Shown piece by piece: positions 1 to 64,000 of a stretch of 64,000 nt of DNA. The position numbers and the translations under genes are program-made. This DNA is from Microbacterium terregens (GTDB lineage Bacteria; Pseudomonadota; Alphaproteobacteria; Sphingomonadales; Sphingomonadaceae): positions 726,120 through 790,119 of the forward strand of contig NZ_BSEX01000006.1 of the NCBI RefSeq assembly GCF_027922045.1, given 5' to 3'. The stretch's first letter is position 1. The number at the start of each line of letters is the position of its first letter. The notes beneath the pieces were generated by a model. The model did no database searches. It had not been told where the DNA came from and worked only from the letters and a program-made list of their open reading frames with translations.

Positions 1-449
1 GCCACCTGCTGGGTGATGGTCGAGGCGCCGATCGGCCGCCCGTCGTTGCGCAGGTTGGTCAGCATCGCGCTGGCGATACCGGGATAGTCGACGCCGTGAT
101 GCTCGAAGAAGGTGCGGTCCTCAGCGGCCAGGAAAGCCTTCACCAGCAGCGGCGGATATTCGGGATAGGACAGCTCGACCCGGCGCTCGCGGGCATAGCT
201 ATGGATCGGCGTTCCCTCGATGCCGCGCACGTTGGTCGGCAGCGGCGGCTCGTAGCTGCGCAGCGCCTCCACCGACGGCAGCGTGCGGATCAGGAAGAAC
301 CAGATCACCACCATCGCCAGGCCCGCCAGCAGCGCTGCCCAGGCGAGCAGGCGGAACCACCAGCGGCGCCGGATGCGGCGGAAGCGGGCGCGCCGGCCCT
401 CGGGCGCGGGTTCGGGGCGGGCGGTCGCGGGATCGAAAGCGGCACTCAT
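1..449 (-). CDS. mrcA: Penicillin-binding protein 1A, N-terminal part (cut by window edge)
   Basis: N-terminal 149 residues of a class A penicillin-binding protein, which polymerises and cross-links peptidoglycan at the outer face of the inner membrane. Visible are a basic cytoplasmic tail, one membrane anchor at about residues 32-54, and the start of the GT51 transglycosylase domain with motif 1 EDRTFFEHHG (110-119, catalytic Glu110) and motif 2 GASTITQQ (141-148). The transpeptidase domain lies beyond the window. The start at 449 gives a normal cytoplasmic tail. It lies 81 bases downstream of the amidase gene on the same strand, so the two are probably co-transcribed cell-wall genes. Family membership is clear; the choice of PBP1A over another class A type rests on the N-terminus only. 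Confidence 0.9.
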   Translation of the reverse strand, partial: MSAAFDPATARPEPAPEGRRARFRRIRRRWWFRLLAWAALLAGLAMVVIWFFLIRTLPSVEALRSYEPPLPTNVRGIEGTPIHSYARERRVELSYPEYPPLLVKAFLAAEDRTFFEHHGVDYPGIASAMLTNLRNDGRPIGASTITQQV

Positions 450-530
450 CGGCCGCGCGATGTAGCAGGTTTGGACCGCCGTGCCAGCAGCTTGGCCGCG
501 GGGCGACGGTCGACCCGTCCCGCCCGGGCG

Positions 531-1418
531 TCAGCGCGCGGCGAGCCGGCGCGCGAAATGCACCTCCACCGCACGGCGCACGCTCTCGGCAAGGGCGCGC
601 CTGCCGGAGTCCGAATTGAGCCGCTTGGCGTCGTCTTCGTTGGAGATATAGCCCGTCTCGAACAGGATCGACGGCATGTCCGGCGCCTTCAGCACCATCA
701 GCGATGCCATGCGGTGGTAGTTGGGCTTCAGCGGCACCAGCGGCTTGGCCTCGCGGCCCAACAGGCGGGCGAACCCGGCCGAGGCGTTCATGGTCTCGCG
801 CTGGGTCAGGTCGATCAGGATCGACGAAATGTCGGCCGAGGCATCGGCCAGGTCGACGCCCGCCAGGATGTCCGCCTTGTTCTCGCGCGCCGCCAGGCGG
901 GCCGCCTCGCGGTCCGAGGCGACTTCGGACAGCGTGTAGATCGACGCGCCCGATGCGCCCTGGTTCTCCGCACTGTCGCAATGCACCGAAATGAAGAGGT
1001 CCGCGCCCAGCCGGCGGGCGATGCCGAATCGCTCCTGCAAGATCAGGAACTCGTCGCGGTCGCGGGTCAGCGCCACGCGCACTCGGCCGGACGCGAGCAG
1101 CCGGTCGCGCATTTCGCGTGCGAGCTTCAGCGTCAGGTCCTTTTCGCGCAGGCCCCCGTCCCAGGACGCCAGCGCGCCGGGATCATGCCCGCCATGGCCC
1201 GCATCGATCACCACCAGCGGACGCCCCGCCACGCCCTCGATGCGCGGCAGGCGGCCGGCCTTGCGGGCAGCCGGCACGGTCATCCGCGCCCGCGCCGCAT
1301 CGCCTCCCGGCGGCGGCGCTGCGGTTGCGGCCAGCGGCGACGCCAGCATCGCCAGCGCGGCGGCGCAGAGCCCAGCGGTGCGAAGGGTGGGTCCGAACCC
1401 GGCCCGGCGTGAAATCAT
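531..1418 (-). CDS. amiC: N-acetylmuramoyl-L-alanine amidase (Amidase_3)
   Basis: Zinc amidase that cleaves the bond between N-acetylmuramic acid and the stem peptide, used in daughter-cell separation. The 295-residue protein has an export signal (about 1-33) starting MISRR, then an Amidase_3 domain. The zinc ligands fit His75 (in DAGHGGHDPG), Glu92 and His146 (in ISVHCDSAEN), with the catalytic Glu254 in ILFETGY. The start at 1418 is chosen because it begins directly at the signal peptide; the open frame upstream to 1790 has no domain content. No AMIN domain is present. It precedes the PBP1A gene and is divergent from rne. The exact amiA/B/C name is not certain. Confidence 0.9.
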   Translation of the reverse strand: MISRRAGFGPTLRTAGLCAAALAMLASPLAATAAPPPGGDAARARMTVPAARKAGRLPRIEGVAGRPLVVIDAGHGGHDPGALASWDGGLREKDLTLKLAREMRDRLLASGRVRVALTRDRDEFLILQERFGIARRLGADLFISVHCDSAENQGASGASIYTLSEVASDREAARLAARENKADILAGVDLADASADISSILIDLTQRETMNASAGFARLLGREAKPLVPLKPNYHRMASLMVLKAPDMPSILFETGYISNEDDAKRLNSDSGRRALAESVRRAVEVHFARRLAAR

Positions 1419-1895
1419 AAGCCTACTCGTTGTCCGCGTGCAGTCTTGCCGGGGGCGCACCCCCTTGCCCGAGCGATGGTGAAAGCATCGGGTTAAAGTC
1501 TTCCTAAGCCTGTCTGCCGATGCAAGCCGCGTGCGGCCGTCAGGTGCCGTAGCGCGCTGTTGCCGCATCGCAACGGCAATGCTACGCAACGGATACGCCG
1601 TTTGTCGTCCACTCGACGGCCGGCGCTCCCACACCCGCCCGCCGCATCTGCGCCGACCAGCGGGGAAACCAGGTTGACGCTCGCATGAGGCATGTTCCGT
1701 CCCGTTCCAGCAGCACCGCGACAGGCGGACGCTGGTCGGTGACGTTTGGCCCGGACCACCGGTCCGGCCATGCCCGTGCGGCAGAGGCATTCATCGACCC
1801 ATGCAGCGCCGCCGCGGATCCCGATCCGCCCGGCAGCGCCGCCCATGGCGCGCCGCGCCGGCCACAGGCCGCCCGCCGCGCCCGGAGACTTTTCA
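1419..1895. other. Divergent intergenic region between amidase and rne
   Basis: A 477-base gap with no gene that I can support. It must hold the promoters for the amidase (minus) and rne (plus) and so probably a long rne 5' leader. The only clear structures are a short GGGGG-CGCA-CCCCC hairpin at 1451-1464 and a TTGCCG/CGGCAA dyad near 1560-1583. In enteric bacteria the rne leader mediates feedback control by RNase E; whether this leader does so cannot be told from sequence. Open frames run through the gap on both strands but have no recognisable content, as expected from high GC. Confidence 0.4.
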
Positions 1896-4685
1896 ATGAC
1901 CACGCGTATGCTGATCGACGCACGCCACCGGGAAGAAACCCGCGTGGCTGTCGTCAAAGGGAACCGGATCGAGGAGTTCGACTTCGAATCCGCTGAGCGC
2001 AAGCAGCTCAAGGGCAATATCTATCTCGCCAAGGTGACGCGCGTCGAGCCGTCGCTCCAGGCCGCGTTCGTCGAGTACGGCGGCAACCGCCACGGCTTCC
2101 TGGCCTTCTCCGAAATCCACCCGGACTATTACCAGATCCCCAAGGAGGATCGCGAGGCGCTGCTGCGCGAGGAGGCGGAGCACGCCGCCGAGGAAGCCGC
2201 CCTGCGCGCCCGGGAGGACGACGAGGACGAGGACGAGGAAGGCTACGACGACGAAGACGCGATCGCGCTGGACGCGGACGGCGACGTCGACGTGCTGGAG
2301 CACGACGAGGACGAGCACGACGACGACGCGGGCGAGGACGCCGGCGACGAGGAAGGCGCGCCTGCGCCGTCCAACCGCAAGCGCAAGCGTCGCGGCGGTG
2401 GCGACGATGCCGCGGTCGACGCGCTGCGCCAGCGCCGCATGAACCTGCGCCGCCGCTACAAGATCCAGGACGTGATCCGCCGCCGCCAGGTGCTGCTGGT
2501 CCAGGTCGTCAAGGAAGAACGCGGCAACAAGGGCGCGGCCCTCACCACCTATCTGTCGCTCGCCGGCCGCTACTGCGTGCTCATGCCCAACACCGCGCAT
2601 GGCGGTGGCATCAGCCGCAAGATCAGCTCGTCGTCGGACCGCAAGCGCCTGAAGTCGATCATGTCGGAGCTGCAGCTGCCGCCCTCGATGGGCTGCATCG
2701 TCCGCACCGCCGGGCTCCAGCGCACCAAGACCGAGATCAAGCGCGACTTCGACTATCTCGCCCGCGTGTGGGACGGCATCCGCGAACAGACGCTGCACTC
2801 GACCGCGCCCGCGCTGGTCTATGGCGACAGCGATCTGCTGAAGCGCGCGATCCGCGACATCTACAACCGCGACATCGAGGAAGTGATCGTCGAGGGCGAG
2901 GACGGCTATCGTCAGGCCCGCGAGTTCATGAAGCTCCTGATGCCCAGCCACGCGCGCAAGGTGAAGCAGTACGCCGACGCCGTGCCGCTGTTCCAGCGCG
3001 CAGGCGTCGAGGACCAGCTGGCGGCCATGTACAACCCGGTCGTGCAGCTGAAGTCGGGCGGCTACCTGGTCATCAACCCGACCGAGGCGCTGGTCTCGAT
3101 CGACATCAACTCCGGCCGGTCGACGCGCGAGCACAACATCGAGCAGACCGCGACCGCGACCAACCTGGAAGCGGCGCAGGAAATCGCCCGCCAGCTGCGC
3201 CTGCGCGACATGGCCGGACTCGTCGTCATCGACTTCATCGACATGGACCACGGGTCCAACGTCCGGAAGGTCGAGAAGGCGATGAAGGAAGCGCTCAAGA
3301 ACGACCGCGCGCGCATCCAGGTCGGCCGCATCTCCGCCTTCGGCCTCATGGAAATGAGCCGCCAGCGCCTGCGCACCGGCGTGCTGGAAGCGTCCACGCG
3401 CACCTGCCCGCATTGTGAGGGTTCGGGCCTGGTCCGCACCGCGTCGTCCGCCGGCCTGTCGGCGCTGCGCATGATCGAGGACGAGGCCGCTCGCGGCCGC
3501 GGCTCCGAACTGCTGCTGCGCTGCAGCCAGGAAGCCGCCTTCTACGTGCTCAACAAGAAGCGCGCCGACATCGCCGAGATCGAGGATCGCTACGGCGTGA
3601 GCGTCGAGGTTGCGGCGGACGGCACGCTTGAGGGCGCGCGCATGACGGTCGAGGCCGCCGGCCCGCCCCCGGCCTATCCGCCCAAGATCGCGCCCCTGCT
3701 CGAGCTGCCCGAGGACGAGTTCCTCGACGAGATCGAGGACGAGGAGGAGCTGGACGAAGCCGAGGAGGCGACCGAGGCCCGCGAGGAACAGCCGCAGCGT
3801 CGCCGCGACGAGGACGAAGGCGAAGGCCGCAAGCGCCGCCGTCGCCGTCGCGGTCGCCGCGGTCGCAACCGCGAGGAAGGGGACAGCGGTGAGGCCGAGG
3901 ACGCCGGCGTCGACACCGCGGACACCGACGAGGAAACCGAGGTCGTCGAGGTTGAGGCACTCGACGAAGCCGAGGCAAGCCCGGCGGGCGAAAGCGAAGC
4001 CGGTGGCGAAGGCCGTCGCCGTCGTCGCCGTGGCCGTCGTGGCGGTCGCCGCAGCGACGCACCGGCAGCGGCTGGCGAAACCGAGACCGCGCAGAACGAG
4101 GCTCCGGTCGAGACCGGCGCGCCTGCCGAGGAAGCGCCGGTAGAGGCCGCGGCGGAACCGGCTCCGGCCGAAGTTCCCGCCGAGCCAGTCGCCGAGGCTC
4201 CGGCACCGGTTGCGGAAGAGGCACCTGCCAAGCCCAAGCGCACGCGTCGCCGTCCGTCGGCACGCCCTGCCGAGGCGGCAGCGGTCGAGGCGGCTCCCGC
4301 CCCGGCACTCGAGGCTCCCGCTCCCGAGGCCGAGGCTCCCGCCGCCGAGGAAGCGCCCAAGCCCAAGCGCACCCGCCGCCGCAAGGCAGCGGAGCCTGCC
4401 GCCGAGGCTGAGGCCCCGGCACCGGTCGAGGCCGCGACCCCGGCTCCGGCCGAGGAAGCACCGGCAAAGCCCAAGCGCACCCGTCGCCGCAAGGCAGAGC
4501 CGGCCGCCGAGGCGGCACCGGAAGCGGCAGCGCCTGCAGCCGAGGCCGCGCCCGAACCTGCCGCGCAGCCGGAAGCGGCACCGGCGGACACCGACGCCGA
4601 CACCGCCCAGGGCGATGCTTCGTCCGAGGCGACCGAGGGCGCCACGCCGCGTCGCGGCTGGTGGCAGCGCACCTTCGGCGCATAA
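1896..4685 (+). CDS. rne: Ribonuclease E
   Basis: Endoribonuclease that starts mRNA decay and processes rRNA and tRNA precursors; scaffold of the degradosome. The 929-residue product has an S1 RNA-binding domain (about 35-230) split by a long acidic insert (about 92-157) followed by a basic RKRKRR patch. The DNase I-like catalytic part follows with Asp403 (SIDINSG) and Asp446 (VVIDF), and a zinc-link CPHC (Cys504, Cys507). The C-terminal 360 residues are low-complexity, alternating acidic and Arg-rich blocks with three PKRTRRR copies, ending in GWWQRTFGA. The start at 1896 has GGAG at 1884-1887 and gives the family N-terminus MTTRMLIDA. A hairpin terminator follows at once, so rne is probably monocistronic. 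Confidence 0.96.
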   Translation: MTTRMLIDARHREETRVAVVKGNRIEEFDFESAERKQLKGNIYLAKVTRVEPSLQAAFVEYGGNRHGFLAFSEIHPDYYQIPKEDREALLREEAEHAAEEAALRAREDDEDEDEEGYDDEDAIALDADGDVDVLEHDEDEHDDDAGEDAGDEEGAPAPSNRKRKRRGGGDDAAVDALRQRRMNLRRRYKIQDVIRRRQVLLVQVVKEERGNKGAALTTYLSLAGRYCVLMPNTAHGGGISRKISSSSDRKRLKSIMSELQLPPSMGCIVRTAGLQRTKTEIKRDFDYLARVWDGIREQTLHSTAPALVYGDSDLLKRAIRDIYNRDIEEVIVEGEDGYRQAREFMKLLMPSHARKVKQYADAVPLFQRAGVEDQLAAMYNPVVQLKSGGYLVINPTEALVSIDINSGRSTREHNIEQTATATNLEAAQEIARQLRLRDMAGLVVIDFIDMDHGSNVRKVEKAMKEALKNDRARIQVGRISAFGLMEMSRQRLRTGVLEASTRTCPHCEGSGLVRTASSAGLSALRMIEDEAARGRGSELLLRCSQEAAFYVLNKKRADIAEIEDRYGVSVEVAADGTLEGARMTVEAAGPPPAYPPKIAPLLELPEDEFLDEIEDEEELDEAEEATEAREEQPQRRRDEDEGEGRKRRRRRRGRRGRNREEGDSGEAEDAGVDTADTDEETEVVEVEALDEAEASPAGESEAGGEGRRRRRRGRRGGRRSDAPAAAGETETAQNEAPVETGAPAEEAPVEAAAEPAPAEVPAEPVAEAPAPVAEEAPAKPKRTRRRPSARPAEAAAVEAAPAPALEAPAPEAEAPAAEEAPKPKRTRRRKAAEPAAEAEAPAPVEAATPAPAEEAPAKPKRTRRRKAEPAAEAAPEAAAPAAEAAPEPAAQPEAAPADTDADTAQGDASSEATEGATPRRGWWQRTFGA

Positions 4686-4692
4686 GCCACGC

Positions 4693-4724
4693 AGCCCCTC
4701 CCGCCCGCCCGGGCGGGAGGGGCT
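4693..4724 (+). terminator. Terminator hairpin after rne
   Basis: A perfect 15-bp inverted repeat (4693-4707 pairing with 4710-4724) lies 8 bases after the rne stop codon. The stem is almost all G and C. The downstream T-run is weak (CGCTTC), so it may act as an intrinsic terminator or as a 3' end stabiliser. Confidence 0.75.
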
Positions 4725-4809
4725 CGCTTCACCATCGGTTCAGCCGCACATCGCCAGCAGCGCGTTGCCGGCATTGAACCTAGCGCCGGCATTGCCGATA
4801 AGGACTGCC

Positions 4810-6171
4810 ATGAAGCGCATCCTCGCAGGCCTCGCCACCGCGCTCCTCCTCTGCGCGCAGCCGGCCGCCGCCCAGTCGATCCTGCGCGATGCGGAAACCG
4901 AGTCGCTGCTCGCCGACATGGCGCGGCCGATCGCCGTCGCCGCCGGGCTCGACCCGAAGAACTTCACCGTCGTCCTGCTCAACGATCCCAGCGTCAACGC
5001 CTTCGTGGCCGGCGGTCAGGCAGTCTATCTGCACTCCGGCCTCATCGACGAAGCCGACAACATCAACGAAGTGCAGGGCGTCGTCGCGCACGAGGTCGGC
5101 CACATCGTCGGCGGCCATGTCGCGCTCGCCGGCCGCGGGGCCGGCCCTGCCACCAGCATCTCGATCCTCAGCCTGCTGCTCGGCGTCGCCGCCGTGGCTG
5201 CGGGCGCGGGCTCGGCTGGAGCCGGCATCCTCGCCGCCGGCCAGCAGGCCGCGCTCGGCAATTATCTCGCCTTCAGCCGCACGCAGGAAACCTCTGCCGA
5301 CGCCGCCGGCGCCCGCTATCTCGGCGCCGCCGGCGTCAATGGCGCGGGCATGCTGTCCTTCTTCAAGAAGCTCCAGAACATGGAGTACCGCCTCGCGATC
5401 CCGCAGGAGAACAGCTACAACCGCACCCACCCCTTGAGCGGCGAGCGCATCAGCGCGCTGACCGCAGATCTTCAGGCGCAGCCCGCCTGGGGCAAGCCGA
5501 CCGATCCCGCGCTCCAGGAACGCTTCCTGCGCGTCCAGGCGAAGCTGCGCGGCTACGTCAATGATCCCAAGGAAACGCTGCGGCGCTACCCCGCCAGCGA
5601 CAACAGCATCCCGGCCCATTACGCCCGCGCCTATGCCTATCACCTGACGGGCTATCCCGAACAGGCGCAGCAGGAGGCGGCGGCGCTGGTCAAGACCAAG
5701 CCCCACGACCCCTATTTCCTGGAGCTTCAGGGGCAGATCCTCCTGGAGTCCGGCCGTCCCGCAGACGCCCTCGCGCCGCTGCGCGAGGCGACCGAGCGCA
5801 CCAATTCGCAGCCGCTGATCGCCGCCACCTTCGGCCACGCGCTGATCGCGACCGAGGACCCCGCCCATCTGGCGGAGGCCGAGAAGGTGCTGCGCCAGGC
5901 GGTCGGCCGGGATCGCGAAAACCCGTTCGCCTGGACCCAGCTTGCCACCATCTACGAGCGCAAGGGCGATCAGCCGCGCGTCGCACTCGCCATGGCGGAG
6001 CGGGCGAGCCTGATCGGGGAGCCGCAGATGGCGCTCGCCAGCGCCCGCGCGGCGGTTGCGGGCCTGCCCGAGGGAAGCTCCGAGCGGCTCCGCGCCCAGG
6101 ACATCCAGATGATCGCGCAGAACGAACTCGACGAGCGCAAGCCCAACCGCCGGCGCCTTTCCGCGCAATAA
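4810..6171 (+). CDS. Periplasmic M48 metalloprotease with TPR-like tail (BepA/YfgC type)
   Basis: Exported zinc metallopeptidase of family M48, of the type that handles outer-membrane protein quality control in E. coli (BepA). The 453-residue precursor has a signal peptide (1-21, cut near AAA-QS). The zinc site is HEVGH (94-98), with Glu160 and Asp164 in the QETSADAAG motif. A hydrophobic Gly/Ala segment lies at about 113-150. From about residue 250 to the end the protein is alpha-helical and TPR-like. The start at 4810 begins the signal peptide; an open frame upstream through the rne tail is not used. It is followed 8 bases later by the DsbA-like gene, so the two are probably one envelope-proteostasis operon. 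Confidence 0.9.
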   Translation: MKRILAGLATALLLCAQPAAAQSILRDAETESLLADMARPIAVAAGLDPKNFTVVLLNDPSVNAFVAGGQAVYLHSGLIDEADNINEVQGVVAHEVGHIVGGHVALAGRGAGPATSISILSLLLGVAAVAAGAGSAGAGILAAGQQAALGNYLAFSRTQETSADAAGARYLGAAGVNGAGMLSFFKKLQNMEYRLAIPQENSYNRTHPLSGERISALTADLQAQPAWGKPTDPALQERFLRVQAKLRGYVNDPKETLRRYPASDNSIPAHYARAYAYHLTGYPEQAQQEAAALVKTKPHDPYFLELQGQILLESGRPADALAPLREATERTNSQPLIAATFGHALIATEDPAHLAEAEKVLRQAVGRDRENPFAWTQLATIYERKGDQPRVALAMAERASLIGEPQMALASARAAVAGLPEGSSERLRAQDIQMIAQNELDERKPNRRRLSAQ

Positions 6172-6179
6172 GGACCCCG

Positions 6180-6908
6180 ATGCCGCGTAATCCTATCCTC
6201 GCCTTCGGCGCGCTGCTGCTCGCCGCGCTGCTGGGCGCCGGCGCCTTCGCCCTGCTGCAGCCGCTCCTTCCCGGCAGCGACCGCGCCCGTACCGAGGCGA
6301 TCGTCCGCGACTATGTGCTCTCGCACCCCGAAATCCTGCCGGAAGCGATGCAGAAGCTCCAGGAGCGCGAGGTCGGCAAGGCCGTCGCCGCCAACCGCAG
6401 CGGCATCGAGACGCCGTTCGCCGGCGCCTGGGCCGGCAACCCGCAGGGCGACGTCACGCTGGTCGCCTATATGGACTATGCCTGCGGCTATTGCCGCGCG
6501 AGCCTGCCTGCCATCGACAAGCTGCTCGCGGACGATCCCAAGGTCCGCATCGTCTACCGCGAGCTGCCGATCCTGAGCCCCGGCAGCCGCACCGCCGCCG
6601 AATGGGCGCTCGCCGCCGCCGAACAGGGCAAGTTCCGGCCCTTCCACGCCGCGCTCTATGCCGAGCAGGATCTCGGCGAGGATGCGATCGCGCGCGCCGC
6701 GGCCAAGGCCGGGCTCGACGTCGCACGCGCGAGTGCCGCCATCGCCTCGCCGGCGATCGCGCAGGAGATCGCGCGCAACCTGCAGCAGGCGGGGCAACTC
6801 GGCGTCACCGGCACGCCGACCTGGGTGGTCGGCGATCAGATGCTGAGCGGCGCGGTCGGCTATGAAGGGCTTTCCGCGGCAGTCGCAAAGGCACGCGCGG
6901 CCGCCTGA
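6180..6908 (+). CDS. DsbA-family thiol:disulfide oxidoreductase
   Basis: Periplasmic thioredoxin-fold oxidoreductase, probably membrane-anchored or secreted through its N-terminal hydrophobic segment (about 5-28). An N-terminal helix region (about 35-75) precedes a DsbA/Com1-like domain with the active site CGYC (Cys102, Cys105) and the cis-proline loop in GVTGTPTWVV. At 242 residues it has the length of Com1/DsbA-like proteins of alphaproteobacteria. Function is to form or isomerise disulfides in exported proteins; which, cannot be told. It begins 8 bases after the M48 protease stop codon. Confidence 0.88.
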   Translation: MPRNPILAFGALLLAALLGAGAFALLQPLLPGSDRARTEAIVRDYVLSHPEILPEAMQKLQEREVGKAVAANRSGIETPFAGAWAGNPQGDVTLVAYMDYACGYCRASLPAIDKLLADDPKVRIVYRELPILSPGSRTAAEWALAAAEQGKFRPFHAALYAEQDLGEDAIARAAAKAGLDVARASAAIASPAIAQEIARNLQQAGQLGVTGTPTWVVGDQMLSGAVGYEGLSAAVAKARAAA

Positions 6909-6994
6909 TCCAACCGCCGCATCGCCCCTGCCGCCCGGGCGTTATGCTGCTAGGGTCGCTTCGCCGCGCCGCGGCCCCACGAGGAGCTGTTCCC

Positions 6995-7288
6995 ATGCGT
7001 CTGTCCCCGCGCCTGATCCTTTCCCTGGCCCTCGTGCCCCTGCTCGCCGGCGGCTGCGTCGCCAAGACCGCCTGGGACGTCGCCACCGCGCCGGTGCGCG
7101 TCGGGTCGCAAGTGGTCGACTGGACCACCACCAGCCAGGACGAGGCCGATCGCAACGCCGGCCGCAAGCTGCGCAAGCAGCAGGCCGAGGAAGAACGCCA
7201 GCGCCGCAAGGAAGAGAAGCGCGCCCGCGAGGAGGAAAAGCGCGCCCGCAAGGACGCCGAGCGCATCCAGCGCGACCAGCCCTACTGA
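6995..7288 (+). CDS. Small lipoprotein with charged helical tail
   Basis: Unknown function. The 97-residue product has a lipoprotein signal with lipobox LAGGC (Cys21), a short globular stretch, and then a tail from about residue 58 that is nearly all Lys, Arg, Glu and Gln, likely one long charged helix. The start at 6995 follows GAGGAG at 6981-6986 and fits the signal peptide; an upstream frame start at 6944 would put 17 residues before the signal. Its stop codon region overlaps by 7 bases the end of the convergent hydrolase gene. It could interact with the cell wall or nucleic acids through the basic helix, but this is only a guess. Confidence 0.75.
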   Translation: MRLSPRLILSLALVPLLAGGCVAKTAWDVATAPVRVGSQVVDWTTTSQDEADRNAGRKLRKQQAEEERQRRKEEKRAREEEKRARKDAERIQRDQPY

Positions 7289-7998
7289 TCGGCACCCTCC
7301 GCCAGGATGCTGGCGATCGCGCGGAGCACGTCGGGCCGCAGCTGAACGCCCAGGTGGCTGCTGCGGATCTCGATCGCGCGGCAGTCGTCGCTCCGGCAGG
7401 CGAGCCCGTTCACCAGCCCATCGCTCCGGCTCCAGATCGCGGTGGCGGGCACCGGCAGCGGGCTTCGCACCAGTTCCGCCAGCGCCAGCGTCTCCGCCGC
7501 ATCGATGCGGTCGCCGGTGATCCGCTGATAGGCGCGCCACACCCGCGTCGCACGCGCCGGCCCCGCATAGGGGGAGGAGACGGTGATCACCTCCCGCACC
7601 CGCCCCGGCATGCGGTGCGCGGACAGCCGCGCCATGATCCCGCCCAGGCTGACGCCGATCAGCGTGACGGGCGCATCTGCCTTTTCGGCCAGTTCGTCCA
7701 CGCGCGCGAACAGCCGCTCGCCCTCCGCACCGATGGTCCGGCGGCCCAGGTTGCGCCCCAGCCCCCAGCCGCTCGCCCGGTAGCCGAGCGCCGCGAGGTA
7801 GCGGACCATCACCAGGTTCGATCGATCGGAATTGAACAGCCCGGGCAACACCATCACGGGCCGACCGTCGCCGGCCGGACTGGTCACCAGCGCTCGCCAT
7901 TCGATCGCCAGCTGCGCCACGCCCCAGGCGGCGCGCGGCCATTCGACCAATGTGTGGCGAAGCGGCGGCGGCCCCAGCGGCGGCCTCACCGTAGCCAT
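7282..7998 (-). CDS. Alpha/beta hydrolase
   Basis: Cytoplasmic alpha/beta-hydrolase fold protein of 238 residues, esterase or lipase-like; substrate unknown. The oxyanion/nucleophile region reads VMVLPGLFNSDRS and the nucleophile elbow GVSLGG, with a late Ser-His region containing SSHLGVQ that can supply the catalytic His. An acidic residue before it (IWSRSDGLVNG) is the likely third member. The start at 7998 overlaps the end of the DUF2459 gene by 13 bases, suggesting translational coupling. The four genes SDR, prmA, DUF2459 and this one run in the same direction, the last three overlapping. Signal peptide absent. Confidence 0.82.
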   Translation of the reverse strand: MATVRPPLGPPPLRHTLVEWPRAAWGVAQLAIEWRALVTSPAGDGRPVMVLPGLFNSDRSNLVMVRYLAALGYRASGWGLGRNLGRRTIGAEGERLFARVDELAEKADAPVTLIGVSLGGIMARLSAHRMPGRVREVITVSSPYAGPARATRVWRAYQRITGDRIDAAETLALAELVRSPLPVPATAIWSRSDGLVNGLACRSDDCRAIEIRSSHLGVQLRPDVLRAIASILAEGADQ

Positions 7999-8678
7999 GC
8001 CATCACCGTTGCGGAAAACGGCGTCCAGGCGCCCATGCGCACGCCCGCGTGGCGCAGCGCCTCGCCGGTCCAGCTGTTGCAGGTGCGGATCGTGCTGTAG
8101 CGGCCGTGCGCCGCGTAAAAGGCGTCCGACCGTCCATAGCCCGGCACGCTTCCGGCGCGCCCGTCCGGGCCCACTGCAAAGCTTCCGCGAATGAAGCCGG
8201 CCAGCCGGCGATACTCCTCGGGCCGCAGCAGCACGGAGCGCACGCTCGCTTCCTCCACGGGCTCTGCGAGATGGCCGACGTGCATTACCGTGTCGTCGCT
8301 GCCGACCGCCGCGCGCAGCACCGTCTTCGGGCTCAGCTCGCCCCAGGTTGGCGTACCGATATAGAAGCCGCGATCCCCCCAGCCGATCGACAGGTGGCTG
8401 TGCCCGGCAAAGCGCGGGTCGCGCAGGTCCTCCGGCCGCACCAGGTCGCGCCAGTCCACGCCCTCCGCCGCCACCGGCACGATGATGCTGGTGTGGATGC
8501 CATTGTCCTCGACCCAGACGCGCACGCCTGCCTCGGGCGGCACCCAGCCGCGGTTGAGCGCAAAGGCGCCGCCGACCAGCCCCGCCACGCCATAGCCGAC
8601 CACCAGCGCGCCCAGCCATGCCAGCAGGAGCAGCAGGCCGCGCCCGGTGCGGCCGAGCAGGGGCGGGCTGGCGGTCAG
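7986..8678 (-). CDS. DUF2459 family membrane-anchored protein
   Basis: Conserved family of unknown function (Pfam DUF2459, TIGR02117). After a single N-terminal membrane segment (LLLLLAWLGALVVGYGVAGL) the protein has the family features DNGIHTSIIVP, SIGWGDRGFY and TWGELSPKT, and near the C-terminus CNSWTGEALRHAG, a Cys/His-containing motif that looks like part of an active site. The start is uncertain. No ATG exists close to the membrane segment: a CTG at 8678 overlaps the prmA stop codon, a GTG at 8603 would cut the segment, and the nearest ATG-type start (8810) would overlap prmA by 136 bases. I place it at 8678 by translational coupling to prmA. Confidence 0.75.
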   Translation of the reverse strand: MTASPPLLGRTGRGLLLLLAWLGALVVGYGVAGLVGGAFALNRGWVPPEAGVRVWVEDNGIHTSIIVPVAAEGVDWRDLVRPEDLRDPRFAGHSHLSIGWGDRGFYIGTPTWGELSPKTVLRAAVGSDDTVMHVGHLAEPVEEASVRSVLLRPEEYRRLAGFIRGSFAVGPDGRAGSVPGYGRSDAFYAAHGRYSTIRTCNSWTGEALRHAGVRMGAWTPFSATVMAWLR

Positions 8679-9613
8679 ATGTCCAGCGCCCAGCCGTCGC
8701 GCCCGGCCGGATCGATCGGCGCGGTCGGGACGTAACGCTCCGCGCCCGTGCGCAGCCGCAGGATCGTCCAGTCGCCGCGATCGTCGCGCGCCTCCAGCGT
8801 GCAGCCGCACGCCGTGTACGCGCCGATCACCTCGCTCGCCTGACGGCCGAGCAGTCCCGCCAGCACCACCGTCGCGTGCGGAGCGGCGATCGCCGCCACC
8901 TCCGGCGCCATCGACACCAGCGGCCCCGCCAGGATGTTGGCGATCAGCAGGTCATAGGGCGCGCGGTCGGTGATCGCATCGGCAAGCGCCCCGTCCGCGA
9001 CCACCAGGTCGATGCCGGGCACCCCATTCACCTCGGCATTTTCGCGCGTGACGTCGACCGCGACCGGATCGATGTCGGTCGCCAGCACCCGCGCCTCGGG
9101 CCAGAGCTCGCGCGCGGCAAAGGCGAGCAGGCCCGTACCCGTGCCGATGTCGATCACGTCGGTGAAGCGCTCGCCTGCCAGTCCGTCCAGCATCGCCAGG
9201 CACCCGCTGGTGGTCTCGTGATGCCCGGTCCCGAACGCGCGTCCTGCCTCGATCCGGAACACGCGGGCGCCCTTGGGCGGCGGAGACGTGTCCGCCGCAG
9301 TGTGGACATAGAAGCGGCCGACGTGGAGCGGCTCCAGCCCGGCCTGGCTCATCGTCACCCAGTCCTCGTCGGCCAGCTGCTCGATTGCGGGCGCACGCCC
9401 CCGCGCGCTCGGCACCAGCGCCTGCACCGCGGCCACTGCCGCGTCGTTGGGCTCGACCTCGAAATAGGCGTCAAGGTGCCAGCGCTCGGCGTCGTCCTCG
9501 ACGTCCTCGGTGGTCATCAGCACGGGCGCGGATTCGAGCCCCAGGTCCTCGGCGGCGTCGATCGCCTCGGCCTCGGCGCGGGTGCACGGCAGGGTCAGTT
9601 TCCAGCTAGGCAT
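8675..9613 (-). CDS. prmA: Ribosomal protein L11 methyltransferase
   Basis: S-adenosylmethionine-dependent enzyme that trimethylates lysines and the N-terminus of ribosomal protein L11 in the cytoplasm. The 312-residue protein has the PrmA signature AFGTGHHETT (126-135), SAM motif I VIDIGTGTGLLAF (153-165) and the ANILAGPL motif that replaces the usual NPPY-type motif. The N-terminal 100 residues are the substrate-recognition part. The start at 9613 gives MPSWKLTLPC; the open frame continues upstream without family content. It is the first of three overlapping minus-strand genes. Confidence 0.93.
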   Translation of the reverse strand: MPSWKLTLPCTRAEAEAIDAAEDLGLESAPVLMTTEDVEDDAERWHLDAYFEVEPNDAAVAAVQALVPSARGRAPAIEQLADEDWVTMSQAGLEPLHVGRFYVHTAADTSPPPKGARVFRIEAGRAFGTGHHETTSGCLAMLDGLAGERFTDVIDIGTGTGLLAFAARELWPEARVLATDIDPVAVDVTRENAEVNGVPGIDLVVADGALADAITDRAPYDLLIANILAGPLVSMAPEVAAIAAPHATVVLAGLLGRQASEVIGAYTACGCTLEARDDRGDWTILRLRTGAERYVPTAPIDPAGRDGWALDI

Positions 9614-9656
9614 GGGAGTCCTTCTTGGCGGTCCGGCGGTGCCGGACCATGGCGGC

Positions 9657-9728
9657 ACCAGCCCGCTCCTCCACCCGGCCACCCATAGGATACTGGCGTT
9701 GGGTGGCCGGGCGGGGGAGCGGGCCGGT
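9657..9728 (-). terminator. Long inverted repeat between SDR gene and prmA
   Basis: Arms of 29 bases (9657-9685 and 9700-9728) match except at three positions, with a 14-base loop. On the minus-strand RNA two of the three become G-U pairs, so the structure is best on the transcript of the upstream SDR gene. It lies 11 bases past the SDR stop codon. It has no T-run, so it may be a terminator, a processing-resistant 3' hairpin, or a degenerate repeat element. Confidence 0.6.
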
Positions 9729-9739
9729 ACCGAACGAAT

Positions 9740-10438
9740 TCAACGCACGTAGCTCGCGCCGTTGATGTCGAGCACCGCGCCCGTCATCGACGGCGGCGCC
9801 TCCAGCGCCAGGAAGCGCGCGGCGGTCGCCACCTCTTCCGGCATGGCGACTCGGCCCAGCGGAATGTCGGCCAGCAGCGTGTCGCCGCCGCGGCTCTCCA
9901 GATAGTCGTCGGCCATGCCGGTCATGGTGAAGCCCGGGCAGATCGCGAACGCCAGGATGCCTTGCGCCGCATAGCCGCGCGCGATGGTCTTGGTCATCGC
10001 CACCATCCCCGCCTTGGCGGCGGCATAATGCCAGTGCGCCGGGCTGTCGCCGCGATAGGCGGCACGGCTGGCGACGTTGACGATCCGCCCGCCCTCGCCC
10101 CGCGCTTGCCAGTGGCGCACCGCCAGCCGGCAGAGTTCGGCCGCCGCCGTCAGGTTGATGCGCATGGTCCGCTCCCAGCCGGCGACCCAGTCGTCGTGCG
10201 GCAGGTCGAGCGGCGTCGCCTCGAACACGCCGGCGTTGTTGACCAGCACGTCGATGCGCCCGTCGAGCGCGTCGAGCGCCTGCTCCCACAGGCGCGCGGG
10301 CGCCGCAGGATCGGAGAAGTCGGCCGGGATGCCGCTCGCGGTGCCGTGGCCGACCACGCGCAGGCCCGGCGCATCGAGCGCCCCCGCGATCGCAGCGCCG
10401 ATGCCGCGCGAGCTGCCGGTAAGGAGGATGTGCGTCAT
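9740..10438 (-). CDS. Short-chain dehydrogenase/reductase (FabG-like)
   Basis: NAD(P)H-dependent oxidoreductase of the classical SDR family, 232 residues. The Rossmann motif is TGSSRGIG (7-14), NNAG at 67-70, and the catalytic triad fits Ser124, Tyr138 and Lys142 (YAAAK). The C-terminal PGFTMTGMAD and GRVAMPEEVATAARFL segments are standard for FabG-like reductases. Substrate cannot be told; a 3-oxoacyl reductase is possible. Start at 10438 is the ATG just before the Rossmann strand. It is divergent from the sdh operon, with about 210 bases between them. Confidence 0.88.
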   Translation of the reverse strand: MTHILLTGSSRGIGAAIAGALDAPGLRVVGHGTASGIPADFSDPAAPARLWEQALDALDGRIDVLVNNAGVFEATPLDLPHDDWVAGWERTMRINLTAAAELCRLAVRHWQARGEGGRIVNVASRAAYRGDSPAHWHYAAAKAGMVAMTKTIARGYAAQGILAFAICPGFTMTGMADDYLESRGGDTLLADIPLGRVAMPEEVATAARFLALEAPPSMTGAVLDINGASYVR

Positions 10439-10576
10439 GCCCCGGCGATAGAGGCTGGCCGGCCGCCACGCCAGAGCCGCGAATTCGCCGATCCACATCG
10501 GCGCTTTGGCGCCGGCGCAACTTGCCGTACAGAACTGGCGCACCACGATATTCGCCGTCAGGCCGGTTACGTCGGC

Positions 10577-10623
10577 CTACCCGGGCTCTTGCGTCTTGCA
10601 TCACACCGCCCCCCGGGTAGATA
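10577..10623 (+). promoter_or_regulatory. Inverted repeat and possible promoter upstream of sdhC
   Basis: Two perfect 9-base arms, CTACCCGGG at 10577-10585 and CCCGGGTAG at 10612-10620, are separated by 26 bases. A possible promoter lies across them: TTGCAT at 10596-10601, a 16-base spacer and TAGATA at 10618-10623. This would put the right arm over the -10 region, as expected for an operator. The promoter match is modest and no regulator can be named. Confidence 0.35.
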
Positions 10624-10648
10624 GGCGCGGTTCGCGAAAGGAACTGAC

Positions 10649-11062
10649 TTGGCTTCCAAACCATATGCGCGCCCGCTGTCGCCACACCTCGGCATCTGGC
10701 GCTGGGGCCCGCACATGCTGGTCTCGATTCTGCACCGCGCCACCGGCGTCGCCAATTCCGTGGGCCTGGGCCTACTGGTCTGGTGGCTGGCGGCGATCGC
10801 CGGCGGCGAAGACAGCTACGCCACCTTTGTCGACGTCTTCACGGTGTCGGGCGGCGGGCTGAACGTGATCGGCTATGTGGTCGGCATCGGCCTGACCCTG
10901 ACCGTGTTCCAGCACATGGCGAGCGGCGTCCGCCACCTCGTGCTCGACATCGGCGCCGGCTATGAGCTGCGCAAGGGCAAGATGACGGCAATGGCCACCA
11001 TGGTCTTCTCGCCGCTCGCGACGATCGCCTTCTGGGCCTGGCTGCTGGTGGGGAAGCACTGA
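10649..11062 (+). CDS. sdhC: Succinate dehydrogenase cytochrome b556 subunit
   Basis: Membrane anchor of complex II, which with SdhD binds heme b and ubiquinone. The 137-residue protein begins with the family signature RPLSPHLGIW and SILHRATG (quinone site Ser/His/Arg), and has three membrane helices; the heme ligand is likely the His in FQHMASGVRH. The start is TTG at 10649, with AAAGGAA at 10637-10643 in good position; no ATG fits. It overlaps sdhD by one base (TGATG). Confidence 0.95.
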   Translation: MASKPYARPLSPHLGIWRWGPHMLVSILHRATGVANSVGLGLLVWWLAAIAGGEDSYATFVDVFTVSGGGLNVIGYVVGIGLTLTVFQHMASGVRHLVLDIGAGYELRKGKMTAMATMVFSPLATIAFWAWLLVGKH

Positions 11063-11448
11063 TGGGTAACGGTACGAGCATCGGCCGCGTCCGCGGCCTG
11101 GGATCCGCCAAGCAGGGCACCCATCACTGGTGGCACCAGCGGCTGACGGCAGGTTCGAACCTGCTGCTGCTCCTGTGGTTCCTCTTCTCGATCGCGATGC
11201 TGCCGTCCTACGACATCGCCAGCCTCACGAAATGGCTGAGCTCGGGCTGGGCGGCGCTGCCGATGGCGCTGCTGATCGCCACCCTCTTCTATCATGCGCG
11301 ACTCGGCCTCCAGGTCGTGATCGAGGACTATCAGCATGACGAGACGCGAGTCGTTCTGCTCGTCGTGCTCAACCTGCTCACTGCGCTCGGGGCCGGCCTC
11401 GCCATCTTCTCGATCCTGCGCATCGCTTTCACGGGGACGCCCGCCTGA
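11062..11448 (+). CDS. sdhD: Succinate dehydrogenase hydrophobic membrane anchor
   Basis: Second membrane anchor of complex II, 128 residues and three membrane helices. The motif [18 protein letters not shown] holds the His thought to ligate heme b and the Asp/Tyr of the quinone pocket. Start overlaps the sdhC stop codon and the stop overlaps the sdhA start, so the three are translated as a coupled block. Confidence 0.94.
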
Positions 11449-13250
11449 TGTCTGAAGCCTACAAGATCATCGACCACACCTATGACGCGGTGGTGGTCGG
11501 CGCCGGCGGCTCCGGCCTGCGCGCCACCATGGGCATCGCCGAGTCGGGCCTGAAGACCGCCTGCATCACCAAGGTGTTCCCGACCCGCAGCCACACGGTC
11601 GCGGCGCAGGGCGGCATTGCCGCCAGCCTCGGCAACATGGGTCCGGACCACTGGACCTGGCACATGTACGACACGGTCAAGGGTTCCGACTGGCTCGGTG
11701 ACCAGGACGCGATCGAGTATCTCTGCCGCGAGGCGCCTGCCGCAGTGTACGAGCTGGAGCACGCCGGCGTGCCGTTCAGCCGCACGCAGGAAGGCAAGAT
11801 CTACCAGCGCCCGTTCGGCGGCATGATGCAGAACATGGGCGAAGGCCCGCCCGCGCAGCGCACCTGCGCCGCGGCCGACCGCACCGGCCATGCCATGCTC
11901 CACGCGCTCTACCAGCAGAGCCTGAAGTACGACGCCGACTTCTTCATCGAGTATTTCGCGCTCGACCTGATCATGGAGAATGGTCAGTGCCGCGGCGTGA
12001 TCGCGCTGTGCATGGAAGACGGCTCCATCCACCGCTTCCGCAGCCATGCGACGGTGCTCGCGACCGGCGGCTACGGCCGCTGCTATTTCTCGGCGACCTC
12101 GGCTCACACCTGCACCGGCGACGGCGGCGGCATGGTGCTGCGCGCAGGCCTGCCGCTCCAGGACATGGAGTTCGTGCAGTTCCACCCGACCGGCATCTAT
12201 GGTGCCGGCGTCCTCATCACCGAGGGTGCGCGCGGCGAAGGCGGCTATCTCACCAACTCTGAGGGTGAGCGCTTCATGGAGCGCTATGCCCCGTCGGCCA
12301 AGGACCTGGCGTCGCGCGACGTCGTCTCGCGCTCGATGGCGATGGAGATTCGCGAGGGTCGCGGCGTCGGCAAGGAAGGCGACCACATCTTCCTGCACCT
12401 CGACCACATCGATCCCAAGGTGCTGGCCGAGCGGCTTCCGGGCATCACCGAAACCGGCAAGATCTTTGCCGGCGTCGACCTGACCCGCCAGCCGCTGCCG
12501 GTCGTCCCGACCGTCCACTACAACATGGGCGGCATCCCGACGAACTTCCACGGTGAGGTCGTGCACAAGCGCGACGGCAACCCGGATGCGGTCGTCCCCG
12601 GCCTGTTCGCCGTCGGCGAAGCGGCCTGCGTGTCGGTGCACGGCGCCAACCGCCTCGGCTCCAACTCGCTGATCGACCTTGTCGTGTTCGGCCGCGCGAC
12701 CGGCCTGCGCATCAAGGAGACGATCAAGCCCGGCACCGCGCACAACCCGCTGCCCAAGGGCTCGGAAGAAATGGCGCTCGGCCGCCTCGACCACTTCCGC
12801 AATGCCAAGGGCGGCACGCCCACCGCGCAGCTGCGCCTCGACATGCAGAAGACGATGCAGCGCCACTGCGCCGTGTTCCGCACCGACGAGCTGATGGCAG
12901 AAGGTGTCACCAAGATGGAAGGCATCTATGCGGGCATGCAGGACATCGGCATCACCGATCGCTCGCTGATCTGGAACACCGACCTGGTCGAGACCATGGA
13001 GCTCGACAACCTGGTGGGCCAGGCGCTGGTGACGATCCGCGGCGCGATCAACCGCAAGGAAAGCCGCGGCGCGCACATGCACGAGGACTTCCCGGAGCGC
13101 GACGACGCCAACTGGATGAAGCACACCATCGCGACCTTCGATGGCTGGGGCGGCAAGGGCGGCTCGACCAGCCTCGATACCCGTCCGGTGCACGATTACA
13201 CGCTCACCGACGAGATCGACTACATCAAGCCCAAGAAGCGCGTGTACTGA
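11448..13250 (+). CDS. sdhA: Succinate dehydrogenase flavoprotein subunit
   Basis: Catalytic subunit of complex II: oxidises succinate to fumarate with covalent FAD. The 600-residue protein has the FAD-binding [11 protein letters not shown] motif (about 17-27), the FAD-linking His in [10 protein letters not shown], the substrate loop HPTGIYGAG, and the Arg-containing [10 protein letters not shown] segment. Length is normal. It ends the sdhCDA block; a strong intrinsic terminator follows 24 bases later, before the ClpP-like gene and sdhB. Confidence 0.97.
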
Positions 13251-13274
13251 TCCCGTCGAAACGACGAACCCGAC

Positions 13275-13307
13275 AAAAGGGGCGGACGGCAACGTCTGCC
13301 CCTTTTT
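13275..13307 (+). terminator. Intrinsic terminator after sdhA
   Basis: Stem AAAAGGGGCGGACG (13275-13288) pairs with CGTCTGCCCCTTTT (13293-13306) with one G-U pair and a 4-base GCAA loop, followed by TTTTTCTTT. This is the best-formed intrinsic terminator in the window, and it separates sdhA from sdhB. Confidence 0.9.
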
Positions 13308-13365
13308 CTTTGGGTGCGACTCGCGCGTCTTCGGAACCATCGGACAGCGCCTCGGTTGGCGCGCC

Positions 13366-13929
13366 ATGACTGACGCCACCCAGTACCCGCTCCTCGCCGC
13401 CCCGCATGTCCATCTCGCCGGGCCGGTGGACCATTCCATGTACACCAACTTCCGGCAGCAGATGGCCAACGCCCCTGCCGAAGGCTCGCTGGTGATCTCG
13501 ATCTCCACCCTGGGTGGCGATCCGGAGGTCGCGCGCGCGATGGGCGACGACGTACGCCTGCTGCGCGAATATTCCGGGCGCGAGATCCTCTTCCTCGGCA
13601 AAGTCGCCGTCTATTCGGCCGGCGCGACCTTCATGGCCGCCTTCCCGGTCGAGACGCGCTTCCTGACCAAGGGCACGCGCCTGATGCTCCACGAGCGACT
13701 CATGTCCAGCTCCGTCGAGCTTTCGGGGCCGCTCAAGACGCTCAGCTACACGCTCAAGGCCAAGCTCCACGAGATTGAGCATTCGATCCGCATCGAGGAA
13801 GAAGGCTTCCGCGACCTCGTCGCCGGCTCCGACGTGCCGTTCGAGGAGCTGGTCGAAAAGGCCCCCTCCAACTGGTACATCGAGGCGGAGGAGGCGAAGC
13901 GCCGCCGCCTGGTGCTCGACGTCATCTGA
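13366..13929 (+). CDS. ClpP-like serine protease fold protein inside the sdh locus
   Basis: A 187-residue cytoplasmic protein of the ClpP/crotonase superfamily. The ClpP-like core runs from SLVISISTLGGDPEVA (41-56), through the nucleophile strand VYSAGATF (Ser84), to LMLHER (His109). Where ClpP has its catalytic Asp, this protein appears to have Asn169 (KAPSNWYIEAEEA), so it may be a weak or non-canonical protease. It lies between sdhA and sdhB, after a terminator. Start at 13366 (ATG) is chosen because homologous sequence begins just after it; no strong ribosome site is seen. Target and role unknown. Confidence 0.8.
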   Translation: MTDATQYPLLAAPHVHLAGPVDHSMYTNFRQQMANAPAEGSLVISISTLGGDPEVARAMGDDVRLLREYSGREILFLGKVAVYSAGATFMAAFPVETRFLTKGTRLMLHERLMSSSVELSGPLKTLSYTLKAKLHEIEHSIRIEEEGFRDLVAGSDVPFEELVEKAPSNWYIEAEEAKRRRLVLDVI

Positions 13930-13943
13930 CGCGGAGACTCTTC

Positions 13944-14033
13944 GTCACCCTGAACTTGTTTCAGGGTCCATCTCTCCACTGGCGACGCGGGTCCTGGCGG
14001 CACGATGGATGCTGAAACAAGTTCAGCATGACG
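13944..14033. repeat. Family C palindromic element between ClpP-like gene and sdhB
   Basis: Inverted pair of half-elements: the left half contains ACCCTGAA-CTTGT-TTCAGGGT and ends TCCAT, the right half contains ATGGAT and GCTGAA-ACAAG-TTCAGC. Each half can fold alone, and the two also pair with each other. Only one copy lies in this window, but the same core recurs between genes of many sphingomonad genomes as I know them. The remainder of the 13930-14174 gap holds nothing else recognisable except the sdhB ribosome site. Confidence 0.7.
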
Positions 14034-14174
14034 GAAGAAGCGGGCCGCAAACGCCCTCCCCCCAGAAAAGCGCGCTTGCCGTTTGCGACAGCGGCAGGGG
14101 TCATGTATCGGAAGCCCAAATCGCCCCGGGGCCTGCGTCGCCCCACCGCATCCAGAGCTGACGGAATCCGCGCA

Positions 14175-14960
14175 ATGGCCGAATTTTCCCTGCCCAAGAA
14201 CAGCAAGATCACCGGCAAGTCCCGCGAGCACAAGGCCGCTGCGGACGCCGGCCGGGTCAAGAAGTTCAAGGTCTATCGCTACGACCCCGACACGGGCGAG
14301 AACCCGCGCTACGACAAGTTCGAGATCGACCTCGACGAGTGCGGCCCGATGGTGCTCGACGCGCTGATCAAGATGAAGAGCGAGCAGGATCCCTCGCTCA
14401 CCTTCCGCCGTTCGTGCCGCGAGGGCATCTGCGGCTCGTGCGCGATGAACATCGACGGCCGCAACGGCCTCGCCTGCACGACCGCGATCGAGGACATCAA
14501 GGGTGAGGTGCGCATCACGCCGCTCCCCCACATGGACGTGATCAAGGACCTGGTCCCCGACTTCACCCACTTCTACGCGCAGTACAGCTCGATCAAGCCG
14601 TGGCTGCAGACCGTCACCCCGGCCCCCTCGGGCAAGGAGCGGCTGCAGTCGCCGGAAGACCGCGCGAAGCTCGACGGCCTCTACGAGTGCATTCTGTGCG
14701 CCTGCTGCTCGACCTCGTGCCCCAGCTACTGGTGGAACAGCGACAAGTTCCTGGGCCCGGCGATCCTGCTCCAGGCCTATCGCTGGCTCGCCGACAGCCG
14801 CGACGAGATGACGGGTGAGCGACTCGACGAGCTGGAAGATCCCTTCCGCCTCTATCGCTGCCACACGATCATGAACTGCGCGAACGTCTGCCCCAAGGGT
14901 CTGAACCCGGCCAAGGCGATCGCCGAAGTGAAGAAGCTGGAACTCGAGCGCACGCTCTGA
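14175..14960 (+). CDS. sdhB: Succinate dehydrogenase iron-sulfur subunit
   Basis: Electron-transfer subunit of complex II, 261 residues. It carries the 2Fe-2S motif CREGICGSC with a later Cys (LACTT), and the 4Fe-4S and 3Fe-4S ligands in [16 protein letters not shown] and [17 protein letters not shown]. The start at 14175 gives [12 protein letters not shown]; the frame open upstream to 14028 runs through the repeat and is not family sequence. It is separated from sdhCDA by a terminator, one gene and a repeat, so it probably has its own promoter. Confidence 0.96.
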
Positions 14961-14966
14961 TCCTCC

Positions 14967-14998
14967 GGGGCTGCCTGCGGGCGGCCCCTTTCCTTTTT
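14967..14998 (+). terminator. Intrinsic terminator after sdhB
   Basis: GGGGCTGCC (14967-14975) pairs with GGCGGCCCC (14980-14988) across a TGCG loop with one G-U pair, then TTTCCTTTTTG. It lies 6 bases after the sdhB stop codon. Confidence 0.85.
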
Positions 14999-15049
14999 GT
15001 CGGTCGCAGTCGCGACACCTAGCGCCCGTCTACGGCGCCCGACGCACCG

Positions 15050-16213
15050 TTGCCGACTGCGCGAACCGGCGGTGCGGGAGTGTCCCGCTTGGCCAAGGTT
15101 CTCGCCCGCTACGACTCGCTGATCGCCGCCGGCGAACTGCGCGCCGATCCCGACCAGCGCGCCGCCGCCGTCCGCCTGGATCGCCTCGCCACCGAGCTCG
15201 AGGCACCGCCGTCGCGCGGGCTGCTCGCGCGCCTCACCGGCCGCCATGCGCCCAGCCCGCGCGGCGTCTACCTCTGGGGCGGGGTCGGCCGCGGCAAGTC
15301 GATGCTGATGGACCTGCTGTTCCACTGCGTCGCGATTCCCGAAAAGCGCCGCGTCCACTTTCACGAGTTCATGCTGGAGGTGCACGATCGCCTGAACGTC
15401 GAGCGCAAGCGCGAGGCGGGCAATCCCGTGCCGCCCGTCGCCGCTGCGATGGCGGAGGGCCTGCGCCTGCTCGCGTTCGACGAGATGGTGATCAACAACA
15501 CCGCCGACGCGATGGTGCTCTCGCGCCTGTTCAGCGAGATGATGAGGCACGGCCTGACCGTGGTCGCGACCTCCAACCGCCCGCCCGACGATCTCTACAA
15601 GAACGGCCTCCAGCGGGAGAGCTTCCTGCCCTTCATCGCGCTGTTGAAGGAGCGGCTCGACGTGATGCCGCTCAACGGCCCGGTCGACTATCGCCGCGAC
15701 CGCCTGGGGGTGATGGACACCTGGCTGGTGCCCAACGGGCCGGAGGCGACCGCCAAGCTGTCCGCTGCCTTCTTCCGCCTCACCGACTATCCGGTCGAGG
15801 ATCGGGACCATGTGCCGAGCGAAGAGCTCGCCGTCCACGGCGGCCGCACGCTCCACGTGCCCAAGTCGCTGAAGGGCGTCGCCGTCTTCAGCTTCAAGCG
15901 GCTGTGCCGGGAGGCCCGCGGCGCGCCCGACTATCTCGCGATCGCGCGCCACTATCACACCGTCATCCTGGTCGGCATCCCGCGCCTGGGGCCGGAGAAC
16001 CGCAACGAAGCCGCCCGCTTCGTCACCCTCATCGACGCGCTCTACGAGCACAAGGTGAAGCTGCTCGCCGCCGCCGACGCGCTTCCCGAGCACCTCTACG
16101 AGCAGGGCGACGGCGCCTTTGAGTTCGAACGCACCGTGTCGCGCCTCAACGAGATGCGATCGGAAGACTATCTCGCCGCCGGCCATGGCGAGGCGGCGGC
16201 GGACGGCGCCTGA
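15050..16213 (+). CDS. zapE: AFG1/ZapE-family ATPase
   Basis: P-loop ATPase of the AFG1/ZapE family, linked in E. coli to Z-ring constriction and in mitochondria to turnover of respiratory-chain proteins. The 387-residue protein has Walker A GGVGRGKS (77-84), Walker B LLAFDE (140-145), and the family motifs TSNRPPDDLYKNGLQR and GIPRLGPENRNEAARFVTLID. Start is uncertain: TTG at 15050 or GTG at 15080 (MSRLAKV); neither has a clear ribosome site. Its place between sdhB and mdh fits a respiratory-protein quality role as well as the division role. Confidence 0.87.
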   Translation: MPTARTGGAGVSRLAKVLARYDSLIAAGELRADPDQRAAAVRLDRLATELEAPPSRGLLARLTGRHAPSPRGVYLWGGVGRGKSMLMDLLFHCVAIPEKRRVHFHEFMLEVHDRLNVERKREAGNPVPPVAAAMAEGLRLLAFDEMVINNTADAMVLSRLFSEMMRHGLTVVATSNRPPDDLYKNGLQRESFLPFIALLKERLDVMPLNGPVDYRRDRLGVMDTWLVPNGPEATAKLSAAFFRLTDYPVEDRDHVPSEELAVHGGRTLHVPKSLKGVAVFSFKRLCREARGAPDYLAIARHYHTVILVGIPRLGPENRNEAARFVTLIDALYEHKVKLLAAADALPEHLYEQGDGAFEFERTVSRLNEMRSEDYLAAGHGEAAADGA

Positions 16214-17896
<1,683 letters not shown>

Positions 17897-17900
<4 letters not shown>

Positions 17901-18781
17901 GCATCCTTGTCGACAAGAACACCAAGGTCATCACCCAGGGGATGACCGGCGAGACCGGCAGCTTCCATACCAAGGCGGCGCTGGAATACGGCACCCAGAT
18001 GGTCGGCGGCGTGACGCCGGGCAAGGGCGGCACCGAGCACCTCGGCCTCCCGGTCTACAACACCGTCGCCGAAGCCAAGTGGAAGACCGGCGCCGACGCC
18101 TCGGTCATCTACGTGCCGCCGCCCTTCGCGGCCGACTCGATCCTGGAAGCGATCGACGCGGAGATCCCGCTGATCGTCGCCATCACCGAGGGTATTCCCG
18201 TGCTCGACATGGTGCGCGTGAAGCGCGCGCTGTCGGGTTCCAAGTCGCGCCTGATCGGCCCGAACTGCCCGGGCGTGCTGACGCCGGGCGAGTGCAAGAT
18301 CGGCATCATGCCGGGCTCGATCTTTAAGAAGGGCTCGGTCGGCGTCGTGTCGCGCTCGGGCACCCTCACCTATGAGGCGGTGTTCCAGACCTCCAACGCG
18401 GGCCTCGGCCAGACGACCGCGGTTGGCATCGGCGGCGATCCGGTCAACGGCACCAACTTCATCGACGTGCTCGAGCTGTTCCTGGCCGACGATGCGACCG
18501 AGTCGATCATCATGATCGGCGAGATCGGCGGCTCGGCCGAGGAAGAAGCAGCCCAGTTCCTCAAGGACGAGGCGAAGCGCGGCCGCAAGAAGCCGATGGC
18601 AGGCTTCATCGCCGGCCGCACGGCGCCTCCGGGCCGCCGCATGGGCCACGCCGGTGCGATCGTCTCGGGCGGCCAGGGCGGCGCCGAGGACAAGATCGCG
18701 GCGATGGAAGAAGCCGGCATCAAGGTCGCCGCTTCGCCCAGCGAGCTCGGCTCGACGCTGCTGGAAGTGCTGAAGGGTTAA
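17897..18781 (+). CDS. sucD: Succinyl-CoA synthetase alpha subunit
   Basis: ADP/GDP-forming succinyl-CoA ligase alpha subunit, 294 residues, which binds CoA and carries the phosphohistidine. Seen are the N-terminal [14 protein letters not shown] segment for CoA binding, [20 protein letters not shown], and the active His251 in [10 protein letters not shown]. The start at 17897 overlaps the previous stop codon. Its partner SucC is not encoded nearby, which is unusual because the two subunits form one heterodimer and usually sit side by side. Confidence 0.96.
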
Positions 18782-18887
18782 AGACACCGCCGCGCGTTCC
18801 CATCTTGCGTGTTCGCCAAGGACACGCCGGAGCGCGCGGCACGTCCCTCGACGGTTTCTCGGGACGAACGGACGGACAGGACGCACC

Positions 18888-21863
18888 ATGGGCTACGAAG
18901 GCCAGGATTTCTCCGATATCGCAGCCGGCGTCAGCCCGGCGTTCGTGGAGACGCTCTACACCCGCTACAAGGCGGATCCCGCCAGCGTCGACGCTGGCTG
19001 GCGCCAGTGGTTCGACGGGCTCGAGGGTGCGGTCTCCGGCCCCAGCTGGCAGAGCAAGCGCTGGCCGCTGACCGAAACCGACGCGCTCACCGCGGCGCTC
19101 GACCCGACCCAGATGGAGCCCGCGCCCAAGCCCGCAAAGGGCGGCGGCAAGCCCGCGCCGGCACCGGCCGCGGCCCCCGCGCAGGCCTCCACCGCCGACA
19201 TCGCCAAGGCAGCCGGCGACGCGATCCGCGCGCAGATGCTGATCCGCACCTATCGCGTGCGCGGTCACCTGGCCGCCAATCTCGATCCGCTCGGCCTCTC
19301 GCCCCATCGCGAGCTGCCGGCCGATCTCACCACCGAATATTACGGCTTCAGCGATGCCGAGATCGACCGTCCGGTCTATCTGGGCGGGACGCTGGGCCTC
19401 GAGACCGCGACCATCCGCGAGCTGGTGACGATCCTGCGCGCCAACTATTGCGGCAACGTCGGCCTCGAATACATGCACATCGCCGACGTGGAGGAGCGCC
19501 GCTTCCTCCAGGACCGCATGGAGGGCAAGGACAAGGCCATCCAGTTCACGGTCGACGGCAAGAAGGCGATCCTCTCCAAGGTCATCGAGGCCGAGCAGTG
19601 GGAGAAGTTCCTGGGCCGCAAGTACGTCGGCACCAAGCGCTTCGGCCTGGACGGCGGCGAATCGATGATCCCGGCGCTCGAGTCGGTGATCAAGTACGGC
19701 GGCCAGATGGGCGTTCGCGAGATCGTCTACGGCATGGCCCACCGCGGCCGCCTGAACGTGCTCGCCAACGTCATGGCAAAGCCGTTCCGCGTGATCTTCC
19801 ACGAATTCTCGGGCGGCTCGGCCAACCCGGAGGACGTCGGCGGCTCGGGCGACGTGAAGTATCACCTCGGCACCTCCACCGACCGCAGCTTCGACGACAT
19901 CACCGTCCACATGTCGCTGGTCGCCAACCCCTCGCACCTCGAGGCGGTGAACCCGGTCGTGCTCGGCAAGTCGCGCGCGATCCAGACCGTGCGTAACGAC
20001 CTGGCCGATCATGAGCAGGTGCTGCCGGTGCTGATCCACGGCGACGCGGCTTTTGCCGGCCAGGGCATCGTCTGGGAGTGCCTCGGCTTCTCCGGCATCC
20101 GCGGCTACAACACCGGCGGCTGCGTCCACTTCGTCATCAACAACCAGGTCGGCTTCACGACGAGCCCGCAGTTCGCGCGCTCCTCGCCCTACCCGTCGGA
20201 CGTCGCCAAGGGCGTCCAGGCGCCGATCCTGCACGTCAACGGCGACGATCCCGAAGCCGTGACCTTCGCCTGCAAGGTCGCGATCGAGTTCCGCCAGACG
20301 TTCAAGCGCGACGTCGTGATCGACATGTGGTGCTACCGCCGCTTCGGCCACAACGAGGGCGACGAGCCCTCGTTCACCCAGCCGCTGATGTACGCCAAGA
20401 TCAAGACCCACCCGCCGGTCTCGGAAATCTATTCCAAGCGCCTGATCACGGAAGGCGTGGTCGACCAGGCGTTCGTGGACGGCAAGACGCACGAGTTCAC
20501 GACGCTGCTGGAAGGCGAGTTCGAAAGCGCCAAGAGCTACAAGGCCAACCGCGCGGACTGGTTCGCCGGCCGCTGGTCGGGCCTGCACATGCCGGCCGAT
20601 CCGGAAACCGCGCGCCGCACCGCCGACACCGGCATCGAGGCCAAGCTGTTCGACTCGCTCGGCCGCACGCTGACCGAGATCCCGGCGGACATCGAGATCC
20701 ACAAGACGCTCGGCCGCGTGCTCGAGGCCAAGCGGCAGATGTTCAAGACCGGCCAGGGCTTCGACTGGGCGACGGCGGAAGCGCTGGCGTTCGGCTCGCT
20801 GCTGTCGGAAGGCTTCGGCGTCCGCCTGTCCGGCCAGGACTCGGGCCGCGGCACCTTCTCGCAGCGCCACGCCGTGTGGGTCGACCAGAAGGACGAGCAC
20901 AAGTACGTGCCGCTCCAGCAGGTCGAGCACGGCCGGTTCGAGGTGCTCGATTCGCCGCTCAGCGAATATGGCGTGCTCGGCTTCGAATACGGCTATGCGC
21001 TGACCGATCCCAAGACGCTGGTGCTGTGGGAGGCGCAGTTCGGCGACTTCGTGAACGGCGCGCAGATCATGATCGACCAGTTCATCGCGTCGGGCGAGGC
21101 CAAGTGGCTGCGTGCCAACGGCCTCGTGATGCTGCTGCCGCACGGCTATGAAGGCCAGGGTCCGGAGCACAGCTCCGCGCGCCCCGAGCGCTTCCTGCAG
21201 CTGTGCGCGCAGGACAACATGCAGGTCGCCAACGTCACCTCGCCGGCGAACTATTTCCACCTGCTGCGTCGCCAGATGCATCGCAACTTCCGCAAGCCGC
21301 TCATCCTCATGACGCCGAAGTCGCTGCTGCGCCACAAGATGGCCGTGTCGACGACCGAGGAGTTCCTGGGTGACAGCCAGTTCCACCGCCTGCTCTCCGA
21401 TCCCTCGGCCCCGGCCGACACGGAGGTCACGCGCCTGGTGCTGTGCTCGGGCAAGGTCGCTTACGACCTGATCGAGGCACGCGATGCGGCCGGCGACAAG
21501 AACACCGCGATCGTGCGCGTCGAGCAGCTCTATCCCTTCCCGGGCGAGCCGCTGGTCGAGCGCCTGAAGCGCATGCCGAACCTCCAGGACGTGGTCTGGG
21601 CTCAGGAAGAGCCGAAGAACAACGGCTACTGGTTCTTCGTCGAGCCGCTGATCGAGGAAGCGCTGGAAAAGGCGGGCACCCGCGTGTCGCGCGCTCGCTA
21701 CGCGGGCCGTGCCGCTGCCGCCTCGCCTGCGACCGGCCTCATGAAGCGCCACACCGCGGAACAGGGTGCGTTGGTAGCCGATGCGCTCGGCCACAACGTG
21801 CGCGAGGAAATCCGCCGCACGCGCAAGTCCGACGACGCGCCCGTCGGCAAGCCTACCGCCTGA
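18888..21863 (+). CDS. sucA: 2-oxoglutarate dehydrogenase E1 component
   Basis: Thiamine-diphosphate decarboxylase that starts the oxidation of 2-oxoglutarate to succinyl-CoA. The 991-residue protein has the N-terminal E2-interaction segment ([19 protein letters not shown]), an Ala/Pro linker at about 80-103, the ThDP region with [22 protein letters not shown] and [12 protein letters not shown], and a C-terminal transketolase-like part ending near [23 protein letters not shown]. Length is slightly above that of the E. coli enzyme. It precedes sucB by 49 bases. Confidence 0.96.
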
Positions 21864-21912
21864 TCCGAACCCAATGTCTGCGTCCCCTGGCGGGGAACCA
21901 AGAGGAAGACCC

Positions 21913-23145
21913 ATGGCAACCGAAGTCCTTGTTCCCGTACTGGGCGAATCGATCACCGAAGCGACGCTGGGCGAATGGCTCAAGCAGCCGGGCGACCCCG
22001 TGAAGGCCGACGAGCCCATCGCCAGCCTTGAGACCGACAAGGTCTCGGTCGAAGTCCCCTCGCCCGTCGCGGGCGTGATGGGCGCGCATGCCGTCCAGCC
22101 GGGCGACACCGTCTCGGTCGGCGCGATGATCGCCACCATCGACGCAGGCGACGGCGCCCCGGCGAAGACGGCCGCGCCCGAGGCCGGCAGCACCGCTGCG
22201 GCTCCGGCTCCGGCAGCCGCCCCGCAGGAGGCCGGCGGCAACGTCGACGCCGCTGCGCTGTCGCCGTCGGTGCGTCGCGCGATCCTTGAGCATGGCGTCG
22301 ATCCGGCGACCGTGAAGGGTAGCGGCAAGGACGGTCGCCTGACCAAGGAAGACATCGTCGCCGCCGCGTCGAACAAGCCGGCCGCAGCCCCCGCCGCGGC
22401 CCCGGCGGCCGCTCCCGCAGCGGCGCCTGTCGCTGCCGGCGGTGAGCGTCGCGAAGAGCGCGTCAAGATGACGCGCCTGCGCCAGACCATCGCCCGCCGC
22501 CTGAAGGAAGCGCAGGACACCGCAGCCCTGCTGACCACCTTCAACGACGTCGACATGACCGCGGTCATCGAGGCGCGGACCAAGTACAAGGACCTGTTCG
22601 AAAAGAAGCACGGCGTCCGCCTGGGCTTCATGGGCTTCTTCGTGAAGGCCGCGTGCATGGCCTTGAAGGACATCCCCTCGGTCAACGCCTACATCGAGGG
22701 CGACGAGATCGTCTATCACGACTATGCCGACATCTCGGTCGCGGTCTCCGCGCCGCAGGGCCTGGTCGTGCCGGTGATCCGCTCGGCCGACCAGATGTCG
22801 GTGGCGCAGGTCGAAAAGACGATCGGCGACTTCGGCAAGCGCGCCAAGGAAGGCACGCTGAAGATGGACGAGATGAAGGGCGGTACCTTCACCATCTCCA
22901 ACGGCGGCGTGTTCGGCTCGCTGATGTCGACCCCGATCATCAACCCGCCGCAGTCGGCAGTGCTGGGCCTCCACCGCATCGAGGAGCGCCCCGTGGTCCG
23001 CAACGGCCAGGTCGTCGTCCGCCCGATGATGTACCTCGCCCTCAGCTACGACCACCGCATCATCGACGGTCGTGAGGCAGTGACCTTCCTCGCCGCGCTC
23101 AAGAACGCGATCGAGGACCCGACCCGCCTGCTGATCGACCTGTAA
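21913..23145 (+). CDS. sucB: Dihydrolipoyl succinyltransferase (E2 of 2-oxoglutarate dehydrogenase)
   Basis: Core of the 2-oxoglutarate dehydrogenase complex. The 410-residue protein has one lipoyl domain with Lys43 in ETDKVSVEV, an Ala/Pro linker, a peripheral-subunit-binding domain (about 112-150, [15 protein letters not shown]), a second linker made of APAA-type repeats (about 158-178), and the catalytic acyltransferase domain ending in [11 protein letters not shown] with His381 and Asp385. The start at 21913 follows AAGAGGAAG. After its stop codon come a repeat element and the GIY-YIG gene before lpdA. Confidence 0.96.
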
Positions 23146-23159
23146 GCTTCTGCCACCTT

Positions 23160-23237
23160 GTGCTCCTGCGAAAGCAGGAGCCCAGGGTGACGGAGCGCAC
23201 CGCTTGTGACCCTAGGCTCCTGCCTCCGCAGGAGCAC
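23160..23237. repeat. Family A palindromic element, copy 1
   Basis: Two 32-base arms (23160-23191 and 23206-23237) are inverted repeats with 28 of 32 positions matching. Each arm also folds alone into a 7-bp stem CTCCTGC/GCAGGAG with a 4-base loop (GAAA on the left), followed by a CCCAGGGT tail. It ends 42 bases before the first possible start codon of the GIY-YIG gene and contains a TAG stop (23213) in that gene's frame. Confidence 0.85.
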
Positions 23238-23278
23238 AGGACTGGGAGGCGAAGACGAAGGCCGGCTGCGTCTACATC

Positions 23279-23548
23279 ATGGCGAACCAGCGCAATGGGA
23301 CGACTTACACTGGCGTCACCAGCGACTTGCCCGCCCGGGTGTACCAGCATCGCACCGGCCTCGTGGACGGCTTCGCCAAGGAGCACGACTGCAAGCTGCT
23401 CGTCTGGTACGAGGCGCACGATGATCTGGAAGCCGCGCGGCATCGCGAACTCCAGATAAAGAAATGGAAGCGGGCTTGGAAAATCGCCCTTGTCGAGCGA
23501 TCCAACCCGCTGTGGAAGGATTTGTGGCCGGAAGTCGCCCGCCCCTAG
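23279..23548 (+). CDS. GIY-YIG domain protein, possibly missing its true start
   Basis: Small single-domain GIY-YIG nuclease-type protein. The ATG at 23279 gives 89 residues: NGTTYTGVTSDLPARVYQHR holds the YIG half (YTG) and the conserved Arg, and the helix LEAARHRELQIKKWKRAWK holds the conserved Glu. The GIY half reads GCVYIM but lies mostly upstream of that ATG (23264-23281), and no ATG, GTG, TTG or CTG exists in frame between it and the in-frame TAG at 23213. The gene therefore either uses an unusual start or has lost one. Its stop codon shares a base with repeat copy 2. It sits between sucB and lpdA in the same direction. Confidence 0.65.
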   Translation: MANQRNGTTYTGVTSDLPARVYQHRTGLVDGFAKEHDCKLLVWYEAHDDLEAARHRELQIKKWKRAWKIALVERSNPLWKDLWPEVARP

Positions 23549-23625
23549 TGCTCCTGCGAAGGCAGGAGGCCAGAGCCACGAGCGACACCGCCAGCAACCC
23601 TGGGCTCCTGCCTTCGCAGGAGCAC
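23548..23625. repeat. Family A palindromic element, copy 2
   Basis: Inverted repeat built like copy 1: GTGCTCCTGCGAAGGCAGGA at the left end and its near-complement ending GCAGGAGCAC at the right end. It begins on the last base of the GIY-YIG stop codon and ends 2 bases before the lpdA ribosome site AAGGAG (23627-23632). It therefore fills the whole gap between the two genes. Confidence 0.85.
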
Positions 23626-23638
23626 GAAGGAGTGAGCA

Positions 23639-25033
<1,395 letters not shown>

Positions 25034-25055
25034 TCGACAGGCCTCTGGTTTAGCG

Positions 25056-25090
25056 AAACGGCGTCGGTGGCACCCACCGGCGCCGTTTTC
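25056..25090 (+). terminator. Intrinsic terminator after lpdA
   Basis: Stem 25056-25070 (AAACGGCGTCGGTGG) pairs with 25074-25088 (CCACCGGCGCCGTTT) with one G-U pair and a 3-base loop, ending in TTTTC. It marks the end of the TCA supercluster. Its core is nearly the same as that of the terminator after rplT. Confidence 0.88.
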
Positions 25091-25155
25091 GTATCCGGCC
25101 CTGCCCGCTGCGCCGGGAGCAGTCCAAGACAACAAGCGCTCCGCCCACTGCCCCG

Positions 25156-25240
25156 GTGCTCCTGCTTGCGCAGGAGCACGGCTAGGCAGACGCCCGCCCG
25201 CTTTCTCTCGCGTGCTCCTGCGCAGGCAGGAGCCCAGGGC
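25156..25240. repeat. Family A elements, copies 3a and 3b
   Basis: A hairpin GTGCTCCTGC-TTGC-GCAGGAGCAC at 25156-25179 and a second unit at 25212-25240 with stem CTCCTGC-GCAG-GCAGGAG and CCCAGGGC tail. Together with the family B element they fill most of the gene-free stretch 25091-25450, which holds no other feature I can see. Confidence 0.75.
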
Positions 25241-25281
25241 CACCAGCGCTATCCTGGCGGCCTAAGCATACTTACATACCA

Positions 25282-25386
25282 CCCGTACCCCGGCGAAGGC
25301 CGGGGCCCAGTTGGGATAGCGTCTGAAAGGCGCGCCGTGATCGCCACGGCAGCGCAAGTGGGCTCCGGCCTCCGCCGGGGTACGAA
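25282..25386. repeat. Family B palindromic element, copy 1
   Basis: Left half with stem CCCCGGC-GAAG-GCCGGGG and tail CCCAGTTGGG; right half is its inverted, slightly degenerate copy (GTGGGCTCCGGCCTCCGCCG then GGGTAC). The outer ends CGTAC and GTACG are complementary. The layout is the same as in family A but the stem bases differ in pairs. Confidence 0.8.
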
Positions 25387-25450
25387 GAAGGAAGCCGGCT
25401 GGCCGGAGGAACCCGCTCGCACGCTGCTCCGACAGGCGGATTCTACGCCC

Positions 25451-26095
25451 TCACCCCTCCGCCGGCATCCGCGCCACCAGCAGCGTCAGCAACCCCGCCA
25501 GCACCGCCGCGATCCACACCGCGCCGTCGCCCGCCAGCTGGTATGCCCCCGCGCCGCCGAGCGTGCCGAACAGGAACCCGCCCCAGAACAGCAGGTCGCG
25601 CCACCAGCCGGTGCGCGGCCCCACGCCCATCAGGGCGTCCGCCAGCCGCTGGCCGAAGCGCACCAGCGTTCCCGTCATGTAGGTGAGCCCCACCTGCACC
25701 TCGCCGTTGCGGCTGAACACGGCGTTCTCCGCCCCCATGGCGCCGGCCAGCAGCACCAGCGCCAGCTGCCGCGGCCCGAACCCCAGGCACAGCGCCGCCA
25801 GCGCCAGCAGCGCCGTGACCAGCAGCATCACCGCCTCGCGCCCCCGTACGCCGCCGGCCCGTGCGGCGATCGCACCCCCCATCACGCCGGAGACGAACGC
25901 GAGGATCAGCGAGATCGCCGTATGCAGTTCGTCCTGGAGCCCGGACGCGATCGCCACGCCCAGCCGGGTGGTGTTGCCGCTCATGAAGGAAGCGAAGAAG
26001 CCGGCGAAGGCCGAAAAGGCGATGGCGTCGACGAAGCCGGCCAGCGCCGCGAGCAGCACGGCGACCAGCAGGACGGAGAGCGGAAGACGTTGCAT
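25451..26095 (-). CDS. DUF1275 (YoaK) family membrane protein
   Basis: Inner-membrane protein of unknown function, 214 residues, with about six hydrophobic segments. The family pattern GFVDAIAFSAFAGFFASFMSGN is at residues about 20-41, and GAENAVFSRNGEVQVGLTYMTGTLVR lies in the middle. The start at 26095 begins MQRLPLSVLLV, a plausible first helix. It is divergent from the next gene with 87 bases between, so both may share a promoter region. Role not known; YoaK-type proteins have been guessed to be transporters. Confidence 0.85.
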   Translation of the reverse strand: MQRLPLSVLLVAVLLAALAGFVDAIAFSAFAGFFASFMSGNTTRLGVAIASGLQDELHTAISLILAFVSGVMGGAIAARAGGVRGREAVMLLVTALLALAALCLGFGPRQLALVLLAGAMGAENAVFSRNGEVQVGLTYMTGTLVRFGQRLADALMGVGPRTGWWRDLLFWGGFLFGTLGGAGAYQLAGDGAVWIAAVLAGLLTLLVARMPAEG

Positions 26096-26182
26096 GGCCC
26101 CTTTTCCCTCCTTCGTTTGCCCTCGCCAACCCCCGGGCTTCCGCAATCTGCGACGAACCGCTAGCGAGCTGAGGTCGTGCCG

Positions 26183-26806
26183 ATGGAAACCCTCTCGCTC
26201 GGGCCCGTGCTGCAGGTTCTCAACCTGCTCGGCATCGCGGTCTTCGCCGCCACCGGCGCGCTTGCGGCGGCGCAGCGCGCGCAGACGCTGGTGACCGCCA
26301 CCTTCTTCGCGCTCATCACCGGTGTCGGCGGCGGCACGATCCGCGACCTGCTGATCGGCGCGCCCGTCTTCTGGGTCCGCGACGCGCAGACCGCGGCGCT
26401 GTGCCTGTCGGTGGCGGTGCTGATCTGGATCACCCCGCAACGCTGGTGGCGCCAGCAGGCGCTGGAGTGGCTCGATGCGGCAGGGCTCGCCGCCTATGCG
26501 GTCTATGGCGTCGCCAAGGCGCTGGAGTTCGGCGTACCGCCGATCCCGGCCGCGATCATGGGCGTGGTGACGGCCTGCGCGGGCGGCATCCTGCGCGACA
26601 TGCTGGCGGGCGAGCCGTCGATCCTGATGCGCCCGGAGCTCTACGTCACCGCCGCAGCGCTCGCCTCCGGCCTCTATGTGGTGCTGGTCTCGCTCGGGCT
26701 GCCGAGCTTCGCCTCGGCGCTCTGCGCCTCCGCCGCCGGCTTCCTGCTTCGGGCCGCCGCCATCCACTGGAAGCTCGGCCTGCCGACCTATCGCGGCCGG
26801 CACTGA
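26183..26806 (+). CDS. TRIC-domain (UPF0126, YicG-like) membrane protein
   Basis: Inner-membrane protein of 207 residues with two copies of a three-helix TRIC repeat, the channel fold also found in animal trimeric intracellular cation channels. The repeat signatures are GVGGGTIRDLLIG in the first half and CAGGILRDMLAGEP in the second. Probable cation or small-molecule channel. ATG at 26183 is preferred over GTG at 26177 because GAGG at 26171-26174 is then 8 bases upstream. A half family A repeat follows the stop codon. Confidence 0.87.
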   Translation: METLSLGPVLQVLNLLGIAVFAATGALAAAQRAQTLVTATFFALITGVGGGTIRDLLIGAPVFWVRDAQTAALCLSVAVLIWITPQRWWRQQALEWLDAAGLAAYAVYGVAKALEFGVPPIPAAIMGVVTACAGGILRDMLAGEPSILMRPELYVTAAALASGLYVVLVSLGLPSFASALCASAAGFLLRAAAIHWKLGLPTYRGRH

Positions 26807-26813
26807 CGCTCCC

Positions 26814-26843
26814 GCGCTCCTGCGAAGGCAGGAGCCCAGGGTC
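26814..26843. repeat. Family A single unit, copy 4
   Basis: One half-element only: GCGCTCCTGC-GAAG-GCAGGAG followed by CCCAGGGTC. It lies in the 69-base gap between the convergent TRIC and GNAT genes and may serve as the terminator of either. Confidence 0.75.
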
Positions 26844-26875
26844 GCGGGCACCGGCCTCTGCTCCTGGAACGAAGC

Positions 26876-27451
26876 CTAGCCGCGCACGACGCCGACGTCG
26901 CGGAACGGCCGCGGCTCGGCGGGCGGCATGCCCGTGTGCGCCAGCTCGCATTGCCACAGGCCGATGTCGATCCACTGGCCCTGCTTGTAGCCGATCGAGC
27001 GGATCACGCCGGCGCGGCGGAACCCCACCGCCTCGTGCAGCGAGATCGACGGCCCGTTGGGCAGCGCGATCACCCCCATCGCCTGGGTGAAGCCCTGCGC
27101 GCGCAGCGTCACGATCAGCGCCTCGTAGAGCAGCCGCCCCGCGCCCTGCCCATGCGCGCCACCCGCAAGGTAGATCGTCGTCTCGACCGAAAAGCGATAG
27201 GCGGCGCGCGACCGGAACGGCCCGGCATAGGCATAGCCCAGGATCTTGCCCGGCCCGGTTTCCCCCAGCGGATCGGTGCCCGTCGCGACCAGCCACGGAT
27301 AGAAGCCGTCATGCTCCGCCATTCGCTCGGCGATGGCGGCGGCGTCGGGCGGCTGCTCCTCGAAGCTGATCGTGCTGCCGGTCACATAGGCGGCATAGAT
27401 CTGCGCGATCGCCTCGGCATCGTCGGCGGTCGCCGCCCGGATTGCGATCAC
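26876..27451 (-). CDS. GNAT-family N-acetyltransferase (phosphinothricin acetyltransferase-like)
   Basis: Acetyl-CoA-dependent N-acetyltransferase of 191 residues. The acetyl-CoA loop is GAHGQGAGRLLYEAL, the order of elements (IRAATADDAEAIAQIY at the start, YKQGQWIDIGLWQ at the end) is that of the Pat/Bar group acting on phosphinothricin-like or methionine-derived compounds. GTG start at 27451 overlaps the sppA stop codon (GTGA), so it is coupled to sppA. The true substrate cannot be deduced. Confidence 0.85.
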   Translation of the reverse strand: MIAIRAATADDAEAIAQIYAAYVTGSTISFEEQPPDAAAIAERMAEHDGFYPWLVATGTDPLGETGPGKILGYAYAGPFRSRAAYRFSVETTIYLAGGAHGQGAGRLLYEALIVTLRAQGFTQAMGVIALPNGPSISLHEAVGFRRAGVIRSIGYKQGQWIDIGLWQCELAHTGMPPAEPRPFRDVGVVRG

Positions 27452-29346
27452 AGGCCGAACCGCGCCAGCATCAGGTCCATCAGCCGCACGTCTTCGCGCG
27501 CCGGCACCACCGGCCCCAATCCGGCGCACTCCAGGCAGCGTGCCTGCATCGCGGCGCCACCCTTTACCAGCCGCCGGGCGTCGCCCAGCGCCTGCGCCAG
27601 CAGCGCACGCCGCTCGCCCGCCAGACGCGAGACCAGGTCGGTGGAGGCCGATCCGACGCGATCCTCGTCCTCCTCGCCCACGTTCATCGCCGCCAGGAAC
27701 TGCTCCAGCGCCCCCGGCTCCTTCTCCAGATACTCCGCATGCACCTTGGCCGGATCGAGCTTGGCGCGGCGCGCGGCCTCCGCCACCGCGTCGGAAAGCG
27801 TGCCGAACCGGTCGACCAGCCCCAGCTGCCGCGCGGTGTCGCCGTCCCACACCCGGCCCTGGCCGATCTGGTCGACCCGCTCCGGGCTCATCCGGCGCGA
27901 CTGCGACACCAGGCCGATGAACCGGCGATAGCCGTTCTCGATCGTCGCCTGCACCAGCGCGTCGAAGGTGGCGTTGGTGCCGCCCATCACGTTGGGCTGG
28001 CCGGTCAGCGGCGTCGTCTGCACGCCGTCCGTCGTCACGCCGATCTTGGCGAGCGTGTTCTCGAACGTCGGGATCAGCCCGAAGATGCCGATCGAGCCGG
28101 TGATGGTGTTCGGCTCGGCGAACACCACGTCGCCGGGCGTCGACACCCAATAGCCGCCGCTCGCGGCCAGGCCGCCCATCGAGACGACGACCGGCAGGCC
28201 CTTCTGCTTGGCCTGCAGGATCGCCTGGCGCATCTGCTCGGACGCGAGCGCCGAGCCGCCGGGCGAATCGACCCGCACCACCAGCGCCTTCAGCTCCTTT
28301 TCGGCCAGGCCCTTGAGCAGCAGCTTCGACACCGTGTCGCCGCCGGCGGTGCCGGAGCCGGAGTCGCCGTCGACGATCTCGCCCGCGATGGTCAGGATGC
28401 CGACCGCGTCGCCCGTCTGGGGCAGCGGGTTGGCCGCGACCCAGTTCCGAAGCGGGATCGCCTTGAAGCTGCCGGCGATCTTCTTGTCGCCGATCCCGAC
28501 GCCCTCCAGTTCGGCCACGCGCTTGCCGAACGCGACGCGATCGCCCAGGCGGTCGACCAGCCCCGCCGCCAGATTGGCCTTGGCGATGTCGCCCCCGGCC
28601 GCGACCACCAGCCTGTCCGGCTGGGTCAGGAAGTCGGCGACCTTCGCCTTGGGACGGGCCTTCGCCACCGCCTCGCGCCACTGGCCGAAGATCGCGCCAT
28701 AGAGCGCCTGGTTGGCGGCACGCGCCGGCTCGGACTGGTCAGCGCGGGTATAGGGCTCCACCGCCGACTTGAACTCGCCGACGCGATAGACGTGCGCGTT
28801 GATGCCCAGTTTGTCGATCAGGCCCTTGTAGTAGAGCTGCGCCCCGCCCGGCCCGGTGAACATCGCGCCGCCCATCGGGTTGACCCAGATCTCGCTGGCG
28901 TTCGCGGCCACCAGATAGCTGCTGTCGGTGTAGCCGGTCGCATAGGCGAGCACCGGCTTGCCGCTCGCTCGCACCCGGCCGACCGCGGCGGCGACTTCCG
29001 CCACCACGGAGGGGTAGCCGCCGACGAACCGGTCCAGATCCAGCACCACCGCCGTCACCCGCTTGTCGTCGCGCGCCTTGTCGAGCGCGTGCACCACGTC
29101 GCGCAGCCGATGTTCGCGCGCCACGCTCGCACCGCTCAGCGTCGCAAAGGGGTCCATCTCGCTCGGCTGCTCGACCACCGTGCCGTCCAGCGCCACCAGC
29201 AGCGCGCCGGGCTTGATCGCCGGATTGGGCTTGGCGGCCAGCGCCGCGAACAGCAGGCCGAAGAACAGCAGCATCGCCAGCAGGACGAGCCCGTCCTTGA
29301 CCGCGACCAGCAACTTCCAGGCACCCCGAACCAGTCTCACGCGCAT
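27448..29346 (-). CDS. sppA: Signal peptide peptidase SppA, 67K type
   Basis: Membrane-bound serine-lysine protease that degrades cleaved signal peptides. The 632-residue protein has one N-terminal membrane segment (about 18-38) and two tandem S49 domains, as in the long E. coli enzyme. The catalytic Lys193 (GEFKSAVEPY) is in the first domain and the nucleophile Ser396 (GGLAASGGYW) in the second, at spacing like Lys209/Ser409 of E. coli. The last 90 residues include an acidic EEDED stretch. It is divergent from groES. Confidence 0.94.
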   Translation of the reverse strand: MRVRLVRGAWKLLVAVKDGLVLLAMLLFFGLLFAALAAKPNPAIKPGALLVALDGTVVEQPSEMDPFATLSGASVAREHRLRDVVHALDKARDDKRVTAVVLDLDRFVGGYPSVVAEVAAAVGRVRASGKPVLAYATGYTDSSYLVAANASEIWVNPMGGAMFTGPGGAQLYYKGLIDKLGINAHVYRVGEFKSAVEPYTRADQSEPARAANQALYGAIFGQWREAVAKARPKAKVADFLTQPDRLVVAAGGDIAKANLAAGLVDRLGDRVAFGKRVAELEGVGIGDKKIAGSFKAIPLRNWVAANPLPQTGDAVGILTIAGEIVDGDSGSGTAGGDTVSKLLLKGLAEKELKALVVRVDSPGGSALASEQMRQAILQAKQKGLPVVVSMGGLAASGGYWVSTPGDVVFAEPNTITGSIGIFGLIPTFENTLAKIGVTTDGVQTTPLTGQPNVMGGTNATFDALVQATIENGYRRFIGLVSQSRRMSPERVDQIGQGRVWDGDTARQLGLVDRFGTLSDAVAEAARRAKLDPAKVHAEYLEKEPGALEQFLAAMNVGEEDEDRVGSASTDLVSRLAGERRALLAQALGDARRLVKGGAAMQARCLECAGLGPVVPAREDVRLMDLMLARFGL

Positions 29347-29505
29347 CTTCCCCTTGTCAGGTCATGGCGGTGCTAAAGCAGCGCCAGAGGCGAGTAAACC
29401 GCGCGTCTCCAGGGTCTCGGCACAGCGCTACGGCCTGGCCGGGCGCGCCGCCCGCGATTCCGCCACGCACTGTCGCGCACCGCATTTTTTCGGCTGGGCG
29501 ACCCG

Positions 29506-29534
29506 TTGACGAGGTGCGAGGGCGATCGCATATG
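29506..29534 (+). promoter_or_regulatory. Probable groESL promoter
   Basis: TTGACG at 29506-29511 and CATATG at 29529-29534 are separated by 17 bases, a good housekeeping-type spacing. The CIRCE operator begins 7 bases after the -10 element, so it would cover the transcription start, the classical arrangement for HrcA repression. Confidence 0.6.
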
Positions 29535-29541
29535 CGGGCTG

Positions 29542-29568
29542 CTGGCACTCGCTGCGGGTGAGTGCCAA
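29542..29568 (+). promoter_or_regulatory. CIRCE element (HrcA operator)
   Basis: CTGGCACTC (29542-29550), a 9-base spacer, and GAGTGCCAA (29560-29568) match the CIRCE consensus TTAGCACTC-N9-GAGTGCTAA in 15 of 18 arm positions. It lies just before groES, so the operon should be repressed by HrcA and induced on heat shock. hrcA itself is not in the window. Confidence 0.92.
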
Positions 29569-29595
29569 TCACTGTTCACAGAAAGGAAAGCGCGC

Positions 29596-29883
29596 ATGAA
29601 CTTTCGTCCGCTGCACGACCGCGTGCTCGTTCGCCGCGTCGAAGCCGAGGAAAAGACCGCCGGCGGGATCATCATCCCGGACACCGCCAAGGAAAAGCCG
29701 CAGGAAGGCGAAGTCGTCGCCGCCGGTAACGGCACCAAGGCTGAAGACGGCAAGGTCACTCCGCTCGACGTCAAGGCTGGCGACCGCATCCTCTTCGGCA
29801 AATGGTCGGGCACCGAGGTCAAGGTGAATGGCGAAGACCTGCTGATCATGAAGGAAAGCGACATCCTGGGGATCGTCGGCTGA
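29596..29883 (+). CDS. groS: Co-chaperonin GroES
   Basis: Heptameric lid of the GroEL chaperonin, cytoplasmic. The 95-residue protein is of normal length, with LHDRVLVRR at the start, the mobile loop [12 protein letters not shown] that contacts GroEL, and the closing [10 protein letters not shown]. The start at 29596 follows AAAGGAAAG. It is the first gene of groESL behind the CIRCE operator. Confidence 0.97.
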
Positions 29884-29900
29884 TTTCCTGACCCGGTTCG

Positions 29901-29968
29901 GCGCTCCTGCGCAGGCAGGAGCCCAGAGCCAAGCATCCAGAATCCTAGGTTCCTGCGTCTGCTGGAGC
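29901..29968. repeat. Family A palindromic element, copy 5, between groES and groEL
   Basis: Left unit CTCCTGC-GCAG-GCAGGAG with CCCAGAGC tail, right unit degenerate (CCTAGGTTCCTGCGTC then TGCTGGAGC). It fills most of the 107-base gap between two genes that must be co-expressed, so its RNA hairpins will be part of the groESL message. Confidence 0.78.
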
Positions 29969-29972
29969 CTGA

Positions 29973-31628
<1,656 letters not shown>

Positions 31629-31639
31629 TCCGGCTGCGG

Positions 31640-31665
31640 CCCGGGCCAGCCTGTGCTGGCCCGGG
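31640..31665 (+). terminator. First hairpin after groEL
   Basis: CCCGGGCCAGC (31640-31650) pairs perfectly with GCTGGCCCGGG (31655-31665) across a CTGT loop, 11 bases after the groEL stop codon. No T-run follows, so it may be a stabilising 3' hairpin that works with the next one. Confidence 0.6.
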
Positions 31666-31746
31666 ACTCGCACCGGATCGGCCGGCGGACTTCGGCCCGC
31701 CGAAGTCCGTCCGACGTCAGCACCGGCTTTGCCGGTGCCGTCCCAG

Positions 31747-31785
31747 AAAGGGGCCGGAGGGGAAACCTTCCGGCCCTTTTCTTTT
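31747..31785 (+). terminator. Second hairpin and terminator before the M3 peptidase
   Basis: GGGGCCGGAGG (31750-31760) pairs with CCTTCCGGCCC (31766-31776) around a GGAAA-type loop, followed by TTTTCTTTT. This is a typical intrinsic terminator for groESL. Confidence 0.75.
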
Positions 31786-31864
31786 CGCCCCCTTTCCTTC
31801 CACCCCGCGAATCCCGATGATCGGGGCCGAGCGTCGTCCGACGCAGCCATCCACGGGAACCCGC

Positions 31865-33739
31865 ATGATCGATCTTACCCGCCGCGAAGCCCTCGCCGCC
31901 TCTGCGCTTGTCGGATTTGCCGCCGCCACCCCCGCCTGGGCCCAGCAGCCCGCCGCCCCCGCGCCCGGCGCCACTGCCGCCGCCTGGGACCTGACCGAGC
32001 TTTATCCCAACGACGCCGCCTGGGACGCCGCCCGCGTGAAGGCGCTCGCCGACGCCAAGGCCTTGGCGCAGTGGAAGGGCCGGCTCGGCGAAAGCGCGGA
32101 CGTGCTCGCCCAGGCGCTCTCCGCCCAGTCCGACGTCGGCCGCACCGTGTCGCGCATCTACACCTACATCAGCCTCAAGGCGGACGAAGACGTGCGCGTC
32201 GCCGCCAACCAGGAACGCCGCGCCCAGGCGACCGACCTGTGGGTGGCACTCGGGGAGGCGACCGCTTGGACCGGCCCCGAGCTGATCGCACTCGGTCGCC
32301 CGAAGATCGAGGCGTTCACCGCCCAGAACGCAACGCTGCGCACCCGCTTCGCCATGGTGCTCAAGAACGTCCTGCGTCAGGCCGAGCACACGCTCAGCCC
32401 CGAGGGCGAGGCGCTGCTCGCGAGCGCCGGCGCCGCACTGTCGGGTCCGGGCGAGACCGCCGAGCAGCTGCGTTCCTCGGACATGCCACGCCCGACCGTC
32501 CAGCTTTCGACCGGCAAGTCGGTGCGGCTCGACGACCAGGGCTATTCGCTCAACCGCGACGCGCCCAACCGCGCCGATCGCAAGCAGGTGTTCGACGCCT
32601 TCTGGAAGAGCTACGGCGCGTTCGAAAGCTCGCTCGGCTCGGCCTATGTCGCCAAGATCAAGGGCGACATCTTCAACGCCCGCGCCCGCAAATACCCGAG
32701 TTCGCTGGCAGCCGCGGTGTCGGGCGGCAACATCCCCGAGGGCGTCTATCGCACGCTGGTGCAGGAGACCAACGCCGGCCTGCCGCAGCTCCACCGCTAT
32801 TTCGAGCTGCGCCGTCGCATGCTCAAGCTGCCGGACATGGCCTATTACGACATCTACCCGCCGCTGGTGTCGCTCGATCGCCGCTTCACCCTGTCGGACA
32901 TGCGCACGCTGACGCTGGAGGCGACCAAGCCGCTAGGGCCCGAATACGCCAAGCTGATCGCCGAGGGTACCGCGGCCCGTTGGATGGATCCCTTTCCCCG
33001 CACCGGCAAGCGCTCGGGCGCGTACATGAACCCCGGCGCCTACGACGTGCACCCCTATCTGCTGCTCAACCTCGGCGAGAACTACGAGGGGCTGTCGACC
33101 TATGCTCACGAATGGGGCCATGCGATCCACTCGCTGCTCTCCAACCGCGCCCAGCCCTATGACATGGCCGACTATCCGATCTTCCTGGCGGAGATCGCCT
33201 CGACCGCGAACGAGGCGCTGCTGGTCGACATGATGCTCAAGCGCGCCAAGACCCGCGAGGAGAAGCTCTTCTACCTCGGCCAGCGCATGGAGAGCATCCG
33301 CGGCACCTTCTTCCGCCAGGCGATGTTCGCCGAATTCGAGCTCGAAGCACATGAGTTGGCGGAGAAGGGCGAGGGCGTGTCGGGCGCGCGCTTCACCGCG
33401 CTCTACCTCGACCTTTTGAAGCGCTACCACGGCCCCAAGGTCGCGATCGACCCTGCCTATGCGATCGAGTGGGCGTACATCCCCCACTTCTATTCCAACT
33501 TCTACGTCTACCAGTACGCCACCTCGATCACCGCGGCCGAGTATTTCGCCCGCTCGGTGCTGACCGGCGGCACGGCGGAGCGCGACCGCTATCTGGCGGT
33601 GCTGAAGGCGGGCGGCTCGGACTATCCGATCGACATCCTCAAGCGCGCCGGCCTCGATATGACGAGCCCGGAACCGTACCGGCAGCTCGTCCAGAGCTTC
33701 AAGGAAACGCTCGACCAGGCCGAAGCCCTGCTGGGCTGA
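31865..33739 (+). CDS. Exported M3-family oligoendopeptidase (PepF-like)
   Basis: Zinc oligopeptidase of family M3 with the site HEWGH (415-419) and a following Glu in EIASTANEALL as third ligand. The 624-residue protein starts with LTRREALAASALVGFAAATP, a twin-arginine-like signal, cut near AWAQQ, so it is probably folded before export to the periplasm, unlike the cytoplasmic PepF of Gram-positives. The start at 31865 begins the signal. It degrades short peptides; the exact specificity is unknown. A hairpin terminator follows. Confidence 0.9.
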   Translation: MIDLTRREALAASALVGFAAATPAWAQQPAAPAPGATAAAWDLTELYPNDAAWDAARVKALADAKALAQWKGRLGESADVLAQALSAQSDVGRTVSRIYTYISLKADEDVRVAANQERRAQATDLWVALGEATAWTGPELIALGRPKIEAFTAQNATLRTRFAMVLKNVLRQAEHTLSPEGEALLASAGAALSGPGETAEQLRSSDMPRPTVQLSTGKSVRLDDQGYSLNRDAPNRADRKQVFDAFWKSYGAFESSLGSAYVAKIKGDIFNARARKYPSSLAAAVSGGNIPEGVYRTLVQETNAGLPQLHRYFELRRRMLKLPDMAYYDIYPPLVSLDRRFTLSDMRTLTLEATKPLGPEYAKLIAEGTAARWMDPFPRTGKRSGAYMNPGAYDVHPYLLLNLGENYEGLSTYAHEWGHAIHSLLSNRAQPYDMADYPIFLAEIASTANEALLVDMMLKRAKTREEKLFYLGQRMESIRGTFFRQAMFAEFELEAHELAEKGEGVSGARFTALYLDLLKRYHGPKVAIDPAYAIEWAYIPHFYSNFYVYQYATSITAAEYFARSVLTGGTAERDRYLAVLKAGGSDYPIDILKRAGLDMTSPEPYRQLVQSFKETLDQAEALLG

Positions 33740-33743
33740 GGCA

Positions 33744-33774
33744 AGAGGGGAGGCGGCACGACCGCCTCCTCTCT
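33744..33774 (+). terminator. Hairpin after the M3 peptidase gene
   Basis: AGAGGGGAGGCGG (33744-33756) pairs with CCGCCTCCTCTCT (33762-33774), one G-U pair, 5-base loop, 4 bases after the stop codon. It has no T-run. Confidence 0.65.
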
Positions 33775-33876
33775 GCCGCGGTGCGGCCGCACCAGATCAC
33801 GGTGGCGCCGGTTGCGGCCCATCAGTCTCACGCATCTGAACCCCGACCGTCGCCGGGGCCCTCCCTCACCCTTCTC

Positions 33877-33964
33877 GTGCTCCTGCGCAGGCAGGAGCCC
33901 AGGGCCTCAAGCGCCGCACGCCGCGGTTCTGCTTGGCCCTGGATTCCTGCCTGCGCAGGGATAC
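33877..33964. repeat. Family A palindromic element, copy 6
   Basis: Left unit GTG-CTCCTGC-GCAG-GCAGGAG with CCCAGGGC tail; right unit its inverted copy, partly degenerate (GGCCCTGGATTCCTGCCTGC then GCAGG). It lies in the 323-base gap 33740-34062 between the convergent M3 peptidase and lactonase-like genes. Apart from this element and the terminator hairpin the gap shows nothing recognisable. Confidence 0.78.
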
Positions 33965-34062
33965 GACAGTGTCCGGAGGCCGGTTGCGTCCTTCGCAAAG
34001 GTCGGGCGTGCGCCGGGGGGAACAATTTGCGCTCCGGCCCCAGATTTGGGCTGACTCCGCCC

Positions 34063-35172
34063 TCAGACCGTCAGATACGCGACGCCAGGCACCGAACCCG
34101 TGGGCGACGCCGCCTTCCCCAGCTTCCCGTCACTCCCGATACGCAGGCTCGCCACCGTGCCCGATCGCTGGTTCGCCACCAGCATCTCGCCCCGTTCCTC
34201 CAGCAGCAGGAACATCCGCGGCCAGTCCCCGCCGCACCCGACATGCTGGAGCAGCGTCAGCCCGCCATCGCCACCCACGGCGAACACCGCGATGCTGTTG
34301 TGCCCGCGATTGGAGACATAGAGCCGGTCGCCCTTGCGGTTGAGCGCGATGTGCCCCGCCGCCGAAGACCCGGCGAACCCCGCCGGCAACGTCGACACCA
34401 CGCCGCGCCGACGAAAGCTCCCGTCCCCCTCTGCACCGAGGATCGTCACCGTGTTGGCGAGCTCCGCCACCAGATACGCGACCGGCAGCCGCGGATGCCG
34501 CGCCAGGTGGCGAGGCCCCGATCCCGGCTCGGCACGATAGGCGACCGTCGTCTTCGCCAGCCCGCCCGATCGCGGATCGAGGTGGTGGGCAAAGACCGCG
34601 TCGGCGCCCAGGTCCACCGAATGCAGCAGCGGCGCTCCCGGAGCAAAGCCGACCCAGTGCGCATGGGCGCCAGCCTGCCGCTCCCGGTCCGGGCCGCTGC
34701 CCGCATGGACGATGCGCGCCGCCTCGTCGATCGGCAGCCCGGTCGCGGGGTCGAGCTTCCAGACGGCCACGCTCCCGCTCGAATAATTCGCCACCGCCAG
34801 CGCACGACCGTCCGGGCTCAGCGCGACATGGCAGGGATCGGCGCCCAGCGTCGACACCCGCGCCATGCGCCGGAAGTCGCGCCCATAGATGCCGAGCGAA
34901 CCCTCCGCCTGTTCATCCACCAGATAGCGTAGACCGCGGGCCTCGCTCCGCACGCCGAACGAGGCGTTCGCGATCTCCGGCAGCGCACGGCCCGCCGTCC
35001 AGGCGCCGTTCGACGGCACCAGCGGCACCAGCCCGGCACCACCCTCCTGCACATAGGTGCCGGCAAGCACCCTGCGGCTTTGCTGCGCCAGAAGCCGGGT
35101 CGGAAACGCCGCAGCAGCGGCAGCGGCGGCGACGAGCGTCCGTCGCGACAGGGAAAGCGGGGAGGAAGCCAT
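34063..35172 (-). CDS. Exported lactonase-like seven-bladed beta-propeller protein
   Basis: Protein of the lactonase family (Pfam Lactonase, 6-phosphogluconolactonase YbhE type), 369 residues. The N-terminus LSRRTLVAAAAAAAAFPTRL with LLAQ is a twin-arginine-type signal, so it probably works in the periplasm rather than in the pentose pathway. Blade repeats include HVALSPDGRALAVANYSSGSV, HIALNRKGDRLYVSNRGHNSI and EMLVANQRSGTVASL. The start at 35172 fits the signal best; an in-frame start at 35190 is possible. Sugar lactone hydrolysis is likely but the export leaves the substrate open. Confidence 0.83.
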   Translation of the reverse strand: MASSPLSLSRRTLVAAAAAAAAFPTRLLAQQSRRVLAGTYVQEGGAGLVPLVPSNGAWTAGRALPEIANASFGVRSEARGLRYLVDEQAEGSLGIYGRDFRRMARVSTLGADPCHVALSPDGRALAVANYSSGSVAVWKLDPATGLPIDEAARIVHAGSGPDRERQAGAHAHWVGFAPGAPLLHSVDLGADAVFAHHLDPRSGGLAKTTVAYRAEPGSGPRHLARHPRLPVAYLVAELANTVTILGAEGDGSFRRRGVVSTLPAGFAGSSAAGHIALNRKGDRLYVSNRGHNSIAVFAVGGDGGLTLLQHVGCGGDWPRMFLLLEERGEMLVANQRSGTVASLRIGSDGKLGKAASPTGSVPGVAYLTV

Positions 35173-35358
35173 GCCCGCTTGATGGCGCATTTGGGCGCGG
35201 CGGCAAAGATCGCGCGTCCCGACGGGCAGACGCAAAGCGCTGTCCGCGTCGGGCCGAACTCAACCTCCTCGGATTCGCCTGCTTCCCCGTGCCCCCTTCA
35301 TGCCTGCAGCCGGAAACAGGCCTTGCCGACGGGGAGCTTCGACTCGACAAGGCAGCGC

Positions 35359-35934
35359 ATGATCCAAGCGACCGCTCCCGCCCTTGTCCTCATCGACTTG
35401 CAACGGACCATGGCCGATCCGACCCGCCCGGCGCGCAACAACCCGCGGGCGGAGGCGAACGCAGCCCAACTGCTGGCCGTCTGGCGGCACGCGGGCCGTC
35501 CGGTGATCCACGTCCGCCACCTCTCCCTTGAACCAGAATCCGGCTTCCAACCCGGGCAGCCAGGGGCCGAGTTCCAGCAGGCGTTCCTGCCCGCGCGTGG
35601 GGAGCATGTGGTCGACAAGCACGTCACCGATGCCTTTGCCGGCTCGGGACTGGAACGGCACCTCCACCTGCGCTCGATCCGGGCGCTCGTCTTCGCAGGC
35701 GTCGCCACCAACTATTCGGTGGAGGCAACCGTCCGGTCGGCTGGCTGCCTGGGCTTCACCGCGACCCTGGTTTCCGACGCGTGCTTCACTTTTGCACGGA
35801 CGGACCTGAGCGGCGTCCACCGTTCGGCGGACGAGATCCACATGGCATCGCTCAGCAACCTGCACGACGAATATGCGGAGATCCGCACGACCGAGGAAGT
35901 GCTCACCGATCTGGCCGGGCCGGACCTTCCTTAG
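35359..35934 (+). CDS. Isochorismatase-fold hydrolase with Ser in place of catalytic Cys
   Basis: Cytoplasmic alpha/beta protein of the isochorismatase/cysteine-hydrolase superfamily, 191 residues. The Asp of the triad is Asp13 (LVLIDLQ) and the Lys is Lys87 (DKHVTDAF). The nucleophile position, in GVATNYSVEATVRSA, is Ser120, where amidases such as nicotinamidase or RutB have Cys. The conserved shape of the motif says this is not a misread. Isochorismatases of the PhzD type also lack the Cys, so vinyl-ether hydrolysis is possible, but the substrate is unknown. The start at 35359 begins at the core strand. It is convergent with the AsmA gene. Confidence 0.82.
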   Translation: MIQATAPALVLIDLQRTMADPTRPARNNPRAEANAAQLLAVWRHAGRPVIHVRHLSLEPESGFQPGQPGAEFQQAFLPARGEHVVDKHVTDAFAGSGLERHLHLRSIRALVFAGVATNYSVEATVRSAGCLGFTATLVSDACFTFARTDLSGVHRSADEIHMASLSNLHDEYAEIRTTEEVLTDLAGPDLP

Positions 35935-35955
35935 TCACGAAGCGGATCGACGGCT

Positions 35956-38112
35956 TCAGAAGATCCCCAGGAACTTCTTGCGCTGGGTCTTCTTTTCCTC
36001 GCCCGATCCCTTGCCGTCCTCGTCCTTCGACGTGGTGCCCGCGCCCACGTCGTCGCGCGGCTTGCCCTTGGTGGTGCGCTGCGCCTTAGCGGTGGCGCCA
36101 GCGAGGATGGGCCCGCACGCGGCCGACTTGGCATCGCCCACGTCGACAAAGGCGAGCAGCCCGCCGATCGGGGTCGCGACCGCCGCCAGGCCAAGGCCGA
36201 TGCCGGCACGCCCGACCAGCTCCGGGCTGATCACGTCGAAGCCCGGCTCCGCGAAATAGCCGTTGATCCCGACCGGCGACTGGCCCGCGAACAGCGAGAA
36301 CTTCTTGGAATCCGCCCGGAACGCCAGGTCGATCGCCTCGGTCTTGAAGCTGAAGCCGCCACGGCCGAGCATGACGTTCTTCTGCGTGTCGATCAGGATC
36401 GGGTCGGCCGCCGCCACGCCGTTGCGCACGGTGAAGCCGATCAGCCCGCAGTTGATCTGCACCGGCTCCTTCAGCTTGTCCTCGAACATCTTCTGGATGA
36501 ACGTGCCGACGTCGATTTCCGACAGCTGGATGTTGCGCGTCCAGAAGCTGCCCTTGGGCATGATGAAGGCGATGCGCCCGTTGGAGCTCGCCAGCGAGTC
36601 GTGCACGCTGTTGCCGCTGCCCGTCATCTTCACGCGCGCCGAAATCGTGCCGCTGGTGCCCGCCTCCGCCACGCCGAAGCCTGCGAGCAGCCGGCCCATC
36701 GGCGTCGGCGTCAGGCGGATGTCATAGTCGGTGAAGACCGGTGCCCGGCGCGCGTTGATGCTGATGTCCGACAGCACCGTGCCGCGCGCCATGGTGAAGT
36801 TGAGCGGCGAGAGCTTGAGCAGCCGGTCGTCGAGCGACAGCCCCAGCTTGATGTTGGAGATCGGCACGTTTTCCGACCGCACCTGCCGCACCGTCCAGTT
36901 GACCTTCGCATCGAAGTTCTTGAGCGCGTCGACGTTGAGCGGCGTGTCCGGCAACAGCCGCGGCGTGCCGCCCACCCGCGTCACTGTGCCCGCCTTGCCC
37001 TGCTTGTCCAGCCGGTCGGGATTGTAGCCGATGAAGGGCGCGACATCGATCATGTCCAGCCGGCGGGTGGCGAGGTCGGCGGTCAGGTACATGCGCGGCT
37101 CGCGTTGGAACACGCTGAACGCGCCGCTCAGATCACTGTCGCCGAACGTGCCGCGCAGCCCCGTGAAGCGCCACTCCTCGCCCCGCTTGGTGAGCGCGGA
37201 GGCGAGATGGTAGCGCCGCGTGTCGGGCACGGTCAGCCCGAACACCTCGAACAGGTTCGCTAGGTTGCGGCCGCGCAGGTCGACCTTCAGGTCCGATCCC
37301 TCGATCACCGTCGGCTCGGGCAGCGTGCCGGTGACGGTGCCCACCGCATCGACCGCCCGCACGGTCAGCGCCAGCTGCGTCTGCCCACCCGCCAGCGCCG
37401 CGTTCGGCGACAGGAGCGCGCCGGTCAGCGTGAACGGAATGCCACGCGCACGCCCATCTCCGTCGAACCGCACGGCGTTCGCGACCTTGCTGTCGCGCGC
37501 CTCCACGGTGCGGAAGCGGACGTTGGCGAGGATCCGCATCGACGGATCGCTGTAGCGCAGCCCTGAATTGCTCACCGCCGCCTGGCGGATCACCGGCATG
37601 TCGAACGGCTCGCCCTTGGCGTTGGGGTCGCCGAAGGTCCAGGTGTTGCGGCGGTGGTCGGCGTCCCAGGCCAGGTCGACGCGCGCGCCGTCCAGCCCCA
37701 GCCAGTTGATCCGTCGCTGGCCGAACAGGAAGGTGAAGGTCGCGATCTGGCTGTCGAACTTCCGCGCTTCCAGGAAATTGCCGCCGCCCGCCCATTCGGG
37801 ATTGGACACGGTCAGCCCTTCGGCCAGGAACTTCAGGTTGATCGGGTTGAAGTAGAATTGGAAGTCGCCCGCGACCCGCACCTGCCGCTCGGCCGAGCTC
37901 GACGCGATCTTCTCGAACGTGCCCTTCAGGAAGCGGCCCTTGGTGATGAACAGGATCGCCCACACCAGGAACAAGGCGATGAAGATGCCGAGCACCACCC
38001 GCAGCAGGATGGTGAGCCAGCGCGGCCGCCCGCGTCGCGGCGGCGCCGCCGGGGTTTCGGCGGGCGGCGGCGGCACATCGTCCGCGACAGGGGGCAGTTC
38101 GCGATCAGCCAT
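35956..38112 (-). CDS. AsmA-family protein
   Basis: Large envelope protein of the AsmA family, which is thought to bridge the periplasm and move phospholipid to the outer membrane. The 718-residue protein has a short Pro-rich cytoplasmic part, one membrane segment (about 33-57, ILLRVVLGIFIALFLVWAIL), and a long beta-rich body with the AsmA pattern near FNPINLKFLAEGLTVSNPEWAGG. The C-terminal DUF3971/AsmA_2-like part contains GSFWTRNIQLSEIDVGTF and GLGLAAVATPIGGLLAFVDVG. The tail is charged and ends in KKTQRKKFLGIF. The start at 38112 gives the expected topology; the frame upstream is not family sequence. Confidence 0.86.
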   Translation of the reverse strand: MADRELPPVADDVPPPPAETPAAPPRRGRPRWLTILLRVVLGIFIALFLVWAILFITKGRFLKGTFEKIASSSAERQVRVAGDFQFYFNPINLKFLAEGLTVSNPEWAGGGNFLEARKFDSQIATFTFLFGQRRINWLGLDGARVDLAWDADHRRNTWTFGDPNAKGEPFDMPVIRQAAVSNSGLRYSDPSMRILANVRFRTVEARDSKVANAVRFDGDGRARGIPFTLTGALLSPNAALAGGQTQLALTVRAVDAVGTVTGTLPEPTVIEGSDLKVDLRGRNLANLFEVFGLTVPDTRRYHLASALTKRGEEWRFTGLRGTFGDSDLSGAFSVFQREPRMYLTADLATRRLDMIDVAPFIGYNPDRLDKQGKAGTVTRVGGTPRLLPDTPLNVDALKNFDAKVNWTVRQVRSENVPISNIKLGLSLDDRLLKLSPLNFTMARGTVLSDISINARRAPVFTDYDIRLTPTPMGRLLAGFGVAEAGTSGTISARVKMTGSGNSVHDSLASSNGRIAFIMPKGSFWTRNIQLSEIDVGTFIQKMFEDKLKEPVQINCGLIGFTVRNGVAAADPILIDTQKNVMLGRGGFSFKTEAIDLAFRADSKKFSLFAGQSPVGINGYFAEPGFDVISPELVGRAGIGLGLAAVATPIGGLLAFVDVGDAKSAACGPILAGATAKAQRTTKGKPRDDVGAGTTSKDEDGKGSGEEKKTQRKKFLGIF

Positions 38113-38295
38113 GCGGCCAAAAACTCGCCGCTGGCGTAACGAGTTCCCGCGCACCGCCTGCTGCGGTTGCGCATGCACCGCCATTGCGCTAAGCGCGCCG
38201 TCTTTCCACGACTCTTCGAGCCTGTCTCGAGGGATCGCCCGGCCAAAAGGGCTGCCGCGGCGATCTGCTGGGTCGTGACACACAAGGAGAAAAAA

Positions 38296-38499
38296 ATGCC
38301 CAAGCTCAAGACCAAGAGCGGCGTGAAGAAGCGCTTCAAGTTCACCGCCACCGGCAAGGTGAAGCACGGTGTGGCCGGCAAGCGCCACCGCCTGATCAGC
38401 CATAACGCCAAGTACATCCGCCAGAACCGCGGCACCTCGGTGCTCGCCGACGCCGACGTCGCACACGTCAAGGCGTGGGCGCCCTACGGTCTGCGCTAA
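38296..38499 (+). CDS. rpmI: 50S ribosomal protein L35
   Basis: Small basic large-subunit protein of 67 residues, with the signature [20 protein letters not shown] and [15 protein letters not shown]. Start at 38296 follows AAGGAGAAAA. It lies 13 bases before rplT. infC, which often precedes rpmI, is not found here, and no clear L20-type leader structure is seen. Confidence 0.97.
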
Positions 38500-38512
38500 G
38501 GAGGTCTGACAC

Positions 38513-38878
38513 ATGGCACGTATCAAGCGCGGCACCACGACCCGCACCAAGCACAAGCGTATTCTGGATCAGGCGAAGGGCTATTATGGCCGTCGCAAGA
38601 ACACGATCCGCATCGCACGTCAGGCCGTCGAAAAGGCCGGCCAGTACGCCTATCGCGACCGCAAGGTTAAGAAGCGGACGTTCCGCGGCCTCTGGATCCA
38701 GCGCATCAACGCCGGCGTCCGGGCCGAGGGCCTGACCTACTCGCAGTTCATGCACGGCCTGAAGCTCGCCGGCATCCAGCTGGACCGTAAGGTCCTGGCG
38801 GATATCGCGATGCACGAAGGTGAGGCATTTACCGCCATCGTCGCTCAGGCGAAGGCGGCGCTGCCCCAGGCCGCCTAA
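38513..38878 (+). CDS. rplT: 50S ribosomal protein L20
   Basis: Primary 23S rRNA-binding assembly protein, 121 residues. The basic N-terminus [20 protein letters not shown] and the globular part [21 protein letters not shown] are typical. AAGGAGG lies in the gap before the start. A strong terminator follows 26 bases after the stop, which separates it from lysE and pheS. Confidence 0.97.
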
Positions 38879-38904
38879 GCGACCTGCAGCGTTACGCGAA
38901 CATG

Positions 38905-38940
38905 GGGCGTCGGTGGCAACACCGGCGCCCTTTTCGTTTT
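38905..38940 (+). terminator. Intrinsic terminator after rplT
   Basis: GGGCGTCGGTG (38905-38915) pairs with CACCGGCGCCC (38920-38930), one G-U pair, GCAA loop, then TTTTCGTTTT. The core is shared with the terminator after lpdA. Confidence 0.9.
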
Positions 38941-38983
38941 CGCCCTTGGCCATTCGGTGGCCAGGGCAAATGAGGAGGCACGA

Positions 38984-39604
38984 ATGGCGATGCACCTCTG
39001 GTGGCTCTACGTCACCGCCGTGTTCCTGATCGCAGGCACCCCCGGCCCGAACATGCTGCACGTCATGGTGCAGAGCATCCACCACGGGCCCCGCCGCGCG
39101 GTCTTCTCCATGGCCGGGCTGATGAGCGCCAACCTGCTGTGCCTGCTCGCCTCGGCAATGGGACTTGGTGCGCTGCTCCAGGCGTCGCCGCGGCTCTACG
39201 GTGCGCTGCGCTTCGCCGGTGCCGCCTATCTGATCTGGCTCGGGATCAAGGCGTGGCGGGCCCCGGTCTCGGATGCTCCCAGGGCGGAGGGCTTCACCCG
39301 CAGCCGTCCCGGCGCGCTCTATGCGGCGGGGCTCGGCACCGGCCTCTCCAACCCGAAGCTCATCGTCTTCGCCGCCGCGCTGTTCCCGCAGTTCCTCGAC
39401 CTCAGCCGCCCCTTCTGGCTCCAGCTGGCGATCCTGGTCGCGACGTTCGTGGTGATCGAGGGCGGCTGGTACGCCGCCTATGCGCTGGGCGGCCGGTCGC
39501 TCGCCCGCTGGCTGGCACCGCCGCGCCGGCAGCGGCTGTTCAACCGCGCGACGGGGTCGCTGTTCATCGGCTTCGGCGGCCTTCTGCTCGCCGCCCGCGC
39601 GTGA
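38984..39604 (+). CDS. LysE-family amino acid exporter
   Basis: Inner-membrane exporter of the LysE/RhtB family, 206 residues and about six membrane helices. Family motifs are AGTPGPNMLHV near the start, GAAYLIWLGIKAW in helix 3, and GLGTGLSNPKLIVFAAALFPQFL. Substrate is an amino acid or similar small molecule, not further predictable. Start at 38984 has TGAGGAGG 7 bases upstream. It stands between rplT and pheS, two genes that are neighbours in many bacteria. Confidence 0.9.
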   Translation: MAMHLWWLYVTAVFLIAGTPGPNMLHVMVQSIHHGPRRAVFSMAGLMSANLLCLLASAMGLGALLQASPRLYGALRFAGAAYLIWLGIKAWRAPVSDAPRAEGFTRSRPGALYAAGLGTGLSNPKLIVFAAALFPQFLDLSRPFWLQLAILVATFVVIEGGWYAAYALGGRSLARWLAPPRRQRLFNRATGSLFIGFGGLLLAARA

Positions 39605-39676
39605 CGGACCCCGGAACGGCTTGACCTGAGCCGCCGACTAAGGTTCGGACCTCCCAATCTTGCGAACGGAATTCCA

Positions 39677-40789
39677 ATGACCCCCGATCTCGAACAATTG
39701 CGAGCCGACCTCCTGGCGGCGATCGACGCGGCCGCCGGGCTCGACGCGCTGGAGGCGGTGCGCGTCCATGCGCTCGGCAAGCAGGGCGCCGTGACCGGCC
39801 TCTTGAAGACGCTGGGCGGCATGACGCCCGAGCAGCGCCAGGTCGAAGGCCCGCGCATCCATAGCTTGCGCGAGTCGGTGACGGAGGCGATCGCCACCCG
39901 CAAGGCCGGGCTGGAGCAGGCCGCGCTCGACGCCCGCCTCGCCTCCGAGACGCTCGACATGACCCTGCCGGTCGATCGCACCGCCCCCGGCAGCGTTCAC
40001 CCGGTCAGCCAGGTCATGGACGAACTCGCCGAGATCTTCGCCGACCTGGGCTTCGCGGTCGCGACCGGCCCGGAGATCGAGGACGACTGGCACAATTTCA
40101 CCGCGCTCAACATCCCGGAGACCCATCCGGCACGCGCGATGCACGACACCTTCTATGTCAACAACGAGTCCGAAGACATAAATGACGAGCTAGACCGGCT
40201 CGCATCGGGGGAGCGGATGGTGCTGCGCACGCATACCTCGCCCGTGCAGATCCGCACCATGCTCTCGCAGAAGCCGCCGATCCGCATCATCGCGCCCGGC
40301 CGCGTCTATCGCTCGGACAGCGACGCCACCCACACGCCGATGTTCCACCAGATCGAGGGGCTGGTGATCGACAAGGGCATCACCCTCGCCCACCTCAAGT
40401 GGACGCTGGAGACCTTCCTCAAGGCGTTCTTCGAGCGCGAGGACATCGTGCTGCGCCTGCGCCCCAGCTACTTTCCCTTCACCGAGCCTTCGGCGGAGGT
40501 CGACATCGGCTACACCCTGCAGAAGGGCAAGCGCGTGGTCGGCGGTTCGGAAGGCTGGATGGAGGTGCTGGGCTCCGGCATGGTCCATCCCAAGGTGATC
40601 GCCGCCTGCGGCCTCGACTCTGACGAGTACCAAGGCTTCGCCTTCGGCACCGGCGTCGACCGGCTGGCGATGCTGAAATACGGGATGGACGATCTCCGCG
40701 CCTTCTTCGACGGCGACCTGCGCTGGCTCAAGCATTACGGCTTCTCGGCGCTTGACGTGCCCACGCTGTCGGGGGGAGTGGGCGCATGA
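39677..40789 (+). CDS. pheS: Phenylalanyl-tRNA synthetase alpha subunit
   Basis: Catalytic subunit of the class II alpha2-beta2 synthetase. The 370-residue protein has an N-terminal coiled coil (about 1-85), motif 1 near [19 protein letters not shown], motif 2 in [12 protein letters not shown] with [16 protein letters not shown], and motif 3 [15 protein letters not shown]. The phenylalanine pocket residue region GSGMVHPKV is present; its key Ala/Gly position is normal. The last four bases overlap pheT (ATGA). Confidence 0.97.
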
Positions 40790-43173
40790 AGTTCACCCTT
40801 TCCTGGCTGCGCGAGCACCTCGACACCGACGCTTCGCTCGACGCGATCCTCGACGGCCTGACCGCCATCGGCCTGGAGGTCGAGGGCGTCGAGAACCCGG
40901 CCGCGCGCCTCAACGGCTTCCGCGTCGCCCGAGTCCTCACCGCCGAGCGCCATCCGCAGGCCGACAAGCTCCAGGTGCTGTCGGTCGACGCCGGCGACGG
41001 CCCGCTCCAGGTCGTCTGCGGCGCCCCCAACGCGCGCGCCGGCCTGGTCGGCGTGTTCGGCATGCCCGGTGCGGTCGTCCCCGCCAACGGCATGGAGCTG
41101 CGCGTCGCCGCCATCCGCGGCGTCGAATCCAACGGCATGATGTGCTCCACCCGCGAGCTCGAACTCGGCGAGGATCACGACGGCATCATCGAGCTGCCGG
41201 CCGACGCGCCGGTCGGCACGACCTTTGCCGACTATGCCGGCCTTGACGATCCCGTCATCGACGTAGCGATCACGCCCAACCGCCAGGACTGCATGGGCGT
41301 GCGCGGCATCGCCCGCGACCTCGCCGCCGCGGGCCTCGGCACGCTGCGCCCGCTCGACGCGGTGATCAGCGGCCTGCCGCAGATCACTCCGCAGGGCGCC
41401 GGCCCCGACGTGTCCACCCAGGACCCGGAGGGCTGCCCCGCCTTCTTCGCGCAGACCGTCGCCGGCGTCACCAACGGCCCCTCGCCCGACTGGCTCCAGC
41501 GCCGCCTGACCGCGGTCGGCCAGAAGCCGATCTCGGCCCTGGTCGACATCACCAACTATGTCATGCTCGGCCTCGGCCGCCCGCTGCACGTCTATGACCG
41601 CGCGAAGCTCCAGGGCGGCCTGGTCGCACGAAAGGCGAAAGCGTCCGATAATAATCCGCCCTTCGTCGCTTTGAACAATCGGGAGTATGTTCTTAGCCCT
41701 TACATGACCGTCATCGCCGACGACGCAGCCGTGCACGACATCGGCGGCATCATGGGCGGCGAGCATTCGGGCGTGTCGGAGACGACCACCGACGTGCTCA
41801 TCGAATGCGCCTATTTCACGCCGGAGACGATCGCCCGCACCGGCCAGAAGCTCGCGCTCACCTCCGACGCGCGCCAGCGCTTCGAGCGCGGCGTCGATCC
41901 CGCCTTCCTCGACGAGGGGCTGGCGATCGCCACCCGCCTGGTGCTCGCGCTGTGCGGCGGCACGCCGAGCGAAGTCACCCGCGCCGGCGAGCCGCCGGTC
42001 GACCCGCGCCTCGTCGCCTACAACCCGAACCTCGCGGAAACCCTCGGCGGTCTCGCGGTCGCACCCGAGCGGCAGCAGGAGATCCTCGAGCGCCTCGGCT
42101 TCGTGGTGGATCTGGAATGGAACGTGGTGGTGCCGAGCTGGCGCCGCGACATCGACGGCCCGGCCGACCTGGTCGAGGAAGTGATCCGCATCGAGGGCAT
42201 CGACAAGGTCCCCTCGACGCCGCTGCCCCGCCCTGCCGGCGTCGCCCGCCCGACCGCCACGCCCGAGCAGAAGCTCGAACGTCGCCTCCGCCGTTCGGCC
42301 GCGGCGCGCGGCCTCAACGAGGCGATCACCTGGAGCTTCATCGCCGAGGATGCGGCCGCACCCTTCGGCGGCGGCGCCTGGAGCCTCGCCAACCCGATCA
42401 GCGAGGACATGAAGGTCATGCGCCCGTCGCTGCTCCCCGGCCTGCTGTCGGCTGCGAACCGCAACCTGAAGCGCGGCGCCACCGGCGTGCGGCTGTTCGA
42501 GATCGGCCGCCGCTACCTCGCCGACGGCGAACGCCTGACGCTGGGCGTCGTCCTAGCCGGCGAGCAGCGCAGCCGCGGCTGGCAGGCTGGCAAGGCAGCA
42601 GCCTTCGACGCGTTCGACGCCAAGGCCGAAGCCCTCGCATTGCTGGAGGCCGCCGGTGCGCCGGTCGCCAACCTTCAGGTCATGGACGGCGCGGGCGACG
42701 CCTATCACCCTGGTCAGTCGGCGACGCTGCGGCTTGGGCCGAAGACGGTGCTCGCCGCCTTCGGCACGCTCCACCCGCGCATCGCCAAGGCGTTCGACCT
42801 CTCCGGCCCGGTCGTGGCGGTAGAACTGTTCCTGGATGCGCTGCCGGGCAAGCGCGGCAGCGGCTTCATGCGCCCGGCCTATGCGCCGCCGGCCCTGCAG
42901 GCGGTGACGCGCGACTTCGCCTTCCTGGTGCCCGCCACCGTCAGCGGCGACGCGCTGGTGCGCGCCGTGCGCGGTGCGGACAAGGCGGCGATCGTCGATG
43001 CACGGCTGTTCGACGTCTTCACCGGCGCCGGGGTCGAGGAAGGCATGAAGTCGCTCGCCGTCGAAGTCACGCTCCAGCCGGGCGAGAAGAGCTTCACCGA
43101 TGCGGAGATCAAGGGGGTCGCCGACAAGGTGGTCGCTGCCGCCGCCAAGCTGGGAGCCACCTTGCGTGGCTGA
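40786..43173 (+). CDS. pheT: Phenylalanyl-tRNA synthetase beta subunit
   Basis: Subunit that binds and edits tRNA-Phe. The 795-residue protein has the N-terminal tRNA-binding (OB) domain (about 40-150), the B5 domain, the B3/B4 editing domain region with [20 protein letters not shown], a catalytic-like core, and a C-terminal ferredoxin-fold anticodon-binding domain (about 700-795). Length is normal. Translation is coupled to pheS. Confidence 0.96.
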
Positions 43174-44038
43174 CCGGGTGGAGATCGGCAACGGCACGCT
43201 CACGGCGGCAATCGACCCGCTGGGTGCCGAGCTCGTGTCGCTACGCGATGCGCAGGGCCGCGAGCTGATGACCGATGCCGATCCCGCCTTTTGGACCGGC
43301 CACGCGCCGATCCTCTTCCCGATCGTGGGCCGGCTGGCGGGCGACCGCTACCGGCTCGACGGCCGCGACTATCCGCTGCCCCAGCACGGCTTCGCCCGTC
43401 GCCGCATCTTCACGCTGGCAGAGCAGGGCGCGGCGCACGTCCGCTTCCGGCTTGAGGACGATGCCGAGAGCCGCGAGGTCTACCCCTTCGCCTTCGCTCT
43501 CGACGTGCTGCACGCGCTCGAAGGTGCGACCCTCACCACCACCGTCACGATCATCAACCGCGACGCCCGTGACTTGCCCGCCAGCATCGGCTTCCACCAC
43601 GCCTTTGCCTGGCCGCTCCCCTATGGCCGCCCGCGCGACGCCCACCGCATCACCTTTCCGGAGCACGAGCCCGCCAGCCTCGCGTCGATCGAGGACGGGC
43701 TGATCGCCCCCGCCCCACGCCCGAGCCCGCTCCAGGGCCGCGTGCTGCCCCTCTCGGACGACCTCTTCACCGAGGATGCACTCGTCTGGCAGCAGCTCGA
43801 AAGCCAGTCGCTGCGCTACGACGCCGGCGAGGGCCCTGCGCTGGAGATCGGTTTCCCCGACACGCCGATGCTCGGCATCTGGACCAAGCCCGGCGCCGCC
43901 TTCGTCTGCGTCGAGCCCTGGCATGGCATCGCCGACCCGGTCGGCTTTTCCGGCGACATCTGGGACAAGCCCGGCATGATGCGCGTCGCCCCCGGCGCCA
44001 CCCGCAGCGCCATTATGTCGGTGACGCTGCTGCCCTGA
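43166..44038 (+). CDS. Aldose 1-epimerase-like protein
   Basis: Galactose-mutarotase-fold protein of 290 residues (aldose epimerase, COG2017). The pattern PILFPIVGRLAGDRY with the HGFARR segment, GFHHAFAWPLP and WTKPGAAFVCVEPWHGIAD fit the family; the His of PQHGFAR and the Glu in CVEPWHG are probable catalytic residues. It interconverts alpha and beta anomers of a hexose or hexose phosphate. GTG at 43166 overlaps the end of pheT; GTG at 43178 is an alternative. Confidence 0.85.
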   Translation: MADRVEIGNGTLTAAIDPLGAELVSLRDAQGRELMTDADPAFWTGHAPILFPIVGRLAGDRYRLDGRDYPLPQHGFARRRIFTLAEQGAAHVRFRLEDDAESREVYPFAFALDVLHALEGATLTTTVTIINRDARDLPASIGFHHAFAWPLPYGRPRDAHRITFPEHEPASLASIEDGLIAPAPRPSPLQGRVLPLSDDLFTEDALVWQQLESQSLRYDAGEGPALEIGFPDTPMLGIWTKPGAAFVCVEPWHGIADPVGFSGDIWDKPGMMRVAPGATRSAIMSVTLLP

Positions 44039-44104
44039 CCGGGGCTGCTGGACAAACCCGCCCCTCTCCTATTTGTACGATCAAAAGATCAACGGGAGAG
44101 AGCC

Positions 44105-45136
44105 ATGCGAGTCCTCTGGAAGCGCAGTGTCGTCGCGGCGCTCGCCGCCCTTGCCGCAGCCCTGCCCGCGATCGCGCAGGTGGCACCCGGCGGCCCCGTC
44201 ACCCCATATGTCGATCCGGCCAAGGCGTATCTCTTCGCCCACATGACCAAGGAACGCTACGGCGTCCTCTACTATTCGGTCAGCCTCGACGGCTTCCACT
44301 GGACGCGCCTCAACGGCGGCAAGCCCGTCTCCGCCGACTACCACGGCCACGCCTCGATCGCCCAAGGTCCCGACGGGCGCTACTACCTCGTCGGCAACAA
44401 CAGCGACGAAGATCCCCTGATCCGCTTCTGGGTCTCCGACGACCTCGTCCGATGGGCGCCGTTCGGCACCTACCGTCCCGATCTCAGGGACATCCCCGGC
44501 CACCCGCACGCCATGCAGCGCATCGGCGCCCCCAAGCTCTATTTCGACAAGCCCTCGCGCCAATTCCTGCTGACCTGGCACACCCCGAACGAAGACGGAA
44601 ATCGCGAGGATCCGGAGCGCTATTGGGCCAGCCAACGCACGCTCTACGTCCAGTCGCCGGACCTCAAGACCTTCGCCACCAAGCCCCGCCGGCTGTTCAG
44701 CTGGGACATGGCGACCATCGACACCAACCTTCAGCCCGATCCCCGCGGCGGATACTGCGCGGTGATCAAGGACGAACGCTACCCGTCCTACGAATGGACC
44801 ACCGGCAAGACGATCCGCATCAGCTGCGCCGCCAACCTGCTCGGCCCCTATCCGCTGCCGGGAGCCCCGCTCAGCCCCAACTTCCGCGAGGCGCCGACGC
44901 TGATCCGCTCGCCCGACGACAAGGACTGGCTGCTCTTCTACGAGCAATATGCCGGCACCAGCTACGGCCTCTCGATGGCGCCAACCCTCCAGGGGCCCTG
45001 GTACCAGGTGTCCGGCAACAGCGGCGTTCCCGAATGGAACCGCTACGACATGCCCGCCGGCACCCGCCACGGATCGATGCTGCCGATCAGCCGTCGGCAG
45101 TATGACGCCCTGCGCGCCGCCTTTCCCGAAGGCTGA
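44105..45136 (+). CDS. Secreted GH43/GH32-like beta-propeller protein
   Basis: Exported protein of 343 residues with a clear signal peptide (1-24, PAIAQ). The mature part has the repeated pattern of five-bladed propeller glycosidases: SVSLDGFHWTRL, FWVSDDLVRWAPF, SPDLKTF and NLLGPYPLPGAP. Candidate catalytic acids are in FREAPTLIR and EDGNREDPE, but I cannot assign the GH43 triad with certainty. Start at 44105 follows GGGAGAG. It may act on an arabinose- or fructose-type glycan; the neighbours give no firm hint apart from the aldose epimerase gene 66 bases upstream. Confidence 0.75.
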   Translation: MRVLWKRSVVAALAALAAALPAIAQVAPGGPVTPYVDPAKAYLFAHMTKERYGVLYYSVSLDGFHWTRLNGGKPVSADYHGHASIAQGPDGRYYLVGNNSDEDPLIRFWVSDDLVRWAPFGTYRPDLRDIPGHPHAMQRIGAPKLYFDKPSRQFLLTWHTPNEDGNREDPERYWASQRTLYVQSPDLKTFATKPRRLFSWDMATIDTNLQPDPRGGYCAVIKDERYPSYEWTTGKTIRISCAANLLGPYPLPGAPLSPNFREAPTLIRSPDDKDWLLFYEQYAGTSYGLSMAPTLQGPWYQVSGNSGVPEWNRYDMPAGTRHGSMLPISRRQYDALRAAFPEG

Positions 45137-45140
45137 AGCG

Positions 45141-45380
45141 TCAGCGCGACTTGCGCCGCAAGAGGACCGCGCCGGCCACCAGCCCCAGCACGACCAACAA
45201 CGGCAGCTCGAACAGCCACCATCGGTCGTCGCCGTTCATCTCCCAGGGCCAGGCCGCCCGGCACCCGGTGGAGTTGGGTGCATAGCCGCACGCCATCGAA
45301 CGCGCGAAGCTCGAGACCAGGAACGCCACGACTGCGATGCCGCCCGCAAGCACGAACAGCAGGTTGGACAGCGCGCGCAC
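45141..45380 (-). CDS. Small membrane protein downstream of the LprI-like gene
   Basis: A 79-residue protein with two membrane segments (about 8-26 and 57-73), a periplasmic or cytoplasmic loop with two cysteines (SMACGYAPNSTGCRAAWPW), and a basic end RRKSR. Not recognised. GTG start at 45380 lies 5 bases after the stop codon of the LprI-like gene in the same direction, so the two are likely co-expressed. The two Cys could form a disulfide. It ends 4 bases from the convergent propeller gene. Confidence 0.6.
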   Translation of the reverse strand: MRALSNLLFVLAGGIAVVAFLVSSFARSMACGYAPNSTGCRAAWPWEMNGDDRWWLFELPLLVVLGLVAGAVLLRRKSR

Positions 45381-45385
45381 GGCGA

Positions 45386-45955
45386 TCAGCCCGCCATCGG
45401 CTGCAGCGTGATCCGCCGCCGCACCGTCTCGTGCAGCAGGCACATGGGCACCTCGACCATGTCGATCGTCCCGCCGGTCCGCTGCTCTTCGCACTCCACG
45501 TCCCGGCGCTTGATCCAGGCCCGCTCCTCGTCCCGCAGCGTCGCCCGCTCCGCCGGCCCCCGCTTGGCCATCGCCGACTTGTAGGCCGCGTTCAGCCGCG
45601 CGTCCTGCACCGCCAGTTCGTCCCGCACGCACGCCCCCATCGCCACCGACACGCCCTTGGCGGCATCGCCCGAGTTCAGGCACGCCTCCAACGCGGGCGA
45701 AAGCTGCGCCTCGACATCCGCCTCGGTGATGTCGAGTGCCGGCGGCTTCTGCGGCAGGGCCGTCGCGGTCGGCTCGGGCGAAGCGACGGGCGCGGTGGCT
45801 GTCGGTACCGGCGCGACCGTCGCCGTCGCTTCGGGCACCGGCTCCGTCGCCGCATTGTCGGGTGCGGCCGTACCCCCGCCGTTGCAGGCGGTGGCGAGCA
45901 GGATCAGCGCCAGGCCGAAGCCGCGCATCGGGAGGGGGTTGGAGAGCATGGCCAT
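45386..45955 (-). CDS. Lipoprotein with LprI/DUF1311 domain
   Basis: A 189-residue lipoprotein with lipobox LLATAC (Cys24), a Thr/Pro/Ala-rich linker (about 28-75), and a C-terminal DUF1311 (LprI) domain with four cysteines (ACLNSGD, GACVRDE, VECEEQ, MCLLHE) and the family motif LDARLNAAYKSAM-like segment QDARLNAAYKSAMAKRG. LprI-type proteins inhibit lysozyme. The start at 45955 has GGAG upstream; 45928 is a less good alternative. Confidence 0.8.
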   Translation of the reverse strand: MAMLSNPLPMRGFGLALILLATACNGGGTAAPDNAATEPVPEATATVAPVPTATAPVASPEPTATALPQKPPALDITEADVEAQLSPALEACLNSGDAAKGVSVAMGACVRDELAVQDARLNAAYKSAMAKRGPAERATLRDEERAWIKRRDVECEEQRTGGTIDMVEVPMCLLHETVRRRITLQPMAG

Positions 45956-46087
45956 GCCGCTCCATAGTCCGCCACGGCCGCCAGCGCGAGCGAAGCGGGT
46001 GCACCTGCCGCCGGAAACCACCCGATCACCGCGACGCTGCACCGCAGCGACGATCCTGGCTTCCGCCGGCCTTTGAAATTTTATAAC

Positions 46088-46104
46088 ACTCGCTTGAAAC
46101 GAGT
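46088..46104 (+). promoter_or_regulatory. Dyad upstream of the bkd operon
   Basis: ACTCG (46088-46092), 7 bases, CGAGT (46100-46104), directly after the AT-rich stretch TTGAAATTTTATAAC that stands out in this GC-rich DNA. It lies 45 bases before the bkdA1 start in the divergent gap and could be an operator or part of a promoter. No regulator gene is next to it. Confidence 0.35.
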
Positions 46105-46148
46105 CTGCGCGGGGTTCCGGCCCCGGACGGCAGGCCTAGGAGAGACGA

Positions 46149-47435
46149 GTGAGCGAAGAGTCGCTGCGACCCAATCTGCCGCCCCTGGCGCTGCACGTGC
46201 CGGAGCCCCGCTTCCGCCCCGGCGATCCCGTCGATTTCGCGGAGGTCGCCATCCCCCCCGCCGACGCGGCCCGCCGCCCCGACACCAGCGCCCAGTCGGC
46301 CGAGTTCCACGAGCTCGCCTACACGCTGGTGCGCGTGCTGGACGAGGACAACCAAGCGGTCGGCGCCTGGAACCCGCGGCTCGCGCCAGAGGTGCTGCGC
46401 CGCATGCTGCGCGCCATGGCCCGCACCCGCGCGTTCGACGAGCGCATGTTCCGCGCCCAGCGCCAGGGCAAGACCAGCTTCTACATGAAGTGCACGGGCG
46501 AGGAGGCGGTCGCCGTCGCCGCGACGCTGGCGCTCGATTACGAAGACATGTGCTTCCCCAGCTATCGGCAGCAGGGGATCCTCATCACCCGCGACTATCC
46601 GCTGGTCGAGATGATGAACCAGATCTACTCGAACAGCGGCGACAAGCTGCACGGCAAGCAGCTGCCGATCATGTATTCGGCGCGCGACACCGGCTTCTTC
46701 TCGATTTCGGGCAACCTCACCACCCAATACCCGCAGGCGGTCGGCTGGGCGATGGCATCGGCGGCCAAGGGCGACACCCGCATCGCCGCCGCCTGGTGCG
46801 GGGAAGGGTCGACTGCGGAGGGCGACTTCCACTCCGCCTGCACCTTTGCCGCCGTCTATCGCGCCCCCGTCATCTTCAACGTCGTTAACAACCAGTGGGC
46901 GATTTCGAGCTTCTCCGGGTTCGCCGGCGCCGAGGCGACGACCTTTGCCGCCCGCGCGATCGGCTATGGCATCGCCGGGCTGCGCGTCGACGGCAACGAC
47001 GCGCTCGCGGTCTATGCCGCCACCCAATGGGCGGCCGAGCGCGCCCGTACCAATCAGGGGCCGACGCTGATCGAGCATTTCACCTATCGCGCCGAGGGAC
47101 ACTCCACCTCCGACGATCCCTCGCAGTACCGCTCCGCCGAAGAGGCCACCGCCTGGCCACTCGGTGACCCTATCGCGCGGCTGAAGGCGCACCTCGTCGC
47201 GATCGGCGAGTGGGACGACGAACGCCACGCCGCGATGGACCGCGAGGTCGCCGAGGAAGTCCGCGCCGCCCAGAAGGAGGCCGAGAAGAACGGCGTGCTC
47301 GGCCACGGCCTGCACCAGCCGCTCGACAGCCTGTTCGACGGCGTGTTCGAGGAGATGCCCTGGCACCTGCGCGAGCAGCAGGCGCAGATGCTCGCCGAAG
47401 AGGCCGCCTCCGGCCGGCCGTGGGCCCGCAAGTGA
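46149..47435 (+). CDS. bkdA1: Branched-chain 2-oxoacid dehydrogenase E1 alpha subunit
   Basis: ThDP-binding alpha subunit of the complex that oxidises the 2-oxoacids of Leu, Ile and Val. The 428-residue protein has the phosphorylation/loop-type YRAEGHSTSDDPSQYRS segment, the ThDP motif GWAMASAAKGDTRIAAAWCGEGSTAEGDFH ending in NNQWAIS, and the long N-terminal extension seen in alphaproteobacterial and mitochondrial enzymes. GTG start at 46149 follows AGGAGAGA. The E1 beta gene begins 14 bases after its stop codon. Confidence 0.94.
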   Translation: MSEESLRPNLPPLALHVPEPRFRPGDPVDFAEVAIPPADAARRPDTSAQSAEFHELAYTLVRVLDEDNQAVGAWNPRLAPEVLRRMLRAMARTRAFDERMFRAQRQGKTSFYMKCTGEEAVAVAATLALDYEDMCFPSYRQQGILITRDYPLVEMMNQIYSNSGDKLHGKQLPIMYSARDTGFFSISGNLTTQYPQAVGWAMASAAKGDTRIAAAWCGEGSTAEGDFHSACTFAAVYRAPVIFNVVNNQWAISSFSGFAGAEATTFAARAIGYGIAGLRVDGNDALAVYAATQWAAERARTNQGPTLIEHFTYRAEGHSTSDDPSQYRSAEEATAWPLGDPIARLKAHLVAIGEWDDERHAAMDREVAEEVRAAQKEAEKNGVLGHGLHQPLDSLFDGVFEEMPWHLREQQAQMLAEEAASGRPWARK

Positions 47436-47449
47436 GCGAGGAAGCAGTG

Positions 47450-48490
47450 ATGGCGGACACCTCCGCTCCGGGCGAAACCGCGCCCATGAACATGATCCAG
47501 GCGATCAACTCCGCACTCGACGTCATGATGGCGCGCGACCCGGACGTGATCGTGATGGGCGAGGACGTCGGCTATTTCGGCGGCGTGTTCCGCGCGACCG
47601 CCGGTCTCCAGAAGAAATACGGCAAGACCCGCGTCTTCGACACGCCGATCACCGAGACCGGCATCGTCGGCGTCGCGATCGGCATGGGCGCCTACGGCCT
47701 GCGCCCGGTGCCGGAAATCCAGTTCGCCGATTACATCTATCCCGCCCTCGACCAGCTCGTGTCGGAAGCGGCGCGCCTGCGTTACCGCTCGGCCGGCGAG
47801 TTCATCGCGCCGATGACGGTGCGCTCGCCGTTCGGCGGCGGCATCTTCGGCGGCCAGACGCACAGCCAGAGCCCCGAGGGCATCTTCACCCATGTCTCGG
47901 GCATCAAGACGGTGATCCCCTCCACCCCCTATGATGCCAAGGGCCTGTTGATCGCCGCGATCGAGGACAATGACCCGGTCCTCTTCTTCGAGCCCAAGCG
48001 CATCTACAACGGCCCGTTCGACGGCCATTGGGATCGCCCGGCGAAAAGCTGGGCGGGGCATTCCGCCGCCACCGTCCCCACCGGCTACTACCGCGTGCCG
48101 CTCGGCAAGGCGGCAGTGGTCCGCCCGGGCGAGGCGCTCACCATCCTCGCCTATGGCACCATGGTCCATGTCTGCCAGGCCGTGGTCGAGGAAGCCGGCA
48201 TCGACGCCGAGATCCTGGACCTGCGCACGCTCGTCCCCCTGGATATCGAGGCGATCGAGGCGTCGGTGAAGAAGACCGGCCGCTGCATGATCGTGCACGA
48301 GGCGACCCGCACCTCCGGCTTCGGCGCCGAGCTGTCGGCGCTGGTGCAGGAACGCTGTTTCTACCACCTGGAGGCGCCGATCGAACGCGTCACCGGCTTC
48401 GACACGCCGTACCCGCACAGCCTGGAATGGGCCTATTTCCCCGGCCCCGTTCGCATCGGCGAAGCGCTCAAGAAAGTGATGAGGACCTGA
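47450..48490 (+). CDS. bkdA2: Branched-chain 2-oxoacid dehydrogenase E1 beta subunit
   Basis: Transketolase-like beta subunit of the E1 heterotetramer, 346 residues. Characteristic are VMGEDVGYFGGVFRAT with the ThDP-activating Glu, FDTPITETGIVGVAIGMG, and the central GGGIFGGQTHSQSPEG loop. ATG at 47450 is chosen because GAGGAAG at 47438-47444 fits; in-frame GTG codons at 47432 and 47447 are alternatives. The stop codon overlaps the start of the E2 gene by one base. Confidence 0.94.
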   Translation: MADTSAPGETAPMNMIQAINSALDVMMARDPDVIVMGEDVGYFGGVFRATAGLQKKYGKTRVFDTPITETGIVGVAIGMGAYGLRPVPEIQFADYIYPALDQLVSEAARLRYRSAGEFIAPMTVRSPFGGGIFGGQTHSQSPEGIFTHVSGIKTVIPSTPYDAKGLLIAAIEDNDPVLFFEPKRIYNGPFDGHWDRPAKSWAGHSAATVPTGYYRVPLGKAAVVRPGEALTILAYGTMVHVCQAVVEEAGIDAEILDLRTLVPLDIEAIEASVKKTGRCMIVHEATRTSGFGAELSALVQERCFYHLEAPIERVTGFDTPYPHSLEWAYFPGPVRIGEALKKVMRT

Positions 48491-49854
48491 TGGCACGCTT
48501 CAGCTTCCGCCTGCCGGACATCGGCGAAGGCATTTCCGAGGCGGAGATCGTCGCCTGGCACGTGGCCATCGGCGATCGCGTCGAGGAAGACGGCCGCATC
48601 GCCGATATGATGACCGACAAGGCGACGGTCGAGATGGAGAGCCCCGTCGCCGGCATCGTCATCGAACTCGCGGGCGAACCTGGCGACTCGATCCCGATCG
48701 GCTCGACGCTGGTGGTGATCGAAACCGAGGCGGAGACCGAGAGCGACACCGTCGTCGCGGAAAACCCCGGCGTGGAAGTCGCGACGGACGCGACGCCGGC
48801 ATGCCTAACTCCGCCGGAGGAAGAGGCTACCGACGCTGCCTCACCCCCAACCCGTACCCCGGCGAAGGCCGGGGCCCAGTTGGGAGACGCCCGCGAGGAA
48901 AGCGCAGCACCCGCCACCAAGGACACCGATGCTGGGCCCCGGCCTACGCCGGCGTACGAAGAAGCGGGGAAGCACAAGCACCCCATCCTCGCCTCCCCCG
49001 CAGTCCGCGCCCGCGCCCGCGACCTCGGCATCGACCTCGCACAGGTCCGCACCGAATCCGACCGTGTCCGCCACGCCGACCTCGACGCGCACCTCCGCTA
49101 CGGCCAGTCCCAGGGCTATCATGCCCCCCACGCTAGCCGTGCGCGCGACGACCAGCCCGTGAAGGTCATCGGCATGCGCCGCCGCATCGCCGACAACATG
49201 GCCGCCTCCAAGCGCCACATCCCCCACTTCACCTATGTGGAGGAAGTGGAGGTAACCGCGCTCGAAGCCATGCGCGCGGACCTCAACGCCAACCGCGGCG
49301 ACCGGCCGAAGCTCACCCTGCTGCCGCTGTTCATCGCCGCGCTCTGCCGCACGTTGCCCGACTTCCCGATGCTCAACGCCCGCTATGACGACGAGGCCGG
49401 CGTGGTCACCCGCCACGGCCGCGTGCACATGGGCATGGCAACGCAGACGGACGCCGGCCTCATGGTGCCCGTGATCCGGGACGCACAGGACAAGAACGTC
49501 TGGCAGCTCGCGGCCGAGATCACGCGCCTAGCCGAGGCCGCCCGCACCGGCAAGGCGCGTTCGGAGGAGCTGTCCGGCGGCACCATCACCGTCACCTCAT
49601 TGGGGCCCCTGGGCGGCGTCGCCACCACCCCGGTCATCAACCGGCCGGAGGTCGCGATCGTCGGTCCCAACCGCATCGTCGAGCGCCCGGTGTTCGTCGA
49701 CGACGGCCGCGGCGGCGACATCATCCGGCGCGCCAAGCTGATGAACGTGTCGATCTCGTGCGACCACCGCGTCGTCGACGGCCGGGATGCGGCGAGCTTC
49801 GTCCAGGCGCTCAAGAAGCTCTTGGAAACGCCCGTGCTGCTGTTCGCCGACTGA
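48490..49854 (+). CDS. bkdB: Branched-chain 2-oxoacid dehydrogenase E2 (lipoyl acyltransferase)
   Basis: Core acyltransferase of the complex, 454 residues. It has one lipoyl domain (Lys44 in MTDKATVEM), a linker (about 85-162), a peripheral-subunit-binding domain (about 166-205, ILASPAVRARARDLGIDL), and the catalytic domain ending in CDHRVVDGRDA with the catalytic His and Asp. Residues about 121-158 of the linker are encoded by a family B repeat element lying in frame. No E3 gene follows; LpdA at 23.6-25.0 kb may serve. Confidence 0.94.
   Translation: MARFSFRLPDIGEGISEAEIVAWHVAIGDRVEEDGRIADMMTDKATVEMESPVAGIVIELAGEPGDSIPIGSTLVVIETEAETESDTVVAENPGVEVATDATPACLTPPEEEATDAASPPTRTPAKAGAQLGDAREESAAPATKDTDAGPRPTPAYEEAGKHKHPILASPAVRARARDLGIDLAQVRTESDRVRHADLDAHLRYGQSQGYHAPHASRARDDQPVKVIGMRRRIADNMAASKRHIPHFTYVEEVEVTALEAMRADLNANRGDRPKLTLLPLFIAALCRTLPDFPMLNARYDDEAGVVTRHGRVHMGMATQTDAGLMVPVIRDAQDKNVWQLAAEITRLAEAARTGKARSEELSGGTITVTSLGPLGGVATTPVINRPEVAIVGPNRIVERPVFVDDGRGGDIIRRAKLMNVSISCDHRVVDGRDAASFVQALKKLLETPVLLFAD
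48851..48963. repeat. Family B element inside the bkdB coding sequence
   Basis: Left unit CCCCGGC-GAAG-GCCGGGG with CCCAGTTGGG tail and outer CGTAC; right unit is its inverted copy (GCTGGGCCCCGGCCTACGCC then GGCGTACG). Except for a few bases it matches the intergenic copy at 25282. It is read through in one frame without a stop and contributes the linker peptides TPAKAGAQLG and AGPRPTPAYEE. Confidence 0.85.
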
Positions 49855-49916
49855 GCGGGAGGTATAATCGAACCGAGCGGTAGCTTTCCGCCCCCGAAAC
49901 GATTAGCCTCGCCGCC

Positions 49917-51155
49917 ATGGCACTGATCGACATGTTCTTCGCGCGGGCCGTTCAAAAGGGCCAGCTGACCGTCCACCATGCCAACGGGAGTACCGGCCGC
50001 TTCGGCACGCCGGACCCCGGCTTCCCCAACGTCACGATCCGCTTCACGGATCGCAAGGTCCTCGCCTCGATCGTGCGGGACCCGAGCCTCGGGGCGGCGG
50101 AAGCCTTCATGGACGGGCGCCTGGTGATCGAGCAGGGCGACATCCGCGACCTGCTGGTCCTGTTCAAGAAGAACAACCTCTGGGAAGCCGGCGAGAGCAA
50201 GCTCAAGGCGCGCGGCATGCGCCTCGTCGCCAACGCCGTGCTCCACCGGCTCGATCGCTACAACCAGGCCCGCCAGTCGAAGCGCAACGTCGCCCATCAC
50301 TACGACCTGTCGGACCGGCTCTACGACCTCTTCCTCGACGTCGACCGCCAGTACAGCTGCGCCTATTTCACCGATCCCGCGGTCAGCCTCGAACAGGCGC
50401 AGGTCGACAAAAAGGCGCACATCGCAGCCAAGCTCGCGCTGCGCCCGGGCATGCGCGTGCTCGACATTGGCTGCGGCTGGGGCGGCATGGCGCTCTACCT
50501 CCACCGCAAGACGGGCGCGGAGGTGCTGGGCGTCACTTTGTCCGAGGAACAGCTCAAGGTCGCCCGCCGCCGCGCGGAAGAAGCGGGCGTCGCCGACAAG
50601 GTCCGCTTCGAGCTGATCGACTATCGCGCGGTCCAGGGCCAGTTCGACCGCATCGTCTCGGTCGGCATGTTCGAGCATGTCGGCCCGCCGCAATACCGCA
50701 CCTTCTTCGCCAAGTGCCGCGAGCTGCTCACCCCCGACGGCGTGATGCTCCTCCACACCATCGGCCGCGCCGGCGGGCCCGGCGTCACCGACCATTTCAC
50801 CGCCAAGTACATCTTTCCGGGCGGCTACATCCCGGCGCTGTCGGAGATCGTCCGCGCGCATGAGGGGAACAAGATGTTCCTCACCGACGTGGAGGTGCTG
50901 CGCCGCCACTATGGCTTCACCCTCGCCCACTGGTACGACCGCGCCGTCGCCGCCCGGCAGGCGATCGTCGACCTCTACGACGAGCGCTTCTTCCGCATGT
51001 GGACCTTCTATCTCGCCGGGTCGCAGGTCAGCTTCGACTATGGCGGCATGGTCAACTACCAGCTCCAGTTCGCCCGCTCCCGCGACGCGCTGCCGCTGAC
51101 GCGCGACTATATGCTGGAGGAGGAGCAGCGCCTGCACGAGGTGGTGGAGGCCTGA
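49917..51155 (+). CDS. cfa: Cyclopropane-fatty-acyl-phospholipid synthase
   Basis: SAM-dependent enzyme that adds a methylene bridge to unsaturated acyl chains of membrane phospholipids. The 412-residue protein has an N-terminal domain (about 1-115) with FTDRKVLASIVRDPSLGAAEAFMDG, then HHYDLSDRLYDLFLD, the SAM motif VLDIGCGWGG (181-190), SVGMFEHVG, and the C-terminal TFYLAGSQVSFDYGGMVNYQLQF. Length is near that of E. coli Cfa. It is 62 bases after bkdB; the promoter is not evident. Confidence 0.93.
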   Translation: MALIDMFFARAVQKGQLTVHHANGSTGRFGTPDPGFPNVTIRFTDRKVLASIVRDPSLGAAEAFMDGRLVIEQGDIRDLLVLFKKNNLWEAGESKLKARGMRLVANAVLHRLDRYNQARQSKRNVAHHYDLSDRLYDLFLDVDRQYSCAYFTDPAVSLEQAQVDKKAHIAAKLALRPGMRVLDIGCGWGGMALYLHRKTGAEVLGVTLSEEQLKVARRRAEEAGVADKVRFELIDYRAVQGQFDRIVSVGMFEHVGPPQYRTFFAKCRELLTPDGVMLLHTIGRAGGPGVTDHFTAKYIFPGGYIPALSEIVRAHEGNKMFLTDVEVLRRHYGFTLAHWYDRAVAARQAIVDLYDERFFRMWTFYLAGSQVSFDYGGMVNYQLQFARSRDALPLTRDYMLEEEQRLHEVVEA

Positions 51156-51254
51156 TCCGGTCTCACCGCAGTCCCTCCCGTTCGTGCGGAGGTGGGGCTG
51201 AGCGTGTTGAAGCCCCGTATCGAAGCACCCAGCCCCATCTCCCACCCCGTTTGT

Positions 51255-51348
51255 CTCGAGTAGGGATCGAGCTTGTCGAGAGCCCGTATCGAGAGAGCCA
51301 CCACCGCCTCTCGATACGCCGTCTCGACAAGCTCGACGGCTACTCGAG
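51255..51348. repeat. Family D palindromic element
   Basis: Two arms of about 40 bases: the left begins CTCGAGTAGGGATCGAGCTT and ends GTATCGAGAG, the right begins CTCTCGATAC and ends GACGGCTACTCGAG. Each arm holds a TCGA-GCTTG-TCGA or TCGA-CAAGC-TCGA hairpin. It lies in the 275-base gap between cfa and the MATE gene; a shorter GTATCGAAGC fragment at 51218-51227 may be a remnant of a second copy. Such elements are common between sphingomonad genes as I know them. Confidence 0.75.
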
Positions 51349-51430
51349 GCCAACGGGGGAGGGAGGGCGGCTTAGCAGCGCGCCCATGCACCACTTGCAC
51401 CCGGCCGCTCGACCATAGCACGGCAGCTCC

Positions 51431-52774
51431 ATGACCACGCCCACCCCGCTCACCCGCACCTCGATCTTCCAGCAGGCGTGGCCGATCATGCTCGGCCAGA
51501 CCACCGTGCCGCTGGTCGGCATGGTCGACACGGTCGTCATTGGCCGCACCGGTGACGCCGCCGCCCTCGCGGGCGTCGCGCTCGGCACCACCGTCATCAA
51601 CTTCCTGTTCTGGAGCTTCGGCTTCCTGCGCATGGGGATGACCGGCATGACCGCCCAGGCCCAGGGCGCCGGAGATACGGAGGAGGTGCGCGCCATGCTG
51701 CTGCGCGGCCTGGCGCTCGGCTTCGGGCTCGGCGTCGCGCTGTTCGCGCTCCAGCTGCTGCTGGTCCCGCTCGCCTTCTCGCTGCTGGCAGGCGGCGGCG
51801 CGCTCGACGCCGCGGCGAGCGGCTATGTCAGCGGCCGCTTCATGGGCGCGCCCGCCAGCCTCGGCGTGTTCGCGCTCAACGGCTGGCTGCTCGGGCTCGG
51901 CCGCACCCGCGCGGCGCTGCTGCTCCAGATCGCGATGAACCTCGTCAATGCCGTGCTCGACATCTGGTTCGTCTGGGGGCTGGGTCTTGGCGCACGGGGC
52001 GTCGGCCTCGGCACCGCCTGCGCCGAATGGAGCGCGCTGCTGCTCGGCATCTTCCTCGCACTGCGCATCCTCGGCCCCGGCGCCCTCACCGGCCTCAGCG
52101 CGCGGCTGTTCGATCGCGACAAGCTGCGCCGGCTGTTCTCCGTCAATGCCGACATCATGGTCCGCACCGTCGCCCTGCTCGTGCTGTTCGGCTGGTTCGC
52201 CAATGCGGGCGCGCGCCTGGGCGCAGTCCCGCTCGCCGCCAACCACGTGCTGATGCAGTTCGTCTCCGTCTCCGCCTTCGTGCTCGACGGCTTTGCCTTC
52301 ACCGCCGAGTCGCGGATCGGCGAGGCGATCGGCCGCGGCGCGCGCAGCGAGCTTCTGCGCGCCACCCGCCTCACGGGCGAGTTCACGCTCATCGCCGGCG
52401 CCGCCTTCGCGCTCCTGATCCACGTCGCCGGCGTGCCGCTCATCGACGCCGTCACCGACAATCCGGACGTCCGCGCCCACGCGATCGCGCTCCTGCCCTT
52501 CGCCGCGCTGGTGCCCTTGGTCGGCGCCCCCGCCTGGCTGCTCGACGGCGTGTTCATCGGCGCCACCGCCGGCAAGAGCCTGCGCAACGCCGCCGTCGCC
52601 GCCACCCTGCTCTACCTCGCGACCGACCTGCTGCTGCGCCCCTGGGGTGCACTCGGCATGTGGGTCGCGCTGCTCGCCAGCTACCTCTACCGCGCCGCCG
52701 GCCTCGGCCTCGCGCTCCCGCGGCTGGTGCGATCCGTCGGCCAACCGCTTGCGGAAGCGCCGCGCGAGGCATAG
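51431..52774 (+). CDS. MATE-family efflux transporter (DinF-like)
   Basis: Inner-membrane multidrug/toxic compound exporter, 447 residues and about twelve membrane helices in two similar halves. The N-terminus [29 protein letters not shown] and the motif [20 protein letters not shown] are typical of the DinF subgroup. Drives export of cationic or toxic organic compounds by proton or sodium gradient. Start at 51431 is an ATG at the first conserved segment. It is 91 bases upstream of argG; co-transcription is possible but the roles are unrelated. Confidence 0.9.
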
Positions 52775-52865
52775 AGCGCGCGCGCAACCTGCCCGCGTGA
52801 GAAGCGCCGGCCCGCCCTGCCACCGGCACGCGGGCCCCGGTGAGGGCATTTCGGAGAATGAGCTG

Positions 52866-54083
52866 ATGGCCGACAAGATCAATCGCGTGGTGCTCGCCTA
52901 TTCGGGCGGCCTCGACACGAGCGTGATCCTGAAATGGCTGCAGACCGAATATCAGTGCGAGGTGGTGACCTTCACCGCCGACCTCGGCCAGGGCGAGGAG
53001 CTCGAGCCCGCCCGCAAGAAGGCCGAGCTGATGGGCGTGAAGCCCGAGCACATCTTCATCGACGACCTGCGCGAAGAGTTCGTGAAGGACTATGTCTTCC
53101 CGATGATGCGCGCCAACGCGCTTTACGAGGGGCTGTACCTGCTCGGCACCTCGATCGCGCGCCCGCTGATCGCCAAGCGCCAGATCGAGATCGCCAAGAT
53201 GGTCGGCGCAGACGCGGTCAGCCACGGCGCGACCGGCAAGGGCAACGACCAGGTCCGCTTCGAGCTCGGCTATTACGCGCTTCAGCCCGACATCAAGGTG
53301 ATCGCGCCCTGGCGCGAATGGGATCTCACCAGCCGCACCGCGCTGATCGACTTTGCCGAAAAGAACCAGATCCCGGTCCCCAAGGACAAGCGCGGCGAGA
53401 GCCCCTTCTCCACCGACGCGAACCTCCTCCACACCTCGTCCGAGGGCAAGGTGCTCGAGGATCCGTGGGAAGAGGTGCCGGACTATGTCTTCTCGCGCAC
53501 CGTCTCGCCTGAGGACGCGCCCGACCAGCCCGAGATCATCACCATCGACTTCGAGGGCGGCGACGCGGTCGCGATCAATGGCGAGGGGCTTTCGCCCGCG
53601 ACCCTGCTCGCCAAGCTCAACGACCTCGGCCGTACCCACGGCATCGGCCGCCTCGACCTGGTCGAGAACCGCTTCGTCGGCATGAAGAGCCGCGGCATGT
53701 ACGAGACCCCGGGCGGTACCATCCTGCACGCCGCACACCGCGCGATCGAGCAGGTCACGCTCGACCGCGGCGCCGCCCACCTCAAGGACGAGCTGATGCC
53801 GCGCTACGCGGAGCTGCTCTACAACGGCTTTTGGTTCTCGCCGGAGCGCGAGATGCTCCAGGCGGCGATCGACTACAGCCAGACCAAGGTCACCGGTACC
53901 GTGCGGCTGAAGCTCTACAAGGGCGGCGTCCACGTCATCGGCCGCAAGTCGCCCTATTCGCTCTACTCGGAAAAGGTCGTCACCTTCGAGGACGACCAGG
54001 GCGCCTATGACCAGCGCGACGCCGCCGGCTTCATCAAGCTGAACGCACTGCGCCTGCGCCTGCTCGGCCGCCGCGACCGCTAA
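52866..54083 (+). CDS. argG: Argininosuccinate synthase
   Basis: Joins citrulline and aspartate to argininosuccinate with ATP in arginine synthesis. The 405-residue protein has the P-loop YSGGLDTS (12-19) near the N-terminus, [18 protein letters not shown], and the citrulline/aspartate pocket [17 protein letters not shown]. Length is normal. GGAGAATGAGC precedes the ATG at 52866. A terminator follows the stop codon. Confidence 0.97.
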
Positions 54084-54128
54084 AGGCCTCGTGGGGCCGG
54101 TGCAGCCGCGCCGGCCCCGCGCCTTTCC
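54082..54128 (+). terminator. Terminator after argG
   Basis: AAAGGC...GGGGCCGG (54082-54100) pairs with CCGGCCCC...GCCTTT (54111-54126), with small internal loops and a 10-base apical loop, followed by CC. It begins at the argG stop codon. Confidence 0.65.
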
Positions 54129-54133
54129 TCCCC

Positions 54134-55843
54134 ATGTCGCAGCTTCTGCCCCCCTCCTCGCCGCGCGCCGGGCGGCACGCCGACGCGCATTCGCTTGCCG
54201 CCGGGCAGATGCCGGGTAAAAGCGGGCCCATGCAGGGGAATGGGGCAACGCCACACTGGTGGCAGACGCGATGGTTCGTGTTCGCGATGGCGGTGCTGGC
54301 CGCCGTGCCGCTGATGTGGCCGGAGATCCCCCCGCTCGTCGACCTGCCCGGCCACATGGGCCGCTACCGCGTGCAGCAGACCATCGGCACCGGCGCTGCG
54401 CCCTGGCTCACCGACTGGTACAACTTCCACTGGAGCCTGATGGGCAATCTGGGGGTCGATCTCCTGATCGTGCCCCTCCAGCCGATCCTGGGCCTGGAAC
54501 TCGCGGTCAAGCTGATCGTGATGGCGATCCCGGTGCTGACCGCGGTCGGCCTGTTGTGGATCGCGCGCGAGGTGCACGGCCGCATCCCGGCCACGGCGCT
54601 GTTCGCGCTGCCGCTGGTCTACAGCTATCCCTTCCACTTCGGTTTCGTGAACTTCGCGCTGTCGATGGCGCTGGCCCTCAACGCCTTTGCGCTGTGGCTG
54701 CGGCTGGGGCGGCTGGGAAAGCTCAAGCTGCGCGGGGTGATCTTCGTGCCGCTGGCGGCGCTGATCTGGCTAACCCACACGTTCGGCTGGGGGACGCTGG
54801 GCGTGCTTGCCGCCTCGGCCGAGCTGATCCGCGAGCACGACCGCCGCCGCAACTGGTTCGCCGCCCTCTTCCACGCCGGGCTGCACTGCCTGGTACTCGC
54901 GCCCCCTGCGCTCCTGATGCTGCTGTGGCGCTCGGGCCATGTCAGCGGCCAGACCGCCGACTGGTTCAACTGGCGGCTCAAGATGCAGTGGGTCACCATG
55001 GTGCTGCGCGACCGCTGGCAGCTCTACGACATCGCCTCGCTCGCGGTGCTCTACCTGGTGCTGTTCAAGGGCGTGCGCGACCCGAACATCCAATATTCGC
55101 GCAACCTCGGCCTGTCGGCGCTGTTCCTGCTCGCGGTCTACCTCCTGCTGCCCCGCATCGTGTTCGGCTCCGCCTATGCGGACATGCGGCTGGTGCCCTA
55201 TCTGTTCGGCATCGCGCTGATCGCGCTCCGGCCCAAGCCCGGCATGTCGATCCGCCATGCCGCGACCGTCGCGGCGATCGGCCTCGCCATCTTCGTCGGC
55301 CGCATCGGCGCGACGACCGCCAGCTACTGGCTCTACGACCGCGACTATGACCAGGAGCTCGCCGGGCTCCCGCACGTGCCGGTCGGCGCCCGTCTCATCA
55401 CCTTCATCGGGGAGACGTGCCACAACGAGTGGACGATGACCCGGCTGCAGCACCTGCCCGGGATCGCCCTCGAACGGCGCCTCGCCTACGCCAATGACCA
55501 GTGGTCGATGGTCGGCGCGCAGCTGCTCACCACCCGCTACCCCGCGCGCGGCTTCTCGCACGATCCATCGCAGATCGTGACGGACGTCCAGTGCCCGCGC
55601 GAATGGTGGCGCCCTGTCGCCGGTGCGCTCCACCGCTTCCCGCGCGACAAGTTCGACTATGTCTGGATGATCCGCCCGCCCAAATATGACCGGCGGCTGG
55701 AGCAGGGGCTGATCCCGCTGTGGCGCAACGGCACCAGCGCGGTGTTCCGCATCGACCACCGCCAGCGCGCCGCGACGCTGATGCCGACCGACCTCTACGG
55801 CCCCGCCGGCCGCCGCATCGACCGCCCCACCCGCGAGTCCTGA
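54134..55843 (+). CDS. Unknown multi-pass membrane protein
   Basis: I do not recognise this 569-residue inner-membrane protein with about nine or ten membrane helices between residues 45 and 400 and a soluble C-terminal part of about 150 residues. Its layout (WPEIPPLVDLPGHMGRYRV after the first helix with an early Asp, LIWLTHTFGWGTLG, then YADMRLVPYLFGIALIAL) resembles GT-C-type lipid-sugar-dependent glycosyltransferases, but no family motif is certain. The C-terminal part has a FIGETCHNEWTMTRLQHLPG segment. The start could also be at 54230 (MQGNGATPHWW). It stands alone after argG. Confidence 0.7.
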   Translation: MSQLLPPSSPRAGRHADAHSLAAGQMPGKSGPMQGNGATPHWWQTRWFVFAMAVLAAVPLMWPEIPPLVDLPGHMGRYRVQQTIGTGAAPWLTDWYNFHWSLMGNLGVDLLIVPLQPILGLELAVKLIVMAIPVLTAVGLLWIAREVHGRIPATALFALPLVYSYPFHFGFVNFALSMALALNAFALWLRLGRLGKLKLRGVIFVPLAALIWLTHTFGWGTLGVLAASAELIREHDRRRNWFAALFHAGLHCLVLAPPALLMLLWRSGHVSGQTADWFNWRLKMQWVTMVLRDRWQLYDIASLAVLYLVLFKGVRDPNIQYSRNLGLSALFLLAVYLLLPRIVFGSAYADMRLVPYLFGIALIALRPKPGMSIRHAATVAAIGLAIFVGRIGATTASYWLYDRDYDQELAGLPHVPVGARLITFIGETCHNEWTMTRLQHLPGIALERRLAYANDQWSMVGAQLLTTRYPARGFSHDPSQIVTDVQCPREWWRPVAGALHRFPRDKFDYVWMIRPPKYDRRLEQGLIPLWRNGTSAVFRIDHRQRAATLMPTDLYGPAGRRIDRPTRES

Positions 55844-55850
55844 GGGTGCG

Positions 55851-55880
55851 CACCCCGGCGGAGGCCGGGGTCCAGTTGGG
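55851..55880. repeat. Family B single unit, copy 3
   Basis: One half-element: CACCCCGGC-GGAG-GCCGGGG then TCCAGTTGGGG. It lies 8 bases after the stop of the membrane-protein gene, in the gap to the convergent acyltransferase gene. Confidence 0.7.
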
Positions 55881-55927
55881 GTGGCGGCAATAAGGGCGCG
55901 CGACGCCGACCGGCGCCTCAGCCGCCG

Positions 55928-57061
55928 TTACCCCCGCCGGAACGGCGTCAGCTCACCCAGATACTCCTGCTCGTGCACCACCGCCTCGCGCTCGCGCTCG
56001 AGATACTCGGCGACGGCGCGGCGGAAGTTCGGGTCCGGCAGGTAATGCGCCGACCAGGTCGTGACCGGCGCATAGCCGCGCGCCAGCTTGTGCTCGCCCT
56101 GTGCGCCCGCCTCTACCCTCTTGAGCCCGCGCGCGATCGCGGCCTCGATCGCCTGGTAATAGCATAGCTCGAAGTGCAGGAACGGCACCTCCTCCACCGC
56201 GCCCCAGTAGCGCCCGTAGAGCGCATCCGCCCCCACCAGGTTGAGTGCCCCGGCGATCGGCTGGTCGCCGCGATAGGCCAGGATCAGCAGCACCCGGTCG
56301 CCCAGCGCCTCGGACAGCAGCGGGAAGAACGACCGCGTCAAATACGGCTGCCCCCATTTCCGGCTGCCCGTGTCCTGGTAGAATGCCCAGAACGCGTCCC
56401 AATGCGCCTCGCTGATCTCGGCACCGGCCAGGTGGCGGATCGTCAGCCCCTCGACCGCGGCGGCGCGCTCCTTGCGGATCGCCTTGCGCTTGCGGCTCGC
56501 CAGCGCCCCCAGGAAGTCGTCGAACCCGGCATAGCCCTGGTTCTCCCAATGGAACTGCGTCCCTGCCCGCATCAGCCAGCCCGCCGCCTGCCAGCGCGGC
56601 AGTTCCTCCGAATCGACGAACGTCGCATGCGCCGAGGACAGCCCGTTCTGCCGGGTGAGCGTCTCCAGCGCGGCGATCAGCGCCGGCGCCCGGGCGGAAT
56701 CGCGCAGCAGCAGCCGCGGCCCCGGCACCGGCGTGAAGGGCACCGCCACCTGCAGCTTGGGATAATAGTCGCCGCCGGCGCGCTCCCAGGCATCGGCCCA
56801 GGCGTGGTCGAACACATATTCGCCCTGGCTGTGGGCCTTGGCATAGGCGGGGGCGATCGCCGCCGGGCGCCCGTCTGCCCCGTCCACCACCACCGGCAAC
56901 GGCTGCCAGCCGCTTCGCCCGCCGACCGATCCGGACCGCTCCAGCGCGGCCAGGAATCCGTGGCTCAGGAACGGATTGCCCGTGCCGGCGCAGGCATCCC
57001 AGTCGGCAGCGGGGATGGACAGCACGCCCTCGGCGATGCGCGCAGTGATGGCGGTGCTCAC
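55928..57061 (-). CDS. DUF482/GNAT-type peptidoglycan-related acyltransferase
   Basis: Protein of 377 residues of the DUF482 group (COG3146), which has a doubled GNAT fold like FemAB peptidyltransferases. Family features: NPFLSHGFLAALERSGSVG near the start, GYAGFDDFLGALASRKRKAIRKERAAA in the centre, and HFELCYYQAIEAAIARGLKRVEAGAQGEHKLARGY toward the end. No signal peptide. Likely moves an aminoacyl or acyl group; substrate unknown. The start at 57061 is the ATG preceding the conserved part. It runs in the same direction as mscS upstream, 62 bases apart. Confidence 0.82.
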   Translation of the reverse strand: MSTAITARIAEGVLSIPAADWDACAGTGNPFLSHGFLAALERSGSVGGRSGWQPLPVVVDGADGRPAAIAPAYAKAHSQGEYVFDHAWADAWERAGGDYYPKLQVAVPFTPVPGPRLLLRDSARAPALIAALETLTRQNGLSSAHATFVDSEELPRWQAAGWLMRAGTQFHWENQGYAGFDDFLGALASRKRKAIRKERAAAVEGLTIRHLAGAEISEAHWDAFWAFYQDTGSRKWGQPYLTRSFFPLLSEALGDRVLLILAYRGDQPIAGALNLVGADALYGRYWGAVEEVPFLHFELCYYQAIEAAIARGLKRVEAGAQGEHKLARGYAPVTTWSAHYLPDPNFRRAVAEYLEREREAVVHEQEYLGELTPFRRG

Positions 57062-57123
57062 GCCAGCAATCTAGGCACGCGCCGGGCTCCCTCCAAGCAC
57101 CGGCCGCACCGTTTTTGCCACGC

Positions 57124-58458
57124 TCAGGCGTCGGGGCCCGGGGGAGCCTGCGGCGGAACCGCATCCGCATCGGCAGCACCATGGGCGACAAAGGCGGCTG
57201 CACCCGCAGAATCGCGCAGGATCATCTCGCGCCTGGGCACCGGGATTACGATGCCGTGCTCCTTGAACAACAGCCACAGCCGGTTGAGCACGTCGGAGCG
57301 CACATTGCCGACGCCGCTTTCGGGATCGCTGATCCACACCAGGATGTCGTGCTCGGCGGCATAGTCGCCATAGCTGGTGAGCCACACATTGGGCTTGGGG
57401 CTCTTCAACACCCGCGGGCTCTCGCTCGCCGCGCGCAGCATCAGCGCCTGCGCGAGCTTCAGGTCGCTTTCATACCCCACCTTCACCTGGATGCGCACGC
57501 GCACGTTGCGGTCGGTGAAGGACCAGTTCTCCACCTCCTGCGTCATCAAATTCTCGTTGGGGATCAGATGCTCCTTGCCGTCGCGGGTGATGACGGAGAC
57601 GGCGCGTACGCCGATCTTGTTCACCCAGCCGAAGCTCTCCCCCACCACGATCACGTCGCCCGGCTTGATCGATCGGTCCATCAGCAGGATAATGCCCGCG
57701 ATCAGATTGCCGACGGTCTTCTGGAGACCAAAGCCGATCGCCAGGCCGAGCCCGCCCGAAAACACCGCAAAGGTGGTGAGGTCGATCCCCAGCAGGTCGA
57801 TGCCGAAGAAGAAGGCGACCACCACCGCGCCGATCGCCGCCAGCTTCTGCGCCAGCAGCTTCTGCGTCGCATCCAGGCTCTTGGCGCGCCCGATCGAATG
57901 GCTGACCAGCCGGTTGGCGAGCCGCACGAGCGCATAGAGGCCGACCGCCACCACCGCGACCGACACCAGCGACAGCAGCGACAGCCGCCGTCGCCCGACA
58001 TCGAAGCCGACCCGCTCAAGCGCGCCCGTCACATTGTCGAAGCCGCCCAGCGCATTGCTCAGCACGCCCACGAAGATCACCGCGCCGATCGTCCACGCCG
58101 CCCAGCGCGGCAGGTGCAGTCCGCGCAGCACGTCGATCGCAAGCCGCGCGGTGGTCCAGCCGAGCACCAGGCCGATGCCGAACGCCGACAGCGGGTGCCA
58201 GCCATAGCTGCCGGCGACGATCGACAGCAGCGCGGCTGCGGCGGCATAGCGCACGATCTGGCACAGGCGGGGGGCAATCCCCTCCCCCTGCCCGTCGAAG
58301 TGGTTGCGCCAGAAGCCGGCAATCCCGGGCCCCAGCCGGCGGCCGGCGATCCAGCCGAGCGTCAGCGCCAGCAACACCAGCGCCGCCGCGATCAGCGCCT
58401 CGATCAGCGCCGGCGTGCCGGGAATGGTGATGCCGAATTCGGCGAGCCGGCTCACCAC
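57124..58458 (-). CDS. MscS-family mechanosensitive channel
   Basis: Membrane channel that opens on osmotic downshift. The protein of about 444 residues has an N-terminal extension with extra helices (about five before the core), the pore helix GLGLAIGFGLQKTVGNLIAGIILL, the beta domain GDVIVVGESFGWVNKIGVRAVSVITRDG, and a cytoplasmic tail ending in Pro-rich PPQAPPGPDA. Start uncertain: GTG at 58458 (or 58455) has GGGGG upstream; TTG at 58491 is also possible. It overlaps the start region of the trans-sulfuration enzyme end, so the genes are packed tightly. Confidence 0.88.
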   Translation of the reverse strand: MVSRLAEFGITIPGTPALIEALIAAALVLLALTLGWIAGRRLGPGIAGFWRNHFDGQGEGIAPRLCQIVRYAAAAALLSIVAGSYGWHPLSAFGIGLVLGWTTARLAIDVLRGLHLPRWAAWTIGAVIFVGVLSNALGGFDNVTGALERVGFDVGRRRLSLLSLVSVAVVAVGLYALVRLANRLVSHSIGRAKSLDATQKLLAQKLAAIGAVVVAFFFGIDLLGIDLTTFAVFSGGLGLAIGFGLQKTVGNLIAGIILLMDRSIKPGDVIVVGESFGWVNKIGVRAVSVITRDGKEHLIPNENLMTQEVENWSFTDRNVRVRIQVKVGYESDLKLAQALMLRAASESPRVLKSPKPNVWLTSYGDYAAEHDILVWISDPESGVGNVRSDVLNRLWLLFKEHGIVIPVPRREMILRDSAGAAAFVAHGAADADAVPPQAPPGPDA

Positions 58459-58462
58459 GCCG

Positions 58463-59659
58463 TCACCCCCGCGCTGCGCGGAAGCGGGCAAGCCCGGCGT
58501 CGAGGTCGGCGATCAGGTCGTCCACGTCCTCCAGCCCGATCTGCAGCCGCACCATCGGCCCCTCGGCTTGCCAGCGGGTGGCGCTGCGATAGCGCTCAGG
58601 GTCGATCGGCACCGCCAGGCTCTCGAACCCGCCCCAGCTATAGCCGATCGCGAACAGTTCCAGCCCGTCGATCAGCGCTGCCCGCGCCGCCTCGTCCCCG
58701 CCGTCGAGGACGAAGGAGAACAGGCCGGAGGACCCGCGGAAATCGCGCGCGAAGATGTCGTGGCCCGGCGTGCCCGGCAGGGCCGGGTGCAGCACGCGGG
58801 CGACCCCCGGCTGCTCGCCCAGCCAGCGCGCGAGCGCGAGCGCACTCTCGCCATGCCGGTCGAGCCGCACCGCCATGGTGCGAAGCCCCCGCGAGCCCAG
58901 ATAGGCGTCGTCGGGCGAGACATGCTGGCCCAGCTGGTAGCTGGCGTTGCGCAGCGCCGCGAACTTGCCGGGCGCCGCCGTCACCGATCCCAGCATCGCG
59001 TCCGAATGGCCGACGACGTACTTGGTGCAGGCCATGATCGTATAGTCGACGCCCAGTTCGATTGCCGGGAACAGCAGCGGCGTCGCCCAGGTGTTGTCGA
59101 GCAGCGTGGTGACCCCGCGCGCCTTGGCGGCGGCGACGATCGCCGGCACGTCCTGCACCTCGAAGGTCAGGCTCCCCGGGCTTTCCATGAAGATCGCGCG
59201 CGTGTTCGGCCCGATCAGCTCGGCGATCCCCGCGCCCACCATCGGGTCGTAGTAGCGCGTGGTGATGCCGAAGCGCTTGAGCAGCCCGTCAGCCAGGTGG
59301 CGGGTCGGGTCATAGGCGCTGTCGACCAGCAGCAGCTCGTCGCCCGGCGACAGCACCGCCAGCAGCGCGGTCGAGATCGCCGCCACGCCCGACGGATAGA
59401 GCAAAGTCGCCTCGGCACCCGGCTCCAGCTGGGTCAGCGCATCGGCCAGCGACCATTGCGTCGGCGTGCCGCGCCTGCCGTAGAACAGCTTGTGGTGGGT
59501 GTCCCGGCCGGCGGTAGCGCGCAGCTCCTCGACCGTATCGTAGAGGATGGTCGACGCCCGCCACACCGGCGGGTTGACGATGCGCTGGGTCCACTCCGGC
59601 CGCCGCCCTGCGCCGACGACGCGCGTACCCGCACCCTTGCCCTCGCCCGCCTCGCTCAC
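58463..59659 (-). CDS. metC: PLP trans-sulfuration enzyme (cystathionine beta-lyase-like)
   Basis: Pyridoxal-phosphate enzyme of the Cys/Met metabolism family, 398 residues. The PLP lysine is Lys213 in [45 protein letters not shown] is the cofactor phosphate region and [12 protein letters not shown] has the Asp that pairs with the pyridine nitrogen. The subgroup closest to this pattern is cystathionine beta-lyase, which makes homocysteine. GTG start at 59659 overlaps the sulfurtransferase stop codon (GTGA), so they are coupled. Confidence 0.85.
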
Positions 59660-60480
59660 AATGTCACCGTCGCCTTGGGCGTGGTCGGGTCCGATGCCCA
59701 ATCGGTCCAGCTGCCGTCGTAGAGTGCGGCGTCGCGGCCGAGCAGGTGGAGCCCGAACGCCAGCACCGCCGCCGTCACGCCCGAACCGCATGTGGTGACG
59801 ATCGGCCGGTCGAGGTCGACGCCCGAGTCCTCGAACGCGGCGCGCAGCGCGTCGCCCCGCTTCCACGTGCCGTCGGTGGCAAAGAGCTTGCCATAGGGCA
59901 GGTTGAAGGAGCCGGGGATGTGCCCGGTCGGCAGCCCGCGCGGGTCGAGTTCGGCGCCGCTGAAGCGCGCAGCCGAACGCGCGTCGAGCAGCTGCTCGGC
60001 ACCGCTGTCCAGGTTCGCGCGCACGTCCGCCTTGGTCCGCATCCGGCTGGGATCGAAGTGCAGGTGGCGCGTCACCGTATGGGCCGCGCCATGGCCGGTC
60101 TGCAGCGGCCGCCCTTCCGCGCGCCACTTCGGGATTCCGCCGTCGAGCAGGCTCGCCGCCACCCCATAGCGCTTGAGCAGCCACCAGGCGCGCGCCGCGC
60201 TGTGATAGGGGGAGTCGTCATAAAGGACGATCGTCGCGCCATCGTCGATGCCCAGCGCACCCAGCAGCCGGGCGACGCCAGCGGTGGCACCCTCGGCCGC
60301 CGCCTGCGAAAGATGGCCGAGGTCGAGAAAGGCGGCGCCGGGGATATGGCCGGCCGCGAACTCCGCTGCCGCATCGCGCCCCTCGGCGCCCAGCGTTCCG
60401 AACCAGGTCGCGTCCAGCAGGTGAAGCCCGGGGCTTCCCAGCTGCGCCGCCAGTTCGTGTGTGGTCACCAGCGCGTCCAT
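59656..60480 (-). CDS. sseA: 3-Mercaptopyruvate/thiosulfate sulfurtransferase
   Basis: Two-domain rhodanese of 274 residues. The second domain holds the active Cys231 in CGSGVTA, the loop typical of 3-mercaptopyruvate sulfurtransferase (thiosulfate-specific rhodaneses usually have a CRxGxR loop). The first domain is inactive (YDDSPYHSA instead of a Cys loop). Moves sulfur from 3-mercaptopyruvate to thiol or cyanide acceptors. The neighbour PLP enzyme fits a joint role in cysteine/sulfur metabolism. Confidence 0.9.
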
Positions 60481-60597
60481 GCCGTCTCCTTCGCTGCGTC
60501 GCCTCGTGCTCTACGCATCGCCGCCGGTCCCGTCGAGGCATCGGAAAGGCGGATCGCCCCGTTCCCTTTCGGTGGCCGGCATCCTACATGCGCGCGC

Positions 60598-61044
60598 ATG
60601 ACTCCAAAGCATCTGGGCCAGAGCAGCGGGCTTCCCGCATCGCCGGAACAGGCCGAACTCGACTATGTCCCCAACCCGCGGGAAGGCTCGCGCTACTGCG
60701 TGCGCTTCACCGTGCCCGAATTCACCTCGCTGTGCCCGGTCACCGGCCAGCCGGATTTCGCGCACCTGGTGCTCGACTATGTGCCCGACGCCACCATCGT
60801 GGAATCCAAGTCCCTGAAGCTGTTCCTGGGATCGTTCCGCAACCACGCGGCCTTTCACGAGGATTGCACGGTCGGCATCGGTGAGCGGCTGTTCGCCGAG
60901 ATGAAGCCGCTGTGGCTGCGCATCGGCGGCTATTGGTACCCGCGCGGCGGCATCCCGATCGACGTGTTCTGGCAGTCGGGCGAGCCGCCGGCGGGCGTCT
61001 GGATCCCGTCGCAGGACGTCCCCGGCTACCGCGGGCGCGGCTGA
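60598..61044 (+). CDS. queF: NADPH-dependent 7-cyano-7-deazaguanine reductase
   Basis: Reduces preQ0 to preQ1 in queuosine synthesis, a type of T-fold (GTP cyclohydrolase I-like) enzyme. The 148-residue protein is the short (unimodular) form with the catalytic Cys46 in [14 protein letters not shown], Asp53 as acid and the [21 protein letters not shown] motif for substrate and NADPH binding. The start at 60598 is an ATG with no strong ribosome site. Upstream of it I see no preQ1 riboswitch. It is divergent from sseA. Confidence 0.95.
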
Positions 61045-61069
61045 GTTCGCCTTCGCGGCCCTGACGCGG

Positions 61070-61112
61070 CGCAGCAGGAAAGAAGCGCTTTTTGCCCTGC
61101 TGCGTCGGTTTT
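61070..61112 (+). terminator. Possible terminator after queF
   Basis: CGCAGCAGG (61070-61078) pairs with CCTGCTGCG (61096-61104) across a 17-base loop, then TCGGTTTTC. A second small hairpin CCGGCGA-GTGTT-TCGCCGG lies at 61174-61192 in the leader of the glycosyltransferase gene. Confidence 0.5.
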
Positions 61113-61215
61113 CAGATATTGCACTGCACCATCGGTGAAACTAACTTCCGCCTCACGCATTTGCCTGTTGTAGCCGGCGAGTGTTTCGCCGGTCTTTCCA
61201 GCGTGAGGGACGTGG

Positions 61216-63483
61216 ATGGCGCCGAGTATCGCCGCACCGGGTGGCATGGATCACATCGCCCTGATCGGCAACTTCCTGCCGCGCAAGTGCGGCCTGGCGA
61301 CCTTCACCACCGACACCTACAACGCGCTGAAGCAGCGCTTCCCGGACCTCAAGGTCGACGTCTATGCGATGGACGACCGGCCGGGCCTGCACGCCTATCC
61401 GCCCGCGGTCACGCACAGCATCCCGCAGAACGACCGCGCCGCCTATAGCGAGGCTGCGCGCCGGATCGCGGAGAGCGGGGCGAAGGCGCTGTGGGTCCAG
61501 CACGAATACGGCATCTACGGCGGTGCGGCCGGCGACTATCTGCTGGCGCTGCTCGACCGCGTCACCGTTCCTGTCATCGTCACCCTCCACACCATCCTGG
61601 AGAAGCCCAGCGCCGACGAGCGCCGGGTGATGGACGCGCTCCTGCGCCGTGCCGCGCGCGTGATCGTCATGGCCGACAAGGGTCGCGAGATCCTGACCCG
61701 CGTCCACGGCGTCGATCCGCACAAGCTCGTGATGATCCCGCACGGCGTGCCCAACCGCGCCTATGTCGAGCCCGCCGCCATGAAGGGCCGGTTCGGCTGG
61801 GGCGATCGCGACGTGATCCTGACCTTCGGCCTGCTCGCGCCCAACAAGGGCATCGAGACGATGATCGAGGCGCTGCCGGCGGTCGTCGGCGCGCACCCGC
61901 GTGCGCTCTACGTGGTGCTCGGCGCCACCCACCCGCACCTCGTCGAGCATGAGGGCGAGGCCTATCGCGACCGGCTGAAGGCGCTCGCCGCCGAGCGCGG
62001 CGTCGCCGACAACGTCGTGTTCGTCGACGCCTTCGTCGAGCATGAGGAACTGCTCGACTACCTCCAGGCAGCCGACCTCTACGTCACCCCCTACAGCAAC
62101 CCGGCCCAGATCACCTCGGGCACGCTTTCCTATGCCGTCGGCATGGGCAAGGTCGTGATCTCGACGCCCTATGTGCACGCCAGCGAGATTCTTGCCGACG
62201 ACCATGGCGTGCTGGTGCCGTTCGGCGACAGCGGCGCCTTCGCGCGCGAGATCAACCGCCTGCTCGGCAACGCGGGTGCTCGCCATGCGCTCGCCGAGCG
62301 TGCCTATGCGCATGGCCGCTCCATGCTGTGGCCGCGCCTGGCGGAGCGCGCGATGGCGGAGGTCGCCGATGCCGTCGCGGCCCTCCCCCACCGCATCCCG
62401 CGCACCAACGAGCTCGCCCCGCTCAAGCCCACCATCGCCGCGGTCGAGCGGATGAGCGATGCCACGGGCATGCTCCAGCATTCGATCTTCTCGATCCCCG
62501 ATCGGCGCCACGGCTATTGCATCGACGACAATGCCCGCGCGCTGATCCTGATGCACCGCATCGACGAGCTCGACGAGGCGACGCGCGACAAGTGGACCAG
62601 CGTTTACGCCGCCTTCCTCCAGCACGCCTGGAACCCGGACACGCGGCGTTTCCGCAACTTCATGAACTTCGACCGCAGCTGGTGCGAGGACGAGGGTTCG
62701 GAGGATTCGAACGGCCGTGCGCTCTGGGCGCTGGGCGTCACCGCGCGCGAGGCGCGGGCGCGCAAGCATCGCGACTGGGCGATCGCGCTGTTCGACGCCA
62801 CCGCCGGCATCGCGCTGGAACTCGGCAGCCCGCGGGCCCGCGCCTTTGCGATGCTCGGCGCCGCCGCGATGCTCGACGTCTATCCGGGCCACCCGCTCGC
62901 GCGCGACATCCTCACCCGCTTCGGTGAGGAACTGGTGGAGCTGCTCCACGAAACCCGCCGCCCCGAGTGGCAGTGGTTCGAGATCGTGCTGGCCTATGAC
63001 AACGCGCGCCTGCCCGAAGCGATGATCCGAGCCGGCCAGACGCTGGAGCGTCCCGACCTCCTGCAGGTGGGGCTGGAGACGCTCGACTGGATCGTCGCGC
63101 GCCAGACCTCGCCCGAGGGGCGCTTCCGCGCGGTCGGCACCGAGAGCTTCCACCGCCCCTATGCGGACCCGCTGCCCTTCGACCAGCAGCCGCTGGAGGC
63201 GCAGGCGACCATCGACGCCTGCATCGCCGCGCATGAAGTCACGGGCGACGAACGCTGGGCGGTCGAGGCGATGAAGGCCTATCGCTGGTATCTCGGGGTC
63301 AACGACCTCGACCTGCCGCTCGCCTCCGGTGCGGATGGCGGCTGCTTCGACGGCCTGATGCCGCACGGGCTCAACCAGAATCAGGGCGCGGAGTCGATCC
63401 TCGCCCTGCAACTCGCGTCCTGTGCGATTTCCCGGCTTTCAAAGCGGCCCCCGGTCGTGGCAGAGGGCCGCGCCGTCGCCTGA
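61216..63483 (+). CDS. GT4-type glycosyltransferase with C-terminal helical domain
   Basis: A 755-residue cytoplasmic protein in two parts. Residues about 10-385 are a GT-B, family 4-like glycosyltransferase: FLPRKCGLATFTTDTYNAL (acceptor side), VQHEYGIYGG, TFGLLAPNKGIETMIEALP and a nucleotide-sugar site near PYSNPAQITSGTLSYAVGMGK. Residues about 400-740 are all-helical with PDRRHGYCIDDNARALIL and DRSWCEDEGSEDSNGRALWAL, similar to an alpha/alpha-toroid glycosidase or epimerase. Start at 61216 follows GAGGGA. It is followed 41 bases later by a GH130-type gene, a pairing that suggests synthesis or turnover of a mannose-type oligosaccharide. The acceptor is unknown. Confidence 0.85.
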   Translation: MAPSIAAPGGMDHIALIGNFLPRKCGLATFTTDTYNALKQRFPDLKVDVYAMDDRPGLHAYPPAVTHSIPQNDRAAYSEAARRIAESGAKALWVQHEYGIYGGAAGDYLLALLDRVTVPVIVTLHTILEKPSADERRVMDALLRRAARVIVMADKGREILTRVHGVDPHKLVMIPHGVPNRAYVEPAAMKGRFGWGDRDVILTFGLLAPNKGIETMIEALPAVVGAHPRALYVVLGATHPHLVEHEGEAYRDRLKALAAERGVADNVVFVDAFVEHEELLDYLQAADLYVTPYSNPAQITSGTLSYAVGMGKVVISTPYVHASEILADDHGVLVPFGDSGAFAREINRLLGNAGARHALAERAYAHGRSMLWPRLAERAMAEVADAVAALPHRIPRTNELAPLKPTIAAVERMSDATGMLQHSIFSIPDRRHGYCIDDNARALILMHRIDELDEATRDKWTSVYAAFLQHAWNPDTRRFRNFMNFDRSWCEDEGSEDSNGRALWALGVTAREARARKHRDWAIALFDATAGIALELGSPRARAFAMLGAAAMLDVYPGHPLARDILTRFGEELVELLHETRRPEWQWFEIVLAYDNARLPEAMIRAGQTLERPDLLQVGLETLDWIVARQTSPEGRFRAVGTESFHRPYADPLPFDQQPLEAQATIDACIAAHEVTGDERWAVEAMKAYRWYLGVNDLDLPLASGADGGCFDGLMPHGLNQNQGAESILALQLASCAISRLSKRPPVVAEGRAVA

Positions 63484-63524
63484 ACGGGCGAACGCGCTAT
63501 ACGAGAGCTTCCCAGAGGTTTCGC

Positions 63525-64000
63525 ATGCTGAATCTGGTCACGCACCCGCTGCGGCTGCACGCCGATCCCTCGCGGGTGGTGGTTCGGCCCTTCCATATCG
63601 CCTGGCAGTCGAACGGCACCACCCCCAGCCGCACCGAGCGGATGGTGACGGCGGTACTGGCGATGTCGCCCGAAGAGACGCGCCACCAGCTCGAGGTGGT
63701 GCTCAAGGACTTCGAGGCACGCCACTGGCAGACGCGGCGCGTCTTCATGACCCGCTACGACGAGATCGAGGCGCAGCTCGGGCTCGACGGCAGTCAGATC
63801 GGCGACGAAAAGCGCCAGCTGATCGGCGCCTATTTCTGCCACGAGTACAGCTATGCCGCCGCGGCGTTGATGAACCCCAGCGCCGTGCCGCACTTCGACC
63901 AGACGGGCATGCAGCCGGGAAGCCTGCGCATCCTGATGTCGATGCGCTCGGTGGGTGAGGGCCACATTTCCTCGGTCGCCTTCCGCGAAGGCATCATCAC
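63525..64000 (+). CDS. GH130-type glycoside phosphorylase/hydrolase, N-terminal part (cut by window edge)
   Basis: The first 158 residues of a protein whose N-terminus (RVVVRPFHIAWQSNGTTPSRTERMVTAVLAMS) and context fit the COG2152/GH130 group. GH130 enzymes phosphorolyse or hydrolyse mannosides, and some are transferases. The catalytic region lies past the window, so the call is tentative. No signal peptide. It is in the same direction as and close to the glycosyltransferase gene, probably one operon. Segment DEKRQLIGAYFCHEYSYAAAALMNPSAVPHFDQ lies at about 95-130. Confidence 0.6.
   Translation, partial: MLNLVTHPLRLHADPSRVVVRPFHIAWQSNGTTPSRTERMVTAVLAMSPEETRHQLEVVLKDFEARHWQTRRVFMTRYDEIEAQLGLDGSQIGDEKRQLIGAYFCHEYSYAAAALMNPSAVPHFDQTGMQPGSLRILMSMRSVGEGHISSVAFREGII

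Follow-up and report, generated by a model that had tools for sequence, protein, structure and literature searches.

Around a subfamily of small stand-alone GIY-YIG nucleases, we found hairpins resembling repetitive extragenic palindromes (REPs) whose stem sequence matches on the two sides of the gene and is inherited together with the nuclease lineage. This makes the nucleases strong candidates for the enzyme partner that a large bacterial repeat family has been missing. The explanation that we favor, and hold to be probable, is that the subfamily is the dedicated partner of the CGTC-tagged REPs and their sphingomonad variants, with gene and repeats forming an autonomous small element. The analysis started from a 64,000-nucleotide stretch of DNA (the window) and was extended to related genomes and to the wider set of nuclease loci.

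The gene and its repeats form a unit of 466 bp (23160–23625) between sucB, the 3′ part of which lies at 22690–23145 with the stop at 23145, and lpdA (23639–25033, with its ATG at 23639), all on the plus strand. The first-pass annotation had described such a repeat-gene-repeat unit with the second copy starting on the last base of the stop codon, and the coordinates agree: the TAG occupies 23546–23548, and its last base is the first base of copy 2. It had described the copies as palindromic; two copies do bracket the gene, and each of them, ~78 bp long, resolves into two hairpins placed head-to-head in opposite orientation, the sequence between them being partly complementary. As direct repeats, the copies (plus strand; 23160–23237 and 23548–23625; defined by sequence, copy alignment, and folding) are 79% identical, and as inverted repeats, they are 79% complementary. 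The first pair, in plus and then minus orientation, contains the hairpins GCTCCTGC-GAAA-GCAGGAGC (23162–23181) and GCTCCTGC-CTCC-GCAGGAGC (23216–23235); the second pair, in the same order, contains those at 23550–23569, with a mismatched outer pair, and at 23604–23623. The two 85-nt stretches that correspond to the copies folded with z scores of −8.2 and −9.5, and none of the 200 shuffles of either folded equally well. No Rfam family matched positions 22900–25500 at gathering scores.

Similar hairpins occur elsewhere in the window, where exact CTCCTGC-type hairpins number nine, four of them in the cassette. Dispersed elements of this type, none assigned to a strand, are two hairpins without a nuclease (25159–25176 and 25215–25232, within 25158–25233), a single hairpin (26817–26834), and two pairs in which the second hairpin is degenerate (29904–29967 and 33880–33961). 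A pair of another stem type, CCCCGGC, lies at 25287–25385, also unstranded and without a nuclease, and its second hairpin is imperfect.

That the bracketed gene encodes a GIY-YIG nuclease, as first annotated, was confirmed by a profile search (PF01541, 53.3 bits against a cutoff of 22.6). The stand-alone domain takes up nearly the whole protein, and a separate DNA-binding region is absent. Residues Y7, Y18, R28, and E65, which we take to be the catalytic residues of GIY-YIG nucleases, are invariant among 22 aligned sequences including that of the window, and so is N84, an asparagine late in the domain. An AlphaFold2 model of the protein reached a mean pLDDT of 96.3, and the nearest solved folds were the UPF0213 protein BH0048 (1zg2, E 9e-4) and, more weakly, Slx1 (6seh, E 0.035). 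Homing-endonuclease profiles matched relatives of the nuclease weakly and the window's own protein not at all, while none of the four subfamily proteins tested reached the NCBIfam cutoffs. An anti-phage role was considered and dropped, as PADLOC gave no match for the window's protein; one relative (L043) had two weak matches.

The ATG at 23279, 41 bases downstream of copy 1 and named at first pass as the first ATG of the gene, is probably not the real start, since a protein beginning there would lack the first GIY tyrosine, a residue that none of the 22 aligned sequences varies. Upstream of it, the frame is open to 23216 and contains no ATG, GTG, or TTG. Five bases downstream of a putative Shine–Dalgarno-like GGGAGG (23244–23249, plus strand; read from the sequence beside that of relatives), an ACG at 23255 aligns with the ATG start of the relatives, and we infer it to be the start codon. 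The gene would then have 97 codons from the probable ACG to the TAG (23255–23548, plus strand), an assignment resting on PF01541, the alignment with relatives, and the AlphaFold2 model. Among nine nuclease genes read at the sucB–lpdA junction, the start position holds ACG in five (the window, L033, L004, L097, and L093), ATG in three (L036, L102, and L082), and GTG in one (the second gene of L035), and L103, from the same clade, has an ATG one codon earlier. The ACG in five genes of one junction may be a conserved noncanonical start, which would hold nuclease expression low. For seven of these junction genes, dN/dS was ~0.10–0.45 in 19 of 21 pairs, the other two being saturated, and these ratios indicate purifying selection. 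In L045, the nuclease has apparently lost one base after a GTG start and its domain frame has no start codon nearby; some nuclease copies may therefore be decaying.

The pairing of nuclease and hairpins is general in the subfamily and specific to it. With hairpins defined by a stem of at least 7 bp and a loop of 4–5 bases, and with 150-bp windows, 38 of 51 subfamily nucleases had hairpins on both sides. Controls drawn from the window and the 40 stretches that contain these nucleases gave 32 of 556 for other genes and 1 of 129 for other small genes, the control gene lists being approximate because the gene caller misses sucB. At a stricter setting requiring 8-bp stems, the counts were 23 of 51, 19 of 556, and 0 of 129, respectively. 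It had been proposed at first pass that such repeats should be more common around small GIY-YIG genes than around other genes of their size, by analogy with REPs and their RAYT transposases, and that a lack of such enrichment at other loci would count against the idea; the enrichment was found, and the analogy of gene–repeat pairing is supported. Among the named loci (the best 80 of 584 confirmed, partly overlapping with unnamed ones such as L107 and L039), hairpins stood on both sides of 45 of 76 nucleases, compared with 3 of 1,520 random placements of equal length and 0 of 760 block-shuffled flanks, which excludes chance for the family. Both-sided hairpins were found for 45 of 77 genes in the named loci and for 19 of 32 in the phylum sample; of the 109 genes with full flanks in the two sets, 64 had hairpins on both sides, 29 on one, and 16 on neither (three dropped at contig ends, only the 30 best phylum-sample loci included, and identical copies kept).

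The same held across 61 genomes, comprising the nearest genome compared (G001) and relatives, 44 of which had at least one match at E 1e-4 when more distant GIY-YIG genes are counted too. Matches of at least 44 bits amounted to 91 genes in 41 genomes, of which 62 had hairpins on both sides and 84 on at least one; these counts used 200-bp windows, against 150 bp for the controls of the 51 nucleases, and may include a broken gene twice. In the same genomes, 0 of 21 more distant GIY-YIG genes (21 of the 29 weaker matches) had hairpins on both sides, with two upstream and three downstream hits. Flanking hairpins are thus not supported as a general property of GIY-YIG genes.

Left and right hairpins of a locus match, and stem type and nuclease lineage are inherited together. 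Of 89 loci in which both flanks carry oriented hairpins, 78 had the same sequence left and right over the seven inner stem bases of the pair that matched best, whereas shuffling the partners 1,000 times gave a mean of 11.8 and a maximum of 24 identities. Among 157 nucleases retained after removing copies with identical nuclease sequence, the most common arrangement was a gene inside one head-to-head pair (39 cases); the form seen in the window, with a pair on each side, occurred in 8, and 19 were free of hairpins within 160 bp. Mapped on the tree of these nucleases, stem type (98 rows and 13 types) required 35 changes vs. a mean of 58 and a minimum of 51 for shuffled types, with none of 200 shuffles as low. 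The tree rests on few alignment columns and leaves many forks open, and near-copies inflate the clustering. Loop length (136 rows) required 16 changes vs. a shuffled mean of 24.7 and minimum of 19, and stem type in 39 named loci alone required 14 vs. a mean of 21.3 and minimum of 18. The clade of the window, with five rows and a support of 97, contains no stems other than those ending in CCTGC, and a neighboring group has CCCCGGC. Eight nucleases without an oriented hairpin group together on the tree (L055, L108, L110, L154, L156, L166, L178, and L212), L154 alone among them having an unoriented hairpin; the group is perhaps domesticated or tied to another repeat.

Among the best 80 of the 584 loci, the nuclease belongs mostly to alpha-, beta-, and gammaproteobacteria. 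Single records among them are labeled Planctomycetota, Nitrospirota, Myxococcota, Campylobacterota, and Chloroflexota, labels that may be wrong because many records are metagenome bins. At E 1e-15, the nuclease was present in 75 of 299 Pseudomonadota genomes. Outside sphingomonads, it is common for the accompanying hairpins to have the sequence cgtc-ATTCCCGC-GAAG-GCGGGAAT-ccag or one close to it, the form of a CGTC-tagged REP, and repeats of this type occurred in 40 of the 75 nuclease-bearing and 42 of the 224 nuclease-free Pseudomonadota genomes (P = 2e-8, uncorrected for phylogeny).

Within the genus, 107 of 121 genomes carried the nuclease at E 1e-15, with one to seven matches each. CCCCGGC repeats were wholly absent from 10 of the 14 nuclease-free genomes and from 17 of the 107 nuclease-bearing ones (P = 4e-5, uncorrected for phylogeny). 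In the set of 61 genomes, repeats of a given stem type were more numerous where a nuclease typed to the same stem was present; for 37 genomes of the genus, the P values of this stem-matched repeat load, again uncorrected for phylogeny, were 0.002 for CCCCGGC, 0.003 for TTCCCGC, and 0.02 for CTCCTGC. The CTCCTGC type was the weakest, the genomes richest in it (88, 73, and 33 copies) having no nuclease typed to it. A strict rule that genomes without the nuclease have no repeats was rejected by G001, which has 73 CTCCTGC and 76 CCCCGGC repeats (149 in total) and no nuclease of the subfamily. Similarly, 4 of the 11 genomes with at least 20 CGTC-type repeats in the phylum sample had no nuclease at E 1e-15. 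The repeats may outlive a lost nuclease.

The sucB–lpdA junction illustrates how these elements differ between close relatives. G001 shares 46% of sampled words with the window, and the last 151 residues of its sucB product, like those of G088 and G104, are 99–100% identical to those of the window. At the junction, these three genomes have a nuclease-free CCCCGGC-type pair, with interiors that look related by eye. The exchange is local: the window and G001 are 98.5% identical over the last 200 bp of sucB and 98.0% identical over the first 200 bp of lpdA, while the junction itself measures 493 bp in the window and 129 bp in G001 and differs in stem type, so that the difference is confined to the intergenic stretch. 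Because the flanks remain ~98% identical to those of G001, the data do not support a long recombination tract as the source of the junction. The cassette looks gained in the lineage of the window because the three close relatives share the nuclease-free pair, and the sequences suggest that the gain took place by replacement of a repeat pair. Whether related strains lack the cassette had been posed as a check at first pass; the nearest ones do lack it, but their site is not bare, being occupied by a pair of the other type. At least eight other genomes have a nuclease at sucB–lpdA, and match coordinates point to more. A nuclease at this site in relatives free of repeats had been named at first pass as evidence against an association; in all eight junctions (L003, L004, L005, L013, L082, L093, L097, and L102), at least one such hairpin lies beside the nuclease.

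About 5 kb upstream, at mdh–sucD, G104 has a CCCCGGC-type nuclease cassette; the sequence there is different in the window, G001, and G088, and no such hairpin was seen in it. The related strains are a mosaic at these junctions, since the contents of mdh–sucD and sucB–lpdA differ between the window, G001, G088, and G104. In the genus at large, both junctions are very variable, holding nuclease cassettes, bare pairs, or other sequence within conserved surroundings. A second switch of type was observed between the close genomes L051 and L052, which have CCCCGGC and CTCCTGC-like pairs, respectively, at the same site (5757–5855 in L051). To look for insertion footprints, we compared five repeat sites of the window with their counterparts in G001 and, for three sites, in G088 as well. 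Against G001, two were unchanged, one was deletion-like, and two were ambiguous, and none of the five showed a clean insertion into an empty site or a target duplication. At the deletion-like site, the pair at 25287–25385, the interior is missing from G001, where one hairpin's left arm abuts the right part of the second hairpin, which looks like a deletion between hairpin arms.

Under the favored explanation, the gene with its flanking repeats would be the autonomous form and the dispersed nuclease-free pairs the nonautonomous form of one element. The nuclease would recognize repeats of its own stem type when they form a hairpin or cruciform and cut the repeat DNA at that structure, and host repair would then copy the repeat-nuclease-repeat unit, or a bare pair, into the cut repeat, as with homing endonucleases. 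Repair templated by another repeat would yield few gene-bearing and many bare copies. Given a protein that consists almost entirely of the nuclease domain and is tied to long palindromes of matching sequence, cutting of the extruded repeat would be the simplest activity. GIY-YIG enzymes are hydrolytic; their cuts are used by homing introns and some retroelements, and the Slx1 branch cuts branched DNA. To our knowledge, GIY-YIG enzymes do not join DNA strands, and the nuclease would therefore not transpose DNA alone. Such a cut-and-repair process would account for genes inside a pair, the left–right match, the correspondence of stem type and lineage, and the replaced pair at sucB–lpdA. The nuclease probably spreads its repeats. 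The 149 repeats of the nuclease-free G001, the repeat-rich genomes of the phylum sample that lack the nuclease, the nucleases with no flanking hairpin, the weak CTCCTGC result, and the lack of an insertion footprint count against this explanation. For the larger claim, that a dedicated stand-alone GIY-YIG nuclease makes and spreads CGTC-type REPs by cutting their hairpins for host repair to copy and so defines a separate class of mobile element, we judge the chances to be even.

Among the alternatives, the one that survives best is that a homing endonuclease uses preexisting REP pairs only as landing sites, while the repeats are made and spread by other means. The prevalence of genes inside a single head-to-head pair, the gene-free pairs of relatives at sucB–lpdA, and the existence of nuclease-free genomes with many repeats would all be expected from it. 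A pure passenger, however, would predict neither the higher load of matching repeats alongside a typed nuclease nor the absence of CCCCGGC repeats from 10 of the 14 nuclease-free genomes of the genus, and the vacant pairs of the nearest relatives are of a stem type other than that of the window's cassette. We regard it as unlikely. Still less likely is a role in host maintenance, in which the enzyme trims or resolves the cruciforms of the repeats, and genomes full of repeats need the nuclease and keep its gene beside them. The low copy number in the 107 genomes, the purifying selection, the fold similarity to Slx1, and the correlation with repeat load are compatible with such a role, but it leaves unexplained the bracketing of the gene by matching repeats, the changing positions of the gene, and its absence from the repeat-rich G001.

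The hairpins lie directly 5′ and 3′ of the gene and would be cotranscribed with it, and they might act as RNA elements of the nuclease transcript, in autoregulation or mRNA protection, without a role in DNA movement. We consider this very improbable: copies of these hairpins also lie scattered away from the gene, only four of the nine exact ones in the window being at it, and the left–right symmetry fits DNA ends. Coincidence, through intergenic crowding of repeats and small genes or through ordinary recombination of flanking genes swapping junction alleles, could draw on the general variability of TCA-operon junctions, which in many species are filled by other sequence or by small open frames. 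Chance and crowding, however, are rejected by the small-gene and random-placement controls (1 of 129 and 3 of 1,520), identity of the flanks to the nearest relative remains ~98% right to the edge of the junction, and we give coincidence hardly any credence.

The preferred reading, a nuclease dedicated to its own repeats, would explain what a widespread group of GIY-YIG genes does and provide natural stem variation for studying substrate choice by a minimal GIY-YIG domain. The larger claim, if true, would add a transposase-free counterpart of the REP–RAYT system across Pseudomonadota and in records of several other phyla, with a readable code linking the lineage of the nuclease to the stem sequence. 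With a lineage-matched nuclease, the question of how CGTC-tagged REPs spread can be put to the test directly, using one small protein and short oligonucleotides. In literature covering few subscription journals and no bioRxiv preprints, no paper contained both GIY-YIG and "repetitive extragenic palindromic," and none of the papers listed was seen to link GIY-YIG genes with these repeats.

Of the known systems, REP/RAYT (TnpA-REP, GTAG-tagged REPs, or REPtrons) is similar in having a low-copy gene flanked by dispersed short palindromes that occur as single copies and as head-to-head pairs. The palindrome type of RAYTs follows the enzyme lineage, and in the system described here, too, matching repeats flank the enzyme gene and their type follows its lineage. 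The defining feature is different: a RAYT is an HUH Y1 transposase, and the enzyme here is a GIY-YIG nuclease, with repeats tagged by CGTC or its variants instead of GTAG. With GIY-YIG homing endonucleases of the I-TevI type, known from a group I intron, the system shares the catalytic domain, weak profile matches in relatives, and a gene placed inside sequence that its nuclease may target, but the window's nuclease has no separate DNA-binding region and no intron was seen. Prokaryotic Slx1-like and UPF0213 small GIY-YIG proteins resemble it in their single-domain size and are its nearest solved folds. According to the consulted part of a 2006 survey (PMC1564403), the Slx1 lineage lacks a characteristic C-terminal asparagine, whereas the nuclease of the window has the late invariant N84, a putative equivalent of that residue. 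The 21 more distant small GIY-YIG genes differ in not being bracketed by hairpins.

The closest repeats are those of the CGTC-tagged REP superfamily, which is related to the dRS3 of Neisseria. The superfamily includes the RPE of Rickettsia. Its description (Di Nocera 2013, PMC3733652) reports the repeats from five phyla with most tails fitting CCA, and states that they are not associated with transposase genes and lack a dedicated transposase, leaving the cause of their spread open. CGTC REPs have stems of 8–9 bp and loops of 4–5 bases and are dispersed predominantly as head-to-head pairs; for the CTCCTGC type, dispersal is seen in the nine exact hairpins of the window and the 73 copies of G001. 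Three of the four hairpins in the window's cassette have an 8-bp stem and a 4-base loop, and three are followed by a CCA tail, the hairpin at 23216 being followed by CTA. At the tag position, the four hairpins have TTGT, CTGT, TAGT, and TCGT in place of CGTC (or TGTC or CCTC), and their stems start with GC in place of the A and T that are almost invariable in CGTC REPs. Because stem, loop, and mostly the tail agree but the tag and the AT start do not, the hairpins of the window are best classified, by their sequence, as a variant and not as strict members of the CGTC REPs, while the repeats around many relatives of the nuclease outside sphingomonads have the full CGTC tag.
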